DNA from: a virus
Strand: one strand, 5' to 3'
Length of the DNA stretch: 29,683 bases
Virus record (IMG/VR): IMGVR_UViG_3300034068_000089
Location: 1 to 29,683 of that record
In this document: positions 1-29,683 of the stretch, piece after piece
How positions within the stretch are numbered: position 1 is the first letter of the stretch
Layout of the letters: each line of letters opens with the position of its first letter
Notes under the pieces: model-generated
The model's input: only the letters and a program-made list of their open reading frames with translations
Database searches by the model: none
Told to the model about the DNA's origin: nothing
Position numbers and translations under genes: made by a program

Positions 1-96
1 GCAGCCATAACCGCCCCAAGTATTGGGTTACCAGCAGATGCAAAAGCAGAAGTAGCACTTTTATAAGTATCAATTGTAGCACTCGCTATATTCGCA
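1..96. repeat. Left copy of 96-bp terminal near-repeat (partner 29588-29683)
   Basis: Bases 1-96 and 29588-29683 align without gaps and differ at six sites: 12, 15, 24, 45, 60 and 69 of the left copy. All six are third codon positions of the tape-measure frame, so both copies encode the same 31 complete codons. The last 27 bases of the two copies are identical. This is what a circular or terminally redundant genome assembled from two closely related strains would give. Confidence 0.9.
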
Positions 97-1736
97 GCCT
101 TTTGAACTTGGAACGCTTTCTTTTGTGATGCCTTAGATTTTCCAGCGAATGCTTCAGCTAAATTTCCAATCGTTTGTAAACCACTTTGTACTGCTTCAAT
201 CTTTTGAGCGTTAAGTTTTGCTTCGTCTTCTTCTTCTTTCTTTCTGTACTTGTCGTTTGTTTCTGTAAGTTTGTTTTTTTCTTCTTCGTTTAAAGCTAAT
301 AACAAAGCACTATCTTCTCCAGCTATTGCACGTTTAGCTTCAAAGTCAGCACGTATCTTTTGAAGTTCTAATTCTTGTGCAGTCTTACCAGTTTCAGCTT
401 TTAATTTAGCAACTCCATCTAAACGTGTTTTTTCTTCCGCTTCAAGTCTTGCCTTTTCGTCTGTCTTTGCTTTCTCAGATGTTACTAAAGCGAGTTTTGT
501 TTCTTCGTCATACTTGGCTTGTATGTTTTTCTTTTCGTTAAACTCTTGCTCTTGAAGTTGTAAGTCAATAGTTGCTCGTTCTAATGCGGTTAATTTTGAG
601 TTTTTAAGATTGTCGGCTCTAAGACGTGCGTACTTTGTTTCATTTGATTTTAACTCTTTATTGATTCCCTCATCCATCAATACGATGTTTGTATCCTCAA
701 TTTGTCGTGCAGTTTCTATACGTTGTTTAGCGTATTCTATTTGTTGTTGTTGACGTTGTTTAGCAGACTCTTTGTTGTTCTTTGCAATCTCCTCATTTTT
801 CTTTGCATTCTCAGACGCTTCTTGTGCTTTAATCTTTTTGACGTTATACGTACTATCTTCGATTAACGTTTTAGTTTCTTTTAAGCCCTCTTTTATTTTT
901 TCAATTTGGTCTTTATCCAATGAATGGCTAACCGCATTGTCTTTAAGTTGTTGTTGTAATGCTTTTTGTCTTAGTTGAGCCGTTTGAATAATAGCTTTTT
1001 GTTTAGCAATTTCTAATTGAGTTGTGTTTTTACCCTCAATTTTTGCTATCTCAATTTGTCTGTCGTATGCAGTTGCTATCTTTTCGCCTTTAGTCTTGTA
1101 AGAATCTGCAATCTTTTTGTTTGACTCAATAGATTTTTTAGCTTTGTCTTCTTCTGCAAAGTTTGTAAGCCCTAACCAGTCAGCAAAATCTTTTAACTTC
1201 TGAATAACATAGTCAAACGCTTTAGACATAGCGTCAAGTATTGGCTTAATAAGTCCGAGTTTATTTGCTAATAAAACCAAACCAACAACAACCGCAACAA
1301 TAACCGCTACAAGTAAGAATATAGGATTAGCTAAAAGCTGAAGTCCAAACGTAACAAATGCTTTTCCTAATTGACCAACAACCCCAATAAGTCCTTTGAT
1401 TGAATTACCTATGTCCGTTGGCTTTAAACTTGTCAACGACTTGCTGAACATAGTAGCCTTTTGGCTTGCTTCCTCAAAGTCAAGACTCATTATAGAATCT
1501 TTCATTGAGCCGAATGAATTACCTATTTGCTCAAATTTAGAACCAGAAGCAAAGTTTTTAACCGCTTCGTTTGCATCTGATAATTTATCTTGTAATTCCC
1601 CAGCACGTTGTGCCAGTTGTTGCATTTGTTCTGGGTCAGTAGCATTAGCCAACTCCCCTTTAAGTTCTCTTAATTCACTTTTTATTTGTGCTAATCCACC
1701 TAACTTAATAGGAATCTCTATACTTTGTCCAGCCAT
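1..1736 (-). CDS. Tail tape-measure protein, N-terminal 578 codons (continues at the other end of the window)
   Basis: Sets tail length and threads through the tail tube. The ATG at 1736 begins MAGQSIEIPIKLGG, and the frame is open to base 1. Joined across the window ends to 29587-29305 it stays in frame and gives 672 residues. Residues 15-60 look like a coiled coil. A hydrophobic segment lies at about 131-158, as in many tape measures. A very long Lys/Glu/Gln-rich helical region covers about 185-530. The C-terminus is Gly/Ala-rich and is in the other part. It starts 31 bp after the stop of the 849-residue tail protein. The identification rests on size, coiled coil, hydrophobic segment and tail context. 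Confidence 0.88.
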   Translation of the reverse strand, partial: MAGQSIEIPIKLGGLAQIKSELRELKGELANATDPEQMQQLAQRAGELQDKLSDANEAVKNFASGSKFEQIGNSFGSMKDSIMSLDFEEASQKATMFSKSLTSLKPTDIGNSIKGLIGVVGQLGKAFVTFGLQLLANPIFLLVAVIVAVVVGLVLLANKLGLIKPILDAMSKAFDYVIQKLKDFADWLGLTNFAEEDKAKKSIESNKKIADSYKTKGEKIATAYDRQIEIAKIEGKNTTQLEIAKQKAIIQTAQLRQKALQQQLKDNAVSHSLDKDQIEKIKEGLKETKTLIEDSTYNVKKIKAQEASENAKKNEEIAKNNKESAKQRQQQQIEYAKQRIETARQIEDTNIVLMDEGINKELKSNETKYARLRADNLKNSKLTALERATIDLQLQEQEFNEKKNIQAKYDEETKLALVTSEKAKTDEKARLEAEEKTRLDGVAKLKAETGKTAQELELQKIRADFEAKRAIAGEDSALLLALNEEEKNKLTETNDKYRKKEEEDEAKLNAQKIEAVQSGLQTIGNLAEAFAGKSKASQKKAFQVQKAANIASATIDTYKSATSAFASAGNPILGAVMA

Positions 1737-1767
1737 AACTATATTGTCAGTTGCTTAAATTTCGTTT

Positions 1768-4317
1768 TTATAACTTAATATGCATAGTTCCATTTGGATG
1801 TATATACACATCTCCAGAAGTAAGTCCAGCGTCTCTTGCTTCTCTTTCATTTGAAAAGACTGGTATATTAGCCAATCTAACAATTCCAAATTCAGCGTTT
1901 GATGCTTTTATACTTGGTGCAATTATACCATCGTCAGTAGGTGTTAAATCGTTACCTATCCACATTCCTTTCAAACCGCTTCCTATTACGTTACCGCTAC
2001 CCATTACAATCGCTTGTGATGAACTATCTATTGAGTTTATATTGTTGTTTACTGCTTCGCTAATCGCTTGAAAGATTGACGTGTTCTCTGCTTGCGTTAC
2101 CATTTTGGGAACACTCGTTTTGAATGGTGCTAAGTCTATGTCAGTATCAATACTCATTAACTCAACTTTAGTAAGCAACTTTTGATTAACTGAATAGTCA
2201 ATAATTTTGTTTATAGTCCACCAACTATTGTCAATACGAATTTTATCGTTAAGTTTTAATGATTGAATATCTAACTCATCCAAATCAAAGTAAGCGATTA
2301 ACATTTTGCCAGTGTTAATTTGAGCAATTGTTCTTCTCCAATATTGATTATATAAGTTGTTGTTTGTAGTTTGGAATCCAGAGTAATAGTAGAAATCACA
2401 CAATCCAAAGTTGATGTCAAAACTTGGTTTCAATGGGTCGTCCCAATGTCCAGCGTATGGATAAGAAGTCAAACCACTTTGACCAGTATTTCCGTAGTCG
2501 TACAAGTTAAATGAGTTACACGCTTTCAATCCACCATCGTACAATATTCTTAAATTTACTTTTGGTTCTGCAAAGCTAAAAGATGGAACGAAAGCATTGA
2601 ATGGTGTTTGAAGTAATGGTGTAGGGCTAAATATAAGTTCTTTTTTATCTACTCCTTTGATGTACTCATTGTCGAAAGTGTACTCTATTTGCCCAAATAC
2701 TTCCCTTGTAGTATCGAAATACTTTTTATTTGCTTCGTCTGAATCTTGTTTGTATGTAAGTTGTATTTTCTTTCCAGTTAATTCTGGTAAAAATTGTAAT
2801 GTTTGCTCACTATCTTTTGCGAGTTTGTAAGTCCAATCTTTCTCAACTCCACTATCAACAAAGTTATCTCTTGTAGTTAAGTTCAATATGTTTGGATTGT
2901 CTTTGTCTGATTCTATATACAAATTATACATTTGAAAAATAGACTTTAAGAAATCCTTTTGCTTAATCTTTGACGGAACAAATCCACTTAAATTAATATT
3001 TGTACCACTTATTACCGTTGTTGACGATGGTAGTACTTTTATTTTAACTGAATTAGCTACCATTTGAGAATTGATAATAACTGGCGAACCCCAAGGAGAA
3101 CTATTTGCACTTCTCCAAACCATAGCAGAAGGAGAAAAGTTGTTATTTGGTGCAACTGATATGTGCATTCCAATAGCAACTTGCAAATCATCACCAGCAA
3201 CAATTCCAGATACTGGTATGTTAAACGTTTTAAGTCTATTTTCTATGTTCGTACTTAAAGCAGAAGTTAACGTCAAAGGAACTCCAACTGCATCAGAATA
3301 AGTAACTGAAATCTGAGTACCATTTTTATATATCGCTACAAATGGTCGAATGTACATTGCTGAATAATTCGGGCCTTGACCAGTAGCTAAGAATAAAAAA
3401 TCAATTAAGTATGCAATTGCACCACTTGAATTAAGCAAGTTAATTGAGTAGTCAATATCCACTTGAAAATTGTAAGAATCTCCAGTACTTAATGTAAATG
3501 GTGTGTCATAAATTCCAGTAGTAGGATTGAATAAATTTAATTCGTCTACTATCTCGGTGTAGTTTGTAACGTATGCACTTGCTGGTGTATTGAATAAAGT
3601 ACTAAATGATTTTGTTGCCGTTGCCTCTACTAAATAATTATTATAAATATCTCGTTTTACATCTCCAACAAATGGAATAAGTAACTTGTCAAACCTATCA
3701 ACCTCTAAAGAGTTCCAAGTATAAGCAAATCCTTGTGAAGCAAATATCTTATCGAAGTAAGTCTTTGCATATATTGCTGGTTTCGCTTCCTTTAAAGTAT
3801 AATTACTTGTATTCTGGTAGCCTAATAAATACTTATAACCATCATTCACATCGTGCGACCAACTTGACACAATGTTGGCAGAACTAATAACGTGGTCTAA
3901 GTCGCTGAAGTCTAAATCTGTTAACTCGCTATTGTCTAACTTAACAAAGAAATCCGAAGCATCATCTTTTACAAGTACTTCATATTCTACAAACTCCTCA
4001 TAGTTTGCACCATCTTGTTTTTTGTTTACTGATAACAATTGTAAAACTGCATTTTCAAGAATAGGAATACCATTTTGAATGATGCTACATTTTGTTAACG
4101 TATCTATGTTAAAGTCGCCAGTTTGAATATTGACATCATAATAATGGTTTAAAAGATTATGATTGTTCTTTGTACCACTTAATACAATAGTCTTTGAAAA
4201 CGCACCGCTTCGTTTTGATACGTCACGAATATCAGCTACTCCGAAATTCAAAGGAAAAGCAGTTCCTTCTTTGACATCTAAATAACCACTTTCTAATTGA
4301 ATTTGTACGTTAAACAT
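1768..4317 (-). CDS. Large tail-tip / baseplate hub protein (849 aa)
   Basis: Probable structural protein of the tail tip. The N-terminus contains a KRSGAFSKTI motif followed by GTKNN (about residues 35-52), a pattern I associate with large tail proteins of Bacteroidota phages. The middle is a long beta-rich body. The C-terminus (about 795-849, with SIKASNAEFGIVRLANIPVF and a Gly-Asp-Val-Tyr ending) resembles the trimeric ends of phage fibre proteins. It lies directly upstream of the tape measure and overlaps the previous gene by 8 bases. It has no visible lysin or protease motif. Hub is inferred from size and position; host-attachment fibre is the alternative. Confidence 0.65.
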   Translation of the reverse strand: MFNVQIQLESGYLDVKEGTAFPLNFGVADIRDVSKRSGAFSKTIVLSGTKNNHNLLNHYYDVNIQTGDFNIDTLTKCSIIQNGIPILENAVLQLLSVNKKQDGANYEEFVEYEVLVKDDASDFFVKLDNSELTDLDFSDLDHVISSANIVSSWSHDVNDGYKYLLGYQNTSNYTLKEAKPAIYAKTYFDKIFASQGFAYTWNSLEVDRFDKLLIPFVGDVKRDIYNNYLVEATATKSFSTLFNTPASAYVTNYTEIVDELNLFNPTTGIYDTPFTLSTGDSYNFQVDIDYSINLLNSSGAIAYLIDFLFLATGQGPNYSAMYIRPFVAIYKNGTQISVTYSDAVGVPLTLTSALSTNIENRLKTFNIPVSGIVAGDDLQVAIGMHISVAPNNNFSPSAMVWRSANSSPWGSPVIINSQMVANSVKIKVLPSSTTVISGTNINLSGFVPSKIKQKDFLKSIFQMYNLYIESDKDNPNILNLTTRDNFVDSGVEKDWTYKLAKDSEQTLQFLPELTGKKIQLTYKQDSDEANKKYFDTTREVFGQIEYTFDNEYIKGVDKKELIFSPTPLLQTPFNAFVPSFSFAEPKVNLRILYDGGLKACNSFNLYDYGNTGQSGLTSYPYAGHWDDPLKPSFDINFGLCDFYYYSGFQTTNNNLYNQYWRRTIAQINTGKMLIAYFDLDELDIQSLKLNDKIRIDNSWWTINKIIDYSVNQKLLTKVELMSIDTDIDLAPFKTSVPKMVTQAENTSIFQAISEAVNNNINSIDSSSQAIVMGSGNVIGSGLKGMWIGNDLTPTDDGIIAPSIKASNAEFGIVRLANIPVFSNEREARDAGLTSGDVYIHPNGTMHIKL

Positions 4318-5719
4318 TTATAGTATTTTGATTTGCTAATTTAATTGTGATTGTTTTACGAATCAAGTTTTTGTTACGTCTACGATTAACCTCAAACGAT
4401 GAATCTGTAACTTGACAAGAAATGTAGTCATCTCCGAATCTTACAAACGTAATAGGCGAAGTAAGTAACTGCTCAAAGTACACGTTCATTTCTTCAGTCA
4501 TCCAGTCAGTATTCAACTCAAATGTTTTATCTAATTGAATTGAGTATGCCGTTTGTCCAAATTCAGTAGTTCGATAATTCCACATTTGACCACTTACAAA
4601 ACCCTCGTTCACTTTGTTGTATGTTTGACGTGCGATTGTTCCGTTTTCATACGATTTTAAACTGAAACCAAACGAAGCTATACTACCCATTCTGTCCATA
4701 AAATAAACATCGTACTCGTTTATTCTACATCGTTGGTCAACATCTACTACATAGTATTGAGAAAACTCATCTAAGCCATCGTTTACTATTTGAAATGAAA
4801 TTGTTGTTGTGTCCTCGTCAACCATAGGCAAAGAACCTGAATCTATAATATCTGGGTTGCCATCTACTCCAATGCATAACTGAGTCATTATGTTTGCGTT
4901 TGTTATGCTATATCTGAATTGTCCCGTATTGGTGTAAATAATACAATACAAATCTGACGTTTCAAAGTTGTTCGCTACGTTTAACCACAAGTTTTGTGTC
5001 GGTGTAATTGAAAAGCCAGTAGTCGGTAAGTCTGTTACAAACAACTGCGTGTTGTTGATAGTATCAATTAAGTATTGATTTTCATTGTATGTAGTGTAAT
5101 CTACCCACGAACGAACCCCATTAAACACATACTTATCAGATTCTGTAATTATGGCTAAAGTTTGAGTCTTTCTATTGTCTGCAAAGTAAACGTTTCCATC
5201 TATTGTTGCGTTGTTTACGTTTGACCATAAAGCACTAATAGTAAACTGAGTTGAAGACTGCACCGACTTGACAACGAATAAGCCCTCAATAAGTGGATTT
5301 GCCAAACCATCATCAGCTTGCTTAATACTTACTTGGTCGCCTACAACAAACGTATGTGTCGCACTTGTAATCTTTACGAATCCAGCGTTATTAGTTAATG
5401 AACTTGAATAAGCAACTCCTTGTATATATTCTTCGCCTATCTTAACATCGTAATTATAATAACAGTCGCTTGGATTTGTTACGTTAATATTGAATGTAAC
5501 TTGTGATTGCAGAAGTTTAGATAAGTCTATTTGTCCGTATCCATCGCTGAATCTTGGTAGAACTTTATACTCTCCTATTTTTGTAGCCGTGCCACTTGCA
5601 TACACTTGAAAGATATATTTAAAACCCAACTTGTTTTTATTCGTTGAGTTGTATATAAACATTAAAGGGTTGTATGCTGGTGCGAAGTCGTAAACTTCTG
5701 CAATCTTAGTCATCGCCAT
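4310..5719 (-). CDS. Tail-tip associated structural protein (469 aa)
   Basis: Probable distal-tail or baseplate component. The sequence is beta-rich, low in Cys and high in Asn/Thr/Tyr, with a short GFVKITSATHTF-type beta segment near residue 113 that looks like a small inserted sandwich domain. The C-terminal end (RRRNKNLIRKTITIKLANQ) is basic. The start codon overlaps the previous stop as TAATG, and the stop overlaps the next start by 8 bases, so it is in a tightly coupled tail operon. I do not recognise a named family with certainty; the assignment rests on position between the fibre and the hub/tape-measure genes. Confidence 0.55.
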   Translation of the reverse strand: MAMTKIAEVYDFAPAYNPLMFIYNSTNKNKLGFKYIFQVYASGTATKIGEYKVLPRFSDGYGQIDLSKLLQSQVTFNINVTNPSDCYYNYDVKIGEEYIQGVAYSSSLTNNAGFVKITSATHTFVVGDQVSIKQADDGLANPLIEGLFVVKSVQSSTQFTISALWSNVNNATIDGNVYFADNRKTQTLAIITESDKYVFNGVRSWVDYTTYNENQYLIDTINNTQLFVTDLPTTGFSITPTQNLWLNVANNFETSDLYCIIYTNTGQFRYSITNANIMTQLCIGVDGNPDIIDSGSLPMVDEDTTTISFQIVNDGLDEFSQYYVVDVDQRCRINEYDVYFMDRMGSIASFGFSLKSYENGTIARQTYNKVNEGFVSGQMWNYRTTEFGQTAYSIQLDKTFELNTDWMTEEMNVYFEQLLTSPITFVRFGDDYISCQVTDSSFEVNRRRNKNLIRKTITIKLANQNTINV

Positions 5720-5967
5720 TATACTATCGGTGTTACTTCTTTTGGTACGTATGTAATCAATTCTAACTCTTTAACCCACATAAACTTTTCGTTAGTGCAG
5801 TTTATCATTTCTTCCGTTGAGATAATCCAATTATCATTTGCGTCTTGAATTGGGTTGAAGTAAGAATCAGATGTGTACAATTGTCCCACTAAAGAATCTT
5901 TTTGTTCTTGGTTTAATAGACCTACTAAGGTGTTTAAGTCTTCGGTTGTAATTTGGTTTAGTTTCAT
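5719..5967 (-). CDS. Small structural or assembly protein (82 aa), unknown
   Basis: Acidic 82-residue protein with an N-terminal helix (QITTEDLNTLVGLLNQEQKD) and a central NPIQDANDNWIIS segment. Both ends use TAATG stop-start overlaps with the LamG-like fibre gene and the 469-residue tail gene, so it is translated as part of the tail operon. It has no signal peptide or membrane segment. It could be a fibre-assembly chaperone or a small tail component; nothing in the sequence decides this. Confidence 0.6.
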   Translation of the reverse strand: MKLNQITTEDLNTLVGLLNQEQKDSLVGQLYTSDSYFNPIQDANDNWIISTEEMINCTNEKFMWVKELELITYVPKEVTPIV

Positions 5968-7544
5968 TATACTTGTCTATTTAAAGTTGTTTGAAAGGCT
6001 TGTACTCGTGTGTAAAGATTTGATGCTTCAGTGTCTGTTAGTCCATCTCCAAAACTTGCAAAAGCACATTGATAAGGAGAGTAATTAGTTACAGATGTTC
6101 CGTTTAAATTTAAAGCATTTAAGTAAATGTTATCATTTGCATATCCCCCAGATGGGTTTGAAGTATGAATAGTTACATTATTTCTTAAAAATTTCTGTGT
6201 ACCCCCAATATTTTTAACCATTATCAAACCAGTAGAACCAGTGTTTAAAGCATTATATGTAAAAGAGCCACTATGTGTATACGCTGTTGTATAATTGCTT
6301 AAATATAAATCAGCTATAAAATAATTACTTGTTTTTAATACCCCATAAAAACATTTATCTGCTGGAGATGCTGGTGCAAAGTTTGTACGTGAATAGAACG
6401 TAACGTGTGAACTTGAAGCAGTTAAATTTAATGACGGATTAAAAAACGTATTAGCAAAACCATTCGTTCCATTCGGTGTCGCTCCAGTATTTGCGTGTGT
6501 CCATCCACCACTAAACGCTAATCTAAACGAAGTATCCTCATCTAAAGCATTAGCAAGATTAAACTTGTGCGTTGTTGCCGTTCCACCTACGAAAGGATAA
6601 ACCGCTTTTAACTTACTCCATACTCCATCCGTTTTTAAACCTTGCACTAAAGTATCTACTGCACTTGTGATTGTTGCGTCTTGAATGTTTGTTGCTCCTA
6701 AGAACAAACGAGCATTAACATCTGTTGCATTAGATGAATAGATAGGTGTACCAACTTGGCGACCTAAAGTAGTTTGAAATTTTTGAATGCAATAATAAAT
6801 ATTACCATTATCTTCTTGTGTTATACCTGAACCAGCAAAGAAAAATGATGAAGGTCTTGGCGAAAATGAACCAACACCTCCAGCATTATATGCAAATAAT
6901 GTTGTGTTAACATTAGGTGGTGTACCAATAACTGCTGGTGTTTTACTAAGCATTAAAGTATTATTTTTATATGCAAATATATTATTACTTGTATCTACTC
7001 CAGTATGAAAGAATGCGTTTGTTGTTGCATTAGGTGTTGTAATGTTATTAACCCCTCCTATATTTTGAAAATAAATAAGATTGCCAAATGAAGCAATTAA
7101 ACAAGCATTTTGAAAACCATCTAAATTACTACTACCATAATCAACTTTACCACTTAATGTATTATTAACTCGAATGTAAGTGCCCATTGAAGATTGAGCA
7201 CCTAAATGTGTTCTTGGGTTAAAGTTTAAGTTTCCGTAACCATTAGTACCATTTGGAGTAACTCCATTTGCATCGTGCGTTAATCCACCAAACCAAGTAA
7301 TTTGATGTAGTGCAGTATTAACTAAATTATAAGAATGTGTATTTGCAGTTCCACCAACAAAAGGATAAATAGCTTTCATTTTATCCCAAACTCCATACGT
7401 CTTTAAATCAACACATAAAGAATTAATAGCACCTTGAATTGTTGGGTCAGTGATTCCAGTAGCAGAAAAGAATGCGGTTGCATCTGAGTCTAACCCACCT
7501 AAGAAGGCTAACCTATTGTAAAGCGAGTATCCGTATCCGTACAT
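5967..7544 (-). CDS. Tail fibre/adhesin-like protein with two tandem LamG-like modules (525 aa)
   Basis: Likely receptor-binding or decoration protein of the virion. It has two homologous halves, about residues 29-264 and 284-525. Each begins with a helix ending GVW.K.KA.YPFVGGTA.TH and contains W.GG.TH......PNGTNG. They end FQTTLGRQV and FQTTLNRQV. The concanavalin/LamG-like fold is inferred from the beta-rich pattern. The gene starts one base after the stop of the 90-residue gene and ends in a TAATG overlap. The composition (Asn, Thr, Gly, Phe) fits an extracellular carbohydrate-binding protein. It could be a head decoration rather than a tail fibre. Confidence 0.65.
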   Translation of the reverse strand: MYGYGYSLYNRLAFLGGLDSDATAFFSATGITDPTIQGAINSLCVDLKTYGVWDKMKAIYPFVGGTANTHSYNLVNTALHQITWFGGLTHDANGVTPNGTNGYGNLNFNPRTHLGAQSSMGTYIRVNNTLSGKVDYGSSNLDGFQNACLIASFGNLIYFQNIGGVNNITTPNATTNAFFHTGVDTSNNIFAYKNNTLMLSKTPAVIGTPPNVNTTLFAYNAGGVGSFSPRPSSFFFAGSGITQEDNGNIYYCIQKFQTTLGRQVGTPIYSSNATDVNARLFLGATNIQDATITSAVDTLVQGLKTDGVWSKLKAVYPFVGGTATTHKFNLANALDEDTSFRLAFSGGWTHANTGATPNGTNGFANTFFNPSLNLTASSSHVTFYSRTNFAPASPADKCFYGVLKTSNYFIADLYLSNYTTAYTHSGSFTYNALNTGSTGLIMVKNIGGTQKFLRNNVTIHTSNPSGGYANDNIYLNALNLNGTSVTNYSPYQCAFASFGDGLTDTEASNLYTRVQAFQTTLNRQV

Positions 7545-7545
7545 C

Positions 7546-7818
7546 TTAACCTAATACTAAAGCGATTGAACCACTTGTTAACGTCACTCCGCTAAACTGC
7601 ACATCGTTAATCGGTGTGATAATTGCACCAGCTTTAATTGCTTTTGTTGCGTCTGCTAAGTATGTACTCTTTGCATCTGTACCAGCAACTTTAATCGAAC
7701 TAAAGATAGTGTCTTCAAGTACAACAATAGCATCAATAGTCTTAGTTACTTCCGTTGTATTGTTAACTATGTACGTTCCTAAGTTAGCGACTAATTCGCC
7801 CATCAAATTTGTTCCCAT
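7546..7818 (-). CDS. Small putative structural protein (90 aa)
   Basis: The 90-residue protein contains two predicted helices (GELVANLGTYIVNNTTEV, then a Thr/Ile-rich stretch) and a Gly/Ser-rich beta end (GVTLTSGSIALVLG). It sits between large terminase and the LamG-like fibre gene, with one base before the next ATG. The segment IDAIVVLEDTIFSSIKVAG is reminiscent of small phage virion proteins placed before fibre genes, but I cannot name a family. The 44-bp gap upstream is AT-rich with no clear promoter or hairpin. Confidence 0.6.
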   Translation of the reverse strand: MGTNLMGELVANLGTYIVNNTTEVTKTIDAIVVLEDTIFSSIKVAGTDAKSTYLADATKAIKAGAIITPINDVQFSGVTLTSGSIALVLG

Positions 7819-7862
7819 TTCTTTTGTTTTTATTTATATTGTTTTGTTTTTAAATTTCGTTT

Positions 7863-9014
7863 TTAAAAAGCAATGTAAGCATCGTCTGAATAGTACATCT
7901 CTCTTATGTAAGTTGTAGCGTATCGAACCGCATCCATAGCATCGTCAAATAGTTTAACTGGCTCATCTGTTATAATGTCGCCTATCTTCTTCCATTTGTA
8001 GTTGTCGTATTCCTTTTTCAATGGTGGATAGTCCTCTGCATATACTCCGAAAGTTTTAACGTTGTCAATTCCTTTTTTAACTACCTTATTCGCATTGCCT
8101 ACATTGTATCCAGCCGTTTGTAGTTCTGCAATAATTTCTGGTCGTGAGTAATCCGCTAAGATGTCCGTATGCTTATCTACATTCAATTGCTCAAAGCGTT
8201 CAATTAGTTGTGTAGTCGTTAAATATGATTCGTATATAATCGGTTCAATGTAAATGTCTTTGTCGCAATAGTAAACTTTAACCAATGCAGTTGGGTGATT
8301 GTAACCAAAGTCAAGACCATAAACAAAATTTACAAAGCGTGGCCCTCTATGTTTTACAAATGTCCAATTTGAGTATATATTTAATTTACTTACTGCTTTC
8401 TCTCCAAGTGCATAAATTTGGTACAATGCTTCGTCTGTTCGTTGCAAGTCTTCAATCTGTCGTTTGATTGATTCAGGTAAGAACGGATTGTCTTTGTATG
8501 TTGATTTAATTAAGACGCTTTCTTGTTCTGGTAGTTCATACAACCAAGATGCAGACTCAGACGGATTGTAGTCAAATATAAGTTTTGATTCAGTACGCAT
8601 ATTCAATTGTTGAAAATCCTCAAACCATAACTCATTCGCCTCATTGCACCAACCGATGTCACGTTTACGCCCTCGTATCTTTTGCTCATCGTCAACACTA
8701 AAGAACTCTACAATCGAACCATTTGCAAAGCGATATATATTCTCACTCATATTGTGGTTTGACTTTTCGTACAAGTCCAAGTCTTTAAGCACCTCAAAAA
8801 AATCTCTCATCACGGTTGCACGTAACGCTGGAAACGTTTTACGAACTATTGACACTACTTTGTTTGGATTAGCCAAGCACCACACAATAAGCAATTGACA
8901 AAGCGAATAAGTCTTACTGGAACGTGAACCACCTTGATTGATTAGAAAGCGAATAGAATTGTCTTCTAAGGCTTTATAGTTCTTTTCAAATACCTTTGTC
9001 GCTTTGATTTCCAT
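7863..9014 (-). CDS. terL: Large terminase subunit
   Basis: ATP-driven DNA packaging motor with headful or site-specific nuclease. Walker A is GGSRSSKT at residues 28-35. The Walker B-catalytic Glu region is DIGWCNEAN with E125. The C-terminal RNase-H-like nuclease has D235 in YGLDFGYNHPTAL, D288 in ILADYSRPE and D358/D361 in LFDDAMDAVRYA. At 383 aa it is slightly short but contains both domains, as in the PBSX/Terminase_3 group. The ATG at 9014 is supported by the motif distance to Walker A. It overlaps a 57-residue upstream gene by 29 bases. Confidence 0.93.
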   Translation of the reverse strand: MEIKATKVFEKNYKALEDNSIRFLINQGGSRSSKTYSLCQLLIVWCLANPNKVVSIVRKTFPALRATVMRDFFEVLKDLDLYEKSNHNMSENIYRFANGSIVEFFSVDDEQKIRGRKRDIGWCNEANELWFEDFQQLNMRTESKLIFDYNPSESASWLYELPEQESVLIKSTYKDNPFLPESIKRQIEDLQRTDEALYQIYALGEKAVSKLNIYSNWTFVKHRGPRFVNFVYGLDFGYNHPTALVKVYYCDKDIYIEPIIYESYLTTTQLIERFEQLNVDKHTDILADYSRPEIIAELQTAGYNVGNANKVVKKGIDNVKTFGVYAEDYPPLKKEYDNYKWKKIGDIITDEPVKLFDDAMDAVRYATTYIREMYYSDDAYIAF

Positions 9015-9159
9015 TTGCAGTTTGAAACGCTATGTGTAGTTTTAAAAGTTGTTGAGGGTCGTTTACTATGTTTTTATCAATTGTAACGTGTACTCCTTTC
9101 ATTTTGTAGATATATTCCTCTACAACTGCTATCATATAAATTGGATTATGATGCGTCAT
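8986..9159 (-). CDS. Small hypothetical protein between the terminase subunits (57 aa)
   Basis: An ATG at 9159 opens a 57-codon frame (MTHHNPIYMIAVVEEYIYKM...) that overlaps the end of small terminase by 14 bases and the start of large terminase by 29. It fills the otherwise empty 131-bp gap between the two terminase genes. The helix-rich sequence with VVEEYIYKMKGVHVTID has no known motif. The overlap on both sides and normal codon use support it as real. Function unknown. Confidence 0.55.
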   Translation of the reverse strand: MTHHNPIYMIAVVEEYIYKMKGVHVTIDKNIVNDPQQLLKLHIAFQTANGNQSDKGI

Positions 9160-9559
9160 TTGAACCTACAATAGTTATTTTAATATCGTTCACTTGCTGA
9201 CCTTGTGTGGTTACGTCTGTGCGTTCCGTTAAGTTGTTTAGTCGTTGCGTAATTGACGGATTGAATTGTCCAACCATACCACCTTCTATTTGGTCTGTTC
9301 TGATTTCATCCTCTATATGCGTACAGATTGTACGATACTCAATATATGAATTATCGGTATTTGAAAAGTAATGTACTATTGTAACTCCTTTTTTATGGCA
9401 GAACGTTCTAAAACCAGACATTGTCAAAGGTGGCAAATGAAATTCAGATACTACTCCTTTGGGTGTTGCCTTTTGTATTTCTCTTGGTGTTAAACTTACT
9501 TTGTACTCCTCGAATAGTTGGTACATTGCTTCTGGTGTCTTTATGTATTTTGGCTTCAT
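9146..9559 (-). CDS. terS: Probable small terminase subunit
   Basis: DNA-recognition partner of the large terminase. The 137-residue protein starts MKPKYIKTPEAMYQLFEEYK, a typical start of small terminases of Bacteroidota phages. It has a helical N-terminal half and a C-terminal segment rich in Gln/Thr (TERTDVTTQGQQVNDIKI) expected for oligomerisation. It is two genes upstream of large terminase in the same operon. Its ATG overlaps the stop of the 58-residue gene as ATGA. The family match is by pattern memory only. Confidence 0.75.
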   Translation of the reverse strand: MKPKYIKTPEAMYQLFEEYKVSLTPREIQKATPKGVVSEFHLPPLTMSGFRTFCHKKGVTIVHYFSNTDNSYIEYRTICTHIEDEIRTDQIEGGMVGQFNPSITQRLNNLTERTDVTTQGQQVNDIKITIVGSNDAS

Positions 9560-9732
9560 TCGTAGTGTTTTAGAAATTCGTCTTCACTTACCATATTAAT
9601 CATTACTTCGTGCGGTTCGTCAGATGTGTACTCGTAGAAACAAACGTGTGTGTTCTCATCTACTATTGCATTGACCATTCTTTGCATTCTTTCGTACATT
9701 GAACGTGAATAGTGAATTATAAAGTATCTCAT
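9556..9732 (-). CDS. Small hypothetical protein (58 aa)
   Basis: ATG at 9732, TGA at 9558-9556. Both ends form ATGA overlaps, with the 87-residue gene upstream and with small terminase downstream, the same coupling used by its neighbours. The protein starts MRYFIIHYSRSMYERMQRMV and continues with an acidic end (SEDEFLKHYE). A short beta strand followed by a helix is likely. No known domain. Confidence 0.65.
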   Translation of the reverse strand: MRYFIIHYSRSMYERMQRMVNAIVDENTHVCFYEYTSDEPHEVMINMVSEDEFLKHYE

Positions 9733-9992
9733 TGTACTTTCTTTTTACGTGTTGTTTTCTTTACTGGTGCTTCTATAATTTCAGTCAATGCTTCAATTAC
9801 CTCTGGAGAAGTTGGTGTAAATTCTGGTTCGTGCGATTCGACCTTTTCGTCTTCAAATAAATGCGTGTAACCTAAAGCAATAAGTCTGCGTTCTTGCATT
9901 GGTTTTATAGTGTTTAAGTCTATTTTAATCATACCCAAAATTCCATCGTTAATAGTTATTACTTTGCCTTTATGTTCTTCCTTTACTTTCAT
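9729..9992 (-). CDS. Hypothetical protein (87 aa) with basic tail
   Basis: I place the start at ATG 9992 (MKVKEEHKGKVITINDGILG), seven bases after the stop of the sigma-like gene; a TTG 33 bases further upstream would overlap that gene and is less likely. The N-terminal half looks like a small beta domain (GKVITINDGILGMIKIDLNTI). The middle is acidic and Pro-rich (EPEFTPTSPEV), and the end is strongly basic (KKTTRKKKVQ), suggesting a disordered tail contacting DNA or RNA. It is part of the terminase operon with an ATGA overlap downstream. Confidence 0.6.
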   Translation of the reverse strand: MKVKEEHKGKVITINDGILGMIKIDLNTIKPMQERRLIALGYTHLFEDEKVESHEPEFTPTSPEVIEALTEIIEAPVKKTTRKKKVQ

Positions 9993-9999
9993 ATCGTTT

Positions 10000-10515
10000 T
10001 TATTTATATTGTCCGTACTTTTCAAAATGTTTTATTGACTCCAGCATCTCGTTAATCATAAAATGTGCTGATGTGTGACTGATTCCAAAATGCTTGGCAA
10101 TCGTGCGACCAGTAGAAATCTGCTTATCGTAATATGTCTCAAAAAATATTAACTTAATTTTGTCGGTTATTTGTCCTCTATAATTTTCTAATATCTCTAA
10201 TCTGTCGCTAAACTTAATTTCGTCTTCAAGTGAATCGTCAATTGAATCTGGTATGTATTCGTTCTCAACTGAATTTATTATCTCTTTTTTTGAATCTGAC
10301 TGCCATAATAATTCACATTTGATTAAATGAAGAAACATTGCTTTTGCTTCGTGTTCTTCTTTGTACTGGTACTTTGATTCACTTGCTTTGATGTAAGCGT
10401 TGTTAATTATCGTATCAATGTCAAGTTGTGAATTTAATCTACTGACAAAATACCTTGTATAACGATTTATTTCATCGTAGTTTTTGGTAATGTAGTTATT
10501 TAGTAATGCTATCAT
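10000..10515 (-). CDS. Sigma-factor-like HTH protein (171 aa)
   Basis: Possible regulator of late transcription. The N-terminal part (about 15-70, with LDIDTIINNAYIKA) resembles region 2 of ECF sigma factors. The C-terminal part (about 116-163) has a helix-turn-helix-like segment, TGRTIAKHFGISHTSAHFMINEM, in the place of sigma region 4. The linker is acidic. It starts inside the end of the 68-residue gene (20-base overlap). It lies in front of the terminase/tail genes, where a late activator would be expected. A DNA-binding accessory of packaging is an alternative. A sigma role is inferred from the layout, not shown by invariant residues. Confidence 0.5.
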   Translation of the reverse strand: MIALLNNYITKNYDEINRYTRYFVSRLNSQLDIDTIINNAYIKASESKYQYKEEHEAKAMFLHLIKCELLWQSDSKKEIINSVENEYIPDSIDDSLEDEIKFSDRLEILENYRGQITDKIKLIFFETYYDKQISTGRTIAKHFGISHTSAHFMINEMLESIKHFEKYGQYK

Positions 10516-10702
10516 ACCAATTGTAAAAGTCTTTTATCCAAATTCTGCGTCTCACTTGACTGCAAAAGCATTCCTTTTCTTTAACTCCAGTTTCTTTAAT
10601 TCGTATTGCTGATAGTTTTATGCAACTAACTTTTGCTGACTTAATAATTGGGTCTGCATCTCGCAACGATTCGATTAAAGCTATTTCAGTTTCTGTAAAC
10701 AT
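10496..10702 (-). CDS. Small Cys-containing protein (68 aa), unknown
   Basis: I choose ATG 10702 (MFTETEIALIESLRDADPII), which overlaps the previous gene by 22 bases. A longer upstream extension would run antiparallel in style to the membrane protein and is less likely. The sequence has a helical N-terminus, then basic KETGVKEKECFCSQVRRRIW with a C-x-C pair, and an aromatic end (DFYNWYDS). The arrangement suggests a small nucleic-acid-binding protein, but no family is recognised. Confidence 0.6.
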   Translation of the reverse strand: MFTETEIALIESLRDADPIIKSAKVSCIKLSAIRIKETGVKEKECFCSQVRRRIWIKDFYNWYDSITK

Positions 10703-10929
10703 AATTGAATTGTATATGCAATTAGTGAAACAAAGCAAGCCATAAAAAAGTCTTGAAAATAAAAAAGTGCAAACCAAAAAGATAAGCACTTCATACAACT
10801 GACTGCGGAATACAACGCATCTGTTATTTTATTGACCTCAACTTGTAAAAATAACCTATCAAATTGACGTTGTAATGGCTCAAAATTAGCAAACCACCAC
10901 GCAAAAGAAATTAAAATTAGTACTTCCAT
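10681..10929 (-). CDS. Small membrane protein with CxxC-x-SFW motif (82 aa)
   Basis: First gene after the 10.95-kb promoter. A hydrophobic N-terminus (MEVLILISFAWWFANF) and a second hydrophobic segment (LSFWFALFYFQDFFMACFVSLIAY, about 49-72) suggest two membrane spans. The motif SCMKCLSFW between them resembles the CxxCxSFW signature I associate with DUF1360-type proteins. The ATG lies only six bases past the promoter -7 box, so the message may be leaderless. Function unknown. Confidence 0.6.
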   Translation of the reverse strand: MEVLILISFAWWFANFEPLQRQFDRLFLQVEVNKITDALYSAVSCMKCLSFWFALFYFQDFFMACFVSLIAYTIQLCLQKLK

Positions 10930-10934
10930 ATTTG

Positions 10935-10964
10935 CAAATATAAAATATTGTATTATAGACGCAA
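10935..10964 (-). promoter_or_regulatory. Bacteroidota-type promoter for the packaging/tail operon
   Basis: On the minus strand TTG (10964-10962), a 19-base spacer and TATATTTG (10942-10935) match the TTG-N19-TAnnTTTG consensus of Bacteroidota primary sigma promoters exactly. It fills the only gap (51 bp) between the early genes and the sigma-like/terminase genes. Confidence 0.8.
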
Positions 10965-10980
10965 CATTTTGTTAATAAGT

Positions 10981-11184
10981 TTATTCTTTGTTAAAGTTTT
11001 TATCGTAATATTCTTTAAATGCAGTTCCATTTGTGAAAGCAGTTAAATTTGGTCTGTCTGAATTATATGCTTTTTTCATTTGTTTTTTTTCTTTTGCTTT
11101 TGCTTCTTTTAAAATTGCATACCAAGTTAACTTGTCTTTTGGTAACTCCCATAATTGCTCAAATAAATAATCTACTGCACTCAT
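10981..11184 (-). CDS. Small helical protein, paralogue of the 64-aa protein at 18.8 kb (67 aa)
   Basis: The protein starts MSAVDYLFEQLWELPKDKL and contains AKAKEKKQMKKAYNSDRP near the middle and a FKEYYDKNF end. The pattern A-K-x-x-E-K-x-Q-x-x-x-A-Y then (E/K)(Q/E)YY..(T/N)(Y/F) is shared with the 18714-18908 product. It is coupled to NinG by an ATGA overlap and is the last gene before the 10.95-kb promoter. Function unknown. Confidence 0.6.
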   Translation of the reverse strand: MSAVDYLFEQLWELPKDKLTWYAILKEAKAKEKKQMKKAYNSDRPNLTAFTNGTAFKEYYDKNFNKE

Positions 11185-11708
11185 AATTCTTTACATTTTC
11201 TTTTATAATAATCTGCAAGTTCTTTTAACTCGTCTTTTGTGTACTTTCTTGTAACGTATGCTCTTTCACGTAGCATAGTAAATTCATCTGCTCCAATCTG
11301 TTTTTCTAAGTGTATGCCGTATTCGATTAGATTGCCACTCAAAAAAGTGTTGCAATGTTCACATTGTAAGTGTACATTCATCTCATCAAATCTTACATTT
11401 GTATGTGTACCAGCAGAAAAATAGTGTCCAGCGTTTTCTTTTTTTGGTTTCTTTTGGCAACTGATACATACATTTCCAGCATCTCGTAAACGAATATACT
11501 TGTTAAAATGCGTTTGAGCAATCTTAAAATAGTCTTGTAATGTCATCAAGTCTTCACGTTGTTTTTTCTTTGTAGTCTTTTTAATTGCTTCAAGATTTTT
11601 TAACGCTTGTTTTGTCTTGGTGCAAACATAACATAGCTTGTCAAATGTTCGGTAAGGTGTAAAAACATTGTCACATTCTTTGCACTTCTTTTCAAAATCA
11701 TTCTTCAT
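11181..11708 (-). CDS. ninG: NinG-like recombination protein
   Basis: Member of the lambda NinG (Rap) family, structure-specific nucleases acting on recombination intermediates. Four pairs of zinc ligands are visible: C9/C12, C26/C29, C81/C84 and C116/C119, with H95 in the conserved AGHYFSAG segment and the NVHLQCEHCNTFLSGN core. At 175 aa its length is close to the family's usual length. It sits downstream of the primase-helicase with ATGA overlaps to the HNH gene and the 67-residue gene. Together with ERF, YqaJ-type exonuclease and SSB it completes a phage recombination set. Confidence 0.88.
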   Translation of the reverse strand: MKNDFEKKCKECDNVFTPYRTFDKLCYVCTKTKQALKNLEAIKKTTKKKQREDLMTLQDYFKIAQTHFNKYIRLRDAGNVCISCQKKPKKENAGHYFSAGTHTNVRFDEMNVHLQCEHCNTFLSGNLIEYGIHLEKQIGADEFTMLRERAYVTRKYTKDELKELADYYKRKCKEL

Positions 11709-12379
11709 AATAATATTAATTGCTTTTCTATTATTTTATCACCTTTACTTAAATTATCTTTTGCCCATAATGGTTGAAAGTTTGTGTAGTGATTTAATCT
11801 TATAACATCTTCTTCTGTTTTTGCAGTTGCCAATGGTATAATATGGTCAAGATGCCATTCTCCATAATTTTCTAAATTCATACCTTTTATAAATTTTGAT
11901 TCGATATACTTTATAAATTCTTCTATTGTACATCCTAATATTAATTGTGATTTAGATTTTTTATTAAAATTATTTTTACCACGTTTAAAAGATTTTGATA
12001 CAATACATCTAATACTATATTTCAATTTATTTAATGGATTTTTATTTATGTTACAATATCTTTTTAAATGAATTTTATTTTTATTTTCTTGATAATATTT
12101 CTTATTTTTTTCACTTAATATTTTTTTATTTTCTTGATAATAACTTTTTATTTTTGTTTTATTATTTTCTCTATATATCTTATTTTTTGCAGATACTTTG
12201 TTTTTATTTTTTAAATAATATGTTTTATTTCTCTCATTTATTTTATTTTTATTTTCTATATATATTTTATTAACACAATCTTTACATATATAATTAAGAC
12301 CATCTTTTTGAGATTTATGCTTTCCAAAACATATTAACTCTTTTTCAATTTTACATTTTGTACAAGTCTTATATTCCAT
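11705..12379 (-). CDS. HNH homing-type endonuclease (224 aa)
   Basis: Probable mobile endonuclease. The N-terminus is a zinc finger (C6/C9, C32/C35). Residues about 38-110 are a Lys/Asn/Tyr-rich region with degenerate repeats of YYQENKNKI type. The HNH core at about 172-211 has H176, D178, H179, the downstream NFQPLW segment and N209. The DNA is clearly more AT-rich than the neighbours and codons are dominated by AAA/AAT, fitting recent acquisition. It separates NinG from a tiny 21-codon frame that may be what is left of an interrupted gene. Confidence 0.85.
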   Translation of the reverse strand: MEYKTCTKCKIEKELICFGKHKSQKDGLNYICKDCVNKIYIENKNKINERNKTYYLKNKNKVSAKNKIYRENNKTKIKSYYQENKKILSEKNKKYYQENKNKIHLKRYCNINKNPLNKLKYSIRCIVSKSFKRGKNNFNKKSKSQLILGCTIEEFIKYIESKFIKGMNLENYGEWHLDHIIPLATAKTEEDVIRLNHYTNFQPLWAKDNLSKGDKIIEKQLILL

Positions 12380-12434
12380 TCGTCAAGTTATTATTTATCT
12401 TTTTCAGCTGCTCTACTTCTCTTGTCAACTCCAT
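12369..12434 (-). CDS. Possible micro-ORF or gene remnant upstream of the HNH gene (21 aa)
   Basis: ATG 12434 encodes a short Leu/Glu/Lys helix (MELTREVEQLKKINNNLTNGI) ending 11 bases inside the HNH gene. It fills the 68-bp gap after the primase-helicase. A heptad-like spacing suggests the start of a coiled-coil protein cut short where the HNH gene begins. It is too short to be sure it is translated. Confidence 0.25.
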   Translation of the reverse strand: MELTREVEQLKKINNNLTNGI

Positions 12435-12447
12435 TACTTTTTTGGTG

Positions 12448-14217
12448 TTAAAAATCAAATGAAGTATCTGGTACTATTGCATTGTTGTAAATTGGTGTAT
12501 TATTTCTTTTACCGGTTCTTAACTCGTCAATAGTTGTAAATGGTGTTTCTCCATTAATAAAATATCTATTAGACTTTCTATCGTATTGAATACCTGACAC
12601 ATCTTGTGGTATACCTACTAATTTTTGTTTTTTAATCTTTTGACTTCCAAAAGTTACTTCTGTATCTGCAAAATCTATTGCTCTATTAGGTCGCCATATA
12701 AACATTACATTGTCTGCTTTATCTGCAAATGTACCACCGCCTTTTATTTTATTAGTATCTGGTCTTGGATATTTACCGTTACTATCTTTTTGTGGTGTAA
12801 CTTGGTGCGCTACTAAATTAACGCTTATTTGATTCTCTACAGCAAATCTTTTTAACTCTGACATAAACCTTGAGATGTATAAATCTTCTCTCTCTCCGCT
12901 TTTCATTTTATGCTCTACCGTATTGTAAGGGTCTATTATTAATGCTCGTACTCCTTCTTTTCTAATTAAGTGTCGTGCTTTTTCAAATATTGTTTCAAGT
13001 TCAAATCCTTTCTCTGGATAAATCATATAAAAATGGTTTTTTATAAATTCAGCACCTTGTATATATTCTTCCTCTGTCATTTGATTAGACTTATAAAAAG
13101 GGTCTGCTGACTTACCAATAAACATTTCTATTAAGTTATCGTAAAAATCATTAATAGGTGTGTTTTCAGGGCTAAATACTGCAAACTTAAAACCATCGTA
13201 AAAAGCCTTTAATACTGCGAGTGTTTCTAAAAATAAACTTTTACCTTCGTTTTGGTAACCAGTCCATACGTTAACCTCTGATTTTCTCCAAGTCCAAGCA
13301 TTATCTATTTCTTTCCAGTAAGTTGTTGTGCCTCTTTCTTTACCATTTCTAAATGAATCTAACATAGAATCAAATACAGAATCTAATGTAAAAATTCCTT
13401 CTATTGGAACTTCTTTAGCTTTTGTTTTTATCTCTGCTAATTTTAATCTACCATATTTTAATAGATATTCATTTGCATCTTTGCAGTCTTCAAATTCAAT
13501 TATTAAACATCTTTCCGCACCAATTCGTCTTATTAATTCATCTTTTAATCTTCTACCATTATCATCGTTATCTACTGCAATATAAACTTTTTCTGCTGCA
13601 TCAAACATTGAATAAGATTTTGAAATACATTCTAATTTCTTATCTATGTTTTTATCATTTACATTTGGCGCACCTTGATTAACAGATGTTGAGTTTTCAA
13701 ATCCTGCTACCTCAAATGCCATACAATCAAATTCACCTTCACATATAATTATTTCTTTTTTGTTCACACATCTATCGTAATTGTACATTATAGGTTCTGC
13801 ATCTTTTGCTTGTCTAAAATCCTTTTCTTTTATAAATCGTTGTTTATAGTTTATTAATTCTCCATTTCTTAAATAAGGAAAGATAATTGATTTACCATCT
13901 TTAGCCATTACAATCTTATGGTTCATAACTACGCTTTGAGTTATACCACGAGAAGTAAACATTTCTAATGCTTCATCTGATAAAGAAGTGAAGTTTTGTT
14001 TTGTTGGTCTTTCGTATTTAACAATGTAATTAATCGGTTTAACGCAGCCACTCCATCCGCACTTATGACAATTGTATAAACCTTCATTTAAATTAATAGA
14101 AAGGCAAGTATCTTTAATATTTGTTTTGCCAATTTTAACACAATTAGGGCAAGTTACTTTTTGCTCTTGTCTGTTACCTTTTGGTTCAATGCCTATATTT
14201 ATAAAATTATCAATCAT
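12448..14217 (-). CDS. Primase-helicase (T7 gp4/Twinkle type)
   Basis: Makes primers and unwinds DNA at the phage fork. Domains in order: zinc-binding domain (C23/C26 and C50/C53, residues 20-58); TOPRIM primase fold with E160 in IICEGEFD and D216/D218 in VDNDDNGRR; RecA-like helicase with Walker A GYQNEGKS (320-327), E351 in FSPEN, Walker B ALIIDP ending at D429, and LVAHQVTP as the motif-3 region. At 589 aa it is full-length. It overlaps the initiator gene by four bases (ATGA), so loader and helicase are made together. No phage DNA polymerase is present, so the host polymerase is probably used. Confidence 0.93.
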   Translation of the reverse strand: MIDNFINIGIEPKGNRQEQKVTCPNCVKIGKTNIKDTCLSINLNEGLYNCHKCGWSGCVKPINYIVKYERPTKQNFTSLSDEALEMFTSRGITQSVVMNHKIVMAKDGKSIIFPYLRNGELINYKQRFIKEKDFRQAKDAEPIMYNYDRCVNKKEIIICEGEFDCMAFEVAGFENSTSVNQGAPNVNDKNIDKKLECISKSYSMFDAAEKVYIAVDNDDNGRRLKDELIRRIGAERCLIIEFEDCKDANEYLLKYGRLKLAEIKTKAKEVPIEGIFTLDSVFDSMLDSFRNGKERGTTTYWKEIDNAWTWRKSEVNVWTGYQNEGKSLFLETLAVLKAFYDGFKFAVFSPENTPINDFYDNLIEMFIGKSADPFYKSNQMTEEEYIQGAEFIKNHFYMIYPEKGFELETIFEKARHLIRKEGVRALIIDPYNTVEHKMKSGEREDLYISRFMSELKRFAVENQISVNLVAHQVTPQKDSNGKYPRPDTNKIKGGGTFADKADNVMFIWRPNRAIDFADTEVTFGSQKIKKQKLVGIPQDVSGIQYDRKSNRYFINGETPFTTIDELRTGKRNNTPIYNNAIVPDTSFDF

Positions 14218-14984
14218 AAGTTAGTTTTTGTTACTGCATCTCTTTCCATCAATTCTGCAAATGTATAATTTCTTTTTGGTTCTTGCACATCTTCAATTTT
14301 CATTACTGCTAACTCATCTTTCCAACATTCATTATGTAACCAAGTCCAAGGATTTTTTCTATACTTTTTTTCTTCTGTTTTTTTAACGTAAAATAAAACG
14401 GTGTTTAATGCTTGTTGTCTTTTAACACCAGATAAAGAAATAAATTTAGCTTTTGTTTTTTTATAGTCTACTTTTTTATCGTAGGCATTCCAAAATATCT
14501 CAAAATCACTCTCAAGTGCGATAGCACGATTAATTTCTTTTTCTTCTTCTTCTTTTATATTATCTTCTTTTATTTCATCTTCTCTTATCTCTTCTTCTCT
14601 TATGCCTTTCGTTTGGCTTTCAGTTGGGTTTAAGTTGGGTTTCGTTTGGGTTTCGTTTGGGTTTTTCTTTGGTCTACCACCCTTGCTACCATTGGCACTA
14701 TTCTTATTACTCAACTTACTAACTTCATCAAGCTGATTATCTAAAAACTTAATACTAATAGTGTTTTCTGTAACATCAATAATACCTTCTTTAATTAACT
14801 CATCTAACTCATTAGGATAGTTAAAACGTCTTGAAATTTGCTCTAATGTTAGACTGCATTGTCTTTGCCAATAGTAGGAACAAATATTAATAAATAAACC
14901 TTGTGCCGATATAGAACAAAAAGATATATCTTTTGTTAAATATTCTGCTGGTTCAAACTTAAAATATGGTAATTCTTTTGCCAT
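14214..14984 (-). CDS. Replication initiator / helicase-loader-like protein (256 aa)
   Basis: Likely origin-binding initiator. I choose ATG 14984 (MAKELPYFKFEPAEYL) because the frame upstream runs through a terminator hairpin. The N-terminal winged-helix-like domain (about 1-90) has the pattern of the phage Lin1244/DUF4373-type replication proteins. A low-complexity linker (NPNETQTK..., then EEIREDEIKED...) covers about 105-150. The C-terminal domain (about 160-235, with FEIFWNAYDKKVDYKKTKAKF and PWTWLHNECW) is DnaD/helicase-loader-like. The linker DNA is an 11-bp tandem array, so the origin probably lies inside this gene. It is followed directly by the primase-helicase. Confidence 0.75.
   Translation of the reverse strand: MAKELPYFKFEPAEYLTKDISFCSISAQGLFINICSYYWQRQCSLTLEQISRRFNYPNELDELIKEGIIDVTENTISIKFLDNQLDEVSKLSNKNSANGSKGGRPKKNPNETQTKPNLNPTESQTKGIREEEIREDEIKEDNIKEEEEKEINRAIALESDFEIFWNAYDKKVDYKKTKAKFISLSGVKRQQALNTVLFYVKKTEEKKYRKNPWTWLHNECWKDELAVMKIEDVQEPKRNYTFAELMERDAVTKTNL
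14607..14661. repeat. Five tandem 11-bp iterons, candidate replication origin
   Basis: Five contiguous units on the plus strand: TTTCGTTTGGC, TTTCAGTTGGG, TTTAAGTTGGG, TTTCGTTTGGG, TTTCGTTTGGG. The period of 11 is not a multiple of three, so the repeat is kept at DNA level and not as a peptide repeat; 11 bp is one helical turn. It is inside the initiator gene, as the lambda origin is inside O. An AT- and CT-rich stretch (14530-14606) lies next to it. Confidence 0.65.
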
Positions 14985-15004
14985 AATAAATAAATGAATA
15001 AAAA

Positions 15005-15092
15005 AACCCCTATAAATCCGAAGGGTCTCAAGCTTCTTCATTATAAGGGTTAATTAAAATTCCTTCTGTTACCTTTATTGAGACCGTAACAA
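15005..15092 (-). promoter_or_regulatory. Structured 5' leader with complementary loops and terminator upstream of the initiator
   Basis: Read on the minus strand, hairpin A has arms TGTTAC (15092-15087) and GTAACA (15073-15068) with a 13-base loop. Hairpin T has arms AACCCTTATAA (15051-15041) and TTATAGGGGTT (15015-15005), 11 pairs including one G-U, followed by a T run at 15006-15000. An inner GAAG/CTTC stem (15039-15036 with 15023-15020) presents an apical loop. Loop A carries GGTCTCAA (15086-15079) and loop T carries the perfect complement TTGAGACC (15031-15024). It looks like an attenuator, with a possible kissing-loop or pseudoknot state. Confidence 0.6.
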
Positions 15093-15096
15093 GTGC

Positions 15097-15104
15097 AAAT
15101 ATAC
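15097..15104 (-). promoter_or_regulatory. Likely promoter -7 box for the initiator leader
   Basis: TATATTTG on the minus strand matches the Bacteroidota -7 box and lies just upstream of the structured leader, giving a leader of roughly 100 bases. No TTG is found at the usual 19-base spacing, so it is a weak or regulated promoter at best. Confidence 0.45.
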
Positions 15105-15114
15105 AATATACTAA

Positions 15115-15387
15115 CTACTTTTCATCTTCAAATAATTGAATCTTTTGAACAATTTTATCAATTTCATTAACAATTTCAACCCATTTTTGAGCTGAATCTG
15201 CTGGTAGTTGTTCGCTTACATTCTCAACTATCTTTTCAACCCACGTGTAAAAGTTTTCGCATCGTTGTTTAAATTCACGTTTGTATATTACTTCGTGCGA
15301 TAGTTCATCTAATGTGTGAAGTATTGACTGCATTTGTAAAGTTAACGCTAAAGTCAAGTCTAAGTCTTTTCGTTGTTTAGTGTTCAT
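15115..15387 (-). CDS. Hypothetical helical protein (90 aa)
   Basis: All-helical pattern with heptad-like leucines (DLDLTLALTLQMQSILHTLDEL) and an acidic C-terminus (KIQLFEDEK). No known family. It starts in an ATGA overlap with the 59-residue gene. It is the last gene before the initiator leader; its stop is about ten bases from the -7 box. Position in the early operon suggests a host-takeover or replication accessory role, but nothing in the sequence shows it. Confidence 0.65.
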   Translation of the reverse strand: MNTKQRKDLDLTLALTLQMQSILHTLDELSHEVIYKREFKQRCENFYTWVEKIVENVSEQLPADSAQKWVEIVNEIDKIVQKIQLFEDEK

Positions 15388-15563
15388 TGTTCTTGTTTAT
15401 TTTCGTTTATAATATCTTCCAATCCTTCAATAATATTATTTTTAGAATATCCAGCCGTTAACATCAAGTTGTAAATGTTACGTGTAAATTCAAACACATC
15501 TTCATCATCGCAATCTGTTTCAATTGAGTGTTTAACTCCGTATTTTTCAATGTATGCTTTCAT
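15384..15563 (-). CDS. Small acidic protein (59 aa), unknown
   Basis: ATG 15563, TGA overlapping the next ATG (ATGA). The protein begins MKAYIEKYGVKHSIETDCDD, has an acidic cluster (DCDDEDVFEF) and ends in a charged helix. It fills the gap between two other early genes with the same coupling, and the start follows an A/T-rich leader typical of this genome. No motif recognised. Confidence 0.65.
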   Translation of the reverse strand: MKAYIEKYGVKHSIETDCDDEDVFEFTRNIYNLMLTAGYSKNNIIEGLEDIINENKQEQ

Positions 15564-15569
15564 AGTTTT

Positions 15570-15752
15570 TTATTTAAAGTTTCCTCGTCTATCTTCGCAG
15601 AACTGAATCCAGTTGTCCATCGTATCACAATAGTAAATAATGCTTGGATGCTTATCCGCTTCTTTCAATGCTTCCGCTTTGCTTTCTGCACTTACTATCA
15701 TTCTATCAGGTTTTCCGTTTGATAGCCAGTATAAAATTACGTACTGCTCCAT
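15570..15752 (-). CDS. Small hypothetical protein (60 aa)
   Basis: The sequence MEQYVILYWLSNGKPDRMIVS followed by ESKAEALKEADKHP suggests a beta-beta-alpha fold (two strands, then a helix carrying Ala/Glu). It ends basic (CEDRRGNFK). It starts two bases after the stop of the membrane protein at 15755. Early-operon position; function unknown. Confidence 0.65.
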   Translation of the reverse strand: MEQYVILYWLSNGKPDRMIVSAESKAEALKEADKHPSIIYYCDTMDNWIQFCEDRRGNFK

Positions 15753-15754
15753 AG

Positions 15755-15919
15755 TTAATCAAATAAACCAGCCCAATATAATAAACCGATGTTAATACTT
15801 TGTGCAATTATTGTAGTAAAAATATTATATTTTGATTCTTTTGGTTCTCCGTGTAAATATGCTACTAATAGCAATCGAATTGACCAAAGTACGATTAAAA
15901 TAATTATAGGTGTTTTCAT
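15755..15919 (-). CDS. Small two-span membrane protein (54 aa)
   Basis: ATG 15919 to TAA at 15757-15755. The N-terminal span is PIIILIVLWSIRLLLVAYL (about 4-22), followed by a short charged loop HGEPKESK, then a second hydrophobic segment (IFTTIIAQSINIGLLYWAGLF, about 33-53). It has no lipobox. It is made from the early operon, so it could be a superinfection-exclusion or membrane-takeover peptide; this is inference from type and timing only. Confidence 0.65.
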   Translation of the reverse strand: MKTPIIILIVLWSIRLLLVAYLHGEPKESKYNIFTTIIAQSINIGLLYWAGLFD

Positions 15920-16025
15920 AATCTTTTAGTTTTTAGTTTAAAATCTGTACACAATTTAGTTCTTTATTGCAATTCATTATTTTCTTTGTGCCTTTCGTGT
16001 TTGCAACCTACAGATTTAAGTTTAA
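15920..16025 (-). other. 106-bp intergenic region with a long-range dyad
   Basis: No convincing gene is seen. AAATCTGTA (15941-15949) and its exact complement TACAGATTT (16009-16017) flank a 59-base core, so the transcript downstream of the SSB-like gene could fold back. A 14-codon frame inside it is too short to call. Purpose unknown. Confidence 0.35.
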
Positions 16026-16331
16026 TTAAAATGGTAAATCGTCTTGCTCTTGTTGTGCGAACTTCTGCGATGCAGTTTGAAGTGGTTTATCTTGCTTCTC
16101 AGCAACTTTAACATCTCCATTGGTATAAACTACTTTGCCGTTACCAATGTATCGCTTAGAAGTCTTTAAATCACGTTCTTCTTTTGTTTGTGATTCTGTT
16201 AAGCCTACGTTGTTACCATACGTATCTGTTTGGTCATTGATTGAAATTGTCAAGTTTAAATACTTTCCATTGTATAACTTGCTTTTGTCGATTTTTGTTA
16301 CATCAATTGATGCGTTGATTAGTGTACTCAT
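16026..16331 (-). CDS. SSB-like single-stranded DNA-binding protein (101 aa)
   Basis: Probable phage SSB. The C-terminus ends QEQDDLPF, matching the acidic DDxPF tip by which SSBs recruit replication and repair partners. The N-terminal part (about 1-75) is beta-strand rich (INASIDVTKI, KYLNLTISIND, GKVVYTNGDVKV), compatible with a small OB fold. A Gln-rich flexible linker precedes the tip. It is shorter than bacterial SSB (about 170 aa). It is in the same transcript as ERF and the YqaJ-type exonuclease, which act on single-stranded ends. The OB fold itself is not proven by eye. Confidence 0.7.
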   Translation of the reverse strand: MSTLINASIDVTKIDKSKLYNGKYLNLTISINDQTDTYGNNVGLTESQTKEERDLKTSKRYIGNGKVVYTNGDVKVAEKQDKPLQTASQKFAQQEQDDLPF

Positions 16332-16744
16332 TTTTTGATTTTTATTTGTTCTACATTTACTCCGAACTTTTCGGCAATTTCTTCTAAACTTAACTCTAAG
16401 TTAAATTCTATTTTTGGCTCAATTTCTTTTGCGTATCTCCAAGTTGATGTTTCAGTTACATTATTAACTTCTTTATCATTTTCAGCAACAGACCAAGCTA
16501 AAAATTTATTATTTCTTGTCATAAAAACTTTACGTTTAATCCATCTTATCGAATCATTTGAGACCAGCATCCATCGTTCAGGTGTTTTTAATGGAAAAGC
16601 TATTTCTTCATTTTCACGATAATAAGTACCATCTTTTCTAAATGATAATTTTTCACCACATTTAATTGGAAAATTTGATGGGTCATCTATTTTAGTAACT
16701 TTTACTTTAATCCAATCTCCTACTTTTACGTTTTCTAAACTCAT
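16328..16744 (-). CDS. Hypothetical early protein (138 aa)
   Basis: The beta-rich N-terminus (NVKVGDWIKVKVTKIDD, then GEKLSFRKDGTYYREN) looks like an SH3-like or OB-like barrel with many Lys/Trp residues. The C-terminal helix ends in LSLEEIAEKFGVNVEQIKIKK, which resembles a short DNA-binding helix-turn-helix or LysM-like tail. It is coupled by ATGA to the SSB-like gene and lies 12 bases from the exonuclease gene, so a role in DNA metabolism is plausible. No named family. Confidence 0.6.
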   Translation of the reverse strand: MSLENVKVGDWIKVKVTKIDDPSNFPIKCGEKLSFRKDGTYYRENEEIAFPLKTPERWMLVSNDSIRWIKRKVFMTRNNKFLAWSVAENDKEVNNVTETSTWRYAKEIEPKIEFNLELSLEEIAEKFGVNVEQIKIKK

Positions 16745-16756
16745 TTTACTTTGTTT

Positions 16757-17440
16757 TTATTTGTTTAAAATTAATAATAATTCTTGATAATACTCTCGTG
16801 CTACTTCGATTCTTTGCTTTAATTTTTCAATGTCAGCTTCGTTGTATTCAACTATAAATCTTTTAACTCGTAAATCGTTTGGTATGTGGTCAAAATTGTG
16901 TAAACTTTGCACCGCTTCACGCACCAACAAATCTTCTTCAATTAGATTCAACTTCCAATGCTCTTTACGTACTTCACTTTCTACAATATCAAATGGTGTG
17001 TTTGTTAAGCAATAAACCAATTCAGCTTGTTTGTGTCCAGTTAAATACATATATCCTTGTAATTGCCAATAGTAAGATTTGTTTTTAAGTTCCTTATCAA
17101 ACATTGGAAACGTAGCGCCAGACCAACTGCATTTAATATCAGCTAATAAAGTGTCATTAACCAAATCTGGCGTGCCTACAATGTAATCATTTTTAAACTT
17201 GTCTTCGTTTTTTAGAATCCAATTCCAGTCTAATACTTCACTTGCTAACTCAATTGCTAAGTCTTCATTTTGATTTCCTTTGTCGGTATAGCGTGAACTA
17301 AATTCTTTGTAGATTCCGAGTTCTTTCTCTCTAAACATATCTTCGACAAGCGTCTTTGCAGTGGCAGACAAAACCTCGCTTTTACTACGAGATTCTGTCA
17401 TTAAATTGCCTAACTGCGAACATCTAAATAATAAACTCAT
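16757..17440 (-). CDS. YqaJ/lambda-exonuclease-like PD-(D/E)xK nuclease
   Basis: Probable 5'-3' exonuclease that feeds ssDNA to the ERF annealing protein. PD-(D/E)xK elements: E59 in GNQNEDLA, D92 in GTPDLV, D101-I-K103 in LADIKCSW, and the glutamine motif YYWQLQGYMYLTG (123-135) typical of the lambda-exo/Cas4/YqaJ group. At 227 aa its length is normal. Its start overlaps the end of the ERF gene by four bases, the classical annealase-exonuclease pair. Confidence 0.82.
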   Translation of the reverse strand: MSLLFRCSQLGNLMTESRSKSEVLSATAKTLVEDMFREKELGIYKEFSSRYTDKGNQNEDLAIELASEVLDWNWILKNEDKFKNDYIVGTPDLVNDTLLADIKCSWSGATFPMFDKELKNKSYYWQLQGYMYLTGHKQAELVYCLTNTPFDIVESEVRKEHWKLNLIEEDLLVREAVQSLHNFDHIPNDLRVKRFIVEYNEADIEKLKQRIEVAREYYQELLLILNK

Positions 17441-17973
17441 AGCGTTGCAAATGTTACTTTTTGTGATTCAGTTAATTCAAATTGAAGTAAATCTTCTTTC
17501 TTAGCAAGTCCTTTGCCTATTGCGTCAATTGCTTTGTTGAAACGTTCATCTGTGATTGTTTTAACTTTCTTTACTTGTTGACTATTATCTTTTGAGTCTG
17601 GGTCGCTTTCTGTTTCGTCAATTAAAAATAAACCATTTAAAGCGTATTTGCGTGCGTAACTTGAAGCAGTACCAGTACATTGTTCTGATGACATTCCTTT
17701 ATGGTCTCCCATTTCTGCAAATCCATTAATAGTGATTCTATCTACTTTGCCATCTTCATTGTAAGATAAAAGTTCAGCACTTGCTTTTAAAAATAGTTTA
17801 CTACCAATCTCTACAATATCATCTGAAATTGTTAATACTGAATTATGCTTCAATAATACTGGTTTTAAAGATTCGAGTATTTGTTCTGCACTTCTGTACT
17901 TGTACTTTCCAAATGCGTTGAAAGAACCTTTTGGACATTTTAATTCTGCTTGAATGTTAATTAAATTTTTCAT
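17437..17973 (-). CDS. erf: ERF-family ssDNA annealing protein
   Basis: Single-strand annealing recombinase. The N-terminal core (about 5-125) carries the ERF pattern: INIQAELKCPKGSFNAFGKYKYRSAEQIL, then VLLKHN, then a GFAEMGDHKGMSSEQ segment and TGTASSYARKYALNGLFLID. An acidic, flexible linker (DETESDPDSKDNSQQ) and a C-terminal basic helix follow. At 178 aa it is close to other small ERF proteins. It is next to the YqaJ-type nuclease and in the same transcript as SSB. Confidence 0.9.
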   Translation of the reverse strand: MKNLINIQAELKCPKGSFNAFGKYKYRSAEQILESLKPVLLKHNSVLTISDDIVEIGSKLFLKASAELLSYNEDGKVDRITINGFAEMGDHKGMSSEQCTGTASSYARKYALNGLFLIDETESDPDSKDNSQQVKKVKTITDERFNKAIDAIGKGLAKKEDLLQFELTESQKVTFATL

Positions 17974-18032
17974 TTTCTTAGTTTTAAATTGTTAAAGTTA
18001 ATATGCGTTGACAAGTCGCACCCCTTGTTGTT

Positions 18033-18251
18033 TTAATAAGGTCTCTTATTCATTCCATAAGCTGACATTTCTATAAATCCTAATTTATTGCATTTTGTAC
18101 CAGTATTTAAATTTGAAACTCTAATTTTTTCTTCTTCTATGTTTTTAGGATTGTTTTTTACTTCTTCAAATAACTGCTTGAATAATTCAGGGTTATAGAT
18201 TAAATTTCTTTCGTTAATTAATTCGTTTGTTTTTTGTAAAAAAGTTTTCAT
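18033..18251 (-). CDS. Small early protein, first gene of the recombination operon (72 aa)
   Basis: First gene behind the 18.29-kb promoter, with ATG at 18251. The Lys/Glu/Asn-rich helix (LINERNLIYNPELFKQLFEEVKNNP) is followed by a conserved-looking end (NTGTKCNKLGFIEMSAYGMNKRPY). No known domain. First place in an operon often belongs to small regulators or anti-host proteins. The 59-bp gap after it has only a short imperfect dyad and leads into ERF. Confidence 0.6.
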   Translation of the reverse strand: MKTFLQKTNELINERNLIYNPELFKQLFEEVKNNPKNIEEEKIRVSNLNTGTKCNKLGFIEMSAYGMNKRPY

Positions 18252-18329
18252 AATTTCTGTTTTTAAATTGTTTTGACAAATTTAATACTATTGTTTATAT
18301 ATGCAATACTTTTTAACAATTATTTTTAA
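18252..18329 (-). repeat. Promoter-leader cassette, copy 2
   Basis: Shares 28 identical bases (18302-18329) with 20078-20105, spanning the -33 TTG and the region upstream of it. The leader also matches, with CAAAACAATT and AAAAACAGAAA before the ATG. Copy 1 is 20024-20105. The shared upstream box is a candidate operator or UP-like element. Confidence 0.7.
18277..18306 (-). promoter_or_regulatory. Early promoter P2 (recombination operon)
   Basis: TTG (18306-18304), 19-base spacer, TAAATTTG (18284-18277) on the minus strand: exact Bacteroidota promoter form. It is the second copy of a promoter-leader cassette also found at 20053-20082. Confidence 0.85.
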
Positions 18330-18712
18330 TTTATTTTCAATTTAGCAATCAATTTATTTTTTACCTCCCAAAATTGGTGGATGTTATTGGCATCTAAAAT
18401 ATCAAGTTCAATATCTGTTAACTGCAATTTTGATTCTGGTTCAATATCACAAATGGCTAAATTCAACTCTTGCTCAATTCGTGTGTTTAGTTCTTTAAAG
18501 TCATCGTATTTAATATTCAAAGTGTAACATCTTAAACCGTGCAAGATTGTTGCGTGGTTTTTATTAAATAGTTTGCCAATTTGTGCTAAAGTCCATTTGT
18601 CATTTCTAAGTTGCGTGTACATTATCGAACGGATGTACACTAAAACTCTTGCTCTGTTTGGTGTTGCTAATTGGTATCTTTCAATTACCTCGTTTACGTT
18701 TTCTATTTTCAT
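18326..18712 (-). CDS. DnaA domain-IV-like DNA-binding protein (128 aa)
   Basis: Resembles the DnaA-box-binding domain alone, without the AAA+ part. The segment WTLAQIGKLFNKNHATILHGLRCY (40-63) matches the DnaA domain IV form with its signature D-H-(T/S)-T-V-L, here N-H-A-T-I-L with H53 and R61. I prefer ATG 18712 (MKIENV) one base after the preceding stop; ATG 18733 would overlap it. It could bind DnaA boxes to influence host or phage replication. The C-terminal half is acidic and helical. Its gene end is part of the promoter cassette of the next operon. Confidence 0.7.
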   Translation of the reverse strand: MKIENVNEVIERYQLATPNRARVLVYIRSIMYTQLRNDKWTLAQIGKLFNKNHATILHGLRCYTLNIKYDDFKELNTRIEQELNLAICDIEPESKLQLTDIELDILDANNIHQFWEVKNKLIAKLKIN

Positions 18713-18713
18713 T

Positions 18714-18908
18714 TTATTGATTATATGTTTCATTGTAATATTGTTCTGCCGTCATCATTGATATATGGCTTGTTTGATAAGCATCAATAATCTGTTGCTT
18801 TTCCATTTCTTTGGCTTTTTCAAATTCGTTAAATAATAATCTCATTCTATCAATACCAAATGATATAGTTAAATTCTCTTGTAATTGTTCTACTGCTGTT
18901 TGTTTCAT
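18714..18908 (-). CDS. Small helical protein, paralogue of the 67-aa protein at 11.1 kb (64 aa)
   Basis: The sequence starts MKQTAVEQLQENLTISFGID. The middle AKEMEKQQIIDAYQ and the end AEQYYNETYNQ match the pattern of the 10981-11184 product. Proteins with an EKxQIIxAY centre are frequent in flavobacterial phages as far as I recall. It is coupled by ATGA to the MazG-like gene and one base from the DnaA-like gene. Function unknown. Confidence 0.65.
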   Translation of the reverse strand: MKQTAVEQLQENLTISFGIDRMRLLFNEFEKAKEMEKQQIIDAYQTSHISMMTAEQYYNETYNQ

Positions 18909-19216
18909 ATTCCGTATTTTATTTCTTGTTCAACTTCTTTTAATAATTCTGCTGTTTTGTCAAATCCTATAATTTGAGAAACTTTGCCTTTAAATAATTG
19001 ATTTTTATATGTTGTTATCTTTTCCATATTTTCAATATCTATTCTCAATCTTTCCAAGTACAAACAGAAATCCATTGCTTCTTGTTGTGCTTCGTTTATC
19101 CAATCTAACGTGCTTAAATCGGTTCTTTCAAGTGTTACTCCGTACTTCTTTAAACCATCGTCTGCACGTTTTTCAAACTTCTTAATAACGTTTAGTACTA
19201 TTCTATCTATTTCCAT
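18905..19216 (-). CDS. MazG/NTP-pyrophosphohydrolase-like small protein (103 aa)
   Basis: The segment RADDGLKKYGVTLERTDLSTLDWINEAQQEAMDFCLYLERL (about 17-57) follows a phage family pattern related to all-alpha NTP pyrophosphatases, with an E-x3-E-x2-D metal motif (EAQQEAMD). These enzymes hydrolyse dNTPs or (p)ppGpp-like nucleotides. The second half is a Lys/Glu helix without further motif. At 103 aa it is in the size range of MazG-like units. The family call is moderately certain; activity is not shown. Confidence 0.55.
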   Translation of the reverse strand: MEIDRIVLNVIKKFEKRADDGLKKYGVTLERTDLSTLDWINEAQQEAMDFCLYLERLRIDIENMEKITTYKNQLFKGKVSQIIGFDKTAELLKEVEQEIKYGI

Positions 19217-19268
19217 AACTTTAAATATATTTTACAATTTCTTGTGTTTATGTAAATTGTATTTGTTT

Positions 19269-19436
19269 TTAAATTTCGTCTTCATCCCATTCTTCTATTT
19301 CTCCACTTCCTTCGCATTCAGGACACTCAATCACTTCTGTACATCCACCGCAACAATTCCAAGCTGGTTGAAAGCAATCTTTGTCTACTTCTATTCTGCC
19401 TTTGCCTTCGCATTGTTTACATTCTACTTCAATCAT
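19269..19436 (-). CDS. DnaJ-type zinc-finger peptide (55 aa)
   Basis: ATG 19436 to TAA 19271-19269. CKQCEGKG and CPECEGSG (two CxxCxGxG motifs) and a central CCGGC give a DnaJ cysteine-rich pattern, and the protein ends acidic (WDEDEI). It is a free zinc-binding module, as found in small phage proteins thought to interact with host chaperones or RNA polymerase. It starts in an ATGA overlap with the preceding gene. The 52-bp gap after it is AT-rich without clear signals. Confidence 0.75.
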   Translation of the reverse strand: MIEVECKQCEGKGRIEVDKDCFQPAWNCCGGCTEVIECPECEGSGEIEEWDEDEI

Positions 19437-19648
19437 ACTGCTAATATTTCGGTTAATACTTTGATATACGCTTGTTCAATTCTTTCAAGTCCACGTTTGC
19501 AAGTGTCGATTCCATTTAAGTGCTTTGCTTTTAATTTAGGAAATTCTGAGTAATATTCTGTATTACTTTTAAGATAGTCAATTCTTGCTTTCATATCTTG
19601 ATGCATTCGCATTAAGTCGGTAGCTTTTCCGTGTAAATCGTAGTTCAT
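19433..19648 (-). CDS. Small helical protein (71 aa), unknown
   Basis: Helical protein (KATDLMRMHQDMKARIDYLKS) with basic residues and a hydrophobic end (YIKVLTEILAV). ATGA overlaps at both ends tie it to the 60-residue protein upstream and the zinc-finger peptide downstream. No known family; early-operon position. Confidence 0.65.
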   Translation of the reverse strand: MNYDLHGKATDLMRMHQDMKARIDYLKSNTEYYSEFPKLKAKHLNGIDTCKRGLERIEQAYIKVLTEILAV

Positions 19649-19827
19649 CGTTTCTCGTTTAAATTGTTTAACTTAATTTCTCTAATTCTGTTTAATCTTT
19701 GCACATCAAACGTAGTAAAAAATTGCTTTCTGATAGCATCGTTAATGTGGTTGCCTTTTGGTACGTACTCATTCTCGATTGTAGTAGGTACATAGTTAGG
19801 ATTAAAAGTGTTGTGTAATGTTTTCAT
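19645..19827 (-). CDS. Small protein (60 aa), unknown
   Basis: I choose ATG 19827 (MKTLHNTFNPNYVPTT), which has the usual AAAAACT spacing; a TTG eight codons further upstream is unlikely. The N-terminal part is extended and Pro/Asn-rich (NPNYVPTTIENEYVPKGNH), and the C-terminal part is a basic helix (VQRLNRIREIKLNNLNEKR). The form suggests a small protein that folds on a partner. Coupled to the next gene by ATGA. Confidence 0.6.
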   Translation of the reverse strand: MKTLHNTFNPNYVPTTIENEYVPKGNHINDAIRKQFFTTFDVQRLNRIREIKLNNLNEKR

Positions 19828-19858
19828 AGTTTTTATGTTTTTGTGGACCAATTAAATT

Positions 19859-19887
19859 AGGGGTTATTTTTCAAACCCCTTTTTTTT
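19859..19887 (+). terminator. Hairpin with T run on the plus strand, after the 45-aa gene
   Basis: AGGGGTT and AACCCCT form a perfect 7-bp stem with an 8-base loop, followed by eight T on the plus strand. On the minus strand the hairpin follows the 45-codon gene but is trailed only by TAATTTAATT, so termination should be better for rightward (antisense) RNA. Confidence 0.55.
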
Positions 19888-20023
19888 ATTTGTTTAATGA
19901 TTTTGCAAAATTTAATACTTCGTTTAATTCCCAACCGTCTTTTTTTAATTCTTCGATTTCATTATCAAAATTAAACATTTCGTTAAATTCTTTGCTTTCT
20001 AAAATGTCGTTTAAATTTTCCAT
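19886..20023 (-). CDS. Small acidic protein, first gene of the early region (45 aa)
   Basis: ATG 20023 to TAA 19888-19886. It starts MENLNDILESKEFNEMFNFD, is Asp/Glu-rich in the middle (NEIEELKKDGWELNEV) and ends LNK. It is the first gene behind the 20.06-kb promoter, 30 bases from its -7 box, and its stop touches a terminator hairpin. A small acidic first-gene product could be an inhibitor or DNA mimic, which is only inference. Confidence 0.65.
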   Translation of the reverse strand: MENLNDILESKEFNEMFNFDNEIEELKKDGWELNEVLNFAKSLNK

Positions 20024-20105
20024 TTTTTCTGTTTTTTAATTGTTTTGTGATACAAATATAAGCACTTTGTTTATAACTGCAATACTTTTTAACAATTATT
20101 TTTAA
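20024..20105 (-). repeat. Promoter-leader cassette, copy 1
   Basis: Bases 20078-20105 are identical to 18302-18329. Spacer and leader are similar too (TTTATA and TGCAA in the spacer side, AAAACAATT and AAAAACAGAAA in the leader). The two copies would be expected to respond to the same regulator. Confidence 0.7.
20053..20082 (-). promoter_or_regulatory. Early promoter P1
   Basis: TTG (20082-20080), 19-base spacer, TATATTTG (20060-20053) on the minus strand: exact Bacteroidota promoter form. First promoter of the early region. Copy 1 of the promoter-leader cassette. Confidence 0.87.
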
Positions 20106-20147
20106 ATTATTTTTAGTTTCTCAATGTTTATGCGGGTTTCAGGACAT

Positions 20148-20174
20148 AAAAAAAGTGGAGATTTCTCCCCACTT
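20148..20174 (-). terminator. Intrinsic terminator at the end of the capsid-lysis-exonuclease block
   Basis: On the minus strand AAGTGGGGA, GAAA tetraloop, TCTCCACTT, then T5. Nine pairs with one G-U that is a pair only in the leftward RNA, so it terminates leftward transcription 65 bases after the exonuclease stop. Confidence 0.85.
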
Positions 20175-20238
20175 CTAACAATTAAACTAAAAAACTATGA
20201 AAATCAGCAAACAGAAAAGCAGATTTCGTGCAAATATA
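20148..20238 (-). ncRNA. Candidate small RNA between a -7 box and the terminator
   Basis: TATATTTG (20238-20231, minus strand) directly follows the exonuclease stop and is followed by an imperfect hairpin (GAAATC with GATTTTC) and the GNRA-loop terminator. An RNA of about 75-80 bases would result. No -33 TTG is present at the standard distance, so this may simply be the untranslated end of the upstream message. Confidence 0.3.
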
Positions 20239-20239
20239 A

Positions 20240-21016
20240 CTATTTTAAATTGTTACGCATCTTAAATTGAATAAAATCCATATAAGTTTTGTTGTTTATA
20301 GTGAACTTTTTATTACATATTTTGCGGTCTGAACATTGCATTCTGTGAGTTATCGTTCCGGCTGGTGTTGTATACATACTTTTGTAGTGTGGTAACTTTC
20401 CACAATTCGGACACTCGAACTTTTCGCCACCTCTTAAAACTGCGTAATTAACTTTGTGTTTTGTATATGGTGCTAATCTTTCGTAAACTTTCTCAAGTAC
20501 TTTGACATCCATATCGCAGTACTCAACCATTCGTTTAAGTGCTTCGGCATCTTTGTTGAAAATGATTGCTTTCCACATATCCATACCTTCGTGTTTCAAC
20601 TTTGCACCAACTCCAAGAAACTTAGCAATATAATCTAACTTATTTGAGTTAAAATTAAACTGACTTTTAGCGTGTTTAAGCGTGTCAATAGTTTGGTATT
20701 GTGGAAACATATCAATTTGATGGAATAAGCAACGTGTGCGAAGCCATTTGATATCGAATCTATCCCCATTGTGTGCAATTATCTCATCCGCTTTGTTTAG
20801 TTCTTTAATAAACGATTTTAAAAGTGACTTGTCGCATTGGTTTTTGTCCCACGTTAAATGATGTACTTCGTCTTTACCTTCCCACTTCCAACTTACGCAA
20901 ATTATAGCACGTTCTTTAATGATGTCGTCTGGTTGAATGTTTAAGTTGTAACCACTTCGCCAAAATATACCAATATTAAACGATGTTTCGATGTCAAAAA
21001 ACAATCTCTTTCTCAT
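20240..21016 (-). CDS. DEDDy 3'-5' exonuclease with C-terminal zinc ribbon (258 aa)
   Basis: RNase-H-like exonuclease, similar in pattern to YprB and to the exonuclease part of family-B polymerases. D8 and E10 lie in FFDIET, D88 in AHNGDRFD, and Y166-x3-D170 in EYCDMDV give the DEDDy set. The C-terminal extension has C202/C205 and C228/C234, a zinc ribbon, unusual for a stand-alone exonuclease. It has no polymerase domain. It lies after the lysis genes, behind the endolysin terminator and before the terminator at 20.15 kb, away from the replication genes. It may degrade host DNA or proofread or repair for the host polymerase. Confidence 0.82.
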   Translation of the reverse strand: MRKRLFFDIETSFNIGIFWRSGYNLNIQPDDIIKERAIICVSWKWEGKDEVHHLTWDKNQCDKSLLKSFIKELNKADEIIAHNGDRFDIKWLRTRCLFHQIDMFPQYQTIDTLKHAKSQFNFNSNKLDYIAKFLGVGAKLKHEGMDMWKAIIFNKDAEALKRMVEYCDMDVKVLEKVYERLAPYTKHKVNYAVLRGGEKFECPNCGKLPHYKSMYTTPAGTITHRMQCSDRKICNKKFTINNKTYMDFIQFKMRNNLK

Positions 21017-21034
21017 AAATTAAATTTAAGTAAA

Positions 21035-21061
21035 TAAAAAAACCACTTTTTATAGTGGCTT
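21035..21061 (-). terminator. Terminator overlapping the endolysin stop codon
   Basis: On the minus strand AAGCCACT, a 6-base loop (ATAAAA) and AGTGGTTT form the stem, followed by a T run at 21042-21036. The left arm includes the last two codons and the stop codon of the endolysin gene. Confidence 0.75.
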
Positions 21062-21499
21062 GTAAGGAATATATTGTGTTTTACCACCGATTTTAATTGC
21101 TTTTAACGCTTGTTTTCTGTTGTTACCTTTTCTGTAAGATATGTGAAACCAGTTAGCGTGTTCATCGTTTCCAAATTCGTAGATAGCTTGGTCAAATTCT
21201 ACGTTCTTAATTATCCAGTCAAACAATTTTCTGTCTGTTAATTTAAGGTCGAATGCTTCTGCTTTTTCGTGTTGACTTCCAGACGCACCGCCTATAAGTT
21301 TATTCAATTGATTGCATCTAAAACCGCTTGTAATTTCAATAGCTTTGCCTACATACTTTCTAATCGGTTCAAATACATTCTCGCATAGTTCAATAGCTTT
21401 TTGTACTTGCGTTGCATTCATTGTATTGTGAATACCTTTTTTAATTGCAGTTGGCGAATAGCAAAACTCGTCAATCGTTACGTGCTTACTTAATTTCAT
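21050..21499 (-). CDS. Endolysin, M15-type peptidase (149 aa)
   Basis: Cuts peptide bridges of peptidoglycan for lysis. M15 zinc ligands: H77 and D84 in SQHEKAEAFD (the usual SxHxxGxAxD, with Ala for Gly) and H119 in NWFHISY. ITSGFRCNQLN (56-66) is the conserved SGxR segment. No signal peptide is seen, so it needs the holin two genes upstream. The length (149 aa) is typical of M15 endolysins with only the catalytic domain. It is one base from the spanin gene. Confidence 0.9.
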   Translation of the reverse strand: MKLSKHVTIDEFCYSPTAIKKGIHNTMNATQVQKAIELCENVFEPIRKYVGKAIEITSGFRCNQLNKLIGGASGSQHEKAEAFDLKLTDRKLFDWIIKNVEFDQAIYEFGNDEHANWFHISYRKGNNRKQALKAIKIGGKTQYIPYKPL

Positions 21500-21500
21500 A

Positions 21501-21947
21501 TTAAAATTTTGGCTTAAATATAAAACTAATTATCGTAATACACACCAAACCAATAACAATTAATAAAAGTGTGTACGGGAACGGCTTTGTTTTAGTCTTA
21601 TATACATTTCTAACTTTAATCTTTTCAAGTCTTAACGTATCTCGTTTAAGTTTATATTCTATTCTTGTTTCAAAGCGTGTTTTAGGTACATATAAACGCT
21701 TGTACTGAATGATTGTGTCTTTTGTGGTAAAATACTTTTCAAAGTAAAAAGTATCCTTTAAAACTACTTTAAATGAATCTATTGATGTGATGCGGATAGT
21801 GTCGCTTTCTTGCTCTAACTTTGCACCTTTTTTGTATGCTCTGTTAATATGCCATTTAGCAGAACACGAAGTAAAATAAAACACAAGGTAAATTGATATT
21901 AACCACACAAAAAGCATAGTTATTAAATGCTTAAAGTCTACTTTCAT
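21501..21947 (-). CDS. Candidate one-gene spanin (u-spanin) lipoprotein (148 aa)
   Basis: Would fuse inner and outer membranes at the last step of lysis. The N-terminal hydrophobic segment (residues 8-25) ends in the lipobox-like FTSC with C28. The periplasmic part (29-120) is charged and beta-rich. The C-terminal membrane span is about 124-144 (YTLLLIVIGLVCITIISFIF) followed by KPKF. A lipid anchor at one end and a membrane span at the other is the u-spanin layout (as in T1 gp11). It sits between holin and endolysin with overlaps. Lipobox position -3 is F, which is less common. Confidence 0.7.
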   Translation of the reverse strand: MKVDFKHLITMLFVWLISIYLVFYFTSCSAKWHINRAYKKGAKLEQESDTIRITSIDSFKVVLKDTFYFEKYFTTKDTIIQYKRLYVPKTRFETRIEYKLKRDTLRLEKIKVRNVYKTKTKPFPYTLLLIVIGLVCITIISFIFKPKF

Positions 21948-22381
21948 TCTGCAAGTTTTTTCTTAACGTCTTTTGCTTGGATAATCAACTTTACAATCTT
22001 ACTAATAAATGAATATCCTTTTACTTTCTCAAATGATTCATCCATACTTTTTACCTCAATTGATATAAGCATTAAAGCAATTAATTTTGTAGCTAAATAA
22101 TCAACGCTTATAACTTCTTTTGTCAAATAATTAATTATAAAAAAATCAGAAGCATAAACTAACATAATAGCACCAACGTAACTCATCAATTTAGGTACGA
22201 ATCCGTGACGGAATGTCTTTGAGTTTACTTTCTCTTTTAACTTACTCGCTTTCCAGACTCCAAAAGCAGTGTCTAAAATAGTAGATAATGCTACCAGTAT
22301 TATAATACCTTTAATCGGTGCAAAGAATACAACTAATACCTTTAAAAGAATGGTTAAATTTGATGCTATTATTTTAATCAT
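21944..22381 (-). CDS. Holin, phage_holin_4-like (145 aa)
   Basis: Forms the membrane lesion that releases the endolysin. Hydrophobic spans at about 12-36 and 66-86, with a possible third at 93-109. The pattern D37..F40-G41-VWKASK...S54..FRHG60..K64 follows the phage_holin_4 signature. Basic C-terminus. ATGA overlaps on both sides with connector and spanin genes. It is encoded directly after the head genes, so lysis is made from the same message as the capsid. Confidence 0.8.
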   Translation of the reverse strand: MIKIIASNLTILLKVLVVFFAPIKGIIILVALSTILDTAFGVWKASKLKEKVNSKTFRHGFVPKLMSYVGAIMLVYASDFFIINYLTKEVISVDYLATKLIALMLISIEVKSMDESFEKVKGYSFISKIVKLIIQAKDVKKKLAE

Positions 22382-22887
22382 ATTACCATAATTGAATCAG
22401 TGTAACCATTATCTGGATTGTGCGTTGGTCGAATGTCGCTATCCTTATTCAATACGCTTGTAAAGTTTGCAAACAAATCTTTATTTGTATGTAAATAGTT
22501 AACCAAACGAGCCTCGTAAAAAGATGCCTTTTGCCCGTAGTGGTCTTGTGCAAAAGCAACCTCTTGTTGACTAACTGAATTAGAATAGTCGCCATTCTGT
22601 AATTGTAGACCTTTATTTTTAAGTTGGTAAGACAAACCAAAGACCGCATCTTCAGCACTTCTCCACGCAACAATTGGTTGAATATATGTTACAAGAATTT
22701 CCTCGTTTGCTGACAATGTTTGTGCGTTGTACTTTGATAAAATATCATTGTAGAAATACGTTCCAAGAATTGGTTGTATTCTCAAATCTGATTGAGTCTT
22801 AATATAAGGCACAATATCGTTAACATCACAATTTGCAGTTATCGGTGTTTGTGTTTTTAAATAGTTCTCAGTTATAAAATATATCAT
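22378..22887 (-). CDS. Head-tail connector-like protein (169 aa)
   Basis: Probable ring protein below the portal. The sequence is helical, starting MIYFITENYLKTQTPITANCDVNDIVPYIKTQSDLRIQPILGTYFYND, the form of gp6-like/DUF6712-type connectors of Bacteroidota phages as I recall them. The helix with YIQPIVAWRSAEDAV is central to that pattern. ATGA overlap with portal upstream. Adjacent lysis genes follow at once. Confidence 0.65.
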   Translation of the reverse strand: MIYFITENYLKTQTPITANCDVNDIVPYIKTQSDLRIQPILGTYFYNDILSKYNAQTLSANEEILVTYIQPIVAWRSAEDAVFGLSYQLKNKGLQLQNGDYSNSVSQQEVAFAQDHYGQKASFYEARLVNYLHTNKDLFANFTSVLNKDSDIRPTHNPDNGYTDSIMVI

Positions 22888-24233
22888 AGTGTCGGTGTTG
22901 TTGTTGCGTTATCAATTGCTTCTTGTGCTATCTGTGATTTTGTTTTGTCGCCATCTGCTACCGGTGGTAATGAAGCTAAAGCACGTATCTCATTTTCAGT
23001 CATTGACTCAAGTACTTTTGTAGCAACTAAAGGCGACATAGTATTCAAAGCGTCTTGTGTTTTACTTGCATCTCCATCTACTTCTACAATTGTTTCATTA
23101 ACGATTTGGTAGTTGTTTATTACAAGTTCAGCCTTAACTTTTGCAATTGCTAAAATTTCGTTAACTATGTCTTCAATGATTTGACGCATTGGAATAATAG
23201 TATTTTTCTCGAAAATTACATACGCTTGTTTAATGTCAGAACCAGAACCAAGTTTTCCACTTACTCTAATTCCCATTAATATTGGGTCTATTGTATGTGC
23301 TTGGCAAATCTTACTATCAATTGATTCAGTAGTTACTTGAAAGACGTTGTCTAAGTTGTTTGTTGGTATTGACTCAATCGTTGGTAGTTGTTCTTTATTG
23401 TTAGCAAAGAATGCAACCGCTTTACCAGCATTTTGAGCACCTTTAGCACGTTCAATGGTATCTTTAATAGCTTTCTTTTCTTCTTCTCCTTGTGGTTTCT
23501 TAGGAAACATCATAGCAAAAGATGGGAAGATTGAGTTTAAGATGTTTGACTTTTGTAAATACGACATTTCGCCATCTAAAAACGCCCAATTAAAAGCACT
23601 TGTGTAGCTTGGTAGTGGATAAATGTCTTGTCCTACTTGATGATTCTCGTAAACAAACAATTGCTCTGTATCTTTGCAATGTTTTGAGTAGCGTTTAATG
23701 GTTCTAATTTCAATTTGACTCCACCAATCGTCACAAATAAAGTAGTTTTCTCCATCTTTATCTCGTCTTACTTTCTCAGAACCTATTGATTTGACTCCTA
23801 CTAAGTCGCCTAAACTATTGAAACGTAAAATAAAGTACTTTCTATTGTGCAATAATACGTCTTTTGTGATTGTGTGTAAAGACTTTTTTAAGTTTAAACG
23901 TCTTTCAATTGAGTAAACCTCTACTTTATCCACTGCCGTAGCATTTTCATCTACTTTTAACTCGTAACCTCCACCGATAATAGCATTAGTTTTAAAGTCA
24001 ATAATAGACGAATGCAGTGGACTGGTATAATAAAGTTGATTAATCATTTGCGGATAAAGATTGTCGTCTCCAAATCTGATGTATCCATTAGTTTGTTGCC
24101 TTGCGTTTACATACGGAAGACTTAAATTACCACCTTTAACTTTTAAAAATGGTGTTGAGAAAGATTGATAGCTTGACGTTTCAGTCATCTCTACGCTTGT
24201 ACTCTTTCCAATGTTGAATCCAAATAATTTCAT
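22884..24233 (-). CDS. Portal protein (449 aa)
   Basis: Dodecameric ring at the DNA entry vertex. The N-terminal NGYIRFGDDNLYPQMINQLYYTSPLHSSIIDFKTNAIIGGGYEL (about 49-92) is a typical portal start, followed by the stem-and-wing region with WAFLDGEMSYLQKSNILNSIFPSFAMMF and QAHTIDPILMGIRVSG. The C-terminal part is helical and ends in a Thr/Asp-rich tail. Length fits siphophage portals. Coupled by ATGA to the neighbours on both sides. Confidence 0.88.
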   Translation of the reverse strand: MKLFGFNIGKSTSVEMTETSSYQSFSTPFLKVKGGNLSLPYVNARQQTNGYIRFGDDNLYPQMINQLYYTSPLHSSIIDFKTNAIIGGGYELKVDENATAVDKVEVYSIERRLNLKKSLHTITKDVLLHNRKYFILRFNSLGDLVGVKSIGSEKVRRDKDGENYFICDDWWSQIEIRTIKRYSKHCKDTEQLFVYENHQVGQDIYPLPSYTSAFNWAFLDGEMSYLQKSNILNSIFPSFAMMFPKKPQGEEEKKAIKDTIERAKGAQNAGKAVAFFANNKEQLPTIESIPTNNLDNVFQVTTESIDSKICQAHTIDPILMGIRVSGKLGSGSDIKQAYVIFEKNTIIPMRQIIEDIVNEILAIAKVKAELVINNYQIVNETIVEVDGDASKTQDALNTMSPLVATKVLESMTENEIRALASLPPVADGDKTKSQIAQEAIDNATTTPTL

Positions 24234-24565
24234 TCGTAAATTGAGTTTATTACTACTCCACTGACAACCATTCGCCCTTCTTCAACCGCTATCAAGCCAG
24301 TTTCATCGTTAGGTAAGGTTTCACTTTCATAGATTGTATATGTATATTGCCCAATGCTAAACGAATCGCTTGTCGTTTCATCCATTAGGAATAAGTTATA
24401 TCTGTTTGTATGTTCTGAAATGTCAGTACCAACCCATAAAATTGGGTCGCTCGCTTTGTTGTACTCATTTTGAAACACGAATAAATAATAAGGATTGCTT
24501 ATTGTAGTCGACTCCGATAAAGTCAAACATATTTTATTCTCTTGATTTTTTTCTATGTAAATCAT
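24230..24565 (-). CDS. Hypothetical virion-region protein (111 aa)
   Basis: Beta-rich protein (MIYIEKNQENKICLTLSES, then NPYYLFVFQNEYN and GQYTYTIYESETLP). The repeated strand pattern suggests a small Ig-like or beta-sandwich domain, fitting a head decoration or neck protein. First gene after the tail-tube terminator and coupled to portal by ATGA. I do not recognise a family. Confidence 0.55.
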   Translation of the reverse strand: MIYIEKNQENKICLTLSESTTISNPYYLFVFQNEYNKASDPILWVGTDISEHTNRYNLFLMDETTSDSFSIGQYTYTIYESETLPNDETGLIAVEEGRMVVSGVVINSIYE

Positions 24566-24601
24566 AACTATATTGTTGTAAATTACAAATATGTTTAAAA
24601 C

Positions 24602-24629
24602 AAAAAACCCCCACCAATAAAGATGAGGG
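24602..24629 (-). terminator. Terminator after the tail-tube gene
   Basis: On the minus strand CCCTCATC, loop TTTATT, GGTGGGGG, then T6. Eight pairs with two G-U that are pairs only in the leftward RNA. It lies 24 bases past the tail-tube stop. Confidence 0.75.
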
Positions 24630-24652
24630 AATTTTAAAAGTGCTAAAAGAAA

Positions 24653-25162
24653 TTATGCAACGATACCAGCAATGATATCTGCGTCTACTTCTTTTGCTAA
24701 GTATAAATTTTCAGCTAAGAAAACAACAGAGTAAGAAGAACCATCTGCTTTAGCAGTTCCAGAACCTTCAGTTACTGCACTCAATTGAGCGTTTGGAAAA
24801 TACCAATACTTCTCATTTGCATCTTTAACGATTATAGCAAGGTCACGTTGTCCTTCTCCTAAGATTTTCAATGAGCGAGATTTTGAAGCCTCACGTCTGC
24901 TGAACATTAATGTAATAGTAGCAGTAACGAATTGAGAACCTTTCACTAAGTCGTTTGCTTCTTCTTCTGTATAGTTACCAGAATTTCTTCTGATTTCAAA
25001 AGGTATAAAGTCTGGAGAACAAGTGATAGCGTCAATCGTCCAAGTCGCAGATGTTTCTGTAATTGCAGTTACATTTGCTTGGTCGTTGATATACACAGCA
25101 GTAATTCCACCAATGTTTCCATCACATCCTTTTGTTATTGTTGTAAGTGTTGTACAAGACAT
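24653..25162 (-). CDS. Probable major tail-tube protein (169 aa)
   Basis: The sequence starts MSCTTLTTITKGCDGNIGGI and is followed by a beta-sandwich pattern with SKSRSLKILGEGQRDLAIIVKDANEKYWYFPNAQL and a small-residue end (DADIIAGIVA). This is the form of tail-tube proteins I associate with Bacteroidota siphophages. It is flanked by intrinsic terminators on both sides and so forms its own transcript segment, as expected for a high-copy protein. Its place between capsid and portal genes is unusual. A head decoration protein is an alternative. Confidence 0.65.
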   Translation of the reverse strand: MSCTTLTTITKGCDGNIGGITAVYINDQANVTAITETSATWTIDAITCSPDFIPFEIRRNSGNYTEEEANDLVKGSQFVTATITLMFSRREASKSRSLKILGEGQRDLAIIVKDANEKYWYFPNAQLSAVTEGSGTAKADGSSYSVVFLAENLYLAKEVDADIIAGIVA

Positions 25163-25173
25163 ATTTTTAAATA

Positions 25174-25205
25174 TAAAAAAAGGGCGGTGTATATTGCACC
25201 ACCCT
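25174..25205 (-). terminator. Terminator after the major capsid gene
   Basis: On the minus strand AGGGTGGTG, 7-base loop CAATATA, CACCGCCCT, then T7. Nine pairs, one G-U that is a pair only in the leftward RNA. Strong intrinsic terminator 20 bases past the capsid stop. Confidence 0.87.
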
Positions 25206-25225
25206 CTTTAGTTAGTAATTAATTC

Positions 25226-26143
25226 TTATGAGTAAAGAACGATTTCTGTTGGGTTAACATAAGCAAAACCAACTTTCAAATTCGCACGAGTACGTAAGTA
25301 AGGTTCAGCAACCGTGTCAGACAAGTTAACTGCTTTCAATGCTTTACCATCTCCTTCTCCGTCAAATGCGTAGATTAAGTTGTTTTTCAAAGTTAAGACC
25401 ATGTGATTGTTTGGCATACCTTCAGCAACTACAACTTTAATTCCTAAGAATGTTAAAGCTAAAGGAGTTGTGATATATGTTTGAGTGTTACCAGATGCAG
25501 TAGCTAATTCTAAAGCGTTTGCAACGTTAGAAGCAACATACAATCTTAAATCTGCTTTTTTACGGCTGATTGTTGCTGGTGCAGCAGCTAATACTTTAAC
25601 GATTTCAGCGATAACATTTGAAGATGTGATAGTCGCTTTAGCAACGTCAACAACTCCACCATCAGCTTTCAATTTTTTGATGTAACCATCACACAAAGCC
25701 AAAGTTTCGTTTGTGCTTGTAGTGTCACCTTGCCAACGGATGTACTCAACAGACTCTTGAATTTGTTTAGCCATCTCATCCCAGTAGTAAGACATAAAAG
25801 AAGCAACAGAGAAATCTCCGTTAGAACCTTGTGCCATTTGTAAAGCTAAGAAAGACTGCTCTAAATCGAACTGACATAATTGAGCCATAGCAGATAAAGA
25901 ACAAACATCGATATCAACTGCGTCTAAAGCGTCAGTTGGTGCAGAAAAGTTACAAGTTGCTGGTTGTAAGATGTTACCAAAAGTAACGTTTGCCAATTTA
26001 GTAGCAGACTTAATGCCCGGCAATGAACGATAGTTGTCTACGATGTCTTCAGAGATGTAAGAACGACCATAGAACTCATTAGGGTTAGGACATAACAAAG
26101 CGTTTGTTTCGATGTCCAAATCAAATTTAAGATTTCTTTCCAT
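25226..26143 (-). CDS. Major capsid protein (305 aa)
   Basis: Probable HK97-fold capsid subunit. The length of 305 aa and the succession of N-terminal arm, long helix (DEMAKQIQESVEYIRWQGD), Ala-rich domain (ADLRLYVASNVANALELATA) and C-terminal strand set (LRTRANLKVGFAYVNPTEIVLYS) fit. It follows the protease/scaffold gene by three bases, as in HK97-like head modules, and is followed by a strong terminator. Codon use is more GC-rich at third positions than in the early genes, as expected for high expression. Confidence 0.87.
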   Translation of the reverse strand: MERNLKFDLDIETNALLCPNPNEFYGRSYISEDIVDNYRSLPGIKSATKLANVTFGNILQPATCNFSAPTDALDAVDIDVCSLSAMAQLCQFDLEQSFLALQMAQGSNGDFSVASFMSYYWDEMAKQIQESVEYIRWQGDTTSTNETLALCDGYIKKLKADGGVVDVAKATITSSNVIAEIVKVLAAAPATISRKKADLRLYVASNVANALELATASGNTQTYITTPLALTFLGIKVVVAEGMPNNHMVLTLKNNLIYAFDGEGDGKALKAVNLSDTVAEPYLRTRANLKVGFAYVNPTEIVLYS

Positions 26144-26146
26144 TTT

Positions 26147-27124
26147 TTATTTGTTTAAAAATGCGTTTCTAAACGCAGTGAATTTAGCGTGAGCAGTTAA
26201 TTTAGTTTCAACAACTTCTTCTTCCGTTGGCTCAACTTCAACTTCTAAAGAGTTTTTTAAGTCTGCAATAACTTGCAATACTTCGTTAATTTTTTCGTCA
26301 ATTAAAGGCATAACGATAGATGTGATAGCTTCCGTATCCATAGCTGGGTCAATTGCCATTGCAACTTCTTCCTCAATTACTTCTTCTTCAACAACTTCTT
26401 CCATAGCTACTTCTTCTTCGACTGGCTCATCCGTTGCTGGCTCATTTGCCATTGCAACTTCTTCCGCCATTTCCACATCTTTCACTTCGATAACTTCTCC
26501 GTCTTTTACAACGTAGATTTTACCTTCGATTAAATGTTCTCCGTCTGGTAGATTCATACTATATTTGTTTTGTGATTGCAATTTTGTATCTTCCAACTTC
26601 ATACCTAAAAACCCCTCAATTGAAAAACCTACTTGACCGCTTTCAACTAACTTAGTGTAGTATGCTTTGTCAGTAATTTGTGCAGTCAACATCAATGTAC
26701 CTTTTGGTACGCTAATACCATAAGAAGAAAGTGACTTGTCTTCCATTGGGTTTTCAACTATCCACGCTTCAAGAATGTACGCTGGTACTTCTTTGCTTTT
26801 ATCGTGTTCTAAATTGAAAAGATTTTTGTTGTTTAAATTTAACATAAACTCGGAAAAGATATTCTCAATTTCTTGCTCAGTAAATTCAACAAAGTACTCC
26901 TCGCCATCGTCATTTCTGTAAATCTCCATAGGAATCATTGCTGGTGCAACAATTCTCATCTTTGGCTCATCTGCAAAATGAAAAACTTGGTTAGAGTTGA
27001 ATGCCATTCCTTTAATTTTAACGGCTGGTTTTGAAGTGAAAGCGACTTGCTCAATTCCTAACTCATTACCTTCAGAATACTCTGGGTCAATAGTTATTTT
27101 ATAAATTGGTAAATCTGTATTCAT
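26147..27124 (-). CDS. XkdF-like prohead protease fused to a scaffolding domain (325 aa)
   Basis: N-terminal half (about 1-180) looks like the XkdF-type serine protease: candidate catalytic H107 in NLFNLEHDK and S168 in VGFSIEGF, spaced as in S78-type proteases. The second half is scaffold-like: a Glu/Val/Ala-rich repeated stretch (about 217-275, VEEEVAMEEV type) followed by a C-terminal helix (277-325) for capsid binding. It is directly upstream of the capsid gene. It starts next to a 10-bp palindrome and back-to-back with the chaperone promoter; I find no consensus promoter for the leftward direction. Confidence 0.78.
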   Translation of the reverse strand: MNTDLPIYKITIDPEYSEGNELGIEQVAFTSKPAVKIKGMAFNSNQVFHFADEPKMRIVAPAMIPMEIYRNDDGEEYFVEFTEQEIENIFSEFMLNLNNKNLFNLEHDKSKEVPAYILEAWIVENPMEDKSLSSYGISVPKGTLMLTAQITDKAYYTKLVESGQVGFSIEGFLGMKLEDTKLQSQNKYSMNLPDGEHLIEGKIYVVKDGEVIEVKDVEMAEEVAMANEPATDEPVEEEVAMEEVVEEEVIEEEVAMAIDPAMDTEAITSIVMPLIDEKINEVLQVIADLKNSLEVEVEPTEEEVVETKLTAHAKFTAFRNAFLNK

Positions 27125-27125
27125 A

Positions 27126-27135
27126 ACAATATTGT
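27126..27135. promoter_or_regulatory. 10-bp palindrome at the divergent start region
   Basis: ACAATATTGT is a perfect palindrome one base upstream of the protease start codon and eight bases upstream of the rightward -33 box. It could be an operator serving both directions. Chance occurrence in AT-rich DNA is possible. Confidence 0.3.
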
Positions 27136-27142
27136 CTTATAA

Positions 27143-27172
27143 TTGTTAAGTGTTTAAAAATTTGTATATTTG
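27143..27172 (+). promoter_or_regulatory. Rightward promoter of the chaperone pair
   Basis: TTG (27143-27145), 19-base spacer, TATATTTG (27165-27172) on the plus strand: exact Bacteroidota form. The ATG follows 13 bases after the -7 box, so the untranslated leader is only a few bases long. Confidence 0.85.
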
Positions 27173-27185
27173 AAGAAAAAAACGT

Positions 27186-27734
27186 ATGGTAAAAATTAAA
27201 GAATTTGATGTTAAGAACGAAATCAATGAATTCACAATTGAGCAGTTCGAGAATGTTTCTCGCATTTTAAATGATGAGGATGTAGAAAAGTTTGAACGTT
27301 GGACTAACCTTTTAATTTATTTAGGTGTACCAGAATCCGAAGTTTACGATTTGGAGTTTAGCGAGTTTGTGGAATATATTAAGATATTCTCAGACACTAA
27401 GGTTAAACCATCAAACGAGTTTTGCAAAGTGATTGAGTTAGATGGATATACTTATACATCACACGAAGACGAATTGAAAATCTCAGTACGTGAAATGAAA
27501 ATGATTGAAAAGCAAGTATCTAACCATCCACACAATTACATTAGTTACTTGATGTCTGTATTGTTTAAGCGTAACGACTTAACTAAAGCTGAACACTACG
27601 CAGACGCACACATCAAACAGAAAGCTAAATTGTTTAGTTCACTTTCTGCTGAACTTGCTATTCCTTATGCTACGTTTATTGGTTTAAAATTATCTAACAG
27701 ACTACAAAATGCACCTACCGAAGTCGTGGAATAA
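27186..27734 (+). CDS. Tail-assembly-chaperone-like protein 1 (182 aa)
   Basis: One of only two rightward genes. The segment EFTIEQFENVSRIL..., then VYDLEFSEFVEYIKIF, and a second half with LKISVREMKMIEKQVSNHPHNYISYLMSVLF follow the pattern of chaperones that coat the tape measure in Bacteroidota phages. It is clearly paralogous to the next gene (shared (I/V)EQF and VYDL(E/D)F..(E)..IK). ATG 27186 lies 13 bases after a consensus promoter. Chaperone is inferred from the paralogue pair and the neighbouring neck and tape-measure genes. Confidence 0.6.
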   Translation: MVKIKEFDVKNEINEFTIEQFENVSRILNDEDVEKFERWTNLLIYLGVPESEVYDLEFSEFVEYIKIFSDTKVKPSNEFCKVIELDGYTYTSHEDELKISVREMKMIEKQVSNHPHNYISYLMSVLFKRNDLTKAEHYADAHIKQKAKLFSSLSAELAIPYATFIGLKLSNRLQNAPTEVVE

Positions 27735-28440
27735 CGTAAGTGTAGAACAATTTATGGAATTGAAAGGGTTACAAGTTGACTCTTTCGATTCTATATTTGA
27801 TTTTCACGTTGAAGCAATAAGCATCTTATCCGATACTGACATAAATGATGTTTACGATTTGGATTTTGACGAGTTAACGGAACTAATAAAAGAAATTAAC
27901 TTCATAAATCGTGACCCAAATAAACCAGTAAATCGGATTATTTCCGATTTGCACTACATAGGTTTACAACATTTAAAAGTTGGAGAGTTTATAGACTTAG
28001 AACACTACTTTACTAACAACTATTACGCACATTTATCGGATATTTGTAGCGTTGTTTACAGAAAGAAACGTTTTGACGAGTGGGATAATGAAGTAATTGA
28101 GCCGTATGAGTACGATATTGAGCAAAGAAAACAACTATTTAAAGATGTAAAATGTACCGATGTGTTTGGAATAGTGCAAGAGTATATCAAATTCCGTGAA
28201 AACTTTATGGAAGTTTATATCAATCTATTCCAAGAACCAGCAACTGACGAAATTGAAGACGATTTGACCGATGAGGAAAAGGAAGAAATTAAGAAAGAAG
28301 ACAATCTAAATAAATGGTCGTGGGAGAAAACTCTTTATATCTTAGCAAATGAGGACATAACCAAAATTGACGATGTCCTTAATATGAATCTTATCTTTGC
28401 TTTTAATATGCTATCAATGAAGACTGAGTTGCAACTTTAA
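27709..28440 (+). CDS. Tail-assembly-chaperone-like protein 2 (243 aa)
   Basis: Begins 26 bases inside gene 1 in the +1 frame, so it is a separate overlapping gene and not a lambda G/GT-type -1 frameshift product. NVSVEQFMELKGL and DINDVYDLDFDELTELIKEI repeat the pattern of protein 1; LKVGEFIDLEHYFTNNYYAHLSDICSVVYRKK is a second conserved block. An acidic stretch (TDEIEDDLTDEEKEEIKKED, about 177-196) precedes a helical end. The stop overlaps the stop of the convergent 142-residue gene by two bases, with no terminator between. Confidence 0.6.
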   Translation: MHLPKSWNNVSVEQFMELKGLQVDSFDSIFDFHVEAISILSDTDINDVYDLDFDELTELIKEINFINRDPNKPVNRIISDLHYIGLQHLKVGEFIDLEHYFTNNYYAHLSDICSVVYRKKRFDEWDNEVIEPYEYDIEQRKQLFKDVKCTDVFGIVQEYIKFRENFMEVYINLFQEPATDEIEDDLTDEEKEEIKKEDNLNKWSWEKTLYILANEDITKIDDVLNMNLIFAFNMLSMKTELQL

Positions 28441-28865
28441 AAGAATGCCGTTGTCGGTGCAGTAGGTAAATTTGAATACGGCGAATCAATCCAATTAAAC
28501 TTAATTGATACCATAGGGTTATTTAAAATCTTAGCCATTTCAAGAATTGGGTATTTTTCAAACTGCCACGCAATATATTCTTGTGTTACCTCTGCAAGTA
28601 TATCTTTTACGTCTCCACGTTGTAACCATTTGTCAGTAATTGAATAAGGTGGTATTCCTCTACTCGTTCCCTCATCTAAAAACAAATAGTAAAACATTGC
28701 GTTAATAGTAATGTTGATTTTATTCAACTCATCTCCAGTCATTGCAGATATACGAATTGAATCGTATAAAGTTCCAAAATCTATAAGACCTAAATCTCTA
28801 ATCTCTTTTTGCAAAGACCTTGCTAACTTATTACGTGTAGCATATTTTACTTTAAATGTTGCCAT
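28437..28865 (-). CDS. Neck/tail-completion protein, HK97 gp10-like (142 aa)
   Basis: The segment ATRNKLARSLQKEIRDLGLIDFGTLYDSIRISAM and the YYLFLDEGTSRGIPPYSITDKWLQ block (about 58-82) match the pattern of HK97-gp10-type proteins (helix, then YxxxxExGT..GxPP). Such proteins join head and tail. It starts in a TAATG overlap with the 147-residue gene. It is convergent with chaperone 2. Confidence 0.7.
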   Translation of the reverse strand: MATFKVKYATRNKLARSLQKEIRDLGLIDFGTLYDSIRISAMTGDELNKINITINAMFYYLFLDEGTSRGIPPYSITDKWLQRGDVKDILAEVTQEYIAWQFEKYPILEMAKILNNPMVSIKFNWIDSPYSNLPTAPTTAFF

Positions 28866-29308
28866 TAGTTCGGTATTTCAATTGGTATAACACACTCTGG
28901 TAGATTTGCAATTTCAAATGTAATAGTCATTACCCATCCAGCACAATAATCTAAATCAAAGTTATTCAATGGTGTTGTGTTCATTGGGCTAATTACGTCA
29001 ATGCTTAAATCTTGACCATCGTAAAAGTACAAATAAAAATCGTTAAGTATCAATTCAGTATCTGATAAAATTACGTTTATATTTTGTCGGTCTTTTTGAA
29101 TTATATCCAAGCAATAAACATCAAAGTTAAATTGTCTTGTGTTAAGTCCAGCACTTGTTGAAGTTGGTACTGCGTAAACAATAGGATACTTCTCGTCTTT
29201 AGTAGCGAAGTTTGGCATCTGTTCTTTGAAGTCCGAACCGAATTTTTTAACTTGTAAATGTGCGTCACAAAACGCAGTCATCTTATTTATAATTGTTTGG
29301 TAACTCAT
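28865..29308 (-). CDS. Tail-terminator-like protein (147 aa)
   Basis: Alpha-beta protein: an N-terminal helix (INKMTAFCDAHLQVKKFGSDF), a KYPIVYAVPTSTSAG strand, FNFDVYCLDIIQKDRQNINVILSDTELILNDFYLYF, then strands with AGWVMTITFEI. This resembles tail-terminator/minor-tail-U folds that cap the tail tube. It is coupled to the tape measure (ATGA) and to the gp10-like gene (TAATG). The assignment is by pattern and position only. Confidence 0.6.
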   Translation of the reverse strand: MSYQTIINKMTAFCDAHLQVKKFGSDFKEQMPNFATKDEKYPIVYAVPTSTSAGLNTRQFNFDVYCLDIIQKDRQNINVILSDTELILNDFYLYFYDGQDLSIDVISPMNTTPLNNFDLDYCAGWVMTITFEIANLPECVIPIEIPN

Positions 29309-29683
29309 AGCGTTGCAGATTCTTTTATTTTATTCATTTTATTTTGTGATGCCGTTATTTCAGATTCAACTACAACCGCTTTAATGACTGGTTGTTCAAG
29401 TCCATTATTGGTAGAACTTAAGTTATTCGCTTTGTCGTTTCCACTTGAATACATAGATGTTTGTGGCGACATTGTAGGAATTGATGCAGTAGCACTACCA
29501 CCACCACCAGCAGACGCACCAGCACCACCATCAAATGTAGTAGACGAAATCTTTTTAATGTTAATCAATCCAGCAGCTACTGCAATCGCAGCCATAACTG
29601 CTCCAAGTATAGGGTTACCAGCAGATGCAAACGCAGAAGTAGCACTCTTATAAGTGTCAATTGTAGCACTCGCTATATTCGCA
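29305..29683 (-). CDS. Tail tape-measure protein, C-terminal part
   Basis: The open frame enters from base 29683 and ends with TGA at 29307-29305. It encodes a hydrophobic Ala-rich helix, then a Gly/Ser/Ala-rich linker, then a charged tail ending KMNKIKESATL. The first 32 codons (29683-29588) encode exactly the same residues as window bases 96-1, so this is the continuation of the tape-measure gene that starts at 1736 if the genome is circular. The next gene starts in a 4-base ATGA overlap (29308-29305), which suggests translational coupling. An internal ATG at 29595 is only a methionine inside the conserved helix, not a separate gene start. Confidence 0.85.
   Translation of the reverse strand, partial: ANIASATIDTYKSATSAFASAGNPILGAVMAAIAVAAGLINIKKISSTTFDGGAGASAGGGGSATASIPTMSPQTSMYSSGNDKANNLSSTNNGLEQPVIKAVVVESEITASQNKMNKIKESATL
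29588..29683. repeat. Right copy of 96-bp terminal near-repeat (partner 1-96)
   Basis: Pairs with bases 1-96 with six synonymous differences. Collapsing the two copies would give a 29,587-bp circle with an intact tape-measure gene across the joint. Confidence 0.9.

Follow-up and report, generated by a model that had tools for sequence, protein, structure and literature searches.

Several described systems place a terminator or a structured RNA ahead of replication or early genes. Classical attenuators usually have an antiterminator helix that is mutually exclusive with the terminator. The pT181 and pIP501 repR attenuators have a terminator in the leader preceding a replication initiator gene and rely on an antisense RNA and an antiterminator fold. 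The P4 CI RNA and the P1/P7 c4 antisense RNA (RF01695) combine a phage leader, short complementary segments and premature termination before early genes. In HK022, early operons open with a structured RNA, put, of which the phage has more than one; put is not known to be based on a loop–loop helix over its own terminator. The timing of gene expression is little known in the phages that infect Bacteroidota, a group of major hosts in the gut and the sea.

The DNA analysed here is a viral stretch of 29,683 nucleotides (IMG/VR record IMGVR_UViG_3300034068_000089), referred to as the window. On its minus strand, between a 90-aa ORF (15387-15115) and a gene for a 256-aa initiator-like protein, lies an element that is moderately likely, on comparative grounds, to be a cis-acting leader RNA of the start of DNA-metabolism operons in Bacteroidota phages, with kissing loops that shape an intrinsic terminator. 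Reading the sequence of minus strand 15103-15005 confirmed all parts described in the original prediction, and the layout is as follows:

15096-15103, minus strand: -7 box TATATTTG of the Bacteroidota type, a putative promoter recognized by consensus only
15067-15091, minus strand: P1 hairpin at or near the RNA 5' end, TGTTAC (15091-15086) with GTAACA (15072-15067), from sequence and fold
15078-15085, minus strand: K, the kissing 8-mer GGTCTCAA inside the P1 loop, whose pairing with K' covaries
15052-15066, minus strand: A/U-rich linker from P1 to P2, with similar A/U-rich linkers in relatives
15005-15051, minus strand: P2, a terminator-like stem of 11 bp, AACCCTTATAA (15051-15041) with TTATAGGGGTT (15015-15005), from sequence and fold
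15037-15040, minus strand: 5' strand (UGAA) of a 4x4 internal loop, from the leader alignment
15016-15019, minus strand: 3' strand (GGAU) of the same internal loop, from the leader alignment
15020-15036, minus strand: P3 hairpin (GAAG/CTTC), which caps P2
15024-15031, minus strand: K', the complementary 8-mer TTGAGACC inside the P3 loop, from sequence and covariation
15000-15006, minus strand: U-run of seven U after P2
14214-14984, minus strand: gene for the replication initiator-like protein, 256 aa (phrog_270, replication initiation protein, E = 3.7e-17; phrog_9327, primosomal protein), with its ATG at 14984, 15 nt past the U-run
12448-14217, minus strand: TOPRIM primase/DnaB-type helicase, next in the operon (Pfam DnaB_C and Toprim_2; phrog_239)

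Folded alone, the window leader is unremarkable (z = -1.25 versus shuffles), so relatives were needed to decide on the loop pairing. A lone sequence that folds no better than many shuffles is what chance complementarity, or an inverted repeat serving as a DNA operator, would give. The K 8-mer or its complement is found in the 29.7-kb window at the element's two sites and in one copy within coding sequence, a third GGTCTCAA at 16558-16565 (minus strand) inside ORF 16744-16328; about 0.6 chance matches are expected per window, and this copy is probably meaningless.

Many relatives of the initiator gene in IMG/VR have the same architecture upstream, with loop pairs that differ yet remain complementary (GGGTCAGA/TCTGACCC, GCTTCGAC/GTCGAAGC, CAGGCAGG/CCTGCCTG, GTTACAG/CTGTAAC and others). 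For instance, the close relative L095 differs from the window by a kissing pair changed from G-C to A-U, a P1 pair changed from A-U to G-C and a P3 pair changed from A-U to U-A. A covariance model (R1) was built from eight leaders of type A, the layout in which an 8-nt K, usually with AC at its end, is followed by AUUAUA within a 14-nt loop, the internal loop is UGAA/GGAU and K' begins with GU. R1 contained only P1, P2 and P3; because it was blind to K:K', which went unscored, the kissing columns provide an independent test. A search of 560 kb returned 49 matches, representing 35 distinct leaders, and 261 of the 271 lettered cells in their K/K' columns are Watson–Crick; most of the others are alignment shifts (L345, L033, L099) in leaders whose loops are complementary by eye. 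Compensatory change was found in all eight K:K' pairs. The helices behave alike in the alignment of relatives: 5/5 pairs of P1 have changed on both sides, and 11/12 pairs of P2 and 5/5 pairs of P3 covary. The original prediction had proposed that the two loops pair and had named compensatory changes in both loop 8-mers and in the terminator arms as the sign to seek in relatives' leaders, and both are borne out. For the structure taken together, covariation scores 0.804, versus 0.209 in shuffles and no more than 0.149 when the structure is slid along the alignment. An unguided search of all column pairs recovered exactly four covarying helices, namely P1, K, P2 and P3, and among those column pairs no alternative or antiterminator helix with covariation was present. 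This unbiased test spans type A; for the other layout, support comes from inspection of the initiator-upstream set by eye and from a scanner.

Two hairpin loops joined by covarying Watson–Crick pairs are what a kissing-loop RNA consists of. Judged by this comparison, the K:K' pairing is real: its letters vary freely between viruses and always change together, which argues for a real regulatory RNA. Covariation in four helices refutes chance complementarity, and with a strand-specific U-run on the same strand as the downstream gene, neither chance nor a DNA operator is a credible account of the element.

A structure scanner that requires a -7 box, P1, the kissing pairing, P3, P2 and a U-run (TTTT) scored the window site at 61, with no other window site at 40 or above and a top score of 47 in 2.5 Mb of second-order Markov shuffles. 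Across 2.4 Mb of phage DNA, once a few A/T-only matches had been set aside as noise, it found 82 convincing elements with 58 different K. The -7 box and the terminator-like hairpin follow in order in all 82, and an ORF lies close behind in 79. The box stands 3-7 nt ahead of P1 in 68 of the 82, which agrees with the promoter-proximal position first proposed and puts the start of P1 at about the expected transcription start. The second hairpin, likewise, proved terminator-like, with a stable stem (median -17.6 kcal/mol; the kissing helix has a median of -9.5 kcal/mol) directly before the U-run. Over the 9 nt that begin at the stem base, 97.6% of elements have at least six T, versus 4% of random 9-mers, an enrichment that is partly by construction, since the scanner itself asks for TTTT. 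The first ATG usually lies about 10-28 nt beyond the U-run on the same strand. A stable stem with a U-run at its base is the sequence signature of an intrinsic terminator, and position, U-run and stem stability together fit such a terminator between promoter and gene. In DUF6291, an unrelated gene family outside the sample, the scanner found the element in 19 of 60 distinct upstream regions and in none of the shuffles; 10 K were new, and more elements than these 19 are visible by eye.

The diversity of K bears on whether the terminated RNA of about 90 nt could be a trans-acting sRNA, with K as a specificity code for copy-number or superinfection control in the manner of ColE1 RNAI, P4 CI RNA or P1 c4. 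Complementary loops could pair in trans as well as in cis, there are 58 different K, and K differs within every contig with several elements. Against this, the K pairs change no faster than those of P1, P2 and P3 (at an equal or slower rate), which fits a structural cis helix and gives no sign of diversifying selection; moreover, antisense -7 boxes are not enriched (4/58 versus 5.2 expected), and copies of K or K' show no general enrichment downstream. A trans-acting role is thus quite unlikely. The rates also led to the rejection of K-specific immunity under diversifying selection, and the box counts to that of antisense control from an opposite-strand promoter, although the P4 and P1 antisense RNAs arise otherwise.

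Some elements depart from the common form at their 3' side. Short U-runs (TTTAT) occur in L034, L079 and L102, and the L025 group keeps K and K' and has no U-run after the hairpin. A third copy of K ends 0-1 nt before the start codon in L025:4860-5003, L043, L047:2671-2790 and L446:1380-1503, and L391 and L395 are looser, likely cases (AACCACT before the ATG). With such a copy, K' could pair with either the 5' hairpin or the start region, which suggests, from sequence, added translational control in this subset. Duplication of K near the start codon is not general (2/58 versus 0.9 expected in a 70-nt stretch), nor are K triples enriched across the collection (15 in 5.6 Mb of strand-bases versus 6 in 2.0 Mb shuffled). 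It is rather unlikely that the element acts chiefly on mRNA stability or translation, as a 5' UTR module whose hairpin and U-rich tract shield the 5' end or supply an A/U-rich start region, with termination incidental. The start codon close behind the U-run, the L025 group without a U-run and the minority in which K' could mask the start (L025, L047, L446) are in keeping with such a module. Conversely, the strong U-run enrichment at the stem base is needed by a terminator and needless for a protective hairpin, and the K copy at the start is confined to few elements.

The internal loop between P2 and P3 takes at least three forms. UGAA/GGAU is present in 36 of the 82 elements and mirrored in 5; type A members share it, together with AUUAUA, and the other types do not share the two. 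In the other layout, the loops are 6-7 nt long and wholly paired, often together with AGUA/GAA, which is the loop E consensus and is also found mirrored. This interchange and mirroring of types argues against a ligand pocket and for a geometric role, in which the internal loop positions P3 for contact between its loop and that of P1. Two further leaders differ in their helices. In L094:2868-2966 the 5' loop could pair as ATTGCAC/GTGCAAT or as ACTCCT/AGGAGT with the terminator hairpin, possibly a bistable version. The leader at L008:2490-2620 is element-like, its kissing loops being CTCTCAC/GTGAGAG, and its K' is closed by P2 directly, with neither P3 nor an internal loop.

A structured leader close to the promoter that combines a terminator with a tertiary contact of the pseudoknot kind could be a ligand-binding riboswitch, and a ligand-responsive switch was among the functions first suggested. 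This is very improbable, because the internal-loop types are unrelated or mirrored and no antiterminator helix is conserved. No unpaired core common to all members is apparent, and the genes downstream are diverse phage DNA-metabolism genes. A search of Rfam 15 gave nothing at or above the family gathering thresholds, either in the window or at elements from about 20 related loci, with the best sub-threshold matches resembling chance, which upholds the earlier view that the leader belongs to no described riboswitch class. At L104:601-635 the DUF805b RNA of Rfam was recognized (E = 8e-12), in a phage that has a kissing element at 2874-2982.

The genes that follow the elements form 26 groups by shared 3-mers. 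They include initiators of several unrelated families, a SNF2-type helicase fused to a methylase and a ParB-methylase, as well as ERF, DUF6291, DUF6378 and NUMOD4-HNH homing endonucleases. Because the same element precedes so many unrelated genes, it is not tied to the initiator, and the expectation of a device specific to the replication initiator is not supported. The proposal that translation from an extended initiator start melts the hairpin fared no better: the frame is open in the window and interrupted by a stop in L095, and of the 34 elements with such an ATG only 4 keep an open, in-frame reading. Homing endonuclease genes of the NUMOD4-HNH type lie within operons with their own promoter and element at L007:3317-3404, L015:4352-4460 and L369:40354-40450 (those of L015 and L369 recognized by their N-termini only), and it looks as if the kissing module were travelling with the selfish gene.

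Cultured phages also carry the element. With the scanner, it was found twice in Flavobacterium columnare phage FCV-1 (35865-35971 and 40354-40450) and once in Cellulophaga phage phi10:1, whose host is C. baltica (10239-10337); Flavobacterium phage 11b and Polaribacter phage Danklef_1 have it as well. No convincing scanner match was obtained in Flavobacterium 6H and morran9-1, Leeuwenhoekiella Arctus_1 or Cellulophaga Nekkels_1. A second covariance model, of type A only, gave one match among 40 related bacterial genomes, in the positive control, a Lutibacter contig with a phage-type initiator; the other 39 bacterial genomes of the family gave no match with this type-A-only model. A DNA similarity search of one element against annotated phages was empty, as expected because the helices change fast.

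A phage may carry up to three elements (G003 has three), and wherever a locus has two or three, as in eleven combinations, their K differ. That a single phage has elements directly after several of its early operon promoters recalls HK022 put and lambda nut, and the kissing complex might be a platform for a phage or host protein or for RNA polymerase, making the polymerase resistant to the element's terminator and to later ones. Fully paired kissing loops of 6-8 nt and structured internal loops (UGAA/GGAU; AGUA/GAA) do resemble recognition surfaces. However, the internal loops vary in type and orientation, leaving no single conserved surface evident, and the element carries its own terminator. 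A search for a NusG-like antiterminator gene common to element-bearing phages found none in 14 records, and a platform of this kind is unlikely.

In the reading favoured here, that of a cis-acting leader with a kissing-shaped terminator, comparison between relatives establishes structure, conservation and placement: an RNA that would start at about P1 folds into P1 and the P2/P3 hairpin followed by the U-run, with the P1 loop pairing the P3 loop. P2 and the U-run would act as an intrinsic terminator. P1 would be transcribed first, and its loop would catch K' as K' leaves the polymerase; the kissing helix would then hold the internal loop and P3 in position, allowing P2 to close early enough for the majority of transcripts to stop as an RNA of about 90 nt. 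When the loops are kept apart, whether by a phage or host protein, by pausing or by another RNA, the polymerase would enter the replication genes. That kissing helps termination, with read-through when the loops are held apart, is the favoured sign of the effect, which we infer because the helix would organize a hairpin whose P3 is otherwise weak and whose internal loop is large. The opposite sign may also apply, with kissing delaying P2 and causing read-through. It is possible, if on the doubtful side, that a terminator gated by intramolecular kissing at the transcript 5' end is a new principle. Such a promoter–terminator module would be interchangeable across many Bacteroidota phage operons, any loop sequence would do provided that complementarity is kept, and some members would duplicate the loop at the start codon, coupling termination with translation control.

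The RNA class is widespread, shows unusually clean covariation and stands ahead of replication and DNA-modification operons. Flavobacterium, Cellulophaga and Polaribacter are tractable hosts, and the presence of the class in their cultured phages makes it directly testable; the many natural loop pairs offer matched kissing-loop parts for studying how a tertiary contact tunes termination.

Compared with described systems, the element shares with ColE1 RNAI/RNAII and TAR/TAR* loop–loop helices of 6-8 bp that take up all or nearly all of each loop (in L117, for instance, GAAT[GTTACAG]ATTC with TCG[CTGTAAC]CGA). Unlike these pairs, it holds both loops in one leader, the second of its hairpins is a probable terminator and there is no evident antisense promoter. 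In contrast to the P4 CI and c4 RNAs, the pairing partners lie within the same leader of about 90 nt, there is no Rfam match and no sign of diversifying selection. A terminator in an initiator leader is shared with pT181 and pIP501 repR, whereas the element shows no sign of an antisense RNA or an antiterminator. The DUF805b RNA (RF02914) is, like the element, a small cis-regulatory motif in one of the same phages (L104); it differs in being a 35-nt hairpin at another gene with no terminator, and the two are not homologous. As with classical attenuators, a terminator-like leader hairpin lies between the putative promoter and the gene, but a conserved antiterminator helix is absent. Attenuation would fit this arrangement of the leader. 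The element resembles HK022 put as a structured RNA at the start of early operons, with several per phage. No description of it was found in the literature searched, the 3161 human-microbiome RNA candidates of PMC8040213 excepted. The element, which has a ColE1-like kissing complex, would work in the manner of an attenuator, yet features that define antisense control and two-state attenuators of the classical kind are missing from it, and it apparently represents a new, previously undescribed structural class of cis-regulatory leader RNA.
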